A stretch of 64,000 bases of DNA from Synechococcus sp. CC9311 (GTDB lineage: Bacteria > Cyanobacteriota > Cyanobacteriia > PCC-6307 > Cyanobiaceae). The translations under genes and the position numbers were made by a program. The notes under the pieces are model-generated. The model did no database searches, was not told the DNA's origin, and saw only the letters and a program-made list of their open reading frames with translations. Positions within the stretch are counted from its first letter, which is position 1, and each line of letters opens with the position of its first letter. The stretch spans positions 868,001-932,000 of the forward strand of contig NC_008319.1 in NCBI RefSeq assembly GCF_000014585.1, written 5' to 3'. Below, one piece after another: positions 1 through 64,000 of the stretch.

Positions 1-92
1 GTGATGTGCTTCTGACCATCCAAACTCATGATGACGATCCAATCAATATTGATTCCGTAAGGCTGGGTGATCGGATTCAGTGGTGGCTTTGA
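1..92 (+). CDS. possible 3' end of a gene cut by the window edge
   Basis: Reading from base 3, thirty codons stay open and end at TGA (90-92). The tail is rich in Asp, Ile and Trp (ends IQWWL) and does not look like random frame. No start is visible because the gene would begin outside the window. A competing minus-strand reading (ATG at 29) also runs off the edge. I do not recognise the product; an open frame of this length can occur by chance. Confidence 0.25.
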   Translation, partial: DVLLTIQTHDDDPINIDSVRLGDRIQWWL

Positions 93-719
93 GGATGATG
101 CACTGTCTTTCCTGGTTCAGCAGAGTGCTGCTCTGCCTTGGCTGGGCTGCTTGTAATTTTTGGCATTACTACAGATTTGGGCTCACAGTGTGGCTTTCGC
201 ATCTGTCAGGATGTGACAATGATTACTCTTTCAGTCGCAGGATTTTTACTTCTGCTCAATGTTGCCTTGATTTCGTCCATCCTTTCAATTGATAAATTAA
301 TTGGTTAAGTGCTTTTAGAAATTATTTAAATTTGTTGATATTGGTTTTTTTACTTTGTTTTGTTTTTCCATGATGTTTGCCTTTTGAATGCTTTAAAAGC
401 GTTTTCATGACTTGTGGCTTTCGGTAATGGATGGTGCTGAGTTTTTCATGTTAGTCCGGCATTGTTTTGCGTCGTCCCTACGGGGTAACTCGCCTGCATT
501 CGTAATACTTAAGCCGTTGGATCGTTGTTTTGGGATCAGTTATTTGCTGGTCTTGTTTAATAATTAAGAGAGATGATGAGAGGCTGCTAATTCCCTATTT
601 GATGGGCTCAAGTGATTTGTCTAGATGGTTTCTTGGTGTGGTTCTTCCCCTGTTGGTGCATATATTTGATCATATTCTCTCTGTCTTTCTATTTTTCAAG
701 GAGCCCCTTGATTGTTTGG
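93..719. other. AT-rich stretch without a convincing gene
   Basis: About 630 bases lie between the left-edge frame and the 3' end of ruvC. The sequence is rich in T runs and much more AT-rich than the flanking genes. Short open frames at 80-292 and 530-799 lack a ribosome binding site and have no recognisable composition. I see no tRNA and no clear terminator hairpin with a T-run here. Confidence 0.5.
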
Positions 720-1202
720 TCAGTGTTGAAACCATCCTGTCAGTGCAACGGCTAATGCATCAGCAGCATCATCGGGTCGGGGTGGTGTGTCGAGATTGAG
801 TTCGCGCATCACGGCCTCAAGAACTTCATCTTTGTCTGCGTGGCCATGCCCTGTTAGCGCCTGCTTAATTTGCATTGGTGGAAACTCCACAATCGGAAGC
901 CCAAAGCGTGCGAGCGTCATGATCAACACACCGCGAGCCTGTACAACGGCGATGGTGTTGCTGGAGCGGTAAAAGAAAAACTTCTCCACGCTGGCTAGTT
1001 CCGGTTGATGGATTCGAATGATTTGGCGGAGGTCACGGGCAATTTCCACCATTCGCTCACCTTCGCTTCGTCCTGGATCGGTGCGAATGATTCCGCAGTC
1101 GATCATCCGTTGCGAGCCTTCCTGCTTTCCCTTGCGTGGCTCTACGTCGATCACGCCGTAGCCAACCCTTGCCAAGCCTGGATCAATGCCGAGGATCCGC
1201 AA
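720..1202 (-). CDS. ruvC: Holliday junction endonuclease RuvC
   Basis: RuvC is the resolvase that nicks Holliday junctions bound by RuvAB during recombination repair. The 160-aa length is close to the E. coli enzyme (173 aa). The four acidic metal ligands of the RNase-H-like fold are in place: D7 in MRILGIDPG, E73 in SVEKFFF, and D145/D148 in the C-terminal DDAADALA. It is the last gene of a minus-strand run; its ATG is 6 bases after the chlI stop, so it is probably co-transcribed with chlI. No strong terminator with a T-run is seen after it. Confidence 0.97.
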   Translation of the reverse strand: MRILGIDPGLARVGYGVIDVEPRKGKQEGSQRMIDCGIIRTDPGRSEGERMVEIARDLRQIIRIHQPELASVEKFFFYRSSNTIAVVQARGVLIMTLARFGLPIVEFPPMQIKQALTGHGHADKDEVLEAVMRELNLDTPPRPDDAADALAVALTGWFQH

Positions 1203-1208
1203 TGTGAA

Positions 1209-2297
1209 CTAGCTGGCCAGGGCCAGTTCGAACTCCGAGCGATCGCTCGACTCATTGCGTTCAAACACCTTGCAGAACACCTTGACCACCCGATCGCCGG
1301 AGTCAATCTGCTCCAAAGGGTCTTTGCGCAGTCGATGGCGCAGGCAGCAAGACACCACGCGGGCAACATCGTCTTCGCTGACCTCTGTGCGCCCCTCAAA
1401 GGCGGCTAGGGCGCGTGCTGCTCGATTGGTCACAATGTCGCCACGCAAGCCATCCACGTCCAATTCTCCGCAGACTGATGAAATGCTCAGGCGCAAGTCA
1501 TCGTCAATTGTGACCTGCTCAAGTCGTTGCTGCGCTTCCACCACCCTGGCCTGCAGGGCGTCTTGGCCAGCCGTCACGCTCATGCTGAAGGCGTCGGGGT
1601 CACTGTCGAAAGCCGTGCGCTGATCCACCACTTTCACTCTTAATTGTGGATCGCGAACGGTGCGCACTTCCACACTCATCCCAAATCGATCGAGCAGTTG
1701 GGGCCGAAGCTCCCCTTCTTCCGGGTTGCCTGATCCAATCAACACGAAGCGGGCAGGGTGACGCACGGAGACACCCTCGCGTTCCACTGTGTTCCAGCCA
1801 GAGGCTGCGGAGTCGAGCAGAACGTCAACCAGGTGATCATCGAGCAGGTTGACTTCGTCGACGTAAAGCAGGCCGCGGTTGGCTTTGGCGAGCAAACCTG
1901 GTTCAAAGGCGCGGACGCCTTCACTCAATGCCTTTTCGATGTCGATCGTGCCGCAGAGGCGATCTTCTGTGGCACCAAGGGGAAGGTCAACCATGGGCAC
2001 CTGGCGTTGTTCTGTGCCAAGGGCTTCGCCGTGTTCCAAGCGCTGCCTCACGTCACTGCTTTGCAGGTCAGGATCGGTCGGAGAGCTGTTGTAGGGATCG
2101 CCTGCAACTACCTCAATTCCGGGAAGAAGGTCTGCCAGTGCCCGGATCGTGGTGGATTTGCCCGTTCCCCGGTCTCCCATGATCATTACGCCGCCAATGC
2201 GCGGGTCGATCACGTTGAGCAGCAGCGCCAATTTCATCTCTTCCTGGCCGATGACGGCGGTGAAGGGAAAGACTCTGCGCTTGCGCGGTGAACTCAC
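1209..2297 (-). CDS. chlI: magnesium chelatase ATPase subunit I (ChlI)
   Basis: ChlI is the AAA+ subunit which, with ChlD and ChlH, inserts Mg2+ into protoporphyrin IX, the first committed step of chlorophyll synthesis. At 362 aa it has the family's usual length. Walker A is GDRGTGKST (41-49), Walker B lies in GLLYVDEVNLLDD, and the typical VEREG and GSGNPEEGELRPQLLDRFG stretches (sensor/arginine-finger area) follow. The start ATG overlaps the stop of the upstream DUF3370 gene by four bases (ATGA), implying translational coupling. No chlD or chlH is in the window. Confidence 0.97.
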   Translation of the reverse strand: MSSPRKRRVFPFTAVIGQEEMKLALLLNVIDPRIGGVMIMGDRGTGKSTTIRALADLLPGIEVVAGDPYNSSPTDPDLQSSDVRQRLEHGEALGTEQRQVPMVDLPLGATEDRLCGTIDIEKALSEGVRAFEPGLLAKANRGLLYVDEVNLLDDHLVDVLLDSAASGWNTVEREGVSVRHPARFVLIGSGNPEEGELRPQLLDRFGMSVEVRTVRDPQLRVKVVDQRTAFDSDPDAFSMSVTAGQDALQARVVEAQQRLEQVTIDDDLRLSISSVCGELDVDGLRGDIVTNRAARALAAFEGRTEVSEDDVARVVSCCLRHRLRKDPLEQIDSGDRVVKVFCKVFERNESSDRSEFELALAS

Positions 2298-3682
2298 GGG
2301 TGAACGTCGGTTGATGAATTGGATTGTTTCACAGGCAGCACGGTGAGCACCTGCGGTGGTGTGGCATCTGCGGGATAAACCAGTCGTACGCGCACCCGTC
2401 GGCTCTCTCCTGGAGCTAGAGATACCGTGCCCAGCCGTGGTCCTTCTTGACCACGTCGCAAAACGAGGTGAAAGCGTCTCCGGCCCATCGCCCTTCCGTT
2501 GGCTCCATCCAGGCCGGTCACTTCAATGGGGCCGCGAAACATGACCGGCCCGCTGTTGCCAGGTTTGAACTGCAATTTGCTGGTGCTGCTGCCCCGTTTG
2601 TCGGGGGACTCCAGGGCGATCGCTACCGTTCGAGAGCTTTGGTCAGGGTTGCGTAACGGAAGGGTGAGGTCATATTCCACTCCGTAATTACCGTGGGCGG
2701 CCCAGGCCGTTCCTTTGTCAAATCTTTTGAGTTCAGCTGTTTGCACTTGAGCGGTGCCGAGGTCACCGCGCTCCAGGCTGCTGATCGGCCATGAGATCGG
2801 CGCTTCGTTGATGTTCAGGGTTGTGGAGCCGGGATCAGCCAAGGTGCCTGTCCAGGTGCTGCCGATCTGGACGCCGCTCACCCTCGAGTAGATCATCCGA
2901 CCCTTGCTGCCCCGTGGCGTGGGCTGATGCTCTTTCGGGCTTCGCGTCCCGGCGCTGAGCAGTGCTCTCCAGCGTTGATCGCTGGGTGGCGAGTTGTTGT
3001 TGCCGAAGGCCGCTACGGTGGCGAGATACACCGGTGCAGAACTCTTCATCCGAAGCTGCAGATTGCGGCCGTTGAGCAGCGGGTCAAGTCCTGCTACGGG
3101 AAGAGGAAGGACCAGCAACGTATTGGCATGTCCGGGGGCAAGCTTGATTTGCTTGGGAAGCTCAGGAGCCTGATCGCCGCGGAGTAAATCCCCAGCGACC
3201 CGGCTTCCTGGTCCGGAGGCGATAGGGGTTGTGGTTTCTGCCATTAATGAAGGCAGGGGTAGGAACGGGGCTGCTGTTTGTCCTGGTTTTGTCCCCTGAG
3301 ACAGCGAGGTGCTGCCGCTAATCACGTCAATCGTGACGGGTTCGGGGCCTAGTGGTTGGGCAAGCACTGCCAGCCAGAGGGTGGAGGCCAGCTCCTCGGG
3401 TTTGCCGGCGTAAACGTGGTGGCTGAACAGATCAAAGCGGCCGTTAAAGGCAACATCGAGCCCTTGGTTGGTTGGAAAGGTGGACAGCAGCACCCCTTCA
3501 CCGGTGATCAGCTCGGGGTTGTTGTCATTCAGCATCAGCACTTCATCCAATTGGCCTGGAAGTGGACGCAGCTGCTGCTGACGAACCAATGAATCCGCCT
3601 CCTGGGTGTCCGCCTTGGATGGCATGCCTGGGACGGTGATAAGGCAGAAGGCCGCGACGGCCAGCAGCAAAGAATGACGCAT
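2294..3682 (-). CDS. DUF3370-type exported protein
   Basis: A 462-aa protein with an N-terminal signal peptide (hydrophobic LLLAVAAFCLITVPG, then PSKA) followed by QQLRPLPGQLDEVLMLNDN and SNSPELITGEG-like text that matches my recollection of the cyanobacterial DUF3370 family. There are no membrane segments after the signal, so it is probably periplasmic or outer-membrane associated. The function is unknown. It lies 14 bases after the serine-hydrolase stop and overlaps chlI by four bases, so it sits in the middle of a minus-strand operon. Both neighbours suggest co-expression but not a shared pathway. Confidence 0.75.
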   Translation of the reverse strand: MRHSLLLAVAAFCLITVPGMPSKADTQEADSLVRQQQLRPLPGQLDEVLMLNDNNPELITGEGVLLSTFPTNQGLDVAFNGRFDLFSHHVYAGKPEELASTLWLAVLAQPLGPEPVTIDVISGSTSLSQGTKPGQTAAPFLPLPSLMAETTTPIASGPGSRVAGDLLRGDQAPELPKQIKLAPGHANTLLVLPLPVAGLDPLLNGRNLQLRMKSSAPVYLATVAAFGNNNSPPSDQRWRALLSAGTRSPKEHQPTPRGSKGRMIYSRVSGVQIGSTWTGTLADPGSTTLNINEAPISWPISSLERGDLGTAQVQTAELKRFDKGTAWAAHGNYGVEYDLTLPLRNPDQSSRTVAIALESPDKRGSSTSKLQFKPGNSGPVMFRGPIEVTGLDGANGRAMGRRRFHLVLRRGQEGPRLGTVSLAPGESRRVRVRLVYPADATPPQVLTVLPVKQSNSSTDVHP

Positions 3683-3696
3683 GGTGAAAACAGGAA

Positions 3697-4818
3697 TCAG
3701 CGTTGACGTGGAGGCGCTGGCTTGGGTTTGAGCACCGGTGCCATGGCGGCAGCCATATTGCGGATCAGCTCTGTGGAGCGGGGATCATTGAAGGGACCTT
3801 TCACAACGAAGGCAGCGACGGCACGGCGACCATCGGGAAGTTCGATCAGTCCAGCATCGGCGTAAGCGATACCGATGTCGCCGGTTTTGTTGAACACGCG
3901 ATAGCCCTTAATCATCAGGCTGTCATCGGGTTTCCCCTGGGATCCCCCTAGGCCCTTGAGCAGTCCACCGGGGAGGAGCCGATTTGTGACTGAGGTGCCC
4001 ATCACTTCGCGAAACAGATCGCGGCCGCGAATCGAGAGCACTTCTCCGGTATCCACGAGGGCAATCGCTCTTGCTAAATCACGGGCGCTAGTGGTGTTGG
4101 TGCCTTTGAGGTCTGGCAGCCAGTTGTTCACCTTGGTGGCACTGAGTCCCAGGCTGTTGAAGCGCGCGTTCAGATCCGCTTGTCCCCCCACCCGTTCAAT
4201 CAGCAGATTCGTTGCTGTGTTGTCGCTGACGCGAATCATCTCGGTGGCTACTTCATAGGTTGGGAAGCGAGTCCCAAGTGGCTTGCTGGCCATCCAGCCT
4301 GCGCCGCCTCCCACTACTGTTTTGCTGAGGGTGAGGGGTTCATTCCAGCTCAGCCTGCCGGCATCAATTTCTTCAATGGCTACAAGCAAGATTGGCGTTT
4401 TGATAGCGCTAGCGGCGGGCAATGCTGTATCTGGATTGAGCTGGGCGTAGCGGCCATCGTCGAGCGCCAACATGAAGGCACTCACCTGAAGGTCTGGGTC
4501 CTTGGCTGCTAGCGCCTGCCAGCGCTTGCTCAAGGCGGTGAGCTCTTGTTTGGTCTCGAAACGTCCGAGCGTGTCTGTGCTGCTCGGGGGATTGATAACG
4601 GTGGGCTTTGAGTCGCTTGGGACTGGCTGGTCCGGTTTCACCTTTGGCGTGAGCCAGCTGGGAAGGGTGAGATCTCTGCGCTGGAGAGCAGGACCAGCAA
4701 GTTTCAGGGCAGATCCTGTGATAACTCCCAGGCCCACACCCATCAGTACCAGTCGCAGCAGCAACCTCAGGGGACGTCCCCAACCAGGGGGCTGTTGACT
4801 GGAACGACTGGAGGCCAA
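3697..4818 (-). CDS. class A beta-lactamase-fold serine hydrolase, membrane anchored
   Basis: The protein carries the three motifs of the penicillin-recognising serine hydrolase fold: SxxK (SAIK in PAASAIKTP), SDN (VSDNTATN) and KTG (FNKTGDIG). One hydrophobic segment near the N-terminus (LLLRLVLMGVGLGVITG) should anchor it in the plasma membrane with the catalytic domain in the periplasm, preceded by a Pro/Ser-rich spacer. I chose the TTG at 4818 (373 aa): the longer frame from ATG 4911 would overlap trmJ by 68 bases and its extra residues look non-native. It may be a peptidoglycan-active enzyme or a true beta-lactamase; a sequence read alone cannot tell them apart. Confidence 0.85.
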   Translation of the reverse strand: MASSRSSQQPPGWGRPLRLLLRLVLMGVGLGVITGSALKLAGPALQRRDLTLPSWLTPKVKPDQPVPSDSKPTVINPPSSTDTLGRFETKQELTALSKRWQALAAKDPDLQVSAFMLALDDGRYAQLNPDTALPAASAIKTPILLVAIEEIDAGRLSWNEPLTLSKTVVGGGAGWMASKPLGTRFPTYEVATEMIRVSDNTATNLLIERVGGQADLNARFNSLGLSATKVNNWLPDLKGTNTTSARDLARAIALVDTGEVLSIRGRDLFREVMGTSVTNRLLPGGLLKGLGGSQGKPDDSLMIKGYRVFNKTGDIGIAYADAGLIELPDGRRAVAAFVVKGPFNDPRSTELIRNMAAAMAPVLKPKPAPPRQR

Positions 4819-4843
4819 GGGGGGGTTGCAGGAGAGCCTGAGG

Positions 4844-5575
4844 TTACGGGCGGTTGCGCCTCGCTGCCCAACGCAATTGACGCACCATCCCGCGCAAGAG
4901 GGCCACTTCATCGCTGCGAATCAGGGCTCGTTGCACGAGTCCTTTCACCTTGGCCATCCGCGCGCTTGCTGTGTGCTCCAAGAGGAAGCCCACCTCGAGC
5001 AGAAGGTCTTCCGCATCGCGCAGGCAGCCATCCAGCTCAGGAGCGCTGGCAGGGATCTCGCTGATGACTGGTGCAACAGGTTTGGCCCGCAAGCGCCGTT
5101 CTCGCTCCAGCTCATGCAGAACCACAGCCACGGCATGGGAGAGGTTGAGAGATGGGTAGACATCTCCGGTGTGCAACTTGAAAACCCGATGGCTGATCAG
5201 GAGCTCGTCATTGGAGAGTCCTCGATCCTCCCGTCCAAACACCAGGGCCGAGCGCAGGCCTTGCGACCTGCCCGATTGAATCCAGGGCGCGATCTCCTCG
5301 GGCGATTGCAGAGGGATCTCGCCGTGATCGATCCGGCCGCAACTGGCCACCACCTGCTGACAATCTGCGACTGCCTCGATCAACGAAGGAAAAATCGCGG
5401 CGTGTTGGAGAACGGCATCACCGTGGACCGCCATGCGCACAGCCTCTGGGTCATCTGGATCACACCGGGGTGCCACCAGCCTGAGATCTTGAATGTTGTA
5501 ATTGGCACACAATCGGGCCACGCTGCCGACATTGAGAGGTCCCGCCGGCTCGACCAGCACCACGGCCAATGTCAA
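4844..5575 (-). CDS. trmJ: SPOUT-family RNA 2'-O-methyltransferase (TrmJ-like)
   Basis: A 243-aa TrmH/SpoU-superfamily enzyme. The N-terminus (VVLVEPAGPLNVGSVAR) and the trefoil-knot AdoMet motifs (LVFGREDRGLSNDEL and YPSLNLSHAVAVV) are typical of TrmJ, which methylates the ribose of position 32 in tRNA. Helical residues follow the knot. The start is a TTG at 5575 that overlaps the cytM stop as TTGA; a second TTG lies two codons later. The exact RNA target cannot be read from sequence; TrmJ is the closest family. Confidence 0.88.
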   Translation of the reverse strand: MTLAVVLVEPAGPLNVGSVARLCANYNIQDLRLVAPRCDPDDPEAVRMAVHGDAVLQHAAIFPSLIEAVADCQQVVASCGRIDHGEIPLQSPEEIAPWIQSGRSQGLRSALVFGREDRGLSNDELLISHRVFKLHTGDVYPSLNLSHAVAVVLHELERERRLRAKPVAPVISEIPASAPELDGCLRDAEDLLLEVGFLLEHTASARMAKVKGLVQRALIRSDEVALLRGMVRQLRWAARRNRP

Positions 5576-5985
5576 GAGAGTGTTTTGAGATAGGCGAGCA
5601 GATCAGCCATGTTTTGAGGCTCGATTTCAAAGCGGGGCATGGGTGGTGTGTCACCACTCACCACCTGGTGAATGATCTTCATGTCCTTACGCCGATCGCT
5701 TACTCCTTTCAAGCTCGGTCCAACCAATCCCTGGCCTGCGATGCCATGACAGCCGGCGCAATTGATGCGGAACATCTGACCGCCGTGCTGCTCCGATCCC
5801 TCCAGGGCGAGAGTTGCTTTGGTGTATGGATCTTGTCTTGTGTTGCCCAGCATCCAGACCAACAACACAATGCAAGCCATCGCCGCGAGAACGGTAAGGG
5901 CCGCGATGAGCCCTCGACTCCGCTCTGGGATTGCAGCAGCATTTGATGACGGTGCCGTCACAGAAGAGACCAGATTATGGAACAA
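5572..5985 (-). CDS. cytM: cytochrome cM
   Basis: A 137-aa membrane-anchored c-type cytochrome. One membrane segment (about residues 25-46) is followed by a single class I haem domain with the CxxCH motif CAGCH (C76, C79, H80) and a candidate axial Met in PPMPRF (M116). Length and single-haem arrangement fit cyanobacterial CytM, which has been linked to modulating respiration and photosynthetic electron flow, although its exact donor/acceptor is unsettled. It is the first gene of the minus-strand run leading to chlI and ruvC and is divergent from petG, only 32 bases away, so both must share a small promoter region. Confidence 0.9.
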
Positions 5986-6017
5986 TTGTGCTTGATCTTT
6001 TCATTGCTCGCGACGAC

Positions 6018-6131
6018 ATGATCGAACCCCTTCTTTGCGGCATTGTTTTGGGTTTGATCCCGATCACCCTGATGGGGTTGTTTGTTGCCGCTTGGAATCA
6101 GTACCGCCGGGGTAGTGCTCTGGAGGGCTGA
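6018..6131 (+). CDS. petG: cytochrome b6f complex subunit PetG
   Basis: A 37-aa single-helix protein, [18 protein letters not shown] followed by [13 protein letters not shown], which is the well-conserved PetG (subunit V) needed for assembly and stability of the cytochrome b6f complex in the thylakoid. The ATG at 6018 is chosen by homology; the open frame extends upstream but that part is not PetG-like. The last 68 bases overlap, on the opposite strand, the 3' end of rsmD (see findings). Confidence 0.95.
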
Positions 6132-6681
6132 GCAGCAAGAGGGCGCTTGTTCCATACCTTCGTTGATCCACCACCCTCCAGGAAGACGGTGCGGTCAATT
6201 TTTTATGGTGAGCGTGTTCACAAATCACTAATCCCCGGATGCTGACCCAGTTGCCCTCAAGCAATGCAAGCAAGGTGGGTTCATAAAGGTCTGATCCATA
6301 GGGAGGATCGAAATAGACGACATCGAAGGCGGGCAGGGAACTTGGACGGCCCGTTTTAAGCCAGCTCACCAGATCTCGACGGATCACTTCAATGGCTGGA
6401 GATGGTGATCGTCCTCCAGCGATCAGCACGAGATTGTCTCGGCAGACGGACGCTGTTTTGGGATCCTTTTCCACGGCCCACACCCTGCTCACGCCGCGTT
6501 CGATCGCTTCGCAGCCCATGACGCCGCTGCCGCTGCAAAGGTCGAGCCAGGAGGCACCCTGCAGCTCTGAGGCGAGCATGTTCATCACTGCTTCGCGAAC
6601 ACGTGCTGCGGTTGGTCTGGTGCTCGTCCCAACAGGACTGCGTAAGCGACGGCCTCCACTGAGACGTAGCAGGCCGCTCAC
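6064..6681 (-). CDS. rsmD: 16S rRNA (guanine-966-N2)-methyltransferase RsmD
   Basis: A class I AdoMet methyltransferase of the RsmD family, modifying G966 of 16S rRNA in the small subunit. It shows the N-terminal [12 protein letters not shown] stretch (counterpart of RIIGGKWRGRKL), [14 protein letters not shown], the AdoMet loop [11 protein letters not shown] and the catalytic FDPPYGS. The GTG at 6681 is the best start: it overlaps the hisH stop as GTGA and lets the conserved N-terminus begin at the usual place; ATGs at 6720 and 6711 lie inside hisH. The C-terminal tail after LLLLSPP ([18 protein letters not shown]) is encoded antisense to petG and may be dispensable. Confidence 0.93.
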
Positions 6682-7328
6682 GGCATCAACGGAGCGCCTT
6701 GCTGCAGCCATTCCAGCCATCTCGACAGCAAGCGCTGCCCTGTAAGGGCCGATTTCTCAGGGTGAAATTGACAGGCCCCAAGCCGTTTGCGCCAAACAGC
6801 AGCCGTGGCAAGGCCTGAGCCGAATTCCACGCTTGCAGCTCGATCCTGCGCTTCCTCGGGCTCAGCGGCAAATGAATGAACGAAATACATCCATTCAGCG
6901 CTGGAAGGATCGGGAAGTAGGGGGGAGGGGCGATCGATCTGCAGTCTTCCCCAGCCCATATGAGGGATGCGCTCTCCCTGTTCCCTTGGAAGCTGCTTCA
7001 CCCGTCCAGGGAGCAAGCCAAGACCCTTGCGTTGGCCTTCCTCGCTGGACTCAAACAACAGCTGCAAACCTAAGCAAATTCCCAGAAGTGGGCGATCGGC
7101 TTTGTTCCAAGCAAGCAATTGAGGAATCAGCCCTGTGGCTTCTAAGCGATCCATAGCTGGATCAAATGCGCCCACACCAGGAAGGATCAAGGCCTGACAG
7201 CCTTCTATATCCTCCGGATGTTTCACAGCCTTGAGGGAACTCCCCAAGCGCTGAAAACAAGTTTGAACGGAAAAAAGATTTCCCATGCCGTAATCGATCA
7301 GTCCAATGGTCTGAACTGAACGAGACAT
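6678..7328 (-). CDS. hisH: imidazole glycerol phosphate synthase, glutaminase subunit HisH
   Basis: HisH releases ammonia from glutamine and passes it to HisF to form IGP and AICAR in histidine synthesis. The 216-aa protein shows the class I amidotransferase triad: nucleophile C85 in LGICLGLQLLFE, and H189/E191 in CQFHPEKS. The N-terminus IGLIDYGMGNLFSV is characteristic. It is followed, with a four-base overlap, by rsmD. hisF is not in the window, so the two subunits are encoded apart. Confidence 0.97.
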   Translation of the reverse strand: MSRSVQTIGLIDYGMGNLFSVQTCFQRLGSSLKAVKHPEDIEGCQALILPGVGAFDPAMDRLEATGLIPQLLAWNKADRPLLGICLGLQLLFESSEEGQRKGLGLLPGRVKQLPREQGERIPHMGWGRLQIDRPSPLLPDPSSAEWMYFVHSFAAEPEEAQDRAASVEFGSGLATAAVWRKRLGACQFHPEKSALTGQRLLSRWLEWLQQGAPLMP

Positions 7329-7369
7329 GGTGATCGGTAGCGATGCGAATAAAGAAGACCAGCTAGTCG

Positions 7370-7693
7370 TTAGAGATGCTTGGAAATCGTGCCGGAGAGC
7401 GTGGCTTTGGGAACTGCGCCAACGACGGTGTCAACTTTCTGGCCCCCCTTGAACACCATCAAAGTGGGGATGCTGCGAATCCCGTACTGGCTGGCGACGT
7501 TGGGGTTCTCGTCGGTATTGAGCTTGAAGACTTTGATCTTGCCTTCGAATTCCTTAGAGATCTCGTCAACAATCGGAGCCACCATGCGGCATGGGCCACA
7601 CCAGGGAGCCCAGAAGTCAACTAAGACAGGAACGTCACTTTGAAGGACATCCTGTTCAAAGGATGCGTCGGTTACAGCGGTAGCGCTGGACAT
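7370..7693 (-). CDS. trxA: thioredoxin (m-type TrxA)
   Basis: A 107-aa classical thioredoxin with the active site WCGPC (W31-C35) in [11 protein letters not shown], the conserved cis-Pro in [10 protein letters not shown] and the C-terminal glycine stretch [10 protein letters not shown]. It reduces disulfides of light-regulated enzymes in the cytosol, accepting electrons from thioredoxin reductases. It sits downstream of guaB3 and the small RNA Yfr1 on the same strand; this gene order has been reported around Yfr1 in other cyanobacteria. Confidence 0.97.
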
Positions 7694-7810
7694 TCCATTT
7701 GTCGTCGTTATTAAGCGAATTTAGCAACCACTTACCAAGATTTCTCGGAATCTTTGGGGGCTCTACAGAACTGTGACGGTTTCGAGTCGAGACGCGAGCC
7801 CGTCAGACGA

Positions 7811-7877
7811 AGACAGAAAGCCCGAACGCGTCGGGCCGGGGGGTGTGAGGAGTGTGTAGGCCGAAGCCCGCACACCC
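7811..7877 (-). ncRNA. yfr1: Yfr1 small regulatory RNA
   Basis: Read on the minus strand, this segment contains the ultraconserved Yfr1 motif ACTCCTCACAC (7853-7843) as an unpaired stretch between two hairpins. The 5' hairpin is built around GCGGGCTTCGGCCT flanked by TGTG/CACA; the 3' hairpin is GCCCGA-loop-TCGGGC (7836-7820), followed by a T/C-rich run (TTTCTGTCTT) acting as terminator. The location between guaB3 (12 bases upstream) and trxA is also the known Yfr1 context. Yfr1 is an Hfq-independent antisense RNA known to pair with mRNAs such as outer-membrane protein transcripts. The exact 5' and 3' ends are estimated to within several bases. Confidence 0.93.
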
Positions 7878-7889
7878 TGAGATTAAGGC

Positions 7890-9053
7890 TTATTTCCCCA
7901 TTCCTAATTGTTGTGCTTTTTGATAGACCTTTCCTTCTGTGAGAAGCGATGGCGCCACCACCACTTCAACCTGCTGCATCTCCTTGATGGTGCGTGCCCC
8001 AAGAGTTCCCATCGAGGTCTTCAGGCAACCGAGCAGGTTGTGGGTTCCATCATCGAGTTTGGCTGGACCTCGCAGGATGCGTTCGAGGCTGCCGGTGCTG
8101 CCAACGTTGATTCGAGTGCCCCGAGGTAGCACTGGGCTTGGCGTGGCCATTCCCCAGTGGAATCCACGGCCTGGTGCCTCTTCTGAGCGGGCGATGGGAG
8201 ATCCAATCATCACGGCATCGGCACCACAGGCGATGCACTTACATATGTCACCACCGGTGACGATTCCTCCATCAGCCACGATCGGGACGTAGCGACCGCT
8301 TTCCTTTTCGTAGTCAGTACGTGCAGCAGCGCAATCGGCAACAGCGGTGGCTTGGGGAATGCCGACGCCGAGGACACCACGAGAGGTGCAGGCTGCACCA
8401 GGGCCAATCCCCACCATGACGCCTGCAGCACCAGCGCGCATGAGTTGCAGGGCGACTTCGTAGGTGACGCAATTGCCGATTACTACGGGCACACCCATGT
8501 CGCGGCAAAGCGTTTCCAAATTGAGGGTTTCTTGTCCTTCGGGGCCGATGTGGTCGGTGGAGACCACGGTGGCTTGTACAAAAAACAGATCGGCCCCCGC
8601 CTCTGCAATCGCCTTGCCAAAGCGCAATGCCGCCACTGGCGTGCCGCTCACAGCTGCAATTCCGCCCTGAGATTTGATCGCTTCAATCCGCTTGCGAATT
8701 AGATCTTCCTGAACGGGTTGGCTATAGATCTCTTGCATCAACGGAACAAATTCGTCCTTGCCGACGGATGTGATGCGATCCAAAGCCTCGCTGGGGTCCT
8801 CGTAGCGGGTCTGAATTCCCTCCAGATTCAAGACACCAAGAGCTCCGAGTTGGGAGAGCCGTACCGCTATTCCCACGTCCACCACCCCGTCCATCGCGCT
8901 GGCAATGATCGGGATTTCTCGCTCGATTCCTCCCAGTGACCAGCTGGTGTTGGTGACCTCTGGATCAACAGTGCGACCCCCGGGCACCAAGGCGATCTCA
9001 TCGATGCCATAGGCCCGGCGAACAACTTTGGAGCGTCCGAGCTGAATGTCCAC
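7890..9053 (-). CDS. guaB3: GuaB3-type IMP dehydrogenase
   Basis: A 387-aa IMPDH/GMPR-superfamily enzyme. It lacks the CBS-domain insertion of classical GuaB, hence its shorter length, and begins with IQLGRSKVVRRAYGIDEI as in the GuaB3 group. The catalytic loop is GIGPGAACTSR with nucleophile C222; the phosphate/Gly-rich stretch VADGGIVTGGDICK follows. In cyanobacteria GuaB3 is regarded as an IMP dehydrogenase, making XMP for guanine nucleotide synthesis. The 3' end is followed directly by Yfr1, whose promoter must then lie within the guaB3 3' end or the short gap. Confidence 0.92.
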   Translation of the reverse strand: MDIQLGRSKVVRRAYGIDEIALVPGGRTVDPEVTNTSWSLGGIEREIPIIASAMDGVVDVGIAVRLSQLGALGVLNLEGIQTRYEDPSEALDRITSVGKDEFVPLMQEIYSQPVQEDLIRKRIEAIKSQGGIAAVSGTPVAALRFGKAIAEAGADLFFVQATVVSTDHIGPEGQETLNLETLCRDMGVPVVIGNCVTYEVALQLMRAGAAGVMVGIGPGAACTSRGVLGVGIPQATAVADCAAARTDYEKESGRYVPIVADGGIVTGGDICKCIACGADAVMIGSPIARSEEAPGRGFHWGMATPSPVLPRGTRINVGSTGSLERILRGPAKLDDGTHNLLGCLKTSMGTLGARTIKEMQQVEVVVAPSLLTEGKVYQKAQQLGMGK

Positions 9054-9113
9054 CGTTAGTCGTACTAAAGATCAGTACAAACTACCAACCGGTCATGCAT
9101 TGCATGGCAGTGA

Positions 9114-9833
9114 TCAGGGTCGAACCGAGCCCCTGAAGGCGGTCCAAATGCCGCTCAATTTTGCAAGCAGTGCTTTTCTCTCTTCGCTGCGAATCAGTCT
9201 TGTTACGGAGAACCAGATCAGCCAACCCAGGCCAACCAGTTCAAACAATCTTGGAGCGAGAGGGATGCTGCCAATCGCCGCCAAGATTCCGCTGTAAATC
9301 CTGATGAGCAGGGTCAACCCAATTAAACCAACGACCAGAAGCAGTGGCCTGCGGGAGCGTTGCCAGAGGTCAACGAGATTGTTCTCATCCCACCACTGCC
9401 GGACTTTGGAGCTGAGTAGGTCCCATTCCCCCCCCTCGCTGGAGTTGTCGTCGGAACTGGATGAAGTTGTGGCTGCAACTTGGATGCGCTCAGCGATCGC
9501 TTCGGCTGCCGTGGGCTCGGTTGCAGTGGAATCGGCTGCTGCGGGCGTTGAAATCGATGCGTCGACAGGCTCCTGAGTTGTCACCGGATCTGGTGATATT
9601 GGCGCCGGGGTGACGGGTTCTGGTGCTTCGGTTTCGGATTGAAGCGGGGTTGCTGCGTTAGCGACTTCGGGGTCGGCTGTTACTGGAACGTCTGCTGCTT
9701 CGCCTGATTCGATCGGCTCGGTACTTTTGATCTCCATCGAGGGGCTGGAGTCAGAGGATGCCGGATTGATCGGATCGGTTTCCATGGCTTCAGCAGCACT
9801 TGGCGAGTTGCGCAAGCTTAAGGGCGTTGTCAC
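9114..9833 (-). CDS. CAAD-domain thylakoid membrane protein
   Basis: A 239-aa protein with a long, acidic, Pro/Thr/Ala-rich and probably disordered N-terminal part (about residues 1-150), then a CAAD domain (about 150-239): an amphipathic helix (VRQWWDENNLVDLWQRSRRP) and two membrane segments (LLLVVGLIGLTLLIRIY; FELVGLGWLIWFSVTRLI). CAAD is the domain appended to some cyanobacterial aminoacyl-tRNA synthetases and is related to plant CURT1 proteins that curve thylakoids. Here it is free-standing. Upstream, 84 bases separate it from the divergent gyrA. Confidence 0.85.
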   Translation of the reverse strand: MTTPLSLRNSPSAAEAMETDPINPASSDSSPSMEIKSTEPIESGEAADVPVTADPEVANAATPLQSETEAPEPVTPAPISPDPVTTQEPVDASISTPAAADSTATEPTAAEAIAERIQVAATTSSSSDDNSSEGGEWDLLSSKVRQWWDENNLVDLWQRSRRPLLLVVGLIGLTLLIRIYSGILAAIGSIPLAPRLFELVGLGWLIWFSVTRLIRSEERKALLAKLSGIWTAFRGSVRP

Positions 9834-9917
9834 GTGCCGTTTTGAAGACGCAGCAAAAGCTGACCTTTTGGATCCTTCCTTCTCGCGATAAGCTGATCTA
9901 AGGCAAATAGGTCTTGT

Positions 9918-12596
9918 ATGGCGGATCCAGTGGGACCCGGCAGCGGCGGTCCCGGCGAATCCGACGATCGGATCATCCAGACAGATTTGCGCAACGAAAT
10001 GTCGCGCTCCTATCTGGAGTATGCGATGAGCGTGATCGTCGGGCGTGCGCTACCCGACGCTCGAGATGGGCTCAAACCTGTGCACCGGCGAATTTTGTAC
10101 GCCATGTACGAGCTTGGGCTCACCAGTGATCGGCCTTATCGCAAGTGTGCTCGTGTGGTGGGTGAGGTGCTGGGTAAGTACCACCCCCACGGTGATACGG
10201 CCGTTTACGACGCGCTGGTGCGCATGGCCCAGGATTTCTCGATGTCCATGCCTCTGATTGATGGGCATGGAAATTTCGGCTCGGTCGACAACGATCCTCC
10301 GGCTGCCATGCGTTACACGGAATCGCGGTTGCAGGCGCTGACCACCGACAGCCTTTTGGAAGATATCGAGGCTGAAACGGTTGACTTCGCTGACAATTTC
10401 GATGGTTCGCAGCAAGAACCCACCGTTCTGCCATCGCGGATTCCCCAGCTTCTTCTCAATGGATCAGCAGGGATTGCGGTGGGCATGGCCACCAACATTC
10501 CTCCGCACAACCTTGGAGAGCTGATCACGGGTTTGTTGGCCTTGATCCGTAATCCTGAGATCACGGATCAGGAGCTGATGGCTCTTATCCCTGGACCTGA
10601 CTTCCCCACGGGCGGACAAATTCTTGGTCGCAGCGGAATTCGTGAGACTTACCTCACCGGGCGCGGCTCGGTGACGATGCGAGGGGTTGCTGGTATCGAA
10701 ACGATCGAGGCGCCTGGTCGCCCGGATCGTGATGCGGTGGTGATTACAGCTCTGCCTTACCAAACGAATAAGGCGGCGATGATTGAACGCATCGCTGAGA
10801 TGGTCAACGACAAGAAGCTGGAAGGTATTTCCGATATTCGCGATGAGAGTGATCGCGATGGCATGCGCGTTGTTGTGGAGCTGCGCCGCGATGCTTATCC
10901 GCAGGTGGTGCTTAACAATCTCTACAAGCTCACCCCACTTCAGAGCAATTTCAGCGCCCACATGCTGGCGTTGGTCAACAGTGAGCCGATTTTGCTCACG
11001 TTGCGCAAGATGCTCGAGGTGTTCCTCGAGTTCAGAGTTGAGACGATCGAACGCCGCACGCGCTATTTGCTGCGCAAGGCGGAAGAGCGCGACCACATCC
11101 TCTTGGGCTTGTTGTTGGCCCTCGATCAGCTCGATCCGATCATTGCCCTGATTCGTGCGGCACCCGATACGGCAACAGCGCGCACGCAGTTGCAGGAGCG
11201 CCATGGATTGTCTGCTGTGCAAGCAGATGCCATCTTGCAGATGCAACTCCGGCGCCTTACTGCTTTAGAGGCTGACAAAATCCGCCTTGAGCATGAGGAT
11301 TTGGTCACCAAAATCGCCGATTACAAAGACATCCTTGGCCGTAGAGAGCGGGTCTTCGGAATCATTGAAGATGAGCTGGGGCAGCTACGAGACCGCCACG
11401 CCGTTCCTCGCCGCACCGAGATTCTTGATCTTGCTGGTGGTCTGGAAGACATCGATCTGATCGCCAATGAGCGTTCTGTGGTGCTGCTCACCGAAACCGG
11501 TTATCTCAAACGGATGCCGGTGAGTGAATTTGAAGCCACCAGTCGTGGCACCCGAGGCAAGGCCGGTACGCGCAGTCAAGGAGAAGAAGCGGTCAAGTTG
11601 TTCATTGGATGCAACGACCACGACACCTTGTTGCTGTTTAGCGATCGGGGTGTGTCGTATGCCGTTCCTGCTTATCGCGTTCCCCAGTGCAGCCGGACGG
11701 CAAAGGGCACTCCGATTGTGCAGCTACTGCCGATCCCTCGGGAAGAAGCGATTACGTCGTTGCTGGCCGTTTCGGAGTTCAACGATGACACCGACTTGTT
11801 GATGCTCACCACCGGTGGATACATCAAGCGCACCCGGCTTTCGGCCTTCAGCAACATCCGCTCCAACGGTTTGATTGCCATTGGTTTGGAGGAGGGTGAT
11901 GCCCTTACTTGGGTGCGTCTTGCTGTGCCAGGAGACAGCGTATTGATTGGCTCACGGGCAGGAATGACGATTCACTTCCGGCTCAGTGATAACGAGTTGC
12001 GGCCGCTAGGCCGAACAGCTCGTGGTGTGCGCTCGATGAATTTGCGTGAGGGCGACAGCTTGGTGAGTATGGATGTGCTGCCTGCGGAGTTGGCTGATCA
12101 AATCGCTGCCAGTGTCGATGAGGACGACGAGGGAAGTGACGGCGGGGAATCGGCTGCAGCCGAGGGGCCTTGGGTTCTGGTGGCCTCGGCCTCCGGTCTG
12201 GGGAAACGGGTGCCGGTGACACAGTTCCGTTTGCAGAAACGGGCTGGGATGGGGCTGCGTGCGATGAAGTTCCGCACCGATGCCGACGAGCTTGTGGGTT
12301 TACGGGTGCTGGGAGCCGGAGAGGAGCTGCTGCTGGTGAGTGAAAAGGGAGTGATTGTTCGCACTGGCGCTGATGCCATTCCCCAGCAATCCCGCGCAGC
12401 CACTGGCGTTCGTTTGCAGCGCCTGGATAAGGGCGACCGTTTAGCCGATGTTGTGCTGGTTCCCCCTGAGGCCGAAACGGATGACGACACCGAATCCGAT
12501 TCCGCTGGTGAACCCAACAGCAATAGTGCGCCTGATGTTGTTGCTGAACAGGCAGCCACTCCAGAAGACTTGTCTGAACCTTCAGCTGAGGATTGA
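9918..12596 (+). CDS. gyrA: DNA gyrase subunit A
   Basis: GyrA is the DNA-cleaving subunit of gyrase, which introduces negative supercoils. Features at 892 aa: the [20 protein letters not shown] start, the [14 protein letters not shown] segment, catalytic Y133 in [10 protein letters not shown], and a C-terminal beta-pinwheel of repeated blades. A GyrA-box-like SRGTRGKAG is present (about residue 539). Two acidic segments stand out: an insertion near residue 735 ([13 protein letters not shown]) between blades, and a long acidic Ser/Asp/Glu C-terminal tail. The TTG start of crtL overlaps its stop by four bases. Confidence 0.97.
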
Positions 12597-13831
12597 CCTT
12601 GGCTGATTGCGCGGATGTTTTGGTGATTGGGGGCGGTCCTGCTGCCCTTTGCATCAGCTCCGAACTGCATCGGCGCGAGGTTTTAGTAGAGGGAATTGCA
12701 CCGAATTCGGTGGAGGCACCTTGGCCGAACACGTATGGGATCTGGGCGAAGGAACTTGAGCTGTTGGGTCTCGAACATTTGCTAGAGCACCGCTGGAGCG
12801 ACACGGTGAGTTTTTATGGTGCTGGTGGCTCGGATTCAGAAGATCTACCCACGCCCCATGGGATGGATTACGGGCTGTTTGATCGCCAAAAGCTTCAGCA
12901 GCATTGGCTGGGTGATTGCCGGGGAATGACCTGGCATCAAGACAGTGTTGAGCGCATCGAGTTGCAGGGTGATGTCACCAGCGTGCATTGCGCATCGGGG
13001 GTACAGCATCTGGCTCGAGTGGTGATTGATGCATCAGGGCATCGCAGTTCCCATATCCGTCGGCCAGATCAGGGCCCAGTGGCAGGCCAGGCTGCCTATG
13101 GCGTGGTGGGTCGATTCAGCAACCCCCCGGTCGAGCCAGGTCGCTTTGTGTTGATGGATTTTCGCTGTGACCACCTCACTGAGGAACAACGCAATGAACC
13201 CCCCACCTTTTTGTATGCGATGGATTTCGGTGACGGGGTGTTTTTTGTGGAGGAAACGTCGTTGGCCTTGGCACCTCCTGTGTCTGAGGCTGTGTTGAAG
13301 CAGCGCTTAAAACAACGCTTAGCCAACGCGGATGTGGAAATCACTGAGGTGATGGAAGTAGAGCATTGCTTGTTTCCAATGAATTTGCCGCTGCCGGATT
13401 TCAATCAGCCGTTGGTCGCCTTCGGTGGAGCGGCGAGCATGGTGCATCCAGCTTCGGGCTACATGGTGGGGGCTTTGCTGCGTCGTGGACCTGGATTGGC
13501 GGATGCCCTGGCCGCGGCACTGAAGCAACAACCCAGGCTTGGTTCAGCAGATTTGGCTCGTCTTGGTTGGCAGGCGTTGTGGCCTTGGGAGTTGGTGCTT
13601 CGTCACCGCTTATTTCAGTTTGGGTTGGGCCGCTTGATGGGTTTCGATGAACAATTACTGCGCCGGCACTTCACCAGTTTTTTTCAATTGCCCCATGAGG
13701 AGTGGAGCGGTTTTCTCACCAACACCTTGTCCCTAACGCGCTTGATGGGTGTGATGCTGCGTCTCTTTGCGATTTCGCCCTGGGATGTTCGGAGAGGGTT
13801 GGTGCTTGGGGCGCCAGCAAAGTCGTCTTGA
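12593..13831 (+). CDS. crtL: lycopene cyclase (CrtL type)
   Basis: A 412-aa flavoprotein of the plant/cyanobacterial lycopene cyclase family, which converts lycopene to beta-carotene at the membrane. It has the Rossmann dinucleotide motif [14 protein letters not shown] near the N-terminus, the W(G/P)xxYGIWxxE-like stretch [23 protein letters not shown], and the late [17 protein letters not shown] motif. The start is TTG at 12593 (TTGA overlap with gyrA) or the TTG two codons later. Whether it makes beta or epsilon rings cannot be decided from a sequence read; beta is the default. It ends 8 bases before the convergent GH57 gene. Confidence 0.93.
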
Positions 13832-13839
13832 TCTCTTGC

Positions 13840-15414
13840 TTAGCTGTTGATTGCCACTTGTGCCCAATCAGCAGGCTGAATCAAGGGGAACAATGAATCT
13901 TCTGCCTCAACGTCATTCAGCCACGCTTCGCTCATCCTGTCTCGGCCATCGATGCAGGCCATCAAGGTCCAGAACCGTTCCAGGTGCCGCTCGATGCGTT
14001 CTTTGGCTAGGTCGGTTGTGGTTCCCGCCCGAAGGATGAAGCTCCAGTCCGACGACTGAGCGAGCAGCAGCTCGCGGCCCGCTTGATCGAGCATGCGCAG
14101 GCCGATTTCACTCCCCACCCCACGAATGCAGCGTTCTTTCATCGCTCGGCCAGCACGGCTCCATTCCGGAATGATCCAGGCGTTGCTTTCGTTGAGCCAA
14201 TAATCGTGAAAGCCCCCCTGTCCCCAGCTGGAAGGGGAGGGATCGCAGATCTGCAGGTTGGGTTGTTGGTCGAGCACGCCACGCAGGGTTGTAAACCTCA
14301 CTTGCTGCTCCGGTCCTTGGCGGAAGAGCTCAGCCAGAAACGATGGACCCTCGAACCACCAATGTCCAAATAATTCAGCATCGAAAGGTGCCACCAACAA
14401 CGGGGCGTTATCCATGCGTTCTTCGAGGGCTTCGAGTTGGAGGCGCCGCCCCTCGAGGTAATGCTTGGCATGGTCTCTTGTGCGTGCCTGAGCGAGCTCA
14501 GGTTCATAGGGCTGTTTGGCTTCCAGCGGAGCGCGTTGATCACTCACGCGATGCAGTTTGAGGCCGAGGGGGCGTTGGGTTGGCAAGCCAAAGGATTCGA
14601 TCTGCTCTTTCGGAAGATCCCAGCCCAGATCGCGGTGGAATTCCCGGTAGGCGGGATCACCGGGGTAACCATCGCGAGCAGACCAGACGGGCAGCGTTGC
14701 GTCACTGTCCCGCCCGAAAAAGGCCACACCGTTGCGGCTACAGATCGGGGCGTAAACCCCGTACCTCGGCCTTGGTTTGGCGTGAAGAAGTCCGTGGCCA
14801 TCGAGCACCGCGTAGCGCAGTCCGGCATCGCGCATCCATCGATCCAGCCCCTCGTAATAGGCGCATTCCGGCAGCCAGATCCCGAGAGGCTGTTCGCCGA
14901 TCAGGCGTTGATGTTCGCGGACTGCCGTGCGCAACTGGGCGCGCACCGCTTCTGGATGTTCTCGCAGCAGTGGCAAGTAGCCGTGAGTTGCCCCGCAGGT
15001 GAGCAGGTCGAGCACACCTTGTCGTTGCAGGGCGCGGAAACGGCTGATCAGATCGCCATTGCTGTTCTGCCAGCTCAGGAGATAGCGCTCAAAGCAGCTC
15101 TGCAGGTGTACGGCAGCAACTTTGCGATCGCTGGGGGCCTGTTGCAGGAGCAGCAAGCGTGATTGAACCCAGCTTGGGAAGCGTTTATGGAGTGTGTTGT
15201 CTGCGAGCAGCGACAACAGGGTCGGTGAGATCCCCATTGTGAGGCGCGCTTGCTGGGCAGGGTCGCTCGCAGCAGACTCCAGCATCTCCAAAAGTGGGAG
15301 ATAACACTCGATGAGCGCTTGAAAAAACCAGTCTTCTTCGAGCGAGTTCGCCTCGCTTGCCCGCACATAAGGAAGGTGCGCATGGAGAACAAGGGCTAGT
15401 GCTCCTTGGGCCAA
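13840..15414 (-). CDS. glycoside hydrolase family 57 protein (branching-enzyme-like)
   Basis: A 524-aa GH57 enzyme. Family motifs are visible: the N-terminal ALVLHAHLPYVR, the nucleophile region GIWLPECAYYEG (Glu) and the acid/base region APFDAELFGHWWFEGP (Asp). A C-terminal helical domain of the DUF1957 type follows. Closest characterised relatives are 1,4-alpha-glucan branching enzymes and amylopullulanases, so a role in glycogen structure or turnover is likely, but the exact reaction is inference. It is transcribed away from leuA and ends convergently with crtL. A second glycogen gene, malQ, is at 51 kb. Confidence 0.88.
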   Translation of the reverse strand: MAQGALALVLHAHLPYVRASEANSLEEDWFFQALIECYLPLLEMLESAASDPAQQARLTMGISPTLLSLLADNTLHKRFPSWVQSRLLLLQQAPSDRKVAAVHLQSCFERYLLSWQNSNGDLISRFRALQRQGVLDLLTCGATHGYLPLLREHPEAVRAQLRTAVREHQRLIGEQPLGIWLPECAYYEGLDRWMRDAGLRYAVLDGHGLLHAKPRPRYGVYAPICSRNGVAFFGRDSDATLPVWSARDGYPGDPAYREFHRDLGWDLPKEQIESFGLPTQRPLGLKLHRVSDQRAPLEAKQPYEPELAQARTRDHAKHYLEGRRLQLEALEERMDNAPLLVAPFDAELFGHWWFEGPSFLAELFRQGPEQQVRFTTLRGVLDQQPNLQICDPSPSSWGQGGFHDYWLNESNAWIIPEWSRAGRAMKERCIRGVGSEIGLRMLDQAGRELLLAQSSDWSFILRAGTTTDLAKERIERHLERFWTLMACIDGRDRMSEAWLNDVEAEDSLFPLIQPADWAQVAINS

Positions 15415-15545
15415 TGCTCACTCTCTCTTTCGGTCATTTGAATGTACCGGTATTTCTCCCTAAAGCAGCCGGCTCGTAACGCCCGTCTCGCTTAGAGTGG
15501 CTTAACTCATAGTCATTCCGACTAAAACCCTTCGAGGCTTTAGCC

Positions 15546-17168
15546 ATGGCCAAGGATCCAGGTCGCGTTTTGATCTTCGACACCACTCTTAGAGATGGTG
15601 AACAATCCCCAGGGGCCAGCCTCAACCTTGAGGAGAAGCTTGCGATTGCGCAGCAACTGGCCCGTCTTGGTGTTGATGTCATCGAGGCTGGATTCCCGTT
15701 TGCGAGCCCTGGTGATTTCGCTGCTGTGCAGCGCATTGCCCAGCAGGTTGGTGGTGAGAATGGCCCGATCATCTGTGGTTTGGCCCGTGCCTCCCGCGGC
15801 GACATCAAGGCCTGCGCTGATGCCGTCGCTCCGGCCCCAAAGCAACGCATACATACATTTATTGCCACCAGCGACATCCATCTCGAACACAAGTTGCGAA
15901 AGAGCCGTAAAGATGTGCTCGGCATCGTTCCAGAGATGGTTGCCTACGCCCGCTCTTTTGTAGACGACGTTGAATTTTCATGTGAAGACGCGGGGCGCAG
16001 CGACCCTGAGTTTTTGTATGAAGTGATCGAAGCGGCCATCTCTGCTGGTGCTAGCACCGTGAACATTCCAGATACGGTGGGCTACACCACACCGACTGAA
16101 TTCGGCCGCTTGATTGAGGGCATTAATCGAAACGTGCCCAACATCGATGAAGCGGTGATTTCGGTTCATGGCCATAACGATCTTGGGCTGGCAGTTGCAA
16201 ACTTCCTCGAGGCTGTTAAGTCAGGTGCGCGTCAGTTGGAGTGCACGGTGAATGGCATCGGCGAACGCGCCGGTAACGCCGCTTTGGAAGAGTTGGTGAT
16301 GGCGATGCATGTACGCCGGCGCTATTTCAATCCTTTCTTTGGACGTGATGAGGATTCACCAACCCCGCTCACTGCAGTCCGTACGGAGGAAATCACGAAG
16401 ACCTCGCGCCTGGTCTCCAATCTCACCGGCATGGTGGTGCAACCCAATAAGGCGATTGTGGGTGCCAATGCGTTCGCGCATGAATCTGGCATCCATCAAG
16501 ACGGAGTGCTGAAAAACCGGCTCACCTACGAAATCGTTGATGCGCGCACCGTTGGGCTCACCGACAATCGGATCTCGCTGGGCAAGCTCAGCGGCCGAAG
16601 CGCTGTTCGGGCTCGGCTCGAAGAGCTCGGCTATGACCTCAGCCGTGAGGACCTTGATGATGCCTTTGCTCGCTTCAAGGATCTTGCTGATCGCAAGCGG
16701 GAAATTACGGACCGCGATCTCGAATCGATCGTCAGTGTTCAGGTGCAACAACCCGATGCCAAGTACCAGCTCAAGCTGGTGCAGGTGAGCTGCGGCAGCA
16801 GTCTTCAGCCCACAGCGACTGTGACACTCGCCGATGAGAATGGCCAGGAGCAAACAGCAGCCTCTGTTGGCACCGGACCGGTGGATGCTGTTTGTCGTTC
16901 CCTCAACCAACTGGCAGGAGAGCCCAATGAATTGGTGGAGTTTTCTGTGAAGTCGGTGACGGAAGGCATTGATGCCATGGGTGATGTCACCATTCGTCTG
17001 CGTAGAGACGGCCAACTCTATTCCGGTCATTCCGCGCATACGGATGTGGTGGTGGCCGCCGCTGAGGCTTTTGTGAATGCTCTGAATCGTCTTGTTGCAG
17101 GAACAGCAGGACCAACCATTCATCCGCAACTGGATATGGCTCAGCTGGATTCAAGCCCTGTTCATTAA
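15546..17168 (+). CDS. leuA: 2-isopropylmalate synthase
   Basis: LeuA condenses acetyl-CoA with 2-oxoisovalerate, the first step of leucine synthesis. At 540 aa it is full length: TIM-barrel catalytic part with [16 protein letters not shown] (metal-binding Asp), [21 protein letters not shown] (metal-binding HxH region: HGHND) and GAGN-like [11 protein letters not shown], and a C-terminal LeuA dimerisation/leucine-binding domain (about 400-530) containing [10 protein letters not shown]. Feedback inhibition by leucine is expected from the regulatory domain. The start ATG at 15546 is 131 bases from the divergent GH57 gene. The ABC permease gene follows after 10 bases. Confidence 0.97.
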
Positions 17169-17178
17169 TTAGGGCTCC

Positions 17179-18015
17179 ATGTCGCTCAAAACCACCTTGC
17201 GTCCGGCTCCCTTGCTGCAGTTGCTGCTGCTGATCCTGCTGGCACTTGCCGTGCTGGTTCCGCTTCTGTGGCTGGTGAGCACATCTTTAAAGGGCCCCGC
17301 TGAGGACATCTTCACGAGCCCTCCCTCGCTCCTTCCAACACAGCCCAGCCTCGATGCCTACTGGCGGCTGATTCGGGACAACCCACTTTGGACATACATC
17401 GTCAATAGTTCCGTCGTCAGTTTTCTGGCGGTGGTGGCCAATCTTCTGTTCTGCTCCTTGGCGGCTTATCCACTGGCGCGTATGCGCTTTTTTGGTCGGG
17501 GTCTTGTTTTGGCGCTTGTCGTTGCCACGATTCTCATCCCTTTCCAGGTTGTGATGATTCCGCTGTATCTACTGATGGTTCAGCTTGGCTTGCGCAACAC
17601 CTTGATGGCTCTCGTGATTCCTCAGGCGGCAACCGCCTTTGGGCTGTATCTCTTGCGTCAAAGCTTCCTCGGTGTACCTGTTGAGTTGGAAGAAGCCGCA
17701 CGCATCGATGGTTGCAGCAAGCTCGGTGAATGGTGGAACGTGATGATTCCAGCTGCCAAGGCAGATCTGATCACCTTGGCGATGTTCGTGTTTATCGGCA
17801 CCTGGAGTGACTTCCTCTGGCCCTTGGTGATCCTTGATGATCCTGGTTTGTTCACTTTGCCGCTTGGACTTCAGCAGTTGGCTAGCAGCTTTTCCCTCGA
17901 TTGGCGGATTGTTGCTGCCGGTTCCGTGGTGTCGATCCTTCCGGTGTTGGTGATGTTTGTACTGCTACAGCGCTTCATCCTTCCCAATGCCAGTGGAGAT
18001 GCGGTTAAGGGATAG
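17179..18015 (+). CDS. sugar-type ABC transporter permease (MalG family)
   Basis: A 278-aa inner-membrane permease with six predicted membrane segments and the MalG-type EAA loop EEAARIDGCSKLGEWWNVMIP, which docks to the ATPase. The N-terminal membrane segment and the periplasmic loop FTSPPSLLPTQPSLDAYWRL are typical of the carbohydrate class (CUT1). In marine cyanobacteria such permeases can serve glucosylglycerol or other compatible-solute uptake; the substrate here is not readable. Notably the partner permease, binding protein and ATPase genes are not next to it. The last 11 bases overlap the convergent coiled-coil gene. Confidence 0.9.
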   Translation: MSLKTTLRPAPLLQLLLLILLALAVLVPLLWLVSTSLKGPAEDIFTSPPSLLPTQPSLDAYWRLIRDNPLWTYIVNSSVVSFLAVVANLLFCSLAAYPLARMRFFGRGLVLALVVATILIPFQVVMIPLYLLMVQLGLRNTLMALVIPQAATAFGLYLLRQSFLGVPVELEEAARIDGCSKLGEWWNVMIPAAKADLITLAMFVFIGTWSDFLWPLVILDDPGLFTLPLGLQQLASSFSLDWRIVAAGSVVSILPVLVMFVLLQRFILPNASGDAVKG

Positions 18016-18379
18016 GAATGAAATCCATCGATGGTGGCGGCATTGGCTCTGAGCGCCGAATCCGTTGCCGTTCTTGGGTGCGCCATCGCTGCTGCGCTTG
18101 CCTCATGTCTTCGACTTGTGTTTCAAGGGATTGTTGGCGGCGTTGCAGGAACTCCAGTTGTTGCTCCATCAGGCTGGTGTTGTTGACCTCAGTGCGTTGC
18201 TGTTCAAGCTCATGGAGTTGAAGTCGCAGGGCGCGTATGGCTTCGGTGTGATGACGGAATCCCTGCCAGAGTCCCAGGAACAACAGGGTGAGCATTGGTA
18301 GGGCCACCGCTTCGATGACACGCCATCGGGAACCCATGGTTAGCGAGAAGGCTTGTATTTGTCTGAGCATGATGCTCAC
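18005..18379 (-). CDS. membrane-anchored coiled-coil protein, unknown function
   Basis: A 124-aa protein that I do not recognise. An N-terminal hydrophobic segment (VIEAVALPMLTLLFLGLWQGF, about 20-40) is followed by a long heptad-patterned, Gln/Arg/Glu-rich helix (about 45-108), consistent with a coiled coil, and a Pro-rich tail. The architecture resembles single-span division or scaffold proteins, but nothing more specific can be claimed. It is convergent with and slightly overlaps the ABC permease gene. A second start (ATG at 18370) is possible. Confidence 0.6.
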   Translation of the reverse strand: MSIMLRQIQAFSLTMGSRWRVIEAVALPMLTLLFLGLWQGFRHHTEAIRALRLQLHELEQQRTEVNNTSLMEQQLEFLQRRQQSLETQVEDMRQAQQRWRTQERQRIRRSEPMPPPSMDFIPIP

Positions 18380-18477
18380 TTCAGGCTGGTAGTGCTTTAA
18401 ACGGTGTCAGGTTGTTGCGGGCTGAACGTTAAAAGGGTGGGGCGCTGGAGTAGATCAAGTTGAGATGACCCTGGGCC

Positions 18478-18723
18478 ATGTCTCTGCAAGATCTCGATCA
18501 ATTGCTTGGCTCACGTCATGACGATCCGGATTTGGCAGCGCAACTTGCCCAGCCATTGCCGTTGGAGGAGTTGATCACTCTGGCCCAATCTCGTGGTCTC
18601 ACGATCACCGAAGACGACGTCTTTCAGGCTCAGCAACGTGAGCAAACCAATGCCAGTGCTGCTGATTTGCAACAGCAAATGGCTCCTGAGTCCCGCCGGC
18701 TCAGGCACTTTATTCCAGGGTGA
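18478..18723 (+). CDS. Nif11-like leader peptide family protein
   Basis: An 81-aa protein whose central part (LEELITLAQSRGLTITEDD) fits the Nif11 domain pattern (helix followed by ITxEDL-like text). In cyanobacteria this family includes leader sequences of ribosomally made peptides (proteusin/NHLP-type) and stand-alone proteins of unknown role. There is no double-Gly/Cys-rich core peptide at the C-terminus (it ends RRLRHFIPG), and no lanthionine or other modification enzyme is nearby, so this looks like a stand-alone Nif11 protein. A 2Fe-2S ferredoxin follows 87 bases downstream. Confidence 0.7.
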   Translation: MSLQDLDQLLGSRHDDPDLAAQLAQPLPLEELITLAQSRGLTITEDDVFQAQQREQTNASAADLQQQMAPESRRLRHFIPG

Positions 18724-18810
18724 TGGGCGCTGTTCAGCGTTTGGGATCTCTGACGATCCAAGACCGCGCACTCAAATCTCACTATCAAGAAACCGATCCC
18801 TTATTGAGCC

Positions 18811-19092
18811 ATGGCTTCTTTCACAATCAGCATCGAGGGTGGATCCAGCTTTAGTTGCGCCGATGATCAATACATCCTCGATGCAGCCGAGGAGCAAGGC
18901 ATCGATCTGGCCTATTCCTGTCGAGCTGGAGCGTGCAGCACATGCGCTGGAAAAATCCTCAAAGGAAGCGTTGATCAGGCTGACCAAAGCTTTTTGGACG
19001 ACGATCAGATGTCGAAGGGGTTGTCCTTGCTTTGTGTGAGCTATCCGCTGAGCGATTGTTTGATCAAAACCAGCGTGGAGGATGAGCTCTAA
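18811..19092 (+). CDS. plant-type [2Fe-2S] ferredoxin
   Basis: A 93-aa ferredoxin with the cluster-binding pattern CxxxxCxxC...C: C37, C42, C45 in [13 protein letters not shown] and C75 in SLLCVSYP. It should carry electrons from photosystem I or to reductases. It diverges from the abundant PetF form: the segment before the fourth Cys is LSLLC instead of LTC, and the C-terminus ends TSVEDEL. It is therefore more likely a secondary ferredoxin with a dedicated partner than the main photosynthetic one. The 3' end overlaps a small convergent gene by four bases. Confidence 0.93.
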
Positions 19093-19295
19093 GCGAGTTT
19101 GACCACGTCAGGGGTCTCCCCATGGGTCTGGCCGATTAACAAGGCGTGGTTCACAGCCCCTTCATGGCTATGAAAGTTCCAGGCCGATTCAACGCTAGAA
19201 ACCCCTTCAATGGACTGGGTTTGATGATTCAGGCTTAAGTAGCTACCAGTGCAGTTTTGACGAAGCACATAGCGTTCGGCAGCTGGGGCTCTCAT
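19089..19295 (-). CDS. small hypothetical protein
   Basis: A 68-aa open frame with an ATG start and convergent four-base overlap with the ferredoxin. It has no membrane segment or recognisable motif; its residues ([20 protein letters not shown]) look protein-like but this is not decisive. It fills a gap that otherwise would be empty. It may be real or spurious. Confidence 0.4.
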
Positions 19296-19389
19296 TGGGA
19301 TCTCATCAAGGCTTAATTCCGGGTTAGCGATGGCCCAAGCCCGATCTGTCGGCCTACAGGATTTTCTTGGTTTTCAGCCCTTGACATTG

Positions 19390-19866
19390 TTACAACGAAT
19401 CCTGTGCTTGCTCATAGGTATTTGTGGCACTGTTTTCAGGTGTAAAAGCAGTTCGACGCGTCCAGACCAACCCAACTGGGGCCTGCGCTTGCCTCTGATA
19501 TCCCCCGTTCCTAAACCAGGGCTCGTTGAACGCCTTAAAACAGCTGGGATCGAGTCCCCAGGTGTTTTGGAGGTAATCGGCACATGTCTGTTCTGATGCT
19601 GGATCGTTCTGTTGCCAGTGCACTAACGAAAGAAGTTTTGGCCGAATCGTCACGACTGCAATCTTCCCTGTGGGTGCTGTTTCCGGGTCTGGCTCGATCC
19701 ACTCTTCGACCCGTTCTTGAGCTACAAACAAGCGCAATGCACTGTTGCAATCGCGACCGTCTAGGGGGTATTTGTCGAGATAGAGGCGTCGCGCTCGTTT
19801 GAACAGGGCCGAGGGCGCGCGTGCCATCAGTTGCTCAAATGCGACCTGGAGTTTTGGATGGCTCAT
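19390..19866 (-). CDS. conserved hypothetical protein (158 aa)
   Basis: A 158-aa soluble protein that I do not recognise. The N-terminus (HPKLQVAFEQLMARAPSALFKRARRLYLDKYPLDGRDC) is basic and helical; the C-terminal half has aromatic and Trp residues (WGLDPSCFKAFNEPWFRNGG). Codon choice and composition are like those of the neighbouring genes. Its 5' end overlaps that of the divergent gene at 19858, suggesting one of the two starts lies further in. Confidence 0.6.
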   Translation of the reverse strand: MSHPKLQVAFEQLMARAPSALFKRARRLYLDKYPLDGRDCNSALRLFVAQERVEEWIEPDPETAPTGKIAVVTIRPKLLSLVHWQQNDPASEQTCADYLQNTWGLDPSCFKAFNEPWFRNGGYQRQAQAPVGLVWTRRTAFTPENSATNTYEQAQDSL

Positions 19867-20220
19867 CGTGAGCTGAACGTGACGTTTCGGCTGTCTTCTA
19901 GCTTCTCCTTTGATGCGGTCGCACAGAAGTGGAAGACTGGTGACAGATGCGTGATTGGAACATTGCCAAAACTTGTTCGTTCTTTATACCGATTGATTGC
20001 TTTGGACGGCAGTCCTCATCCTGTGCTGGACGCTCCCTATGAATCGATGGATGCCGCTGAAGCGGCGGCCCAGAGTTGGTGTTCTGGTCAGGGGCGTGAT
20101 CTCTCCATTCAGCAGCGCGGGATCGGTTTAGAGGTGCAAACAAGTTGTGGTGCTTGGAGAACGATTCGCTATCCCCAGGCTTGTCTTCGTGATGGAGGAG
20201 AGAACTCCTCTGTCCATTGA
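19858..20220 (+). CDS. conserved hypothetical protein (about 120 aa)
   Basis: A small soluble protein of unknown function. The ATG at 19858 gives 120 aa; a GTG at 19879 (113 aa) would nearly avoid overlap with the divergent gene. Contents such as GTLPKLVRSLYRLIALDGSPHP, SMDAAEAAAQSWC and GAWRTIRYPQACLRDGG suggest a compact alpha/beta domain. No signal peptide or membrane segment is seen. It is followed closely by the thiamine-binding-type gene, probably in one transcript. Confidence 0.55.
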   Translation: MAHRELNVTFRLSSSFSFDAVAQKWKTGDRCVIGTLPKLVRSLYRLIALDGSPHPVLDAPYESMDAAEAAAQSWCSGQGRDLSIQQRGIGLEVQTSCGAWRTIRYPQACLRDGGENSSVH

Positions 20221-20231
20221 GCTCTAATGCC

Positions 20232-20534
20232 ATGAATGTGAGCGTGGATCTCTGTGTTGTGCCTGTGGGCCTTGAAGGTTCGTTGGCGCCTTGGGTGGCG
20301 ATCTGTCATGAACTGATCAAAGACTCGGGACTTGATTACGAGCTTGGGCCCAATGGAACAGCGATTGAGGGGGACTGGGATGCTGTGTTTGCTTGTGTGA
20401 AGCGCTGCCATCAGCGCCTGCATGGGGAGGGGGTGCCGAGAGTTCATGCCACCCTTCGCGTCAATACGCGTGTGGATCGGGAGCAGTCGTTTCGCGACAA
20501 AGTTCCCAGCGTTGAGCGTTTGATCCAGCGTTGA
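20232..20534 (+). CDS. MTH1187-type thiamine-binding (DUF77) protein
   Basis: A 100-aa ferredoxin-like-fold protein of the MTH1187/YkoF-like family (DUF77). Typical segments are VSVDLCVVPVG at the start, YELGPNGTAIEGDWDAVF and RVHATLRVNTRVD. Members bind thiamine or related hydroxymethylpyrimidine compounds and form tetramers. ATG 20232 is chosen over the upstream TTG because the conserved beta strand begins here. The gene starts 11 bases after the previous stop. No thiamine synthesis gene or TPP riboswitch is adjacent, so its pathway role is open. Confidence 0.8.
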   Translation: MNVSVDLCVVPVGLEGSLAPWVAICHELIKDSGLDYELGPNGTAIEGDWDAVFACVKRCHQRLHGEGVPRVHATLRVNTRVDREQSFRDKVPSVERLIQR

Positions 20535-20658
20535 GCGTTGTCGAGAGTTGAGAACTTGCGGGGCTTTGGGTCTGGCGCAAATCTGTAGATCCAAAATCGC
20601 GCATTCTCATTTGTCTCTCCCGTGTCTTGAATGAGATCAAGCGTCGGCTAGGCCGTTG

Positions 20659-21213
20659 ATGTGGCAATCCGTTCTTCGTTCCTCGTGGCTGGTTCTCGTT
20701 GTGATGGGGGCCCCTTTGCTGGGGGCAAGCTCGATTGGAGCTCCAGTGCAAGCCCAGTCATGGGCTGATATTGGCAACTATTCCTCTCTTCTGCGACGGG
20801 CAGGCACCCAAACCTTGGTGGCAAAAGACTGCCCCTCTGGACTCTTTGGTGCCTTTCATACCGGACGGAATGTCTTGCTCTTGTGCTCTAACAACCTTCA
20901 GGATGACCCTGCTCAAGTTTGGACTGTGCTGGCCCATGAATCAGCGCACGTGATGCAGCATTGTCAACAGGGGCCTCTCTTGCCAGATCATCTGATTGGC
21001 AGCGCCCTTGCCCAGATCGAGAAGCAATCGTTGAGTTCGTTTCAGGAATTGCGGTTGTATCACCAGTCCCAGCGCCGCGATGAAATTGAGGCAAGGCTGG
21101 TGCAGGGATTACCGATGGCTGAAGTGAAGGCGTTGTTTCGAGGCTTTTGTGGCGATCGCCTGAGGCGACTAGCTCCCAAGAACTCTGCTGTTGAGGGGTT
21201 AGGCGATGGATGA
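20659..21213 (+). CDS. secreted HExxH protein, putative metalloprotease
   Basis: A 184-aa protein with a clear signal peptide (LVLVVMGAPLLGASSIGAPVQA) and a zinc-protease-like HESAH motif (about residues 93-97, in VLAHESAHVMQHC). Four or more Cys residues suggest disulfides in the periplasm. A downstream Glu that could be the third ligand is present (RRDEIEARLV). I do not recognise a named family; it resembles small M48-like or gluzincin-type proteins only in the motif. The 3' end overlaps the next gene by eight bases, so these are translated together. ATG 20659 is preferred to TTG 20656. Confidence 0.75.
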   Translation: MWQSVLRSSWLVLVVMGAPLLGASSIGAPVQAQSWADIGNYSSLLRRAGTQTLVAKDCPSGLFGAFHTGRNVLLLCSNNLQDDPAQVWTVLAHESAHVMQHCQQGPLLPDHLIGSALAQIEKQSLSSFQELRLYHQSQRRDEIEARLVQGLPMAEVKALFRGFCGDRLRRLAPKNSAVEGLGDG

Positions 21214-21502
21214 GGACGCACCGATCACGCCTATTACTGGTCCCAATATCGATGCAGAGGGCCGTCTGACCTACATGGGGGAAGACGGACGTCGTTATGT
21301 GGTGATGGATGGCGATGAACGGGATGAAACCTCTTCAGCAGCTGTCATGGAGGCACTTCGTAGTGCTGGACCCTTGTTTGAGGAAATTGAAACTCTCTGC
21401 CAGGGCTGGGTGGACGAGGTTAGTGACGCCGCCTTAACCAGGGCAGAAGCGGTTGCGTTACTGCTCGCCACCCTTGAGACCTTGCTGGATGACGAGAACT
21501 GA
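21206..21502 (+). CDS. small acidic hypothetical protein
   Basis: A 98-aa very acidic soluble protein (many Asp/Glu, net strongly negative). It begins MDEDAPITPITGPNIDAEGR and ends with an amphipathic helix (LTRAEAVALLLATLETLLDDEN). No motif is recognised. The eight-base overlap with the HExxH gene implies coupled translation; it may be a partner or cytosolic regulator of a neighbour, but that is only inference. Confidence 0.65.
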   Translation: MDEDAPITPITGPNIDAEGRLTYMGEDGRRYVVMDGDERDETSSAAVMEALRSAGPLFEEIETLCQGWVDEVSDAALTRAEAVALLLATLETLLDDEN

Positions 21503-21543
21503 CACTCCGGTGTTTACGGTGGCAATTCCTGGTTTGATCTTCG

Positions 21544-21951
21544 ATGGGTCCCAAGTTGCCCGGCTATTGGTTGATGACCTGGCTTGGACTAATCGGGAAT
21601 TTACTGGCTTTGCCGGTGATTGGTCTTGTTGCTTTCCAAGCCCCCAGCCTTCAGGCCGCCACCATCAGCGTGGCGTTCGCACTTGCCTGGCCCGCGGCAA
21701 TCGTGGGGATCGTGGCCTCTGCTGGTTTGCTCGGTGAGCGGCACTGGGGCGTGATTTTGGCCATTGTCTCGTTGTCGATGGCCTTGGCTGGATCTTTGCC
21801 CTACGGCATCGTGCGCCTCTCCTTGCTTGCATTTGGGGGAGGGGACAAAGCGATTGTGTTGGGGGTGGCCTCGATTGTGTTGGGCGTTCTCAATGTTCTC
21901 GCCCTTCTTTATTGGTGCCGTCCGGGCCATCGCCGTGGTGGTCGCCTCTAA
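21544..21951 (+). CDS. small multi-span membrane protein, unknown
   Basis: A 135-aa hydrophobic protein with about four membrane segments (roughly residues 10-30, 37-60, 66-90, 102-124) and a short basic C-terminus (RPGHRRGGRL). No known family recognised. It sits between the acidic protein and the RluA-type synthase, starting 41 bases after the former and ending 3 bases before the latter, hence probably in the same operon. Confidence 0.65.
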   Translation: MGPKLPGYWLMTWLGLIGNLLALPVIGLVAFQAPSLQAATISVAFALAWPAAIVGIVASAGLLGERHWGVILAIVSLSMALAGSLPYGIVRLSLLAFGGGDKAIVLGVASIVLGVLNVLALLYWCRPGHRRGGRL

Positions 21952-21954
21952 GCG

Positions 21955-22617
21955 ATGTCCGAGGCGTCGCAATCGATTGAAGGATCTTCACTCGTAGGGC
22001 TTCAGGTTCATTTGTGGCATCAACGTTTTTTGGTTGTGGAGAAGCCTTCCGGGTTGCTGAGTCAGCCCGGTCTTGGCGACTCCCAGAGCGATTCCTTGAT
22101 CACCCGTCTACAAGCTGTTCGGCCAGAGCTTCGGCTCGTGCATCGTCTTGATCGCGATACCTCCGGTTTGCTGCTGTTGGCCAGGGATCCAGAAAGCTTG
22201 AAAGTGCTTGGAGGGTTGTTTGCCGAACGGAAGGTGCACAAGTTCTATGCAGCCGACGTGCATGGTCATCCCAAATCACGTTCAGGGGCGGTGCGCTTGC
22301 CCTTGGCGCGTTTGTCTGCCCACCCACCCCGTTATGGGCCTCGCAGGGATGGACGCTCCTGCTTGACCTTGTGGCGCTGCGCCCAGATGGGATCCGACCG
22401 CTCACGCCTATGGCTCGCTCCTCGAACAGGTCGTTCCCATCAATTGCGGGCGCATTTGGCAGCGATTGGTTTACCCATCATCGGCGATCCGATCTATGCA
22501 TCATCTGGGCTGGGTTCCCCCGGGGAACGTCTTCACCTGCATGCGCTCGGCTTGAGTTTTTCTGATCCATTCAGCGGTCAGCGCATTCGGGTGCGCTCTT
22601 CTCTGCCTTGGTCCTAG
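21955..22617 (+). CDS. RluA-family RNA pseudouridine synthase
   Basis: A 220-aa enzyme of the RluA family without an S4 domain. It has the catalytic motif HRLDRDTSGLLLLAR (Asp nucleophile), the N-terminal FLVVEKPSGLLSQPG and the C-terminal GRSHQLRAHLAAIGLPIIGDPIY. Short RluA members modify tRNA position 32 and/or 23S rRNA; the actual target is not readable. It is convergent with the HD-domain gene only 7 bases away. Confidence 0.92.
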   Translation: MSEASQSIEGSSLVGLQVHLWHQRFLVVEKPSGLLSQPGLGDSQSDSLITRLQAVRPELRLVHRLDRDTSGLLLLARDPESLKVLGGLFAERKVHKFYAADVHGHPKSRSGAVRLPLARLSAHPPRYGPRRDGRSCLTLWRCAQMGSDRSRLWLAPRTGRSHQLRAHLAAIGLPIIGDPIYASSGLGSPGERLHLHALGLSFSDPFSGQRIRVRSSLPWS

Positions 22618-22624
22618 AGATTGC

Positions 22625-24730
22625 TTATGCGCTGAAGCTGCGTTTTGCCGGGATGGGATAGGGAATGCGTCGGTGGCGCATGCGCCTCCAGACGCGTACA
22701 AAAGCATGCATCACCAGGTCAACTTCGGCGCGACTAAGACTGCTCTGACTCAGTTGTCCGTCGGCTAGGCGCGCTTCCACGATGCGCTTCACCGTGGTTT
22801 GTGCTTCGCTGTCGCTGGTGTCGGGGGGGAGTGATCGCAACGCGGCCTCGCAGCCATCAGCCAGCATCAAGATTCCAGTTTCTTTCGAGCGAGGTGTGGG
22901 GCCTCGATACCGGAATAAGTGTTCTGAAACCGTTGGATCCCTTTGCTTGGCTTGATGCAGGAAAAAACCCATCCGTAAGGTGCCTTGATGCTCCGGAATG
23001 AAATCCGCGATTGGCCTCGGCAAGCGGTAGCGCCGGGCCAGTTTTAGGCCTTCGTCTACATGGGCCTGGAGAACTCCGGCACTCGCGACCGGGTCGTTCA
23101 ATTTGGTGTGTGGATTCTCTTCGCCAGTGGTTTGATTTTCAATGAACCAGTTCGGGGCATGGAGTTTGCCCACATCGTGATAGAGGGATCCTGTTTTGAT
23201 CAGATCCACATCGGCTCCAATGGCACGAGCTCCCTCTTCTGCCAAACCACAGATCATCAGCGTGTGCTCAAACGTTCCAGGTGCTTCCGACGACAATCGG
23301 CGCAGCAGCGGACGTTCTTGATCGGCTAGTTCCATCAACCGGGCTCGCGTGAGCAGGCCGAATGAGCTTTCCAGCAGAGGAATCAGCAGGATCGTGAGCA
23401 TCATTAACAGACCCATCAGCAGGGCCTCGGACGCGAGTTCTCCTGTATCGGGTGTGAGCCGTGTCCAGGACAGGTTCACGGCTTCAAATGGTTGACGAAG
23501 CACCACCATTTCCGCGACTAACGCACCCAGTGGCAGCAACACCGCCAGTTGCAATAACTGTGCTCGGCTGCGCAAGCGTCCGGCCTGAATTGCGGCGATC
23601 GCCGCAACGGCAGCTGTGATCAGCAGCCGGCCTTCGCCCAATCCACTCACTGGAGTTGGCCAAAGCAAACAGCTCATGGCCATCCAGGCCAGGCCACTGG
23701 TGGTTCCGAGGCCTTGGGCTAGAAGCAAAGTGGGTGGCACGATCACAGCGAGTGGGCTAACGGCTGCACCGAACCAAATCTTGCCGAATTGGCTGATGAA
23801 CAGTAAGCCGATCGCTAGAAACCCGTGGGATGCCTCAAGACAGGGCCTTTCCCTTTTCATCACGAGCAGCATCACGCCGCAACTCGCTAGTGCTTCGGTG
23901 AACCGCAACAACCAGATTCCTACTTTCGGGCTGCGATTAATCAGTCCGAAGAAATCGAGCACGTCGTAGGCCTGCGAGCTGATTGGTTCGCCTTTGCGGG
24001 TAATCAGATCGCCTGCTTTCACTTCGATGGTTGGAATCCCTTGCTGAGTGATGAGTTCTTCAATCAGTCGTTGACTGCGCAGGGGGTCGGTCTGAAGGTT
24101 GCTGGCTCCTTGCAGTGTTGTTGTTGCGATCTTGCTGCCGATGGTTCTGGCTGGAGCGTCCTCAGGTCCCAGTGCTTCGAGTTGCAGTGATGAAGCCTTC
24201 CTGAGTTGTTCGATCGCCAGTGTGTTTACAAGCCCTTGGCTGAGCATGCGATCAACAGCCCTGCGGATCGTCATGTCCCAGTTTTTACGATCCGTTTGTG
24301 ACCGTTTTTCCAGCCATAGTTGTTCGTCTGTAGTCAGATTGACGGGGCCAATCCGGTCAATGTTCTGGCTTCTGGCTACGCGTTCTAATTCGGCGAGATG
24401 ACGTTCGAGCCTCAGTCTGAGGAGGCTCGATTGCTGCGCATCCACCACTTGAACAAAGGTGTTGGGCATCAAGCTGGAACGCCTTTGCTCAAGCGCTTCG
24501 CTGTCCACCACTCGCGCTGCCTTCGGAGCTATTGAATTAAATGGTGCTGGGATTCCTGGGCGTAAGTCGGGTTCCACCAGCCAGGGCCAGCTGGAGACCA
24601 GGGCTACGGCAATGCAGACCAGCAGCAATCCTGCCTTCTGAAGGCGATTCCAACGCAGCACAGGGCGTCGCGGTGACTCTCTCCGCAACCAGCTTCTCCA
24701 GAGCCGGGCCAGAAGATGAGATCGGAACAC
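22625..24730 (-). CDS. 7TM-HD membrane phosphohydrolase (PgpH/YqfF type)
   Basis: A 701-aa membrane protein: one N-terminal membrane segment, an extracytoplasmic helical domain (7TMR-HDED type, about 60-270), then a group of seven membrane segments (about 275-470) and a cytosolic HD-type phosphohydrolase domain (about 490-660). The HD dyad is in [12 protein letters not shown] (about residues 518-519), with the upstream His in [15 protein letters not shown]. In firmicutes the orthologue PgpH hydrolyses cyclic di-AMP; the same substrate is plausible but not proven here. It is divergent from folD with 71 bases between. Confidence 0.9.
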
Positions 24731-24801
24731 AGCTGTTGATCACTGATATAGACGCTAGCCCCACTGAGGAAGCATGCTGTGGTGAGTGTCAACAGACCTC
24801 G

Positions 24802-25683
24802 ATGGCTCTCAGGCTGGATGGCAAGCAGCTCGCCGCGCAGCTTGAAGTGCGGTTGCAGCAGCAGATTCAAAAGGGAATTGCGGCAGCAGGGCGATCACCA
24901 GGCCTGGCCGTGCTGCGAATTGGCGACGATCCGGCCAGTGCGGTCTACGTGCGTAACAAAGAGAAGGCCTGTGCACGCATCGGTGTGGAGAGCTTTGGCT
25001 CCCATCTACCCGCTGATGCTTCACAGCAAGAGGTGTTAACAGCAATTCGCGAACTGAATGCTGATGATCGGGTGGATGGAATCCTGCTCCAGCTGCCGCT
25101 GCCGGAGGGATTGGATGAGACCCCGCTGCTGGCTGAAATCGATCCAAATAAAGATGCTGATGGACTGCACACCTTGAATCTCGGGCGCCTGTTGAAGGGT
25201 GAACAGGGTCCACGAAGCTGCACGCCGGCAGGCGTGATGGTGATGCTCCGTGATCAGGGGATTGATCCCGCCGGCAAGCGTGCCGTCGTGGTGGGCCGCA
25301 GCATCTTGGTGGGTCAGCCGATGGCCCTCATGCTTCAGGCGGCGAACGCCACCGTCACGGTGGCTCACTCGCGTACGCAACATCTGGAATCGATCACTCG
25401 TCAGGCCGAGATTCTTGTGGTGGCTGCTGGTCGCCCCGAAATGATCGGTGCAGATCACATCACACCGGGTTGTGTGGTGGTGGATGTCGGCATTCATCGC
25501 CGCCCTGAAGGTGGACTTTGCGGTGATGTGTGTGCTGAGGAATTAGAGCCCGTTGCCGCTGCGCTCTCTCCAGTCCCTGGAGGGGTTGGCCCCATGACAG
25601 TGACGATGTTGCTGGTCAACACTGTGCTGGCCTGGTGTCGACGCCATCAGGTGGCATTGGAATTGTCTGATTTGGTGGTTTGA
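24802..25683 (+). CDS. folD: bifunctional methylene-THF dehydrogenase/cyclohydrolase FolD
   Basis: FolD interconverts 5,10-methylene-THF, methenyl-THF and 10-formyl-THF, using NADP. The 293-aa protein starts at the ATG 24802 ([14 protein letters not shown]); a longer open frame upstream runs into the divergent gene and is not FolD-like. Conserved parts: active-site Lys in [47 protein letters not shown] and the C-terminal [14 protein letters not shown]. It precedes crtE by 41 bases. Confidence 0.97.
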
Positions 25684-25697
25684 ACCCCTCGGCCTGA

Positions 25698-26663
<966 letters not shown>

Positions 26664-26665
26664 GC

Positions 26666-27181
26666 ATGGCGATTTCAACGATGTCGATGCTGTCGATGCC
26701 CGCTCAAATTTTGGATAATGCCGTGCTCGCCTGGGGATTAGCGGCCTGCGGTTTGGCGCAGTTCTCCAAGCTGTTCCTGGAATTGGTGTTGAATCAGCGC
26801 TGGAGGCCGGCGGTGCTGTTTGAGACCGGAGGGATGCCATCCAGTCACTCGGCATTGGTGACGGGTACTGCCGCTGGAGTGGGCTGGCAGATGGGGTTCG
26901 ATCAGCCTGCATTTGCGTTGGCTGCCACTGTGGCTTTCGTTGTGATGTACGACGCCAGCGGGGTGCGCCGGGCGGCAGGATTTACGGCCGCTCGCCTTAA
27001 CGAACTTCCTGATTCGCTCTGGCCTACTCCACCGGAAAAGCCACTGAAAGAACGGCTTGGTCACACGCGTACGGAGGTTTTGGTGGGCAGTCTGTTGGGA
27101 CCTTTGATCGCACTCCCAGGACTCTTTTTTGTGGGCTCGCCTCTGCATTTGGCCCAAACGTTTGGTTTGTTCAGCGGGTGA
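26666..27181 (+). CDS. DUF212 / divergent PAP2-like membrane protein
   Basis: A 171-aa membrane protein of the divergent acid phosphatase/PAP2-like (DUF212) family. Family marks are GGMPSSHSALVTGTAAGVG, YDASGVRRAAGFTAARLN and LGHTRTEVLVGSLLG, which echo the three PAP2 phosphatase motifs. Three to four membrane segments surround them. The substrate is unknown; polyprenyl- or lipid-phosphate is a reasonable guess because it follows crtE. It overlaps the next gene as GTGA. ATG 26666 is preferred over the TTG at 26657, which lies inside crtE. Confidence 0.85.
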   Translation: MAISTMSMLSMPAQILDNAVLAWGLAACGLAQFSKLFLELVLNQRWRPAVLFETGGMPSSHSALVTGTAAGVGWQMGFDQPAFALAATVAFVVMYDASGVRRAAGFTAARLNELPDSLWPTPPEKPLKERLGHTRTEVLVGSLLGPLIALPGLFFVGSPLHLAQTFGLFSG

Positions 27182-28659
27182 GCAGGCTCAAGCCCTCTGA
27201 GGCCATCCTCACCGACGATCAGCAGACGGCAGCTGCCTTGTTCGAGACGTGGCTTTCAAATGAAGAACCAGGCATTCCGTTTGTGTTGAGCGGTTATGCC
27301 GGTAGTGGCAAAACCTTCCTCTCAATGCGTTTGTTGCGTCAAGTGGAAGCTACAGGGCTGTGTTGGACCGTTGTCGCTCCCACCCATAAAGCCGTTGGTG
27401 TGTTGCGCCACGCCCTTGACTTAGAAGGTCTTCACCCCACTTGGTACCCCTCCACCATCCATCGACTGTTGCGACTCAAGTTGCGTCGCCAAGGGGATCG
27501 GGAGGTATGCGAATCCACCGAACAAACGGCGGCCTCGTTGGAACATCTCGGCCTGGTCCTGGTCGATGAATCCTCCATGGTTGATAGCTCGCTGTTGTCG
27601 GTCGCGCTGCAGTGCGCTCACCCTTTCAAAACTCGGCTTGTGTTCGTTGGCGATCCTGCCCAGCTTCCGCCCGTGGGAGAAGCGGATAGCCCTGTGTTCT
27701 CCATGGACCGCGCGATCACAGCGTCGCTCAAGCAAGTGGTTCGTCATCAAGGTCCTGTGCTGCAACTGGCGAGCTGCTTGCGCGATGGACGCTTGCCCTG
27801 TGAGCTGCCGCCATTAATGCCTCCACTGCGCAGCGAATTGGGTCAGGTGGGTGTGCTCAATCGCTCGGCTTGGCTCATTCAGGCTCAAGATGGCCTGCGT
27901 CGTGCTGCGGCTTGTGACAACCCTGATGCAGCACGCATTCTTTGCTACACCAATCGCACCCTTGATGCACTTGTGCCACATGCACGACGAGCCATTCATG
28001 GTGAGATGGCGGATCAGATGGACGTTCTTCCAGGCGAAGTCCTAATCAGCCGGACGGCGGTGATGGCTCCTGCCTCACGAGATGGGGCAGAAACAGGGGA
28101 AGAACCTGATCTGGTGCTGGGCTCGAATCGGGAAGTGGTGGTGGAGGACGTCACCCCTGAACGTTGTGACCTCGCTGAATTTGGGTTTGCGGGGGAGACG
28201 CAGATGGCACTCGCTGGATTCGAGGCCCCTGTCATCGACACCGTGACGGCGAAGGTCCGTAGTGGAGAGCTGGAACTAAGTTTGCGCTTGCAGCCGCCTT
28301 CCGGAAGTGGTGCACGGCAGCTCCTTGATGGGGTCCTTCAGGGCCTGCGCACCCAGGCCAGGGATGCGGGAAAGAGAGGAGGGAGGCCGCTTTGGCGTCG
28401 GTATTTTTTGATCCGTGATGCTTTTGCTTCGTTGGGTCCAGCAGCCGTGCTCACTGTTCATCGCAGTCAAGGCAGCAGTTTTGGAGAGGTGTTTGTCGCC
28501 GATGACGTGTTCTGGCCGCAGGACCTTGTCCTGCGACGGCAGTTGGCTTATGTCGCTGTCAGTCGGGCGCAAGAGGCGGTCTGGATGACGGGAAGGTCAT
28601 CATCAGCCAAAGCGGTGGAACGCTGGACGCGGGCGCTGAAGAATGAAGAACAACAATGA
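27178..28659 (+). CDS. RecD-like superfamily 1 DNA helicase
   Basis: A 493-aa SF1B helicase/ATPase. Walker A is GYAGSGKT (about 40-47) in FVLSGYAGSGKTFLSM; motif II LVLVDESSMVDSS; motif III RLVFVGDPAQLPPVGE; and the late UvrD-like motifs TVHRSQGSSFGEVFV and YVAVSRAQEAVWMTG. It resembles RecD2/TraA-type single-chain helicases but is shorter and lacks an obvious N-terminal domain; RecB and RecC are not adjacent, so it is not a RecBCD component. The GTG start overlaps the DUF212 stop by four bases. Confidence 0.9.
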   Translation: MSRLKPSEAILTDDQQTAAALFETWLSNEEPGIPFVLSGYAGSGKTFLSMRLLRQVEATGLCWTVVAPTHKAVGVLRHALDLEGLHPTWYPSTIHRLLRLKLRRQGDREVCESTEQTAASLEHLGLVLVDESSMVDSSLLSVALQCAHPFKTRLVFVGDPAQLPPVGEADSPVFSMDRAITASLKQVVRHQGPVLQLASCLRDGRLPCELPPLMPPLRSELGQVGVLNRSAWLIQAQDGLRRAAACDNPDAARILCYTNRTLDALVPHARRAIHGEMADQMDVLPGEVLISRTAVMAPASRDGAETGEEPDLVLGSNREVVVEDVTPERCDLAEFGFAGETQMALAGFEAPVIDTVTAKVRSGELELSLRLQPPSGSGARQLLDGVLQGLRTQARDAGKRGGRPLWRRYFLIRDAFASLGPAAVLTVHRSQGSSFGEVFVADDVFWPQDLVLRRQLAYVAVSRAQEAVWMTGRSSSAKAVERWTRALKNEEQQ

Positions 28660-28900
28660 AATGCTGGTTCTAATCTGCCGAATGACAAAAGTAAGGAAGC
28701 GCAAAGAGAATCAGTGCCAATTGACCATTGGTTTGAACTAGATTCTGGCTTTTTTTATGACCTGGTGTTGCAGGCTAATTGAGGATTGTAAATCAAAAGA
28801 TAGTTTTCATGCCAATGGAAGCATTTAACTGGTTATGTGCTTCCTAATCGACTTCAAAGGTTCTTCGAGAAGTCTTGACGGTATTACCTGGCCATCTCTT

Positions 28901-29065
28901 CTAGTCATCCGTATTCGTTTCTTGTTCAAGATGCTTGGTAATGCACATGGTGACGCAAACACCATCCTTGAGTCCGCAACTTGTGACACATTCCAGATAA
29001 GCATCAACGGCATCCCAGCGCTCTGTAATTGAGGTGTAGGTGTGTTCAGCTCTGATTGTTTTCAT
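28901..29065 (-). CDS. 54-aa cysteine-containing mini-protein, unknown
   Basis: Minus-strand ATG at 29065, preceded by GGGAG six bases upstream (an excellent ribosome binding site), opens a 54-codon frame ending in TAG at 28901. The product runs MKTIRAEHTYTSITERW-DAVDAYLECVTSCGLKDGVC-VTMCITKHLEQ. It has four Cys in a C-x3-C-x6-C-x3-C pattern on an amphipathic helical protein. I recall related short proteins with a YxSIxxRWDAVxAY.ECI...C pattern in marine picocyanobacteria but know of no function. The paired CxxxC motifs could bind metal or form disulfides. Confidence 0.75.
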   Translation of the reverse strand: MKTIRAEHTYTSITERWDAVDAYLECVTSCGLKDGVCVTMCITKHLEQETNTDD

Positions 29066-29244
29066 CTTGTTCTCCCAAGTGAGAATTAATTACGATGATT
29101 TTTATTGATTGGCAAGTAAATGATTGCGATATGCATAGTTCCTAGGTTTATTTGCTCAGTTGAGATACACAAAAGGGCAAGAATGCCCGCCTCAATAGCT
29201 TTATATTCCCTTAATGTTTGAAAGAAAATGTCTGTTTGGTCAAT

Positions 29245-29274
29245 AAAAAGCGCCTGCGCTTAGGAGCGCAGGCG
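29245..29274 (-). terminator. strong intrinsic terminator (minus strand)
   Basis: A perfect ten-base-pair, GC-rich stem (CGCCTGCGCT / AGCGCAGGCG) with a four-base loop; on the minus strand it is followed by CTTTTTATTG. It lies 35 bases past the stop of the 45-aa frame at 29310-29447, so a transcript from the right ends here. Confidence 0.88.
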
Positions 29275-29309
29275 GCATTGTCGTTAGAGCGGTTTCATTC
29301 CTGTGGCAA

Positions 29310-29447
29310 TTACTGCACAAGATGTGAAAAACAGAGGTGAAATAATGTGTATGTGGCGATACCAATCGAGATGGCTGGAACTGTAAAGCTCATTCCTACT
29401 CCTGTTGATGTCAATAATTTAATAACGGGGATTTGCAGGCTCTGCAT
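29310..29447 (-). CDS. possible 45-aa single-span membrane peptide
   Basis: A minus-strand frame from ATG 29447 to TAA 29310, encoding a peptide with one hydrophobic stretch (GMSFTVPAISIGIATYTLF) after a short N-terminal part (MQSLQIPVIKLL). No convincing ribosome binding site is seen. A shorter start (ATG 29393, within GVGMSF) is possible. Its main support is the strong terminator 35 bases downstream, which requires a minus-strand transcript here. No homologue is known to me. Confidence 0.4.
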   Translation of the reverse strand: MQSLQIPVIKLLTSTGVGMSFTVPAISIGIATYTLFHLCFSHLVQ

Positions 29448-29820
29448 CAGTAACTACATAATTCTTCTAAGGAGTAATAATGCCTAGTCGGTTTTGTAGG
29501 AATTGATATTGTTTGAGAATGTGGGGCAAACAAGTGTGATTATTTCTCTTGATTGCCTTCTGCCCTAAGTTTAGTAGATGACGTAGGCATCTTTGAACAC
29601 TACTTTAGTTGTCAAATCTGTCCTCGATGGTTTGGAGTAGTTAGTGTTTAGTTCTTGTCATGCTCCAGGTCTGGCTAGCCTCGTTTAGGTGATGCGAATA
29701 AGTCTTTGAATCAAAAATAATGTACGTTTATGGCTAAGTCCCTGGTCCAGTAGTTTATTCGTGACCTTATTGTCTTGTGCTCATGCCTTAATGCGAAACT
29801 AAAACTCGCAGTGCTTTGAT

Positions 29821-29991
29821 CTATAGGGCACATACTGGAGGTGGCGCAATGTCTTTAGATTCGGATGATAAGAGTCTGTTTTGGATGTCATTCTGGCGTA
29901 ATTCAATGGCTTGATTCATTACCTCTATGGCCAAATGCATTAGTTGTCCATTGGGGATTGCTTCATTTGTTGAGGTGTGCGAAGTCGTCAT
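29821..29991 (-). CDS. possible 56-aa hydrophilic protein
   Basis: ATG 29991 to stop 29821. The sequence (NGQLMHLAIEVMNQAIELRQ, then NDIQNRLLSSESKD) reads as an amphipathic helix with normal composition, unlike random AT-rich translation. No clear ribosome binding site. I do not recognise it. Could be a real small gene or chance. Confidence 0.4.
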   Translation of the reverse strand: MTTSHTSTNEAIPNGQLMHLAIEVMNQAIELRQNDIQNRLLSSESKDIAPPPVCAL

Positions 29992-30408
29992 GAGTTTCTG
30001 CAACTGAGCGATACTGCGACCTTATGGTTTCCCTTTGACACTGTTTGTATCCATCAACACTCTCTTTAGTAGTGAGCCGTTCCAAAAGCATCCTTGGGAG
30101 ATCAAGTCAGTCTGATTTTGAAGGTTGGTAGGTTCTGAACTTTTTTCAAGTGGCTGAAGTCACCTATCAATGCCTCCCGCAGTGTTTGTTTTCATTGCTG
30201 GCTACTGGCAGGGGGTGGACCTTCACCTTCGAGTCATCAGAGTTCTGCAGTAATACAGGTCCCTTGATAATCGGAATGCAACGTTTTCCTGAGTTCAAAA
30301 CTAGGTTGCGGTCCTTGCCTGTTCTGTCGGCATGTCTTCCTTTGAACCTCTGAGTCTTCTCTCGAATGAGCATCTTTTGTAGATGTTCAAGCTGTGGCAG
30401 ACGACTGT

Positions 30409-30585
30409 TTAGTTCTTGGTTGGTGTATGTGAATTCGAATGATTGAGCAGCTCGCCAGCCAAGAGGTCTTTGACCAGCATCGATAGCCCAACACCCATCA
30501 GAGCGAGAGCAATGCCTTGATCGGTGTCTGCACTTTTAGACACTTTTCTGGAAAGTTCTTGGTGTTGTTTCCAGGTGAAGTGCAT
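30409..30585 (-). CDS. possible 58-aa protein with one hydrophobic helix
   Basis: ATG 30585 to stop 30409. A charged N-terminal part (HFTWKQHQELSRKVSKSADTDQ) leads into a hydrophobic segment (GIALALMGVGLSMLVKDLLAG) and a polar tail. This is the layout of a small single-span membrane protein. No strong ribosome binding site is visible and no family is recognised. Confidence 0.45.
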   Translation of the reverse strand: MHFTWKQHQELSRKVSKSADTDQGIALALMGVGLSMLVKDLLAGELLNHSNSHTPTKN

Positions 30586-30783
30586 GGATGCCAGAGGTGA
30601 CAATGCTTTTTAGGCTAATAAGTGGTTGCAATCAAAGGTATAAGAGCGGTTCGGAAATGATCTGTAATAAGAGAAATGTAGTGACTTGAGCATGCAATCG
30701 CCAAATCGGTTGCAATAACTACCTGATTGATTTGCGTTGCCCTGTCTTACGGGTTACCTTCAGCTCGCCAAGCAAAAAGACCC

Positions 30784-30960
30784 ATGGATCCAATTGCTTT
30801 GACCATCGGACAAATGTTCGAAGTCGAGAAGTTTTCTAGAGAGATTGATAGTTCCAAGGATGTAGAAGAGCTGCAATCGATCGCTAAACAGCTTCTTGTG
30901 GCTTGGAAGCAGCAGCAAGCGGCGTCAGCTTGGGTTATCCGTCAGCAGCAAGGTCTTTGA
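30784..30960 (+). CDS. 58-aa small helical protein (NblA-like pattern)
   Basis: ATG 30784; 58 codons. The composition is helical and amphipathic, with LTIGQMFEVEKFSREI, then EELQSIAKQLLVAWKQQQAASAWVIRQ. Length and the spacing LTxxQxF...F...(E)xLQ...QL...W..Q show a faint likeness to NblA, the phycobilisome-degradation adaptor, but no signature is decisive and marine Synechococcus are usually thought to lack canonical nblA. The longer open frame upstream (from 30727) adds residues that look non-coding. Best read as a conserved small protein of unknown function. Confidence 0.6.
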   Translation: MDPIALTIGQMFEVEKFSREIDSSKDVEELQSIAKQLLVAWKQQQAASAWVIRQQQGL

Positions 30961-31149
30961 CGACTTTCTTGGTCCGGATCGTTTCAATGTCTTGAGGCAA
31001 TAATTTTTAAAGCACCCATTGCTTTGTGTTGATCAAACTGAAGGTCTTGATGCCTTCTAAATTTGGTGTATAGAAATACAATGCCTGGCTTTTGCTATTC
31101 AAATTATTGAGCTTGTGCTGGCTCATATTCTCTGTTTCTTCTTTCGCTC

Positions 31150-31836
31150 TTAAGTCAGTGTTAGACCGCTGATTCCTTGCCAGCCGAGGTAACTTCCTAT
31201 TCCAATACTCACGGCGGCAACAACGAGTTCGCCTCGTGCAAACAGAATCTTTTTTCCGCGCTCCAGTAAAGGTACGACTTTGTCGCGACCAACCGCAACA
31301 GCAATTAGTGGGGTCAGCAGCAACAGGCTTGCCCCAAGTGTGAAGGCCAAAAGTCCAATCAGCTCTTGCCATGTGGGCAGTTGAGCCGCCAAGACAACGC
31401 CGGCTGATTTTGCAAACAGCACGAGATCATCAGGACTGGCAACTTCCGCGACCGCACCCAAAAACAACAACAGTGGGAGGGGCATGTTCACAAAGCGATC
31501 CACGCTTGCGGTCCATGCCGGCGGTGTGTCTCCATCGGTCAACGAGCGCATTAATTCCCTGCCGCCAACTGCAATTAAGGCACCACCAGCGAGGAGATCT
31601 AAGCCGGTGCGGTGATGGGAGCCTTGCGTCATGTCCAGCACCAGCGAATGACCCACCGTCACGAGTAAGGCTGATGTCGCCATCGTGGTTAGCACCCATC
31701 CCGCCACGAACCATCCGCCGCGCTTTAAGGGCTGCGGTCCTAAGAGCAACAGCAATAAAACGGCGATATGGATCGGGGATAGGCCGATGCCAGTGCCAAA
31801 GGCGAGCAGCTCAGCCCAGAGCGTGGTGTCGCTCAT
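31150..31836 (-). CDS. GAP/Sap-family membrane protein
   Basis: A 228-aa protein with about six membrane segments, resembling the GAP (Sap, sulfolipid-addressing) family in the LysE-like transporter group: N-terminal ELLAFGTGIGLSPIHIAVLLLLLLG, RGGWFVAGWVLTTMATSALL, GSHHRTGLDLLAGG and ASPDDLVLFAKSAGVVL. Members are suspected exporters of small peptides or lipids, but the substrate is unknown here. It lies 60 bases after the start of the minus-strand phosphatase gene's stop and is probably a separate short unit. Confidence 0.75.
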   Translation of the reverse strand: MSDTTLWAELLAFGTGIGLSPIHIAVLLLLLLGPQPLKRGGWFVAGWVLTTMATSALLVTVGHSLVLDMTQGSHHRTGLDLLAGGALIAVGGRELMRSLTDGDTPPAWTASVDRFVNMPLPLLLFLGAVAEVASPDDLVLFAKSAGVVLAAQLPTWQELIGLLAFTLGASLLLLTPLIAVAVGRDKVVPLLERGKKILFARGELVVAAVSIGIGSYLGWQGISGLTLT

Positions 31837-31896
31837 CGTTTAGTGGATACACAACATTCCAGAGCGATCGTATTAGGGCTTGCGCTTAAGCAACGG

Positions 31897-32490
31897 CTAA
31901 AACAAGCCGTTGGTGGGGGCATTCCAGCGGTCGATCGCTCGCTGCCCTCGCTCGAAGCCAAGGATGCAGATCGTTCCTGTTCCGAGCTGGAACAAACGTC
32001 CACCTGCGGCACCCAGCCCTAACCATGTGCCTGTTAAGGCGCGCAGCACATGCCCATGGGCAAACAGTGCAATATCCCCTTCGCCCGGTTCCGCTAAGGC
32101 CATGGCAATGCTTTGTTCGCAGCGTTGTTGCACTGCCTCTACATTTTCGCCATTGGGGCAGCCATGGCTCCAAACGGTCCAGTTGGGTATCCCCTTGCGG
32201 ATCTCTGGGGTTGTAATCCCCTCGTAATCGCCGTAATCCCACTCGCGCAACGTTTCCATGATGCGTCGTTGTTGGCCAAGGCCGCCTAGCTCGCACGTGC
32301 GTTTTGCCCGTTGAAGGGGTGAACTAAACACGGCTGCAAACGGCCTAGATGTGAGTACAGGCGCAAGTTGCCGTGCCTCTTCTTCTCCTTCAGGCAGCAA
32401 AGGAATATCGGTGCTGCCTGTGTGCCGTCCGTTTTTGGCCCATTCAGTGGCTCCGTGGCGAAGCAACCAGAGCCGACGTTCGTTGCCCAT
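31897..32490 (-). CDS. histidine phosphatase family protein
   Basis: A 197-aa phosphoglycerate-mutase-like phosphatase. The catalytic RHG is at LLRHGATEW (H12), a second His is in LFAHGHVLRALTG, and the acid is in EWDYGDYEG. Typical RH residues in SSPLQRAKRTCEL are present. This group covers acid phosphatases, alpha-ribazole phosphatases and broad-specificity enzymes; cobB nearby might hint at cobalamin (CobC-like) function, but the two are separated by an acylphosphatase and the evidence is weak. Confidence 0.9.
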   Translation of the reverse strand: MGNERRLWLLRHGATEWAKNGRHTGSTDIPLLPEGEEEARQLAPVLTSRPFAAVFSSPLQRAKRTCELGGLGQQRRIMETLREWDYGDYEGITTPEIRKGIPNWTVWSHGCPNGENVEAVQQRCEQSIAMALAEPGEGDIALFAHGHVLRALTGTWLGLGAAGGRLFQLGTGTICILGFERGQRAIDRWNAPTNGLF

Positions 32491-32613
32491 GGTGTGGATC
32501 AGTGCGCTTTTAATTGGTTTGGCTGTTGATTTAGCTATCTGTTGATCTAGTGGACTGTTGTTTGCGTTAGCTATTGATTGGCTCAGCTGCAGATTGTCGC
32601 TGTCTTCTTCCTC

Positions 32614-32886
32614 TTATGTCCGAACGTCAAACCAGTCATTGCCAGTCACGGGGATTTTGGACAGCAGGACTCGTTTAACGGTTGCAGCGCTTGGTCCTCG
32701 CTCACACCACAGACGAAGCTCGTTCAAGGCCAACTCGTCTCCTTCCGCCTGAATTTCTACTACACCGTCCTTGAGGTTTCGAACCCAACCACAAAGGCCT
32801 AGGTCGAGAGCTCGTCGCCGGCAACTGTTTCTGAATCCCACTCCTTGCACGCTGCCTTCGATCAGGAAGCGCCAGCGCTCCTTCAA
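32614..32886 (-). CDS. acylphosphatase
   Basis: A 90-aa acylphosphatase with the signature GSVQGVGFRN (active-site Arg) and GWVRNLKDGVVEI (active-site Asn). It hydrolyses acyl-phosphates such as 1,3-bisphosphoglycerate or carbamoyl phosphate. I chose the TTG at 32886 because it yields the usual length of about 90 aa and begins 26 bases after the cobB stop; the upstream ATG starts would overlap cobB by up to 124 bases and add an unrelated basic N-terminus. Confidence 0.85.
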   Translation of the reverse strand: MKERWRFLIEGSVQGVGFRNSCRRRALDLGLCGWVRNLKDGVVEIQAEGDELALNELRLWCERGPSAATVKRVLLSKIPVTGNDWFDVRT

Positions 32887-32912
32887 GGGCTGCTGTCGCT
32901 GACGCGTGGTTT

Positions 32913-34301
32913 TTATGAATTCGTCTCGATCTGTGTCGCCACGGTTTCGAGAGCGGCGCGCCATCGGCATGAGATCGTCGAAGAGCTGGCCCAGTGAAGA
33001 TGCACCCAGCTTGCGTGAACTGTCGGAAGTGCCCATCCTTCTTCTCTGCGATCAACATGCCAGCCATCAACCTGCCACAGCGTTTGCCATTTGCCCACAG
33101 GTTCCTCGCTGAGCTCCCAGCGGTGAAATTCATGGCCCATCCACTGATCACCCGCCTTCAGCAGCAAGCTGTCGCGGGTTGCCGTTAGGCGGCGATACCC
33201 CACTTGTAATCTTCCGCGTTGGGCGTGAAACGGTAAGACTCCAGCCATTGCATGCGTTTGTCCCTCCCCATCCATCAAGCTGGTCCCCAGCATCAACATG
33301 CCGCCGCATTCGGCGTAAAGCGGTTTGTGTTGCAGCCAGTCGCGGAGGCCTGAAAGGCTTTGTTTGCAATGGCTGAGTTGTTCCGCATGCAGTTCTGGGA
33401 AGCCTCCAGGAATGACGAGTCCATAGGCCGCTTGCGGCAATGGCTCATCCTCTAAGGGGTGCCAAGGGATCATCGGCATCCCTAATGCCTCGAGACAATC
33501 CTGCATTTCGGGGTAACGGAAATGAAAGGCCTTGTCTTGAGCGACGGCCACTGGCATTGGTTTTCTCTGGGTGTCCTGTTCCAGTGCAGTCCCCAGCACG
33601 GTTTGGATTGGCTCTGGCCCTTTTGTTGGCGCTGCCATCAACTGCTTAAAGACCCCCATCTCGAGATGTTGATCAGCGATCGCTGCCCATTTCCCCAGGA
33701 GAACGTTCATTTGATCAAGTTCATGCGCTGGAGCTAAACCCAAATGCCGACTCGGCAATTCAAGGCTTGAATCCCGTGGAAGACAGCCCAGGCAGGGCAC
33801 ATCAATGGCTGATAAGACATCCTCGAGAAGTAATCGATGGCGCTCAGTGCTCACCCGATTGAGCACCACACCAGCCAACTGCAAGTCGGGGTCAAGATCA
33901 CGAAATCCGCTCACAAGGGCGGCGAGCGACCGCGCCTGGCCGCCGGCATCCACCACCAACACCACTGGTAATTGGAGATGTTTGGCCACGGCTGCGCTGC
34001 TTCCTTCTCCTGTTGAGCCGATCCCATCGAACAGGCCCATGACTCCTTCCACGAGGGCTAAGTCGCAGCGCCCCCCATACCCATGGAAACTGGTCTTGAC
34101 CCAGTCAGGTCCGCACAAGGGCAGATCGAGATTGCGACAAGGGCGCCCTGCACTGGCCCCAAGCACTTGGGGGTCGAGGTAATCAGGCCCCACCTTGAAG
34201 GGTTGAATGCTCAATCCCTTCTGTTTCGCCCAGGCGATCAGGTTGAGGCTGAGCAGGGTTTTGCCGCTACTGCTGGATGGAGCAGCGATCACACAGGCCA
34301 T
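32913..34301 (-). CDS. cobB: cobyrinate a,c-diamide synthase
   Basis: A 462-aa amidotransferase acting in cobalamin (or pseudocobalamin) synthesis: ATP-dependent amidation of cobyrinate at the a and c carboxylates. The N-terminal ATPase part has a P-loop-type APSSSSGKTLLSLNLI and PFKVGPDYLDPQVLG; the C-terminal glutaminase-like domain has GGFPELHAEQ and nucleophile Cys in LYAECGGMLMLG, and the HASWVHLHWAS end motif. No other cob/cbi gene is in the window and no B12 riboswitch is visible upstream. Confidence 0.94.
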   Translation of the reverse strand: MACVIAAPSSSSGKTLLSLNLIAWAKQKGLSIQPFKVGPDYLDPQVLGASAGRPCRNLDLPLCGPDWVKTSFHGYGGRCDLALVEGVMGLFDGIGSTGEGSSAAVAKHLQLPVVLVVDAGGQARSLAALVSGFRDLDPDLQLAGVVLNRVSTERHRLLLEDVLSAIDVPCLGCLPRDSSLELPSRHLGLAPAHELDQMNVLLGKWAAIADQHLEMGVFKQLMAAPTKGPEPIQTVLGTALEQDTQRKPMPVAVAQDKAFHFRYPEMQDCLEALGMPMIPWHPLEDEPLPQAAYGLVIPGGFPELHAEQLSHCKQSLSGLRDWLQHKPLYAECGGMLMLGTSLMDGEGQTHAMAGVLPFHAQRGRLQVGYRRLTATRDSLLLKAGDQWMGHEFHRWELSEEPVGKWQTLWQVDGWHVDRREEGWALPTVHASWVHLHWASSSTISCRWRAALETVATQIETNS

Positions 34302-34317
34302 GCTGCTCAGCTGGGAA

Positions 34318-35613
34318 TCAACTCAGAAGCTTGGCAGCCAGAGGGGCCGCTGCAGCCAAGAGCGGGTTGGAGGAATCGTGCCCACCCTCCAGAAGACGGG
34401 CCATGTCGGCTTCCACGTGCGTATGGAGCAATGGCACCACTTCTTCCACAAGTTCCATGCTGGCCATGCCACCGGCTTCAAGGCGCATGCAACCTCCGGA
34501 TTCCGCGCAGAGAATCACACACATTGCCCCACCATGCTCGGGTTTGGAAATCATCCGTAGCCCCACGATTTGTCCAGGATGAATACTTGGCTGTCCCATG
34601 GGCACCGGAGACACGCGCAGCGGCACCTCGGTGCCGTCAGGGCGTTGGAACACCGCGCTGATGCTGGAATCGCCGGTTTTGGCATCATGCCGATGGGAGT
34701 CCTTGAGGGTCCAACCCAGTCGATCGGCAATCCAAGCGGCCAATAGGAGACCTTGGACTGGGTGATCTCCCTCGACATCGATGTCGAGTTGCACGACGTG
34801 GCTTAGGGCATCGCGACGATGCGGTGGATCAAACACCATCGCCAGCGTTTGATGCCAGCTGCCGAGCCTTAGCCAGTTGAGATCATTCACGGCCTGGCCG
34901 CCTGCGAGCTTGTTGGCGAGAAGACTCAGGCTGTAAACGGGATCACCAAGAGCGGAATCCAGAATGAGCCTGCGAGGAGCGATAGAGAGCTGCTCCAATA
35001 ACTCAGGCGACTCATCGAGGGGCCCGTTCCACCACACCCAAGAGGGCAGGTCGTCGGGGAGTAAGGGCTGCAACGTGTTGAGTCCTTCCTGCAAGGCCTC
35101 TGTTCCGCCGCGGAGTACCACTACATCTCCACAAGCAACGGTGCCTCCCCCCTCTTCCGGTAAGGGGCAGTAGGCGGCCACCAAGGTTTCCAACGGGCGA
35201 GTGGAATCCAGGCTGGGTGCGAAGGTGATCAAACGCCGTGGCCTCAGTGCGCTTAAGGCCCCATCCACATGTTGACCACGAAGGTCATCACTGGTTTGGT
35301 TGCCATCAACTTTGGCCAGACAGTTTGATACCGAGCTACCAAGTGGTGGGGTGCTGAGAGGGAGATCAAGCTCGAGAACTGCTTTTCGCCCAGCCTCTTC
35401 CACCTCGTCGCGTTGGATGCCCATGATGGGACCCTCGATCCTTCCAGTGCGGACAAGTTGTTGTTCCACCCAGGCTGGCTGCCAGATCAACAGACAAAAG
35501 GTGTGGGCCCCAATGTTGCTTGATTGATCGCGGGACCACAGCTGATCGAGGTAGTGAGGAACTTCCGATGGAGGTAGCTCGAGCGGAGTTTGAAGAGTTA
35601 GCTGAGGAGACAT
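34318..35613 (-). CDS. opcA: glucose-6-phosphate dehydrogenase assembly protein OpcA
   Basis: OpcA activates the Zwf enzyme allosterically, in the oxidative pentose phosphate pathway used at night. The 431-aa protein starts at ATG 35613 (MSPQLTLQTPLELPP); the open frame extends upstream toward zwf but is out of character there. It has the family layout: alpha/beta N-terminal part and a C-terminal beta-rich part. zwf lies directly upstream (60 bases), the usual cyanobacterial zwf-opcA order. Redox control of OpcA by thioredoxin at conserved Cys is known in cyanobacteria; several Cys are present (CVILCAESGGC). Confidence 0.92.
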   Translation of the reverse strand: MSPQLTLQTPLELPPSEVPHYLDQLWSRDQSSNIGAHTFCLLIWQPAWVEQQLVRTGRIEGPIMGIQRDEVEEAGRKAVLELDLPLSTPPLGSSVSNCLAKVDGNQTSDDLRGQHVDGALSALRPRRLITFAPSLDSTRPLETLVAAYCPLPEEGGGTVACGDVVVLRGGTEALQEGLNTLQPLLPDDLPSWVWWNGPLDESPELLEQLSIAPRRLILDSALGDPVYSLSLLANKLAGGQAVNDLNWLRLGSWHQTLAMVFDPPHRRDALSHVVQLDIDVEGDHPVQGLLLAAWIADRLGWTLKDSHRHDAKTGDSSISAVFQRPDGTEVPLRVSPVPMGQPSIHPGQIVGLRMISKPEHGGAMCVILCAESGGCMRLEAGGMASMELVEEVVPLLHTHVEADMARLLEGGHDSSNPLLAAAAPLAAKLLS

Positions 35614-35672
35614 GCTGCGAGCTGAGGAGGGGCGGTATCGAGGTGAGCTTGGAATTTTGTTGGGGGCTTGAT

Positions 35673-37196
35673 TTAGGGGCGACGCCAGAGCAGGCCGTCT
35701 CGGGCTAGCAGCGCATCGGCAGCGGCAGGTCCCCAAGTGCGTGACTCGTAGGGATGGATGGGCAGTTTCCAGGGACTGTCTTCGATCAGTTCCAGCAGCG
35801 GGGTGTAAAGCCTCCAAGCTGCCTCCACTTCATCACTCCTAGTGAAGAGCGTTGGATCGCCCAACATGGCGTCGGCCAGAAGGCGCACATAGCCCTCATC
35901 TGATGGCTCCCCGAAGGATTCGTCATAGGAAAATTCCATCTCGACAGGCCGGCTGCGCATACCGGAGCCTGGAGACTTCACTTCAAATTTGAATTCAGCT
36001 CCTTCATCGGGCTGAATTCGCAGGATGAGCTGATTGGCTGTTGGACTGCCACCTGCAGCATCGAAGAGGTGGACGGGTGCTTCACGGAAAGTCAAAACCA
36101 CTTCGCTTAGACGCTTGGCAAGGCGCTTGCCGGTGCGCACATAGAAAGGAACGCCCTGCCAGCGCCAGTTGTCGATGAACAGCTTCATCGACACGTAAGT
36201 TTCCGTGGTGCTCTGCGGATCGACGCCTGGTTCTTGCCGGTAGCCACTGAGAGGTGAACCGTCGCTGCCTCCAGGCCCGTATTGTCCGCGAACGCAGCAG
36301 TTCCAGGGTTCAAGTTCATCGGCCAGGCGTGCAGCTTGAAGAACCTTGGCTTTCTCACTGCGGATGGCCTCGGGATCAAAGCGCCCAGGGGTTTCCATGG
36401 CGGTAATCGCCAACATTTGGGTCAGGTGGTTTTGCACCATGTCGCGCAGTGCACCCGAGGTTTCGTAGTACCCGGCCCGTTCCTCAACCCCAACGGTTTC
36501 AGAGGCAGTAATTTGCACACTTGAGATGTAGTTGCGATTCCAGATTGGTTCGAAAATCGCGTTGGCGAACCGCATCACCATGATGTTTTGGACCGTTTCC
36601 TTCCCGAGGTAGTGGTCGATGCGAAAGATTTGGTTCTCTTGGCCGCAGCCTTGAACCACTCTGTTCAGGGATTGGGCGCTGCCGTAGTCCCGTCCGAATG
36701 GTTTTTCAATGACAACGCGACTTCGTTGGGGATCTTTTAAGAGGTCTGCATCGGCGAGGGCTCGGCAGCCGCTCGCATAAAACTTCGGTGACACCGAGAG
36801 GTAAAAGGTGCGGTTGCTTCGTGTGGCTCTCAGACGGTCGATCTCCTGCAGGCGACCCCCGAGCTTCACGACGTCTTCCGGTTTCTGAAGATCCACCGGC
36901 TCATAAAACATCCCGGCTGCAAATTGCTCCCATGCCTCGGGATGGTCGCGAACCTTGTCTCCCATGGCCTCCGCCATTTTGCTGCGGAATTCGTCGTCGC
37001 TCCAAGGCCTTCTGGCGCAACCCAGGATGGCAAATTCGCTGGGAAGTCGTCGTTGCTGAAATAACTCGAAGAGGGCTGGAACCAGCTTGCGATGGGTGAG
37101 GTCGCCGCTCGCTCCAAAAATCACCAGGCACTGCGGAGCGATGACTCGTTCCTGTCGCAGCCCAACCCTCAGTGGGTTCGTGATCGTTGCGGTCAT
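35673..37196 (-). CDS. zwf: glucose-6-phosphate 1-dehydrogenase
   Basis: Zwf oxidises glucose-6-phosphate with NADP and opens the oxidative pentose phosphate pathway. The 507-aa protein has the NADP-binding GASGDLTHRKLVPAL near the N-terminus, EKPFGRDYGSAQ, the catalytic RIDHYLGKETVQN (His/Lys) and KRLAKR downstream. The gene is followed by opcA. It is separated from the upstream petH gene by a strong terminator (37311-37333), so it must have its own promoter in the roughly 115-base gap. Light/clock regulation is expected but not visible here. Confidence 0.97.
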   Translation of the reverse strand: MTATITNPLRVGLRQERVIAPQCLVIFGASGDLTHRKLVPALFELFQQRRLPSEFAILGCARRPWSDDEFRSKMAEAMGDKVRDHPEAWEQFAAGMFYEPVDLQKPEDVVKLGGRLQEIDRLRATRSNRTFYLSVSPKFYASGCRALADADLLKDPQRSRVVIEKPFGRDYGSAQSLNRVVQGCGQENQIFRIDHYLGKETVQNIMVMRFANAIFEPIWNRNYISSVQITASETVGVEERAGYYETSGALRDMVQNHLTQMLAITAMETPGRFDPEAIRSEKAKVLQAARLADELEPWNCCVRGQYGPGGSDGSPLSGYRQEPGVDPQSTTETYVSMKLFIDNWRWQGVPFYVRTGKRLAKRLSEVVLTFREAPVHLFDAAGGSPTANQLILRIQPDEGAEFKFEVKSPGSGMRSRPVEMEFSYDESFGEPSDEGYVRLLADAMLGDPTLFTRSDEVEAAWRLYTPLLELIEDSPWKLPIHPYESRTWGPAAADALLARDGLLWRRP

Positions 37197-37310
37197 GGCT
37201 ACAGCACCTCTTAGGCAGGTTTAACCAGGATTTCTCGATTGGACAGCGCAATTGTTCTCACAGGCCGTGTTTTGTGGCTGTCTCCTGAAAAAACAACAGA
37301 GTTAGGCATT

Positions 37311-37333
37311 AAAAAAGCCCGCCAATGGCGGGC
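37311..37333 (-). terminator. intrinsic terminator after petH
   Basis: A seven-base-pair stem GCCCGCC / GGCGGGC with an AAT loop (37317-37333), followed on the minus strand by TTTTTT (37316-37311). It lies 22 bases after the petH stop and insulates it from zwf. Confidence 0.9.
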
Positions 37334-37355
37334 TTGATTCAGTCATATCTGAGGT

Positions 37356-38534
<1,179 letters not shown>

Positions 38535-38678
38535 CTATAAGCGTCACCACTGACTTGCCAATCAGTTTTCGCTGAATTGAGGATTCTTCCTTAGAGTCAA
38601 CGACGTCAATCTCTCAGGATTAGAAGCGAAAACGGTTTGGCATCTTTCAGTGGTCTGACACAACTGAAGCGCGGCGAA

Positions 38679-39197
38679 ATGCCCACAGGAGGGGCGATGT
38701 CGTCGCACCATCAGCCTATTGAACAGACTGTTGAAAGGATGCCTGATGGCGTACGCCGCCTTGCTGCTCAGCTTTTGACACCAGTTTCAGCAGATCAGAT
38801 TTGGAATGTTCTGACGGATTACGATCAGCTCAGCGCCTTCATCCCCAACCTTGCAAGTAGTCGATTGTTGCGACGAGAAGGCAACAAGGTTTATTTGCAG
38901 CAAGAGGGGTGTCAGCAATTTCTGGGAATGAGGTTTTCGGCTTCCGTTGAGCTGGAGCTTGAAGAATTTGCTCCTGATGGAGCGTTGAAATTCAAGATGA
39001 CAAAGGGTGATTTTCGGCGCTTTGAGGGAACCTGGCGGCTGAGAACCATGCCCGAGGCCACGGCCCTTTTCTACGAACTCACTGTTCAGGGTTGTTTGGG
39101 AATGCCAATAGGCCTAATCGAACAACGACTGCGTGACGATCTCACCACCAACCTCAAGGCTGTTGAAGCCGAAGCGAGACTCAGAGCTGCTCGTTAG
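38679..39197 (+). CDS. SRPBCC (START-like) lipid-binding-fold protein
   Basis: A polyketide-cyclase/START-like protein of about 172 aa. The typical N-terminal beta strand and alpha segment (VSADQIWNVLTDYDQLSAFIPNL) and a central ELEEFAPDGALKFKMTKGDF match the SRPBCC fold with a hydrophobic cavity. Starts at ATG 38679 (MPTGGAMSS) or 38697; the open frame upstream begins with TTG. The ligand is unknown; some cyanobacterial members bind lipids or act in thylakoid biogenesis. It faces the tRNA-Glu/sasA unit convergently with about 300 bases between. Confidence 0.75.
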   Translation: MPTGGAMSSHHQPIEQTVERMPDGVRRLAAQLLTPVSADQIWNVLTDYDQLSAFIPNLASSRLLRREGNKVYLQQEGCQQFLGMRFSASVELELEEFAPDGALKFKMTKGDFRRFEGTWRLRTMPEATALFYELTVQGCLGMPIGLIEQRLRDDLTTNLKAVEAEARLRAAR

Positions 39198-39430
39198 TTA
39201 TCTCGATATCTCTTCAGCGCTTGTCGGCATTGGATTCAATTGGAATTCAGTCTCTTGTCCTTCTCTGCATGAGAAAGAGAGTCGTTGTCTCCAGGCCATG
39301 GACTTGATCTCATTGATGATCTTGGCTTCTCATCTTGAGAGCACGATCTTGAGTTCATCGGCCTTGGAATGGACTTGCTCCTCCAGAGATGTCTCGATCT
39401 GAGCCCTAAGGGTCTTCTGAACCATTCATT

Positions 39431-39452
39431 AAAAAACTCCCCTCGAGAGGAG
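39431..39452 (-). terminator. intrinsic terminator downstream of tRNA-Glu
   Basis: Minus-strand stem CTCCTC / GGGGAG with TCGA loop (39452-39437), followed by TTTTTT (39436-39431). It lies 41 bases past the tRNA-Glu 3' end and should end that transcript. Confidence 0.8.
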
Positions 39453-39490
39453 AGTGATGATCCAACCAGATGAAGTCTCATCTAGTGATT

Positions 39491-39566
<76 letters not shown>

Positions 39567-39612
39567 AAGAACGTGATCGAGAGCTCTTCCGAACTTCCGG
39601 CACCCTGTGAAA

Positions 39613-40764
39613 TTACGGTTCAGCCTGACCCTCCGTCAAGACAACGTTCTCCTTCTCTTGACCTTGACCCTGCCAGATGGGCACGTTGAAGGTGAAACAG
39701 GCTCCTTTTTCTGGTTCCGAAATCACCCAGATCCTGCCGCCATGCACTTCAACAATGCGCCGGCAAACCGAGAGTCCAACACCAAAGCCAGAGGCCCCAG
39801 CTGATGTTTGAGGAAGCCGGACGCGGTCAAGAAAAATGCGTTGTTGTTCTTCTTCCGGAATCCCTGGCCCGCTGTCGCTGATGCTCACCTGCACCCATTG
39901 ACTGGTTCGATGAAGCATGGTCAAAGAGATCAAGCCTCCGTTGGGTGTGTACTTCAGAGCGTTCTCCAGCAAATTCAGAAGCACCTGGCGCATCCTGCGC
40001 TGATCTGCAAACACCTTGGGGAGATCTGCAGGGATGTCGGTGTGGATGGTCACATCTCTACCGAGCCACAGTTTCTCCAGTTCGAGAATCGCTTCAGCGG
40101 CAACGCTGGTTAAATCGAGCCGTTGAGGGTTGAACAATGCTTCCCAGCGTGTGCTTCCCACTTCCAACAGATCCTTCGACAGCAGGGCGATTTCCTCGAG
40201 GCGTCGTTTCAGGACATCCCTGAATCGATGGATATCGATCTGGCCTAATTCCTGGCTTTGCACGGCCAACGTTGCAGCCGTGAGTGGCGTACGCAGTTCA
40301 TGAGCCACCATCCTCAGCAAGCGCTCTTGAGCCTGCAGACGGTCAATCAAAGTTTCGTTTTCCTGACGCAGCACTAATAATTGATCTTCGAGCTGGAGTT
40401 CTCGTTGGGTTCTGCTGCCATCAAGTTCTGTTGGCTTCAGGCTTAAACCGAGTCCGCTCACCACCTCGTCTTGCTGCCAGCGCGGCAACCAGCCTCGGAG
40501 TTGTTGAAAGATGCTGCTGCCAGCAAAGACTTGTTTTGGTTGTGGTTGCAGCTTCACCAACGAGGGTGTGACAACCAAGCGGTGGAGTTCCAGCAACTCT
40601 GGTTGTTGGGTTGGATCTGAAATTTGAAGACTGACGTCGAACCCGCAATCTTCGTTCTGCAAAAATTCCACCAACTCGCGAAGATCGCGGCTGGACAAAT
40701 GGTGGCGACCGGCAACGAGTAACAAACTCAGTTTTTGGCGCGGATTGCGATCAATCCCATCCAC
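39613..40764 (-). CDS. sasA: circadian output histidine kinase SasA
   Basis: SasA is the KaiC-stimulated kinase that phosphorylates RpaA and drives clock-controlled transcription. The 383-aa protein has an N-terminal KaiB-like thioredoxin-fold domain (about 10-95, [20 protein letters not shown]) that binds KaiC, then a coiled linker, the H-box [11 protein letters not shown] (H155), N-box [13 protein letters not shown], and G-boxes DSGPGIP and [18 protein letters not shown]. kaiABC and rpaA are not in the window. The tRNA-Glu follows 46 bases after its stop; upstream is divergent. Confidence 0.95.
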
Positions 40765-40866
40765 CGAGAGGGCTTCGCAATGTTGAGGCTTACCTTATGG
40801 GTTTTTGCTCTACCTCGCAGATCCGCTAAAAGAAGGAGAACACTCTGTTGTTACCGAGGAGACGGC

Positions 40867-41439
40867 ATGCCCCTTCTGCCGCTTGAACAACGAGGCTCAA
40901 ACCCACCCAACGGAGCACCCCCTCCTTCTGAGCGCTTGCATCTCGATAGCAATCTGAGACGGTGGTTTGCGCGCAACCTTGGCCTTTGGCGATCAAGACG
41001 TCAGTACCTTTTTAACAATGAGGAAGTCTTTTTCCTCGACATGATGATCCGGGTTGAGATCTTTTCTGAATTTCAATTCGGTGAGCCCCGCTACCGATTC
41101 AGTTGGTGGCCTGAACGCGACACCGACTTTTTTGATCAGAAGCCTCGCTACGAAAAGGCTGGTGTGATGGAAGCCACTTTGATGGGCCACCAACTTCAAA
41201 GAAATCGTGCTTATCTCGATCCAAGCCCTCATCGCACCCAAATTCGGCAGGTCGATGAACATGAGATGGTATTTGAATCCCATTACGGAGACTGGGATGT
41301 GCAGGAGTACACCCGGCTGATTGATGAGGATCGCTATCGCTCTCGAGCGATTTACAGCTGGCAAAACAACGCGCTCGAGATCGTTGAACATCACCATGAA
41401 ACACGGTTAGAGGATGCTTCAGCTCCGATTCAGGCCTGA
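40867..41439 (+). CDS. conserved hypothetical protein, beta-rich (190 aa)
   Basis: A 190-aa soluble protein of unknown function. The ATG at 40867 has a perfect ribosome binding site (GAGGAG, five bases upstream). The sequence alternates aromatic and charged residues in beta-strand patterns (FSWWPERDTDFFD, EYTRLIDEDRYRSRAIYSWQNNALEIVEHHHETR), which loosely recalls the lipocalin-like chromophore lyases of the CpcS/CpeS group, but I cannot assign it. It is divergent from sasA with 102 bases between. Confidence 0.7.
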   Translation: MPLLPLEQRGSNPPNGAPPPSERLHLDSNLRRWFARNLGLWRSRRQYLFNNEEVFFLDMMIRVEIFSEFQFGEPRYRFSWWPERDTDFFDQKPRYEKAGVMEATLMGHQLQRNRAYLDPSPHRTQIRQVDEHEMVFESHYGDWDVQEYTRLIDEDRYRSRAIYSWQNNALEIVEHHHETRLEDASAPIQA

Positions 41440-41506
41440 AAAAGATCCGATTTGAATCAAATTGAGTCAAATTTAGACATCTCTCCCCTAGCCCGAAACG
41501 GTGAAC

Positions 41507-41968
41507 ATGCGGCACCATGGCTGCGTATTCCGGTTTGATCCTTTGCGCCCTTTTAACCGACTCCGTTCTGCTCTGTCGGCACCATTGCTTCTGCTACCTC
41601 TCTGCTTAGCAGGTCCTGCTGCGATGGCCCAGTCGGCTGGCAAAGCGTCTTCATCGCCTGCCAGCAATGAAGATGTATTTCTCTATCGCGGCATGGGGTC
41701 GTCCTACGTATGCAATGCACGCACTGCAGGTATTGAGTTCCCGAAAGCTGTTGGCGTAGCCGCGGCAACCTATGTCCAACTCCTTAATGGACGGCATGGC
41801 GGCATGGTTGCATCCACAGGCAGCAAAAAGCTGACCAATGAGCAGTTGTTTGCTGGCGCTGAATTTCAAATCATCACCGGTGCGATGCAGTTCTGCCCCG
41901 ACAAGGTTCCCGCCGATGTCAAGAAAAAGGTGGAAGAGGCGTTGAAGAAACAGAAGGCCGCCAAATAA
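41507..41968 (+). CDS. exported hypothetical protein
   Basis: A 153-aa protein with an N-terminal signal peptide (SALSAPLLLLPLCLAGPAAMAQ, probable cleavage after AMA) and a mature part of about 110 aa containing two Cys (SSYVCNAR, MQFCPDK), probably one disulfide, and a Lys-rich C-terminal helix. I do not recognise a family. GTG 41501 is an alternative start. It precedes pepN by 100 bases on the same strand. Confidence 0.6.
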   Translation: MRHHGCVFRFDPLRPFNRLRSALSAPLLLLPLCLAGPAAMAQSAGKASSSPASNEDVFLYRGMGSSYVCNARTAGIEFPKAVGVAAATYVQLLNGRHGGMVASTGSKKLTNEQLFAGAEFQIITGAMQFCPDKVPADVKKKVEEALKKQKAAK

Positions 41969-42068
41969 TCGGAACAAGACGAAGTGAGAGTGGAGACACC
42001 AGTTCCTAGCTTGGTGACTCCACGGAGGTGACGTCTGCACGCCAAGATCGTTGTAGATACACCTCCCC

Positions 42069-44699
42069 ATGGCTTCCGCCTCCAGCACTGCTCCGACGAT
42101 CCGGCTGAAGGATTACAAACCCTTTTCTTGTCGTATTCCATCCATTGCTCTGGATGTGGTGATCGGTTCCGATGCCGTTGAGGTCACCTGCCGCATGGAG
42201 CTGACGCCGGTGTTGGGATCGGAGCCCCAAGCGCTTGAGCTTCAAGGGGTGGATTTGCGATTGCAATCGATCGCGATCGATTGCAACGAACTCAATCCTT
42301 CCGACTACAGCCTTACCGCGGAAGGACTGGTGATTCACCAGCCCCCGCAGGTGCCGTTTCAGCTCACGACGGTGTGCGTGATTGACCCTCAGGCCAACAC
42401 TTCGCTGGAAGGCTTGTATGCCAGTGGGGGAATGTTGACCACCCAGTGCGAAGCCGAGGGGTTTAGGCGGATTACATATCATCCGGATCGCCCCGATGTT
42501 CTAAGTCGGTTCACCGTTCGCATCGAGGCCGATCGCGAGCGTTATCCGGTATTGCTCTCTAATGGCAATGCCTTAAGTGCGGGGCCACTCGCTGGAGATC
42601 CCACACGCCACGAGGTGACTTGGGAGGACCCATCTCTAAAGCCCTCCTATCTGTTCGCGTTAGTGGCCGGAGATCTTCACGAGGTTCGGGATCGGTTCGT
42701 GACCCTTTCAGGCCGCAATGTGTGCCTGAGGCTTCATGTTGAGCCAGGCGATGAGCCCTTCACTGCTCATGCCATGGAGTCGTTAAAGCGTTCGATGGCC
42801 TGGGATGAGCAGGTTTATGGCTTGGAATATGACCTTGATGAGTTCAACACCGTTGCGGTGCGCCACTTCAACATGGGCGCGATGGAGAATAAGAGTCTGA
42901 ATATTTTTAACTCCAAGTTGGTTCTTGCCGATGCGGAAACAGCATCAGATGCCGAACTGGAGCGGATTGAAAGTGTTGTTGCCCACGAGTACTTTCATAA
43001 TTGGTCTGGTAATCGCATCACCTGTCGCGATTGGTTTCAGCTGTCGTTAAAAGAAGGACTCACTGTCTTTAGGGATCAATGTTTTACAGCTGATCTTCAT
43101 TCAGAGGCCTTAAAACGTATTGAAGATGCGGCAATGCTCCGCAACACGCAGTTTCGAGAAGATGCTGGCCCCACTGCCCATCCGGTGAAACCAGATTCTT
43201 ACCAGGCGATTGACAATTTCTATACGACCACGATTTACGAGAAAGGTGCTGAGTTAATCCGCATGCTCAGAACGCTTTTGGGCGAGCAACGATTCATGCG
43301 TGGGATGGCTCTCTATTTCAAACGCCATGACGGTGAAGCTGCCACGACGGACGACTTTGTGTCGGCGATTGCTGAAGGTGCGTGCATTGAGGGTGAACGC
43401 CTTGGCTTTGATTTAGAACAGTTCAAGCGTTGGTATGACCAAGCTGGTACTCCCACGGTGACGGTGAAACGTGACTGGGATGCCACTCGCGGGGTCTTGC
43501 GCCTAAGCCTGCGTCAAAGCACGCCACCAACGCCGGGGCAACCACACAAGCAGCCCCTTGTGATTCCCTTGCTTTGGGCCCTGGTCCCAGCCAATGGTGT
43601 GCCTGGGGAAGAGCAGCTCCTTGTCCTGGATCAGGAGGAGCAAACGCTTGAACTCATGGGTTTGCCTTGTTCAGAACAGCCCCCTGCTCTTTCACTCTTC
43701 AGGCAATTTTCTGCTCCAGTGCACTGGGAGGCGAGTCAAGAACCAGCTGAGTTGTTCACCCTTTTGGCTGGCGACAACGATCCATTCGCCCGTTGGGATG
43801 CGGGACAACAACTGTGGAGAAGGATGTTGCTGGCTCGGGCATCTGAAAGCCCGAATGCCGAACTGGAACACCAGATGGTGGAGGCTTTGACCGTGCTCCT
43901 GGCCCCGGATGGAGAACAGGATCCTGCAGTGCTTTCCACTTTGATGGCATTCCCTGGTGGCCCTGAGTTGGAAGCACTTCAGCAGGAGGCTGATCCCCCA
44001 GCTCTGTATCGAGCGGCTTGCGAGCTCCGCGAGCAATTGGGTCACTCTTTGGCCCCACTGCTGCGCGAGCGGCTGAATCAGGTGGCGGCCGAGCTTGCAT
44101 TGGCTTGGCCCGAAGGGCAGGGACAGCGACAACTCACCGGTTTGATCTGGGCTTGGCTTGCTGCAGCCGGTGATCCAGCGGTGCGCGCCAATGCTTTGAC
44201 TGCTGTGAGTGGTCCTTCAATGACCTTGGCACGCGCAGCTCTAAGGGCGCTACAGCCTTTGGATTGTCCAGAACGAGAGGAAGCGTTGCGCCAATTCCAC
44301 GACCGTTGGCAAGAGAAGCCAGTGATCTTTGACAGTTGGTTTGCCTTGGAAGCGTCGACGCCTCGCGCGGATGGACTGCAACGGGTGACTGCTCTCTTGC
44401 AGCATCCACGCTTTGATCCGATGGCGCCCAATGCGGTGCGTGCGGTTTTGGGTGGATTCGCTGGAAACCTTTTGGTATTCCACGCGGAAGATGGCAGCGG
44501 CTATCGCTTTATGGCTGAACAAATCATTGCCTTGGATCAGCGCAATGCGATTACCGCGTCGCGCTTGGCCAAGGTTTTCAGTCGCTGGGCGACTTACAGC
44601 AGCAAGCGTCAAGCGCTTGTGAAGGCAGCGCTGGATCAACTTTCCGCTGCTCAGCTTTCCTCTAACACCCGCGAAGTTGTGGAGATGATGTTGGGATAA
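42069..44699 (+). CDS. pepN: aminopeptidase N (M1 family)
   Basis: An 876-aa zinc aminopeptidase that removes N-terminal residues from peptides in the cytosol. Exopeptidase motif GAMEN at about 270-274 (MGAMENKSLNIF) and zinc site HEYFH at 306-310 with the distal Glu in LKEGLTVFRDQ match the E. coli PepN type. The N-terminal beta domain and a C-terminal helical domain complete the length, which matches the 870-aa E. coli enzyme. No signal peptide. The ATG at 42069 is a good start. Confidence 0.96.
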   Translation: MASASSTAPTIRLKDYKPFSCRIPSIALDVVIGSDAVEVTCRMELTPVLGSEPQALELQGVDLRLQSIAIDCNELNPSDYSLTAEGLVIHQPPQVPFQLTTVCVIDPQANTSLEGLYASGGMLTTQCEAEGFRRITYHPDRPDVLSRFTVRIEADRERYPVLLSNGNALSAGPLAGDPTRHEVTWEDPSLKPSYLFALVAGDLHEVRDRFVTLSGRNVCLRLHVEPGDEPFTAHAMESLKRSMAWDEQVYGLEYDLDEFNTVAVRHFNMGAMENKSLNIFNSKLVLADAETASDAELERIESVVAHEYFHNWSGNRITCRDWFQLSLKEGLTVFRDQCFTADLHSEALKRIEDAAMLRNTQFREDAGPTAHPVKPDSYQAIDNFYTTTIYEKGAELIRMLRTLLGEQRFMRGMALYFKRHDGEAATTDDFVSAIAEGACIEGERLGFDLEQFKRWYDQAGTPTVTVKRDWDATRGVLRLSLRQSTPPTPGQPHKQPLVIPLLWALVPANGVPGEEQLLVLDQEEQTLELMGLPCSEQPPALSLFRQFSAPVHWEASQEPAELFTLLAGDNDPFARWDAGQQLWRRMLLARASESPNAELEHQMVEALTVLLAPDGEQDPAVLSTLMAFPGGPELEALQQEADPPALYRAACELREQLGHSLAPLLRERLNQVAAELALAWPEGQGQRQLTGLIWAWLAAAGDPAVRANALTAVSGPSMTLARAALRALQPLDCPEREEALRQFHDRWQEKPVIFDSWFALEASTPRADGLQRVTALLQHPRFDPMAPNAVRAVLGGFAGNLLVFHAEDGSGYRFMAEQIIALDQRNAITASRLAKVFSRWATYSSKRQALVKAALDQLSAAQLSSNTREVVEMMLG

Positions 44700-44729
44700 A
44701 AGTTGCTCTCATCATCATTGTTGATGTTT

Positions 44730-44762
44730 GAAGAGAGAGGTCGTTGTTGATTTTCTCTCTTC
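44730..44762. repeat. inverted repeat between convergent genes
   Basis: Nine-base-pair stem GAAGAGAGA / TCTCTCTTC with a 15-base loop in the 111-base gap between pepN and the convergent GHL10 gene. There is no clean T-run, so it may be a weak bidirectional terminator or an mRNA-end structure. Confidence 0.45.
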
Positions 44763-44810
44763 ACGCTTCAGTTGAATGCGATGCAAGCTCTTTGTCTTGA
44801 GTTGTAATCA

Positions 44811-45977
44811 TTATTGACGCCCCATCTGCGTAAATACTTTTTTGCGGAATTGAGCCCCTTCTGCTCCTGAATGTAGTCCCCATAATCCTTCCCAGTAAAA
44901 GTAGATCACCCCATATCCTCGATCATTGGCTAGCCGTACTTTTTCCTTTAATACTTTCATCGAAGTTGTTCGCTTGCCAAATCCGGCAAGGACACCTATT
45001 TGGATGGGGATGCCCCATTCTTGCGCTTTGCGTAGGGCGGGTTGATCGAGATCTTTGGCATATCCCCTGAGGGAATAGGCATAGTTTTGAACAACGAGAT
45101 CATCAATCAGCTGTCCCACGGCCCAGAGCTCCCAATCTTGAAGCCAGTTGTTGTAAGCAAATCGAAATGGTCCTGGTGACAAGCTGATGCGAACTGGCAG
45201 CGACTCTTGTTCCAAGCGGATACGAAGGTCGCGAAGTAAACCCGTGAGTTTGCGGCGACGCCAGGTCATCCAATAGCGATTGGTGTAATCGCGGGGCGGT
45301 GCAATGCCAAATTCATTTTTATAAAGCGCTGATGTGTAAGGGTCGTACCCCAATTCCACAGGCCAAGCGAAGTGGTCATCGAGTTGCAGGCCGTCCATTC
45401 GGCAACGTTTCATCACTTCCACCACGAGGCCGATGAAGCGCTGACGCACTTGTGGGTGTGCTGGATTAAGCCACACCATCTCCTTGCCATGCATCTTCAT
45501 CACCGGGTCACCATTGGCCCGAGACAACACCCAGTCCGGATTGTCTTGGACCACCTTTGCTCCGGCGGGCTCCATTAATCCGTATTCAAACCAGGGAACC
45601 ACTTTCATCCCACGCTTGTGCGCTTCCTGGCTCAAGGTGCAAATGGGGTCAACCGTCACACCAGCAGCCTTTAAAGATGGCTCAAGCGGGGCAAATTCAC
45701 TGGTGTGAAAGGTTGTTCCACGACTCCAAACATTGGGATAAAGCACAGAAAATCCTGCTTGCTCAAGCTCATCCACCGCTTGTTTGATCTTGCGTTGGTC
45801 GTAGTAGAGCGGACTAGGGCTATTGGTGAGCCAGACACCTAGTGCCTGTTTTCTCTCAACACTTGGTAAACGACTTTTGCTCAGCAATACGTTTGTGGCT
45901 TGGCCAAACGTGGCTGGCGGGGCCATAAGCAGGGTGAATGGCAGGCTGAGGGCCCAAAAGAAACGTCGCAACACCAC
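44811..45977 (-). CDS. glycosyl-hydrolase-like GHL10 (DUF187) exported protein
   Basis: A 388-aa TIM-barrel-type protein of the GHL10 group. A signal peptide (FFWALSLPFTLLMAPPATFG) is followed by RKQALGVWLTNSPSPLYYDQ, SVLYPNVWSRG, VVPWFEYGLMEP, the conserved DGLQLDDHFAWP motif and a C-terminal YGVIYFYWEGLWG. Probably periplasmic or outer-membrane bound and active on a cell-wall or exopolymer glycan; no substrate is known. It starts 19 bases after the end (minus orientation) of prs start side; it shares the same strand as prs but is upstream, so they could be co-transcribed. Confidence 0.85.
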   Translation of the reverse strand: MVLRRFFWALSLPFTLLMAPPATFGQATNVLLSKSRLPSVERKQALGVWLTNSPSPLYYDQRKIKQAVDELEQAGFSVLYPNVWSRGTTFHTSEFAPLEPSLKAAGVTVDPICTLSQEAHKRGMKVVPWFEYGLMEPAGAKVVQDNPDWVLSRANGDPVMKMHGKEMVWLNPAHPQVRQRFIGLVVEVMKRCRMDGLQLDDHFAWPVELGYDPYTSALYKNEFGIAPPRDYTNRYWMTWRRRKLTGLLRDLRIRLEQESLPVRISLSPGPFRFAYNNWLQDWELWAVGQLIDDLVVQNYAYSLRGYAKDLDQPALRKAQEWGIPIQIGVLAGFGKRTTSMKVLKEKVRLANDRGYGVIYFYWEGLWGLHSGAEGAQFRKKVFTQMGRQ

Positions 45978-45996
45978 GGATCAATCTTGGGTTGAG

Positions 45997-46992
45997 TTAG
46001 CGGAACATCGAGCTAACAGAACTTTCCTCATGGATGCGCCAAATTGCTTCGCCCAGCATGTTGGCGACAGACAGCACATGCAGCTGGGGAAAGGCATGGT
46101 TGGACGCGATTGGGATGCTGTTGGTGACCACGACCTGCTCGAACAGTCCCTCAACAGACAGGCGTTCGATCGCTGGTGGAGAGAAAACGGGATGGGTGGC
46201 ACAAGCAATGACGCCAGTTGCACCTTGCTCTCTTAGCAACTTGGCACCAGAGCAGATCGTGCCCCCGGTATCGATCATGTCGTCGATCAGGATTGCCGTG
46301 CGTCCGCTGACATCGCCAATCACGGTGAGGCTTTCAGCCATGTTGTGACCGGTTCGGCGCTTATCGATGATGGCCAGAGGAGCACCGTTCATTTGTTTTG
46401 CAAAGGCCCTCGCTCGGGCCACGCCACCCACGTCAGGAGACACCACCACCACTTCTCCCAGGTCTTGGGCGGCGAGATAATCCACAAGTACGGGAGAGCC
46501 GTAAATGTGATCACAGGGAATATCGAAATACCCCTGGGTCTGAGCGGAGTGCAGATCCATCGCCAGCACCCGATCGACGCCTGATTTAACGAGCAGATTG
46601 GCGGTGAGCTTGGCTGCAATCGACTCTCGACCGGCTGTTTTGCGGTCTGCCCGTGCGTATCCGTAGTAAGGAACCACCGCGGTGATCTGTCGTGCCGATG
46701 CCCGTCTGCAGGCATCGACCATGATCAGAAGCTCCATCAGGTTGTCGTTCACCGGAGCGCAGGTGGGTTGGATCAGGAAGACATCGCAGCCGCGAATCGA
46801 TTCCTGAATTTGTACGTACAGCTCACCGTCGGCGAAGCGTTTGCAAACCTTGGGGCCATCAGGCACACCCAAGTAGGCCGCAATTTCACGGGCTAGTGCG
46901 GGATTTGAGGTGCCGCTAAATAGGCGAAGACGTCGCGTGTCGTGCTGCAACTTTTCTTGCTCTGCTCGGGCAGCGGTGAGAAAACTTGTCAC
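45997..46992 (-). CDS. prs: ribose-phosphate pyrophosphokinase
   Basis: Prs makes PRPP from ribose-5-phosphate and ATP for purine, pyrimidine, His and Trp synthesis. The GTG at 46992 gives 331 aa (VTSFLTAARAEQEK), the usual length for marine Synechococcus; a longer frame reaches into the opposite-strand gene and is non-native. Motifs: FADGELYVQIQES, VVPYYGYARADRK, VVSPDVGGVARARAFA and the PRPP loop LIDDMIDTGGTI. PRPP synthesis joins with hisH and guaB3 metabolically, not by operon. Confidence 0.95.
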   Translation of the reverse strand: MTSFLTAARAEQEKLQHDTRRLRLFSGTSNPALAREIAAYLGVPDGPKVCKRFADGELYVQIQESIRGCDVFLIQPTCAPVNDNLMELLIMVDACRRASARQITAVVPYYGYARADRKTAGRESIAAKLTANLLVKSGVDRVLAMDLHSAQTQGYFDIPCDHIYGSPVLVDYLAAQDLGEVVVVSPDVGGVARARAFAKQMNGAPLAIIDKRRTGHNMAESLTVIGDVSGRTAILIDDMIDTGGTICSGAKLLREQGATGVIACATHPVFSPPAIERLSVEGLFEQVVVTNSIPIASNHAFPQLHVLSVANMLGEAIWRIHEESSVSSMFR

Positions 46993-47088
46993 GATGCCCG
47001 CGCTTAAGAACGGCGATGAACCGATCGTAGTGGTGCATCGTCTTCCTATCCATAAACGGTGTGGATCGGATCTCCCTAGGGTCGCTAG

Positions 47089-47628
47089 ATGCTCGATTTC
47101 ACCTTGGCTCTTGTTGGAGCTGGACCCCTTCCTGAGCTCTCGATGCGCGAGGGTGCTCGTCAGCTTGTCGATCGCTTCTCGGCTGAGTTGGTGCCGTTGG
47201 CCTGTGCTTCGGAACCTCACAGCGGCTTGGAGGCGCTGGCATCACTTCAGCGCGACAGAAACCACCCCACACTGCTTTGTTTGAGCGGTGATGCGGCGAT
47301 GGCGCAAGGCTCCTCCGGAAGCTGGATGGATGCGCTTGGCGCTTGGCGTTGTCCTGTATTGCTGTTGGCCGAGCCCAATGCAGCTGGTTTAATCCCTGGC
47401 ATGGCACCAGCTTCTGTCGCCCTGTGTCATTCCCTAAATATTCCTTTGCTTGGTTTGGCGCAACTTGGGGGTAGCTGGGATCAGGCGGCCCGCCGAATGG
47501 ATGGCTTGCCCTGGTGTGGTCACTTGGACACAACTGACGATGATGGGACTGCTTCTGATGAGCTGGCCCGTCTCATTCAGCAGCGTTGGATACGCATGAA
47601 TCCAGAGATGAACGCTTTGGCGCGTTGA
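47089..47628 (+). CDS. conserved hypothetical protein (179 aa)
   Basis: A 179-aa alpha/beta-type soluble protein, LDFTLALVGAGPLPELSMRE at the start. Strand-turn-helix patterns (LLCLSGDAAMAQGSSGSW, VLLLAEPNAAG) are like a Rossmann/P-loop-like domain but no Walker A is present. No family assigned. It is divergent from prs with 96 bases between. Confidence 0.6.
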   Translation: MLDFTLALVGAGPLPELSMREGARQLVDRFSAELVPLACASEPHSGLEALASLQRDRNHPTLLCLSGDAAMAQGSSGSWMDALGAWRCPVLLLAEPNAAGLIPGMAPASVALCHSLNIPLLGLAQLGGSWDQAARRMDGLPWCGHLDTTDDDGTASDELARLIQQRWIRMNPEMNALAR

Positions 47629-48508
47629 TTCTCGAAGCTGGCAGATGTTCTGTAACGACAAGTAGGCAATCCCTATCCAAAGGTGAATGAGGTTGGTTTG
47701 CCTGCTGTCCGGCCTTTTGCTTGTTTTCAATGCCGGGGAACCTCTGGCAATTCTCAGATTGGTCTCAAGTGAGACAGACAGCGTGTGATTTCAAGGGAAA
47801 TGATCATTGTGTCTTGCAGTTCCTTGTATGGGCTTCCTTGCTGTCGCTAGTTGCTTGGCTCTTGCCGCTGTCGTCTCGAATGCACTGATTGAAAACTGGT
47901 GATTGATGTGCAACGCATTTGTGTCACTTGAATAATCCACGAGTGTGTCTTTGTGCCACTTGAGTGGGCCTTGCACAATGATCCTTTTTTAGAAACATCC
48001 TGTCAACGAATCTGATCTGCTGTGTGAATATTGAATTTGGGCTTTCGATCTTTTTGTTAAATGGGAATTTGTAAGTTGATATAATTTTTTGTTTGCTTGA
48101 ATTCGTTGGAAACCGATACACTACGGGATGATTGCCAAGGCTTGCTTTAAATTAAATAATTTAAGGGGTGAGTGTTTTTAAATTTTTATAGAGGAGATTG
48201 TTGAGTCACGTATGATTGATTCTGCGCACTTTCTACTACTGAATTTAAAGTGTTGACGAATTAGATCAGCATGATTTGACTGAATGCATTCATTTTTTAT
48301 GAGTCTTCTTGCTTTTGGCGTGGGAATGCTTGGATGACAGATGAAGAAGGTTTGAGGCCTTTGATTGATCCTCAGTTTTAGTGAGTTTCGTTACCAAATT
48401 CCAAGTGTCCTGCGGTGAAAGCTCTCCCTCATCGCTCCACTTAAGGCTGGAAAGATGTTGAGCTGACATGTTGGTTAAATCATTGACGAGAACCTAGGAG
48501 GAGTAGCA

Positions 48509-48571
48509 GTGCCCTCGTTAGCGCTTGAGCAGCTTGTTAACGGGAGAAATTATGAAGAAAGCTCGTTCTGA
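48509..48571 (+). CDS. possible 20-aa microORF with strong ribosome binding site
   Basis: GTG at 48509 lies just after AGGAGGAG (48496-48503), a near-perfect Shine-Dalgarno at short spacing, and opens a 20-codon frame (PSLALEQLVNGRNYEESSF after the start) ending TGA. The sequence is protein-like, but the length is too short for a folded domain. It may be a leader peptide, a microprotein, or the remnant of a larger disrupted gene. Confidence 0.4.
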   Translation: MPSLALEQLVNGRNYEESSF

Positions 48572-48602
48572 TACAAAAGATCGACCAAGTGTTCAGGATT
48601 AA
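48552..48602 (+). CDS. possible 16-aa microORF overlapping the previous one
   Basis: ATG 48552 preceded by GGGAGA; 16 codons (KKARSDTKDRPSVQD after Met), in another frame than the 20-aa ORF and overlapping its last 20 bases. Basic, hydrophilic. The overlap suggests coupled translation or a frameshifted fragment of one former gene. Real function unknown. Confidence 0.3.
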   Translation: MKKARSDTKDRPSVQD

Positions 48603-48882
48603 CGCTTCTCGTTTAAGGATCTATCAACTCTGGTCATCATTGTGACAACTACACGTGTGTCACTAAAAGCCGCCGCGGCTCTACAAATGGCAGCTTTTCA
48701 CCCTGGTTGATGTCTAGAAAATATCCATTAGTCCTGGTATTGAAGCTGCGATTCAAGGTGGACAATTAGCACTGATGTCCAGCGCATCAAGGGCTTCATC
48801 GTTGAATCTTGGTAGCTCTTGTGGTCTTGATAGGCACCGTTTTCTGATCGTATGGACTGCCGCAGGAGGTGAATTTGACCTT

Positions 48883-48924
48883 TGAGGGTTATTTAACAAT
48901 TGAGGGTTATTTAACAATTGAGGG
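48883..48924. repeat. 18-bp tandem repeat, 2.3 copies
   Basis: The unit TGAGGGTTATTTAACAAT is present twice in a row (48883-48900; 48901-48918), followed by a partial TGAGGG. It lies 24 bases beyond the stop codon of the minus-strand LCP gene, in its 3' flank. It looks like a replication-slippage duplication; no known function. Confidence 0.85.
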
Positions 48925-48948
48925 AGGGCTCGCGCCTCAACCTCTCGA

Positions 48949-49926
48949 TCAGTTCTGCGCTGGCCAGATTGGCAGGCTCAGATCCGGCTTCAATTCGCGC
49001 AGTCTCTGCTGACCAGCTCGAGGTGCAAGCGGAAGCTCCGTAATGACAGGTGCCGAGGGTGCGCTGATTGCTGCAGCCATTAGGCTCAGCATCTCCGAGG
49101 CGCTGATGTCTGTTGTGACCTGGTTGGAGAACACATTCAGTAGCTCAGGTATCACTGTGACGGCATCGATTTCAGCTAACTGCTGATGCACTCCTTGGAG
49201 AAGTAGGCGTTGTCTTACTCTTCGCTGATGGTCGTCATTGGGCTTGGGCTTATGACGTGCGAGTTGTTCCGCCTGGGCGCCATTGAGCGTTTGCAGTCCT
49301 GCTTGCAGATTCACGTTGTACCCCTGGGATTTGTCCTCGTACTTGTAGGTCTGATTTAAATTGACTTCGATATCTCCAAGCCCTTCCACGAATCTGCGCA
49401 AGCTCTGTCTGGAGAGGACCAGGTAACGATCTGGCTTGTTCGTCGGCAGATCAATGAGCTCGCCTACGACGTCGGAGGTGAGTGCGATTCCGCCATGTTT
49501 CCACGTTGTGGAAAGAGCTTGCATCTCCTCGACTCCTGGCAGTTGAACTGCCAGCTCTGTCGGCAATTGCAAAATTTGAACGGGTTGTTTCTTGCCGATA
49601 TTGACCAACATCAAGCTGTCGGCGTTGCTGGGTCCTTGCGGCGCCGCTTGGTTGGATGTGGCATTAATGGTGTCAGCGTCGAGGCCGACGACCAGCACCA
49701 TCACGGCTTGTTCTGGGAGCGGAGCGAGAGCTAGAGATCCGTTGGACGACTGCACATCGGCGCCTTCTGGGTCTGGTTTGGGCCAAACCGTTGCAAGCGC
49801 TGTGCCCGCTAGAACCGTGCCCAGCAAGGCAGCACCAATCCTCAGGAGACTGCGTCCAGGGCGGTCGCCTAACCAGCCCTTGCTCTGCTTTTGCTGCGAG
49901 TCCTCACTCAACGCTGGATCCCCCAT
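48949..49926 (-). CDS. LytR-CpsA-Psr (LCP) family protein with altered active site
   Basis: A 325-aa protein with one membrane segment (about 28-47) and an extracytoplasmic LCP domain. It keeps the fold marks (VMVLVVGLD; GVEEMQALSTTWKHGG; YEDKSQGYNVNLQAGLQTLNGAQAEQLARHK; RRVRQRLLLQGVHQQL), but the usual arginines in the (G)RSDT and SIPRD motifs are missing: here NADSLMLV (101-108) and LQLPTEL (119-125). LCP proteins attach glycopolymers to peptidoglycan through a bound prenyl-pyrophosphate; loss of these Args may mean altered substrate or a non-catalytic role. Gene stands alone. Confidence 0.85.
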   Translation of the reverse strand: MGDPALSEDSQQKQSKGWLGDRPGRSLLRIGAALLGTVLAGTALATVWPKPDPEGADVQSSNGSLALAPLPEQAVMVLVVGLDADTINATSNQAAPQGPSNADSLMLVNIGKKQPVQILQLPTELAVQLPGVEEMQALSTTWKHGGIALTSDVVGELIDLPTNKPDRYLVLSRQSLRRFVEGLGDIEVNLNQTYKYEDKSQGYNVNLQAGLQTLNGAQAEQLARHKPKPNDDHQRRVRQRLLLQGVHQQLAEIDAVTVIPELLNVFSNQVTTDISASEMLSLMAAAISAPSAPVITELPLAPRAGQQRLRELKPDLSLPIWPAQN

Positions 49927-50203
49927 GCGTGATGGTTTGATGATTGATCAGACAGTCTTGCTCACTCTCGCTGAATTGGGAATCAAAGGCCTAGGAGAAA
50001 GCTGAAATTAGATGTTGATTGGAGATGAATGACTTGATTGATATCAGTTGTCTGAGTGAATTTGACGGGTGTAAAATAATTTGTTGGAAGGCGAGTCTAG
50101 GGAAGTAATGGTCAAGTAATTAAGAAGAAGGTCTTGACTATTGCTTGTTGCTTCTCATTGAGTTGTTTGCTGTTGTTTCTCTGGGCGATTTTTCGAGTGT
50201 CTT

Positions 50204-51415
50204 TTAAAAAAGAGCAGCATCCCCTAGCTCTTGTCCAGCCATTCCCTCTTTGTTGACCCTTGCAAAGAACTGTTCGAGGGTGTCATCGCCAAAAGAGGGG
50301 GTTGCATCGGGGTCATAGCAATCACGTGTCTCGTCCCAGACCAGCATCGATTCACTTGCGTAATAACAGCCGATACGGGCGAATTCGGCTGTGTCTTCAA
50401 CCGCTGGTACAAGCACTGCCACTTTTTCTAAAATGGCAGTTGGAGCATTCATGACTGCTATCGGTAATGACAGCATTCTGGGCGAGCGGCCAAGTGTTTT
50501 AAAAAGTATTTCCCCTTGTGTGCGTGCGCTGAGCGCGGGACCAGGTCCGCCGATGGGCAAGACTTGATTCACTTTGTCTGCTTCATTTACACAATTAGCT
50601 AAGAAGCATGCAAGATCTTTTTCGCTGATTGGCTTGCAACTTGTCAGCTCTCCATTCCCAAACATGACATAAGGTGCACCTTTTTTGCAGCTCTCAAATT
50701 GGCCGGCAATGCTTTTGAAAAAAGCTGTTGGGCGAACGATCGTATGAGTGATTTCTGTGTCTTCCCTAAGCAGAGTTTCGAAGGCAAGCTTCGCTTTCTG
50801 AAATTCTAAAATTGGCTTTTGTACGCAGATGGCTGAAAGCATCACGAAATGCGCTACGCCAGCCTTCCTCCCTTCGTTGTAGGTGTTGAGATTGGCTTGA
50901 TAATCAATCGCCCATGAATCCTTCTTGCCGCCTGTTCTCGATGCAAGGCAAGAAATCACGACATCGGTGGGTTCACTGAAGGCATGCGTTGCAAGTGAAG
51001 TGGGATTGGTGACATCGCCAAATCTCACTTCTGCGTCAGGGAAATCGGCTACGACGTCTGCTTCACTTTTGCGCCCTCCGATTCCGCTGGATTCGCGGGC
51101 AAATGCCATCACTTGATATCCACGCCTTACCAGCTCTTTCACAACAAATCGTCCGATGTACCCAGTGGCCCCGAAGACGGCCACCCTCACTTGATCCGGA
51201 GAACGTTCTCGAAAATCATGGCGCGGTAAGAGGGGGGCGAGCACGTCGTTAGCAGATTGATCTGAACCAACGCTAGGGCGTGTATCTTCCGTTTTCAAAC
51301 GAAGCGAGTTAGCAGATCTCAGTGATTGCGATGGGCTTGAGGAAAGAGCCTCGATCCTTGTTGAGACGCTCCGTAAGATCACAAAGGTCGGATCATTTGT
51401 ATTCCCTTCGACCAT
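50204..51415 (-). CDS. bciA: divinyl chlorophyllide a 8-vinyl reductase (BciA type)
   Basis: An NADPH-dependent, SDR-type reductase which reduces the 8-vinyl group of divinyl chlorophyll(ide) to the ethyl form. The Rossmann GATGYIG (82-88) in RVAVFGATGYIGRFVVKELVRRGY, SCLASRTGGKKDSWAIDYQANLNTY, VMLSAICVQKP and IVRPTAFFKSIAGQ match BciA/plant DVR. Cyanobacteria use either this or the unrelated ferredoxin-dependent BciB. The N-terminal 75 residues are low-complexity and not conserved; a TTG at 51298 is an alternative start. Only 25 bases separate its ATG from the divergent malQ start. Confidence 0.92.
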   Translation of the reverse strand: MVEGNTNDPTFVILRSVSTRIEALSSSPSQSLRSANSLRLKTEDTRPSVGSDQSANDVLAPLLPRHDFRERSPDQVRVAVFGATGYIGRFVVKELVRRGYQVMAFARESSGIGGRKSEADVVADFPDAEVRFGDVTNPTSLATHAFSEPTDVVISCLASRTGGKKDSWAIDYQANLNTYNEGRKAGVAHFVMLSAICVQKPILEFQKAKLAFETLLREDTEITHTIVRPTAFFKSIAGQFESCKKGAPYVMFGNGELTSCKPISEKDLACFLANCVNEADKVNQVLPIGGPGPALSARTQGEILFKTLGRSPRMLSLPIAVMNAPTAILEKVAVLVPAVEDTAEFARIGCYYASESMLVWDETRDCYDPDATPSFGDDTLEQFFARVNKEGMAGQELGDAALF

Positions 51416-51440
51416 CCAGCACCCCGAATGTTTTGCTTCG

Positions 51441-52967
51441 ATGGTTAATCACTCCAGAAGCGAAAGGGATCGGCGGGTGGGTGTACTCCTTCACCCCACA
51501 GCTTTGCCGGACTCACCGGTGTGTGGAAGCTTTGGACGATCAGCCCGTGAATGGTTGAAGGCTTTGGCGAGCCATGGCGTCAGCGTTTGGCAGATTTTGC
51601 CCCTTGCTCCGCCTGATGGCACAGGGTCTCCGTACAGCTCACCCTCCAGTTTTGCCTTAAATCCTTGGCTCCTGGATGCCGAAGATTTGGCAGAAGAGAG
51701 CTTTTTAGAGTCCAGTGATCTGGGGCGTCTCCCTGGTGCTGATGCCAAGGCGGAATCGCCTGCCGTACTGGACTTTCATCTGGCCGATGCGCGTGCTGCT
51801 GCACTGGCTCGCGCGCTTGCAGCCCATTGGCCTCAGCAGTCTTCTGCGCGTCAACAAGAATTTCAACGGTGGAGGGTTGACCAAACCCATTGGCTCACGG
51901 ATCACGTCAATTTCGTGGTGCTGCGTGATCAACACAACGGTTTGCCTTGGTGGTCTTGGCCCCATCCGCTCGCAGTTCAGCAACCTGCTGCCTTGGCTCA
52001 ATGGCGTCTTCAGCATGGTGAAGCACTGCTGGAGCAGGAACTTCTTCAGTGGCATCTCGATCGACAGTGGCAATGCCTGCGCGTGCAAGCTCGAGATTTA
52101 AACATCGAGATTCTTGGTGATCTGCCCTTTTATGTGGCTCGCGATAGTGCTGATGTTTGGAGCCATCGATCCTTATTTTCTATTGCTGCTGATGGACGTT
52201 TACGGCTTCAAAGCGGAGTGCCTCCCGACTATTTTTCGGAGACCGGTCAGCTCTGGGGGACGCCGGTTTATAGCTGGGCTCGACATCGGCGAACTGGATT
52301 TCGTTGGTGGCGTAATCGCTTAAGGCGCCAGTGGAGGCTTGCTGATCGGTTGCGCTTGGATCATTTCCGCGCTTTGGCTGGTTTTTGGGCGGTCCCCGGC
52401 GATGACGACACGGCTCAAAATGGGGTTTGGCAGCGTTCACCCGGCCATGAGTTGTTGCAGCTCCTGCGTCGAGACGCGGGAGGGACGCTTCCCATCGTTG
52501 CCGAAGATCTTGGCGTGATCACGCCGGATGTGGAACGGCTCCGTGATCGCTTTCGTTTACCAGGAATGAAAGTTCTGCAGTTCGCCTTTGATGGCAACCC
52601 AAGCAACCCTTATCTGCCGCGCAATATCAAAGGACGCCAGTGGGTGGTGTACACCGGTACTCATGACAACCCCACAACGATGGGGTGGTGGCAGCGACTT
52701 GATGAATCGTCTAGGCGCCAGGTGGGTGAGCTGCTGGGGTGTCATGTTGAAGCACCCGGATGGCAATTGATGGAACTCGGGATGGAAACGTCCGCTGAAC
52801 TCGTGGTGTCTCCGTTACAGGATTTGCTGCATTTGGATGATCAAGCTCGCTTCAATACTCCAGGCACTGTTGGCGGCAATTGGTGCTGGAGGATGAGCGC
52901 TTTTGATGAGGCCCTGCAGGGTGCTCTTAAGGGTTATGGCGAGAGAGCTGCGGCCTGGGGCAGGTGA
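51441..52967 (+). CDS. malQ: 4-alpha-glucanotransferase (amylomaltase)
   Basis: A 508-aa GH77 enzyme that moves glucan segments between maltodextrins in glycogen turnover. Motifs: GVLLHPTALPDSPVCGSFG at the start, LGDLPFYVARDSADVW, nucleophile Asp in LRLDHFRALAGFW, acid Glu in IVAEDLGVITPDV and TGTHDNPTTMGWW. Length fits bacterial MalQ. Its 3' end overlaps the convergent RodZ-like gene by 34 bases. Confidence 0.95.
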   Translation: MVNHSRSERDRRVGVLLHPTALPDSPVCGSFGRSAREWLKALASHGVSVWQILPLAPPDGTGSPYSSPSSFALNPWLLDAEDLAEESFLESSDLGRLPGADAKAESPAVLDFHLADARAAALARALAAHWPQQSSARQQEFQRWRVDQTHWLTDHVNFVVLRDQHNGLPWWSWPHPLAVQQPAALAQWRLQHGEALLEQELLQWHLDRQWQCLRVQARDLNIEILGDLPFYVARDSADVWSHRSLFSIAADGRLRLQSGVPPDYFSETGQLWGTPVYSWARHRRTGFRWWRNRLRRQWRLADRLRLDHFRALAGFWAVPGDDDTAQNGVWQRSPGHELLQLLRRDAGGTLPIVAEDLGVITPDVERLRDRFRLPGMKVLQFAFDGNPSNPYLPRNIKGRQWVVYTGTHDNPTTMGWWQRLDESSRRQVGELLGCHVEAPGWQLMELGMETSAELVVSPLQDLLHLDDQARFNTPGTVGGNWCWRMSAFDEALQGALKGYGERAAAWGR

Positions 52968-53782
52968 TAAGAGCCGGGTTGGTTGGTTTTAGGAGCGAGC
53001 GCCTGTCCGTTCCAGCTCACCGAGTCGGCCTCGCCAGGAGGAGGTTGGATGCTGAGGTCAACTGGTGGTAGCAGCTGCAAGGTCACGGTTCCGGTAGCGC
53101 CTTGAAGGTTGGTTCGATCTCCTCCTTCACTGCTCAGGCTGATCTGCCGTGGTTGGGTGAGGTTGATTGCTAAAACGCCGGGTCTTGTGAGTTGATCGAG
53201 AGGTAGAGACGTTTGTTCCGGCCCGGCAGTGACCACCTCTTCCAGCGGGCGCAAGCCTTTCAAAATCTGATCAGAATCGAGTGGTGTATTGATCGGGATT
53301 GGCCTTGGCGAGAAGGCATTGATTTTGATCAGATGACGTTGTTGATGGTTCAAGGCCAGAATCGATCCGATCATCACAGCGCCGTAGACCACGCTCCCTT
53401 GCCAGGTGGTGAAGATGTCAATGCTGCCGAGAGTGAAACGCGTGCCTCGACCATTGGTCGCTAGGCGATCCGATCCTGGTCTGTTGGGCAGGGCTGTACT
53501 AAGGCTGTTTGTTGGAAGGTCGAAATAGGATTCCAACCGCTGCAACATCGCCACGAGATAGGCGGGTTCTGGGAGGCGGTCTTGCCAGCCGCGCTCAAGG
53601 GCTTCTAGGACCGGCGTTGTGATTCTCACCTCTTTCGAAAGGTCTCGCATGCTGAGACCCTTTCGTTCTCTTTGTTCTCGCAGCAGTTGTCCCGCCTCCT
53701 CCAGGGAGTTGTTGCGGCTCTCAAGTGACGTGGGAGCGTGTGGCTTGTTTTTGAGCCGTCGCCAAGGGAGGGGAAACTTCAT
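52934..53782 (-). CDS. RodZ-like membrane HTH protein
   Basis: A 282-aa protein: a basic N-terminus, an XRE-type helix-turn-helix (about 25-95, GQLLREQRERKGLSMRDLSKEV and VLEALERGWQDRLPEPAYLV), a membrane segment (VVYGAVMIGSILAL, about 132-146) and a periplasmic beta-rich tail (about 190-282, DUF4115-like). This matches RodZ, the MreB-linked cell-shape protein, though marine Synechococcus cells are coccoid to rod-like. It starts 13 bases after the RluB-type gene on the same strand and overlaps malQ at its 3' end. Confidence 0.85.
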   Translation of the reverse strand: MKFPLPWRRLKNKPHAPTSLESRNNSLEEAGQLLREQRERKGLSMRDLSKEVRITTPVLEALERGWQDRLPEPAYLVAMLQRLESYFDLPTNSLSTALPNRPGSDRLATNGRGTRFTLGSIDIFTTWQGSVVYGAVMIGSILALNHQQRHLIKINAFSPRPIPINTPLDSDQILKGLRPLEEVVTAGPEQTSLPLDQLTRPGVLAINLTQPRQISLSSEGGDRTNLQGATGTVTLQLLPPVDLSIQPPPGEADSVSWNGQALAPKTNQPGSYHLPQAAALSP

Positions 53783-53795
53783 CTCGGCGATGCCG

Positions 53796-54548
53796 TTATG
53801 AGGAGCACTCGTTCCGTTCCAAACGGATCGAAGTCCATTCTGAACGTGTTAACTCACGCCAGTGGCCTTCCGGCAAAGAACCGAGATCAATGGAGGAGAT
53901 CGCTGTTCGTTGAAGATCCAATACCGGGTGGCCAAGAGCATCGGCCACTCTGCGGATTTGGCGATTCCTTCCCTCTCTGAGGATCACTTTTAAAAGGGAT
54001 TGGTTCGCTCCTTGTTTCAGAAGAGAAACCTCTGCCGGTTGTGTGGGTACGCCATCCAATTCCACACCGTTGCACCAGCGATTCAGTGTTGTGTTGGTGG
54101 GCGTGCCTCTGACCTGAACCTTGTAGGTCTTGCTGTGGGAGTAGCGGGGGTGAGTGAGCTGCAAGGTGATCGCACCTTGATTGGTTAATAGGAGCGCTCC
54201 TCGGCTGTCTCCATCCAGCCGGCCAACGGGGTGGAGACCTCGCCGGAGAGACTTTGGAATGAGATCGAGAACAGTTTCACGTCCTTGCGGATCACTGCAG
54301 CTGCTGATCACCCCCCGGGGTTTGTTGAGCAGGATCAGCCTGGGTCTTGATGCGTGAGAGAGGGGACGGCCATCCACCTCGATGCGGTCGATGCTTGGAT
54401 CGGCTTGGTCGCCAAGTCCAGCTGTGACTTGATTCACCGTGACCCTGCCTTCGCGCATCAGCTCTTCAGCGTGTCGTCGCGAACAGATCCCTGCAGCTGC
54501 GATCAGTTTTTGCAACCGTTGGCGGGTCACCAGTTCACTCCTTGGCAT
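53796..54548 (-). CDS. rluB: RsuA/RluB-family rRNA pseudouridine synthase
   Basis: A 250-aa enzyme with an N-terminal S4 RNA-binding domain (about 8-55, RLQKLIAAAGICSRRHAEELM) and a catalytic domain with HPVGRLDGDSRGALLLTN (Asp nucleophile), RLILLNKPRGVISS and RNRQIRRVADALGHPV. The order and motifs fit RluB/RluE/RsuA, which make pseudouridine in 23S or 16S rRNA; I name it rluB by the usual cyanobacterial annotation and cannot fix the site. It is upstream of the RodZ-like gene, 13 bases apart. Confidence 0.88.
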   Translation of the reverse strand: MPRSELVTRQRLQKLIAAAGICSRRHAEELMREGRVTVNQVTAGLGDQADPSIDRIEVDGRPLSHASRPRLILLNKPRGVISSCSDPQGRETVLDLIPKSLRRGLHPVGRLDGDSRGALLLTNQGAITLQLTHPRYSHSKTYKVQVRGTPTNTTLNRWCNGVELDGVPTQPAEVSLLKQGANQSLLKVILREGRNRQIRRVADALGHPVLDLQRTAISSIDLGSLPEGHWRELTRSEWTSIRLERNECSS

Positions 54549-54706
54549 CGATCAGTGATCATCGTTGGACAGCACAAATGCCATCGTCTCTTCCACCGTT
54601 TTGGCTCCGTAATGGCTCATTCTGTTAAGCAGAAAACAGCGGTCACAACGTGAAGAAAATTGTAAAAAGTGGTAGTTTAGGAAACGTAAGAGTTTCGTAA
54701 TTGCTA

Positions 54707-55672
54707 ATGGCGCCATTGGCTCTGCTTCCCGATGCGGACCTTGTGCGTTCGTATTTACGAGACATCGGCCGAGTGCCGTTGTTGAGCCATCAGCAGGAGA
54801 TCACCCTGGGCCGTCAGGTGCAGGAACTGATGGATTTAGAGGCGCTAGAAGCGGAACTCAAGGATCAACGTGGCGGAGAAGAGGTCGCGAGAGATGAATG
54901 GGCTAAAGCTGCTGGCATGAGTGCAGCGCAGTTAAAGCGAAAGCTGCAGGCAGGCCGCCGGGCTAAGGAGCGGATGGTGGCCGCCAACTTGAGGCTGGTG
55001 GTGAGCGTCGCGAAGAAATACACCAAGCGGAATATGGAACTGCTGGATTTAATCCAGGAGGGAACGATTGGTTTGGTGCGTGGAGTGGAGAAGTTTGATC
55101 CCACCCGGGGCTACAAGTTCAGTACCTATGCGTACTGGTGGATTCGTCAGGGCATCACCCGCGCGATTGCGGAGAAGAGCCGAACCATTCGCTTGCCGAT
55201 CCACATCACCGAAATGTTGAACAAGCTGAAGAAAGGCCAACGGGAGTTGAGCCAAGAGCTCGGCCGCACCCCATCGGTGACGGAACTGGCGTCATTTGTG
55301 GAACTTCCAGAGGAGGAAGTGAAGGATCTGATGTGCCGTGCCCGCCAGCCTGTGAGTTTGGAGATGAAGGTGGGCGATGGCGACGACACCGAATTGCTGG
55401 AACTGCTGGCGGGTGATGGTGAACTGCCGTCAGATCAGGTGGAAGGTGAATGCTTGAAGGGAGACCTGCGGGATCTATTGAGCCAGCTGCCTGAATTGCA
55501 GGGAAAAGTGTTGCGAATGCGCTATGGAATGGATGGAGAAGAGCCGATGAGCCTCACGGGTATTGCTAAATCGATGAAGATGAGTCGCGATCGGACGCGA
55601 AGACTCGAGCGTGAAGGCTTGGAGATGCTCCGTAGGGGTGACGAACAACTCCAGGCCTATGTCCTTGTTTAA
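54707..55672 (+). CDS. RNA polymerase sigma factor, group 2
   Basis: A 321-aa sigma-70 factor without the acidic region 1.1 of the primary SigA. It has region 1.2 (DLVRSYLRDIGRVPLLSHQQE), region 2 with the -10 reading helix (DLIQEGTIGLVRGVEKFDPTRGYKFSTYAYWWIRQGI), region 3 (ELSQELGRTPSVTELA) and region 4 (LTGIAKSMKMSRDRTRRLEREG). The length and structure fit the non-essential group-2 factors (SigB/C/D type) used in stress or rhythm. ATG 54707 is preferred to a TTG two codons before. No anti-sigma gene is adjacent. Confidence 0.94.
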   Translation: MAPLALLPDADLVRSYLRDIGRVPLLSHQQEITLGRQVQELMDLEALEAELKDQRGGEEVARDEWAKAAGMSAAQLKRKLQAGRRAKERMVAANLRLVVSVAKKYTKRNMELLDLIQEGTIGLVRGVEKFDPTRGYKFSTYAYWWIRQGITRAIAEKSRTIRLPIHITEMLNKLKKGQRELSQELGRTPSVTELASFVELPEEEVKDLMCRARQPVSLEMKVGDGDDTELLELLAGDGELPSDQVEGECLKGDLRDLLSQLPELQGKVLRMRYGMDGEEPMSLTGIAKSMKMSRDRTRRLEREGLEMLRRGDEQLQAYVLV

Positions 55673-55680
55673 AACTTGAA

Positions 55681-56160
55681 TTAGAAGAATTCGTCAAAGT
55701 TGTCGAAGTCAACTGCTTTGAAATTGCCTGACTCCACTTGAGTCATTAACCGTTCCAGTTGCACCCATAAAGCTCCTCCTGTGAGGAGCGAAAGCAGCAT
55801 GGAAACTAAGTATCCAGCGCCTGAAGCGAAGCCGAAGATTTGAAGCGACCCTCCGATGAAAAGGGTGATTCCGAGGAGAGTACCGGCATAACTCATCGTG
55901 ACTTCTGCCGTTCCAAGTGGCAAAAGAGCGAGGCGATCTTGCTTCCAGCCGTCTAATCGAATCTGGATCAGCTTCGCAAAAGTGAGGCCGCACAACACAC
56001 CGATCGCTAGCCCCAGGCCTGCTATTAGATAGGGCGGTTGATTGATGGGCGTGTATTCCAGAAAGATTTCACTGGGATCAAGATCACCAAAGAAATCACT
56101 GAGTGCATCGAGGTCGGCTTGATCTAACTCGATGGGCATGAGTTCAGGGGCTAATCCCAT
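55681..56160 (-). CDS. hypothetical membrane protein with acidic ends
   Basis: A 159-aa protein with about three membrane segments (LIAGLGLAIGVLCGLTFAKL; MSYAGTLLGITLFIGGSLQIFG; YLVSMLLSLLTGGALWVQL) between acidic N- and C-terminal parts (LDQADLDALSDFFGDLDPSE; FKAVDFDNFDEFF). No family recognised. It is convergent with the sigma-factor gene and precedes no close partner; the ABC1 kinase lies 42 bases upstream on the same strand. Confidence 0.65.
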   Translation of the reverse strand: MGLAPELMPIELDQADLDALSDFFGDLDPSEIFLEYTPINQPPYLIAGLGLAIGVLCGLTFAKLIQIRLDGWKQDRLALLPLGTAEVTMSYAGTLLGITLFIGGSLQIFGFASGAGYLVSMLLSLLTGGALWVQLERLMTQVESGNFKAVDFDNFDEFF

Positions 56161-56202
56161 AACAGTGAGGTTGTGAGTTTGAGGTGAAAGCGTTGGGGGA
56201 CC

Positions 56203-57921
56203 CTAAGCGGGAGCTAGTGGGTTCAGTTGCTGCAGCATGCGCCCAGCAATGCGACGAGGGCTAAAGGTTCGTCCGATCAGGGAGGTCAGGGACCTGATGT
56301 CTTCCGTACTGAGGCGATCGTCACGCACAAGGGTGAGCAGCATTCGCCTGCGTAGGTCTGCGCCATCCTTACTCAGCAATAAGCGCAAACCTGCCCCTGC
56401 AACTGGAATGAGCTCAGCACCAGGTGTGGGAGCGTCACTGCCCACGACTTCTAGCAGGCTTTCCAGTCGTTCGAGGCGAAGATGACCTTCGGAATCGAAC
56501 AAGACCTCTAGAAGCTTTTCGCGCATCTCTTTGGTATCTCCAGCTAAGAGACGTTTGGCCACGTAGGGGTAGGCCACTGCAATGATTTTGAAATCTGGGT
56601 CAAGACGCAGGGCAAGACCTTCCTGGCTCACAACGGCACGGATGATGAGGGCGAACCGAGCTGGCACTCGGAATGGATAGTCGTACATCAATTCCGAAAA
56701 GCGATCGGTAATGGCTTTGAAATTGAAGGTGCCCACGGAATCACCCAGGCTTCCGCCCAACACTTCTCTCAGCGGAGGAATGATCGACTCAAGATCTGCG
56801 TTAGGTGCCAAAAATCCCAACTGTTGGAAATCGTTGGCCAGGGCAGAAAAGTCTTTATTGATGAGGTGAACGACCGCACCAGTGAGTGTTAAACGGTCGG
56901 AATCACTGATGGAGTCCATCATTCCGAAGTCCACGTAGGCCACGTGACCGAGATCTCCAGTTTGACCACTCAGGGCAAATAAGTTCCCTGGGTGAGGATC
57001 TGCATGGAAGTATCCGTATTCGAGAAGTTGTTGTAGGCCGCTGATTACACCTGTGCGGATGAGGGCTGGGGGATTGAGACGTTGAGATTTCAACTCCTGC
57101 CGATCTCTCATCTTGGTCCCATGAATCCAGGAGGTGGTGAGCACTCGCTTTGCTGAAAGCAATCGCTCTACTTTTGGAATTGTGACGGCTGGATTATCAG
57201 CAAACAGGGTTGAAAAGCGTTCGGCGTTGTCGGCTTCGCAGTAGTAATCAATTTCTTCAAACAAACTGCGACCAAACTCATCGATAATCTCTCCCAATCC
57301 GAAGCCCAAGTTGAGAGGCAGAAAAGGTGCTCCCAAAACGCCCAAGGTGCGAATCAGCACCATGTCACGGCGCAAAATAAAGGCGAGATTGGGCCGCTGC
57401 ACCTTCACCGCAACCCAATGCTGACCATGCAAACGCGCCTTGTAGACCTGACCCAGGCTGGCTGCCGCAACAGGCACGGTGGGGAAGTCTTCGAAGAGTT
57501 GCTCCACCGGAGCTCCTAGCTCCTCTTCAACGGTTTGTAGTGCGATTGCGTGGTCGAAAGAGGGGAGATCGTCCTGAAGCTTGGTGAGTTCATCGAGCCA
57601 ATCACGTCGGATCAGATCAGGCCGTGTGGACAGGGCTTGTCCCACTTTGATGAAACAAGGCCCTAGATTTGTAAGAGTTCGAAGAAGGGTTCTCGCCAGT
57701 TTGCGCTGCACCTCGGAATCTTTACTTCTGCCACGAAGCAGCAAGCTGACCACTAAACCAGTTAGTGCCCAGACGATTTGGAATATCCGCGGTAGATAAA
57801 TCCAGGGTCTCAATAAGAGCCAGCGCGCATCTTTTCCAGGCGCGTAACGCATGCGTGTTTCTGAAGAGTCTTTCAATTGCGTGTTGTCGGCCAAACGGCT
57901 TCGCTCTGGCATATCCAACAC
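56203..57921 (-). CDS. ABC1/UbiB-family atypical kinase
   Basis: A 572-aa ABC1 (AarF/UbiB) protein. It has the invariant Lys in WVAVKVQRPN, the family's KxGQ-like KVGQALSTRPDLI motif, the Ala-rich loop, HADPHPGNLF (catalytic region) and the metal-binding VDFGMMD. The N-terminus has a membrane segment (IVWALTGLVVSLLLR). Members regulate quinone or lipid metabolism and plastoglobule-type processes; the target is not defined. It lies 42 bases upstream of the membrane protein and may be co-transcribed. Confidence 0.92.
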   Translation of the reverse strand: MLDMPERSRLADNTQLKDSSETRMRYAPGKDARWLLLRPWIYLPRIFQIVWALTGLVVSLLLRGRSKDSEVQRKLARTLLRTLTNLGPCFIKVGQALSTRPDLIRRDWLDELTKLQDDLPSFDHAIALQTVEEELGAPVEQLFEDFPTVPVAAASLGQVYKARLHGQHWVAVKVQRPNLAFILRRDMVLIRTLGVLGAPFLPLNLGFGLGEIIDEFGRSLFEEIDYYCEADNAERFSTLFADNPAVTIPKVERLLSAKRVLTTSWIHGTKMRDRQELKSQRLNPPALIRTGVISGLQQLLEYGYFHADPHPGNLFALSGQTGDLGHVAYVDFGMMDSISDSDRLTLTGAVVHLINKDFSALANDFQQLGFLAPNADLESIIPPLREVLGGSLGDSVGTFNFKAITDRFSELMYDYPFRVPARFALIIRAVVSQEGLALRLDPDFKIIAVAYPYVAKRLLAGDTKEMREKLLEVLFDSEGHLRLERLESLLEVVGSDAPTPGAELIPVAGAGLRLLLSKDGADLRRRMLLTLVRDDRLSTEDIRSLTSLIGRTFSPRRIAGRMLQQLNPLAPA

Positions 57922-58137
57922 GTTCGAATCTTCTGGAAGTGAATCTTAGGCAGATTGTTCCTTCAACTCGTTTAATTGGCTGTTGCGTTGCCATCGTTGT
58001 TGTGTTGTTGTCATTTCGATCCGTTGGCTGTTGTGCGAGCCCTGCCCTGCGCGATCACTGTTCGGAGTGATCAACGTTCATCGCTATCAAGTTTGTAGGG
58101 CGATCGATTTGGCTGGACTGAAGAAGCGCAGGCCCTT

Positions 58138-59562
58138 ATGCACTCCTTAATTCCGTTGCTATGGCCTGATCGGCGGCAGTCGTTGCATTTGCCGGTGCAT
58201 GGTCGGGGCAGAGCCTTGCCGCCAGCTCTGAAGCGCCTGCTGCGGAAGCCACCCGGTAGTTGGGATCTTCCAGAACTTCCTGAGATTGGTGGGCCCCTTG
58301 AGAAGGATGGTGCTGTTGCAGATGCGCAAGCGCGACTGGCTTCCCGGTTGGGTGTTGCCGGTTGTTGGTTCGGTGTTAACGGTTCAACTGGTTTGCTTCA
58401 AGCAGCGCTTTCGGCCTTGGCTGGACCTGGCCAGGCTGTGTTGTTACCGCGCAATGCGCATCGCAGCTTGATTGCTGCCTGCGTGTTGGGAGGGATTCGG
58501 CCTGTTTTTTTACCTGTTCCATTCCTTTCTGATCGTGGACATCCGGGTGCGATGTCTGCGCAGGGTTTGGAGAGCGCGCTCACAGCTCTGCCTTCCATCC
58601 CTGAGTCGATCGTGGGCGCCGTGTTGGTGCATCCCACCTATCACGGTTATGCATCCGACCCCACCCCTTTAATCGCAGCCCTGCATCGTCGCGGCTTGCC
58701 CGTGCTTGTGGATGAAGCGCATGGCACCCACTTTGCTTTCGCTGGTGGGGAAGCCTTGCCTCGCTCCTCCCTTCATGCGGGCGCTGATCTCGTTGTGCAT
58801 TCCTTGCATAAATCAGCACCTGGTCTGGGGCAGACAGCTGTTCTTTGGCTTCAGGGCATGCGTGTGAGTTCTGCAGCAGTGCGAGCGTCGTTGCTTAGGT
58901 TTCAGACCAGCAGCCCCAGTGCCTTGTTGTTGGCCTCCTGTGAGGCCACTTTGAATTGGATGCTGACCCCAACCTGGGAACGCTTGCTGCAGAGAAGATT
59001 GAAAGAAGCGCGTCAGCTTGCCATTCGACTTGTTGCTGCAGGACTGCCGTTGAGGAGCAGTGATGACCCCTTGCGTTTGATTTTGCTGACGGCTGAGAAG
59101 GGAATCAGTGGTTTGGATGCCGATGCATGGTTAATGCAGCGTGGATTAATCGCTGAACTTCCAGAACCCTTTTGTTTAACCTTTTGCCTGGGCTTGGCGT
59201 CTCAGCATGGGTTGGCCCAACGTATGCAACGACTTTGGCGGAGGCTTCAGGAGTCTCACCCCAGTTCTGGGCCTTTGGAACCGTTGCTCTTGCCGCCGTT
59301 ACAGACCTGTTCAACGCCTGAACTGCTTCCAGCGCTTGCTGTTCGGGCTCCAGCGTGTGAGCTGTCTATCCACGACAGCGCTGGACGTATTGCCGCAGAA
59401 ATGATTTGTCCTTATCCGCCAGGCGTTCCATTGCTCATCCCTGGCGAAAGAATTGGATTGGATCGCTTGGAGTGGTTGTTGAGTCAGCACCGCAGATGGC
59501 CGGAACTGGTGCCCGGTATGGTGAAAGTTCTGGCTGAAGAGCCGCAGGTGCAACTGGGGTGA
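58138..59562 (+). CDS. Orn/Lys/Arg decarboxylase-family PLP enzyme
   Basis: A 474-aa fold-type I PLP enzyme of the Orn/Lys/Arg decarboxylase family. The N-terminus LHLPVHGRGRALP, GVNGSTGLLQAALSA, the PLP-contact VLVDEAHGTHFAFA and the PLP-Lys in VVHSLHKSAPGLGQTA are typical. The short form, like B. subtilis YaaO, lacks a long N-terminal wing domain. It could make cadaverine, putrescine or agmatine; substrate unclear. It overlaps cdsA by four bases (GTGA), which suggests co-translation, though the roles seem unrelated. Confidence 0.88.
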   Translation: MHSLIPLLWPDRRQSLHLPVHGRGRALPPALKRLLRKPPGSWDLPELPEIGGPLEKDGAVADAQARLASRLGVAGCWFGVNGSTGLLQAALSALAGPGQAVLLPRNAHRSLIAACVLGGIRPVFLPVPFLSDRGHPGAMSAQGLESALTALPSIPESIVGAVLVHPTYHGYASDPTPLIAALHRRGLPVLVDEAHGTHFAFAGGEALPRSSLHAGADLVVHSLHKSAPGLGQTAVLWLQGMRVSSAAVRASLLRFQTSSPSALLLASCEATLNWMLTPTWERLLQRRLKEARQLAIRLVAAGLPLRSSDDPLRLILLTAEKGISGLDADAWLMQRGLIAELPEPFCLTFCLGLASQHGLAQRMQRLWRRLQESHPSSGPLEPLLLPPLQTCSTPELLPALAVRAPACELSIHDSAGRIAAEMICPYPPGVPLLIPGERIGLDRLEWLLSQHRRWPELVPGMVKVLAEEPQVQLG

Positions 59563-60479
59563 TTTCAGACGTAGCGAGCAGCAGCCAAGGCAAAACCAAG
59601 AAGGGTTTTGATCGCAAGCGCTTGCTCAGTGGATTGCTGGCTGGCGCTTTTGGCTTGCTGGTGGTGGGCCTCGGCGGGTGGTGGTTCACGCTCGCGTTGG
59701 GGGTGATCGTGCATCTGGGTTTGTTGGAATTTTTCCGAATGGCCCAGTTCAAAGGCATGAGGCCTGCCACAAAAACAACGCTCGTGGCATGCCAGCTCTT
59801 GCTCTTCAGCACGCAGTGGGCCAATTCAGGAGGTCTTCCGGCTCTTTTACCTGATGCAGTGCTGCCTTTATCGGGTGCAGCAATCTGTGGTTGGTTGTTA
59901 TTGCAGCCCGTAACAGGATCGATTGCCGACATTGCCGCTTCAATTTTCGGTTTGTTTTATCTCGGTTTCTTGCCAAGCCATTGGTTAAGACTTCGCAATC
60001 TCACTGATTTTGATGTTGCTCCCATTTTGCAACGTTTAAGTCTTGATAATTCCTGGCTTTCATCGGGATTATTGATCACACTTGCTGCCTGTTTGATGGT
60101 CGTTGCGAGTGATATTGGCTCTTACATGATTGGTCGTCGATTTGGGCGTCATCCTTTGTCTCCTATCTCTCCGTCGAAAACGATTGAGGGGGCAATCGGA
60201 GGTGCGTTGTGCTCTGTTGTGGTGGGAGCTTTGATGGCAAGTGTTATGGGGTGGACTCTGGGGTGGTTGAGTGGAGGCTTGCTTGGAGCATTGGTGGCTC
60301 TCTTTGCGCTCGTCGGAGATCTCACTGAGTCGATGATGAAACGAGATGCAGGTGTTAAAGATTCTGGCGATGCTCTCCCTGGTCATGGGGGGATCCTTGA
60401 CCGGATTGATAGTTATTTATTCACTCCTGCGGTGGTGTATTACGCCTTGGTTTTGGTGATGCCTTTGATCGCAAGTTAG
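59559..60479 (+). CDS. cdsA: phosphatidate cytidylyltransferase
   Basis: A 306-aa membrane enzyme making CDP-diacylglycerol for phospholipid (PG) synthesis. There are about 7-8 membrane segments, and the C-terminal signature: SKTIEGAIGG, then GDLTESMMKRDAGVKDSGD and LPGHGGILDRIDS. PG is essential for photosystem II. The GTG start overlaps the decarboxylase stop by four bases. It is convergent with the DUF2993 gene. Confidence 0.95.
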   Translation: MISDVASSSQGKTKKGFDRKRLLSGLLAGAFGLLVVGLGGWWFTLALGVIVHLGLLEFFRMAQFKGMRPATKTTLVACQLLLFSTQWANSGGLPALLPDAVLPLSGAAICGWLLLQPVTGSIADIAASIFGLFYLGFLPSHWLRLRNLTDFDVAPILQRLSLDNSWLSSGLLITLAACLMVVASDIGSYMIGRRFGRHPLSPISPSKTIEGAIGGALCSVVVGALMASVMGWTLGWLSGGLLGALVALFALVGDLTESMMKRDAGVKDSGDALPGHGGILDRIDSYLFTPAVVYYALVLVMPLIAS

Positions 60480-60496
60480 TTCTTGTAAATTAAAGT

Positions 60497-61126
60497 TTAG
60501 GGGCTGACAGTTGCTTTCCCTTCAAGAATTAATTGGCCAGCTTTGAGGTGAGCTTTTTGAATGTGAATACCAGGATCCATCGGCAATAAAAACGATTTTC
60601 CTGTCTCGAGATGGGTGATCTGAATGGTGCCCTCTGAGGCTTGTAGGCCGAACCGAGCGCGTACAGGATCATGTGTTGAAATCACGGCAGCCTGCAATTC
60701 CAGTAAATCGTCGTCGATGCTCAAGGAACGAAGAGGCGTCAGCCCCATCAATTGCTCACTGAGGAGATCTGCCAGCCACCTCCAACGATCACTGGCCATT
60801 GCACGATTGAGATCGGCTCCGCTTAACACCACCTCCCCATCAATGTTGAAGGGATGGGAGAGCTGAATCGGCTGGCCAGGATTGGAGGGATTGATGTGTG
60901 CTTGAAGGGCACCCGTTTTCAGCTCAGCACGCAGAAGGGGGAGTTTTTGAAAACTCACCTTCCGGGCTGTTAAGGACACACCTTCCAGCTTGCCCCGCAG
61001 GAGTTGCAAGGCTGATCCTTGGAGAGTCAGCTTCAACTCACCCACTTCATCGCATTGACCTCGGATCCAAATCTGCAAACCATTGGAGAGCAGTTGAAGC
61101 AGAGGACCAGAGCTGTTTGCATTCAT
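60497..61126 (-). CDS. DUF2993 (LmeA-like) protein
   Basis: A 209-aa beta-rich protein of the DUF2993 family, whose mycobacterial member LmeA binds phospholipids in the envelope. Repeated beta-strand patterns with LRGKLEGVSLTARKVSF and LSGADLNRAMASDRW are typical. The ATG at 61126 forms an ATGA overlap with the upstream hydrolase stop, so I prefer it to ATG 61135. No signal peptide is seen at this start. Its place after an alpha/beta hydrolase in an operon suggests lipid handling, but that is inference. Confidence 0.85.
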   Translation of the reverse strand: MNANSSGPLLQLLSNGLQIWIRGQCDEVGELKLTLQGSALQLLRGKLEGVSLTARKVSFQKLPLLRAELKTGALQAHINPSNPGQPIQLSHPFNIDGEVVLSGADLNRAMASDRWRWLADLLSEQLMGLTPLRSLSIDDDLLELQAAVISTHDPVRARFGLQASEGTIQITHLETGKSFLLPMDPGIHIQKAHLKAGQLILEGKATVSP

Positions 61127-61998
61127 GGCAGGCATTCTGATCCCCGCCAGCGTTTTGCCACCAACTCCGGTTGATCGAGATGGGGAAGATGCCCGCAGTT
61201 GGCAACCAATTCAAGCTTGTCCCCCAATAACTCCTGAGCGGAACGTTTTTGAGGAGCGCGCAAGATCCGATCCTGCTCCCCCCAGAGCACATGCAGTGGC
61301 TGAGAAGGAAGTGGTGAACCGCAACCTGCAAACCCTCCGCTGCGGGCGAACGCCGCTAGCGAACGCGCCCATCCAGGCACCTTGAGATGCAGGGATGCAA
61401 TCTCAATTTCAGGTTCGCCAACGTTGCTGTCTGGATCGGCAAAGGCTTGTCTGCACAAACCTCGTCTGACGCCAGGCCTGCCCAAGAACCACACCCCCAG
61501 TTGGTCAAGCACTGGAGGTAGTGGCATCGGTTTGCCGTCCAGTCCTGCTGGAGCGAGAAGCAGCAAGCGATCGATGCGGTCGGGATGTCGCCGCGCGAGT
61601 TCCATCGCAACAGACCCACCCATTGAGGCCCCGATCACACCGATGGCTTCGTTTGTTGAAAAGGTATCCAGAAGTGCATCGAGATGTTTCAGGACCAGCT
61701 CAGGTCCGTAGCTGGTTTGTTCTGGTCTTGGGCAGAACCCGAATCCGAAGAGATCGGGAATGATCAGCGTGTTGTTGGTTTTAAGCAGGGGTACAAGACG
61801 TCGGAATTCCAGATTGGAACTATCAAATCCATGCAGCAACACCACCGGTGGCCCACTGCCCACTGTTACCACTGGATAGTGGTCAGCCCCCGCATCGGTG
61901 CAGGAGAGTTCCAACCAGTCCAAGCCTTTGAGCAGTTCACGGGCCAGAGGATCGAGAAGAGTGGAGGCTGCGTTCTCAAGAATGCGCTTGTTGGTCAA
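61123..61998 (-). CDS. alpha/beta-fold hydrolase
   Basis: A 291-aa hydrolase of the alpha/beta fold. Oxyanion HG in VVLLHGFDSSNLE, nucleophile Ser in IGASMGGSVA, Asp in WGEQDRI region and His in NCGHLPHLDQPELV. N-terminal extension (about 30 residues) with VLLDPLARELLKGL. It could be an esterase, lipase or thioesterase. Its start overlaps the iron-ADH stop as ATGA and its stop overlaps DUF2993, so the three are an operon. Confidence 0.9.
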   Translation of the reverse strand: MTNKRILENAASTLLDPLARELLKGLDWLELSCTDAGADHYPVVTVGSGPPVVLLHGFDSSNLEFRRLVPLLKTNNTLIIPDLFGFGFCPRPEQTSYGPELVLKHLDALLDTFSTNEAIGVIGASMGGSVAMELARRHPDRIDRLLLLAPAGLDGKPMPLPPVLDQLGVWFLGRPGVRRGLCRQAFADPDSNVGEPEIEIASLHLKVPGWARSLAAFARSGGFAGCGSPLPSQPLHVLWGEQDRILRAPQKRSAQELLGDKLELVANCGHLPHLDQPELVAKRWRGSECLP

Positions 61999-63128
61999 GC
62001 TTCAGTCTCCAGAGACGTATTGATGGAGCGACTGTCAGCCTCGGTGCTCACGAGAGCTTCAAGCAGATCGGTTTCGGTGACCTCGAAGGGGAGATGGTGT
62101 AGGTCGGATCCTGGCCGGCAGGCGAAGCTGCAAATGGCGCGCAAATCATGCAATCCTGTCTCTCCAAGCCCAAGATCTTGGAGAGAAACGGGTAGACCAA
62201 GTTCCTTGAGTAAGGGCAGAAGTTGGCGACGGGATTGGGCGGCCAGTTGATTGCCACCAAGGCGTTCTTCAAGCCGAAGCTGAACCAGAATGCCAAATCC
62301 CACTTTTTCCCCGTGCAACTTGCCGTGACAAGAAGGCAATTGCGTTAGGCCGTTATGGACTGCATGGGCCGCAACCGTCCTGCACTGCGCTCCTCCAAGG
62401 CCACCAATCACTCCGGCGGTAAGACCACAGGCTTCAGCAACCCGGACCCAGGCCTCACTCTCAGGACGAGCGATGGCGTCAAGGGCATCAATCAAAAGTT
62501 GATCGCGAAGCACTCGGGCCATTTGAACGGCCTGTTGGATCATTCCGTCCGTACTAGATCCGCTACTCACGGAAGCTTCGTACCACTTGGCTAGGGCGTC
62601 GGCGATACCACTGGAAAGGGTTTGATTCGGTGCTTGGCGAACCAGCCCATGATCAAAAATCAGGAGATCTGGGCAAGCATCGAGTGCCACGTCGGCAACA
62701 AACGCTCCATCTGGGGAATAAATGTTGGCGAGAGCTGTCCAACCTGCGCAGGTTGCTGCACTGAGCGGCACTGTGATGCAAGGAACTTTGAGGCGATAGG
62801 CCAGGAGCTTTCCTGCGTCTAAAACCTTGCCTCCTCCTGCTGCAATCAAGGAGTCACACGCAGTTGCCTTGAGCGAGGCCTCAAGGCGAATGAGGTCATC
62901 CTCACAGCAGTCGAAGTTGAGTTGAACTTCTTCAACTGTCAGTTCGTTTGAAATGAGATCAGCCTTCAAACCATCACGTATGGCTTGAGTTGCTGGGCTA
63001 CGCCCTAGCAGTGCTGGTCTTTGACAGAGGTCTGCAATGGCAGGAAGGCCACGTTGCCATGCTTGCTCTCCCCGAATGACCCGGGAAGGAGCAATGGCAT
63101 GTGTGTGGCAAACCAACGACGTGGTCAT
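61995..63128 (-). CDS. iron-containing alcohol dehydrogenase family protein (glycerol-dehydrogenase-like)
   Basis: A 377-aa Fe-ADH-superfamily oxidoreductase. The NAD-binding GGGKVLDAGKLLAYRLKVP, the conserved PLSAATCAGWTALANIYSPDG and the metal-ligand parts SGIADALAKWYEA, AAHAVHNGLTQLPSCHGKLHGEKVG (Asp/His ligands) are visible. Closest to glycerol dehydrogenase-type or 3-dehydroquinate-synthase-like members; the exact substrate is unknown. Its stop overlaps the hydrolase start by four bases. It ends close to clpC, 8 bases away. Confidence 0.88.
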   Translation of the reverse strand: MTTSLVCHTHAIAPSRVIRGEQAWQRGLPAIADLCQRPALLGRSPATQAIRDGLKADLISNELTVEEVQLNFDCCEDDLIRLEASLKATACDSLIAAGGGKVLDAGKLLAYRLKVPCITVPLSAATCAGWTALANIYSPDGAFVADVALDACPDLLIFDHGLVRQAPNQTLSSGIADALAKWYEASVSSGSSTDGMIQQAVQMARVLRDQLLIDALDAIARPESEAWVRVAEACGLTAGVIGGLGGAQCRTVAAHAVHNGLTQLPSCHGKLHGEKVGFGILVQLRLEERLGGNQLAAQSRRQLLPLLKELGLPVSLQDLGLGETGLHDLRAICSFACRPGSDLHHLPFEVTETDLLEALVSTEADSRSINTSLETEA

Positions 63129-63136
63129 GGTTTGAC

Positions 63137-64000
63137 TCAGACCCCAGCGTTGGCCAATTGCGGTGTCACTGGAGTGGCGGTTTTGAGGTGGCGAACAACC
63201 ACTTTTTTATCGTCGTCGATGTCCACTTCAGCGGAATCTCCCTCTTTGATGCGGCCGGTGAGGACTTCCTCAGCCAGGCTGTCCTCGAGCAGGCGCATCA
63301 CCGCACGACGCAGGGGCCTTGCTCCGTAAGCAGGGTTGTATCCCTCCTCAACAAGACGTTCTTTGAAAGCGTTGGAGACCGTCAAAGTAATCCCTTTGTC
63401 ACCAATTCGAGCAAACACTTCCTTAAGCATGATTTCCGCGATGTCTTTCACCTCTTCACGATTGAGTTGACGGAAGACAATAATCTCATCTAGACGATTA
63501 AGGAATTCAGGACGGAAGTACTGCTTCAGTTCCTCATTGACCAGTGATTTAATTCTGTTGTACTGATTCTCTTCGGCATTTTCACCAGAGAATTCGAAGC
63601 CCAAACCACCGCCGCCTTTTTCAATCACTTTCGAACCGATGTTCGACGTCATGATGATCAAAGTATTTTTGAAATCAACGGTTCTTCCTTTGGAATCTGT
63701 CAGACGACCATCTTCTAAAAGTTGCAATAGCAAATTGAAGACATCTGGATGAGCCTTCTCAATCTCGTCAAAGAGCACAACCGTATATGGACGACGGCGA
63801 ACGGCTTCTGTGAGCTGCCCTCCTTCATTAAATCCCACGTATCCCGGAGGTGAACCGATCAATTTGCTGACCGTATGCCTCTCCATGAATTCCGACATGT
63901 CAAGACGGATCATCGCTTCTTCGCTACCGAAGAAGTAGGCGGCGAGTGCCTTAGTGAGTTCTGTTTTGCCGACACCTGTAGGACCTGAGAAAATGAAGCT
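63137..64000 (-). CDS. clpC: ClpC AAA+ chaperone/protease ATPase, 3' part
   Basis: The window shows the C-terminal 287 codons of ClpC, in frame from base 64000. The second nucleotide-binding domain is visible: Walker [13 protein letters not shown] (visible just inside the right edge), [18 protein letters not shown], Walker [15 protein letters not shown], sensor [15 protein letters not shown], and the C-terminal [17 protein letters not shown]. With ClpP it unfolds and degrades proteins. The N-domain, first ATPase domain and start lie outside the window. The gene is upstream of the iron-ADH operon on the same strand. Confidence 0.97.

Follow-up and report, generated by a model that had tools for sequence, protein, structure and literature searches.

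A nearly clade-wide variant of the LCP family in Synechococcus and related cyanobacteria lacks a catalytic arginine

We analysed a 64,000-nucleotide stretch of the Synechococcus sp. CC9311 genome (the window), in which the ORF list and profile matches place a gene for a LytR-CpsA-Psr (LCP) protein of 325 aa, P0001, at 48949..49926 on the minus strand, with an ATG start. P0001 is clearly a member of the family, matching PF03816 of Pfam at 70.8 bits (cut-off 24.6) and TIGR00350 of NCBIfam at 74.8 bits (cut-off 62.3); among LCP proteins of solved structure it also matches, for example, TagU, TagT and TagV, and a profile of its orthologues (the D clade) reaches a best E value of 1.2e-19 against solved LCP chains. 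The structure predicted from three sequences is a very low-confidence model (pLDDT 32). Kyte–Doolittle hydropathy peaks at residues 27-45 and, slightly lower, at 64-82, and marks a putative single membrane-spanning segment at about residues 27-48 (49783..49848, minus strand, as for all residue coordinates below); judging from the topology of the family, the LCP domain likely lies C-terminal to it.

The gene sits in a conserved neighbourhood of prs, a 179-aa ORF and malQ, at least one of which lies beside the D gene in 78 of the 79 loci examined; in the remaining locus, L034, only the counterpart of the window's 50204 ORF is seen. The 179-aa ORF matches no Pfam or NCBIfam model. This NAD-binding reductase-like ORF (50204-51415), which resembles divinyl chlorophyllide reductase, separates the LCP gene from malQ in close relatives of the window and in a number of other loci; in the reduced-genome loci L065-L090, tblastn did not detect it in that position. 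On the other side, about 1.3 kb without a long ORF (47629-48948) separates the LCP gene from the 179-aa ORF, and 341 columns of this stretch match L034, the sole locus compared, at 82%. The two genes abut or overlap in L035-L038 and L040 and are about 0.75 kb apart in L039 and L063. No Rfam family matches near the LCP gene at close to its gathering score, the single hit reaching 20.5 against 80 bits. Beyond malQ lies a gene for an HTH_25 protein (52934-53782) with a weak RodZ-like NCBIfam match (33 bits, cut-off 375).

In a sample of 300 genomes of the window's family, P0001 as query matched 218, some of the matches being other LCPs. Successive searches yielded 88 D orthologues (30 + 18 + 40), chosen by similarity to P0001, which we compared site by site with 81 canonical LCPs, 51 of them from the window's family (30 + 1 + 20) and 30 from other cyanobacterial families. 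A further 26 diverged copies from reduced genomes, which from their size and divergence appear to be Prochlorococcus-like, were counted apart. Left out of the counts were L063, which scores like L039 and has the same motifs; the very divergent L091 and L093, both also without the R118-site Arg; the fragments L092 and L094; and L064, from another phylum.

Residues were mapped by HMMER alignment of the D orthologue profile to Bacillus subtilis TagT, numbered as chain index plus 44, an offset chosen so that R118, R219 and R227 of the literature fall on arginines. SIPRD aligns with LPTE, placing TagT R118 at T123 of P0001 (P122-T123-E124, 49555..49563), and R-S-D aligns with N-A-D, placing R95, the G-R-S-D Arg, at N101 (N101-A-D103, 49618..49626). 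The equivalence of R118 with Cps2A R267 and A. oris R149 is taken from the accessible passages of PMC6381275 and PMC11337229 and from the alignment. In the late arginine helix (R224-x-K226 ... R235-R-V-R238-Q239, 49210..49257), RTR...R..RQ aligns with RHK...R..RQ, so that R217 corresponds to R224, R219 to K226, R227 to R235 and R230 to R238. The initial annotation had described both early arginines as replaced and the late helix as kept; the replacements are borne out by the alignment, and the helix retains R217, R227, R230 and the Gln that follows, but not the second Arg of RxR, which is Lys. P0001 also keeps both Mg-ligand Asp residues, Asp83 (TagT D82, Cps2A D234; 49678..49680) and D103 (TagT D97, Cps2A D246). 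Alignment to TagU locates the canonical K-x-N site, taken as S. aureus LcpA K135/N137, at A137-L-S139 (49510..49518), where both residues are lost. By the alignment used for the other residues, the Asn site is occupied by Thr in TagT, so that Asn is dispensable in some active LCPs. For S. aureus LcpB, six arginines (86, 109, 207, 209, 217 and 220) are described as important in the text available from PMC8716876; their spacing would fit this mapping, by which P0001 would have lost two of the six, carry Lys at one and keep three.

Site counts distinguish the D clade sharply from canonical LCPs. The R118-site Arg is present in 1/88 D rows (L129, with P-R-E) against 81/81 canonical rows, and the Asp of P-R-D is gone in 84/88 D rows (present in 4/88, versus 81/81); the canonical Lys and Asn, which would lie on the peptidoglycan side, are each found in 0/88 versus 81/81. 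D103, R224 and R235 are each present in 88/88 and 81/81. D83 is likewise invariant in the D clade (88/88) and occurs in 56/81 canonical rows, the lower figure arising because Lys replaces this first Mg-ligand Asp in 23 of the 30 canonical LCPs from other cyanobacterial families (L095-L124). At the TagT R219 site, which is Lys in P0001, the clade has Arg in 57, Leu in 18 and Lys in 13 of 88 rows. P0001 thus departs from a canonical TagT-type transferase at R118, at R219 and at the Lys and Asn, and agrees with it at the Asp pair and at R227. Gains accompany the losses: N92, A94, P96 and G98 of a clade-specific loop, N-x-A-A-P-x-G (residues 92-98, 49633..49653), and Arg173 (49408..49410) are each present in 88/88 D rows and 0/81 canonical rows. 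Together, the loss of the Lys and Asn and the gain of these invariant residues form the stronger part of the pattern, and one that the initial annotation did not include.

The two arginine losses that it had singled out are not equally informative. The G-R-S-D Arg is present in 2/88 D rows and in only 7/81 canonical rows, so its absence, shared by 74/81 canonical LCPs, says little about the D clade; by these counts R118 is the telling loss. What is reported of this residue elsewhere differs: in the accessible text of PMC6381275, A. oris R128A, taken to be the equivalent, does not impair GspA glycosylation, and S. aureus LcpB R86, which by spacing would be another equivalent, is listed in the available part of PMC8716876 among the six arginines whose loss cut activity.

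A shift of the R118 arginine to a nearby position, which would have undone the initial reading, was considered and rejected. Residues 101 to 139 of P0001 include no Arg, and the 16/88 orthologues with an Arg within eight residues of the site carry it at -6 (nine), +5 (six) or -8 (one), with no offset common to the clade. The idea that the loss is confined to the window's strain was rejected as well, since R118 is gone in 87/88 orthologues and in 26/26 reduced-genome copies; the initial annotation had asked whether all marine Synechococcus copies share it. When 38 genomes of other cyanobacterial families were searched with the D profile, no D-type copy was among the 30 best-scoring loci, all of which have P-R-D (30/30). 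Two tblastn scans found no viral relatives.

The D orthologues form one side of a branch with support 100/100, in a tree that does not resolve their place among the canonical types; an earlier tree, flagged for long branches and odd composition, also separates them. The single well-supported branch makes one origin of the loss the simplest reading, and the D paralogue seems to descend from one such event, followed by retooling. It is under purifying selection in close relatives of the window: omega averages 0.142 in D (range 0.098-0.222) and 0.138 in the intact LCP (range 0.066-0.258), over 15 pairs each from the same six genomes. A degenerating gene in the window's clade was therefore rejected, omega being like that of the intact paralogue. 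The D type is therefore a genuine departure from the rest of a known family, shared by almost the whole clade and under functional constraint among relatives of the window. Since nearly all members have lost the catalytic Arg and the wall-contact residues, yet the gene is under normal selection in its closest relatives, a job different from that of the glycopolymer-attaching enzymes is probable.

A second, intact LCP gene, whose existence the initial annotation had left as a question, lies about 32 kb away in the window's genome (G000:C1:949456-949890), and two PF03816 matches occur in 24/24 sampled genomes of the window's genus. In three genomes that are 98-99% complete (G089, G242 and G267; rows L143, L195 and L144), PF03816 and P0001 each find a single match, as in G026 (99%). 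The sole LCP of G089, G242 and G267 is apparently of the D type, so an intact enzyme is probably not needed for D to be retained, and it is unlikely that D serves solely to regulate the intact LCP. The proposal of a non-catalytic regulator or a different ligand therefore survives in part: the sequence is most naturally read as pointing to a non-catalytic role or another ligand, and a role as regulator would be speculative.

The reduced-genome copies behave differently. L065-L094 come from reduced, Prochlorococcus-like genomes that hold very divergent LCP-derived sequence at the same place; 13 of these 30 genomes have no PF03816 match, so profile surveys can miss such copies. Among the 26 counted, the R118-site Arg is present in 0/26 and the donor-side residues are mostly lost (D103 in 2/26, R224 in 3/26, R235 in 9/26), although the copies keep stop-to-stop frames of 223-348 aa and both R167 and G145 stay in 25/26. 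Donor binding is thus not what maintains these ORFs, and the selected function there may be something else, or selection may be weak. In one reduced genus the copies of three genomes are 27-34% identical to the G031 copy, too distant for dN/dS. In-frame stops occur in 4/30 genome matches in reduced genomes and in G073. A search for malQ in 21 genomes that lack a clear D gene yielded 15 loci, none of which has an ORF of at least 110 aa wholly between malQ and the next gene; one of the 15, G052, holds a short remnant. Diverged copies, in-frame stops, the G052 fragment and the 14 further genomes without an ORF there are what a decaying enzyme heading for loss would leave. For the window's clade we nonetheless regard decay as very improbable, given the omega values of its close relatives and D-specific residues that are invariant in 88/88 rows.

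Our preferred reading, to which we assign a probability of roughly 0.48, is that the D protein is a retooled pseudo-transferase, which would bind or present lipid-linked glycans and not ligate glycopolymers to peptidoglycan. With an N-terminal membrane anchor, the LCP domain would be periplasmic. On the donor side of the pocket, both Mg-ligand Asp residues are retained, as are TagT R217, R227 and the RQ motif, so the protein should still be capable of holding a glycan linked to polyprenyl (pyro)phosphate. Lost is the side that activates and positions the peptidoglycan acceptor: R118 of TagT, the Lys and Asn of canonical LCPs, and R219, which is Lys here and Leu in some relatives. The new invariant loop and Arg173 are present instead. 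The protein could then act as a carrier, decoy or sensor of lipid-linked glycan, or present the glycan to a partner.

Mutants of other LCPs guide this assignment. According to the available text of PMC11337229, TagT R118A, R219A and R227A each abolish transfer, and crystals of Wzg/Cps2A R267A still contain octaprenyl (di)phosphate; that of PMC6381275 reports that A. oris LcpA R149A loses both glycosylation and pyrophosphatase activity. The accessible part of PMC7831098 credits TagT R118 with helping to deprotonate the MurNAc C6-OH and R219 with a part in the attack step; there, S. aureus LcpA R99, K135, N137 and D224 are placed near potential peptidoglycan-saccharide sites. By analogy, P0001 is like an R267A-type mutant that arose in nature and lost more of its acceptor side, so that donor binding is plausible and transfer improbable. 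Several observations weigh against the pseudo-transferase reading. Because R118 is also close to the pyrophosphate, its loss could impair donor binding; 18/88 orthologues have Leu for R219; the canonical Asn is absent, by alignment, from TagT too; the clade-invariant R173 might substitute for R118; the reduced-genome copies mostly lack the donor-side residues; and the profile score by which the canonical rows were picked favours intact sites.

If another residue did the work of R118, for example Arg173 or one in the N-x-A-A-P-x-G loop, the D protein could still be an active phosphotransferase or pyrophosphatase, with a protein or a glycan of the outer envelope as acceptor in place of peptidoglycan. 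We consider this rather unlikely. The invariance of Asp83, Asp103 and the R227 equivalent, the restriction of Arg173 to the D clade and purifying selection all speak for such an enzyme, and A. oris LcpA is reported in the passages seen of PMC6381275 to show that a protein acceptor is possible for LCP enzymes; that enzyme, however, still requires the R118 equivalent (same passages), and variation among R, K and L at the R219 site is odd for a working transferase. Less probable still is that the LCP fold serves here for contacts with other proteins, in a scaffold or regulator to which no lipid donor binds. The reduced-genome copies, which lose most pocket residues and keep their frames, R167 and G145, speak for it, but invariant Mg positions and two invariant Arg positions in 88 orthologues are unexpected if nothing is bound, and D is kept where there is apparently no intact LCP, so that regulating that enzyme is not its sole role. 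Returning to the pseudo-transferase, we tentatively offer a fuller version as possible, though doubtful in its particulars: a Mg-dependent binder of polyprenyl-pyrophosphate-linked glycan, its acceptor side rebuilt around N-x-A-A-P-x-G and Arg173, that serves an outer-envelope pathway by handing over or sensing glycans, does not act on peptidoglycan, and persists in some lineages from which the canonical enzyme has gone.

The D clade probably does a different job from the glycopolymer-attaching enzymes, judged from its residues, and the curated model 'LCP family glycopolymer transferase' (TIGR00350) includes P0001, yet this lineage lacks residues essential in other LCPs' mutants. If the two halves of the LCP pocket, for donor and acceptor, are indeed uncoupled in this natural and well-conserved clade, the residues that bind the lipid donor could be told by experiment from those that activate the acceptor. 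Such a clade would also indicate an envelope function in small phototrophic cyanobacteria so far undescribed in the portions of the literature surveyed, among whose titles and abstract openings none reports loss of R118 in a cyanobacterial LCP.

Among known systems, clusters Cy and Ma of Hubscher et al. 2008 are Synechococcus and Prochlorococcus LCP groups, Ma also containing Paulinella (PMC2632651), and one of them may correspond to the D clade; the accessible text of that study reports LCPs in just two of twelve Prochlorococcus genomes and describes for these clusters no residue loss, retained divergent copies or equal constraint. Another cyanobacterial LCP-domain protein, ConR of Anabaena PCC 7120, has a septum phenotype in the available part of PMC7831098 and is likened here by description alone. 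The Eubacterium siraeum LCP (PDB 4OBM) is a natural LCP without the conserved arginines; compared by its description in the passages seen of PMC11337229 alone, it is said to miss all four arginines and one Asp, whereas P0001 keeps both Asp and most late-helix arginines. With the B. subtilis glycopolymer-peptidoglycan transferases TagT, TagU and TagV, P0001 has in common the LCP domain, the Mg-ligand Asp pair, and TagT R217, R227 and R230 with the next Gln; it differs from TagT and TagU in having Thr for R118, Lys for R219 and Asn for R95, in the loss of the TagU K-x-N and in the new loop. The Streptococcus pneumoniae Cps2A/Wzg R267A mutant (PDB 2XXQ, 4DE8), as described in the text available from PMC11337229, lacks the same Arg as P0001, but it is a single laboratory mutation, whereas P0001 represents a natural lineage with several further changes.
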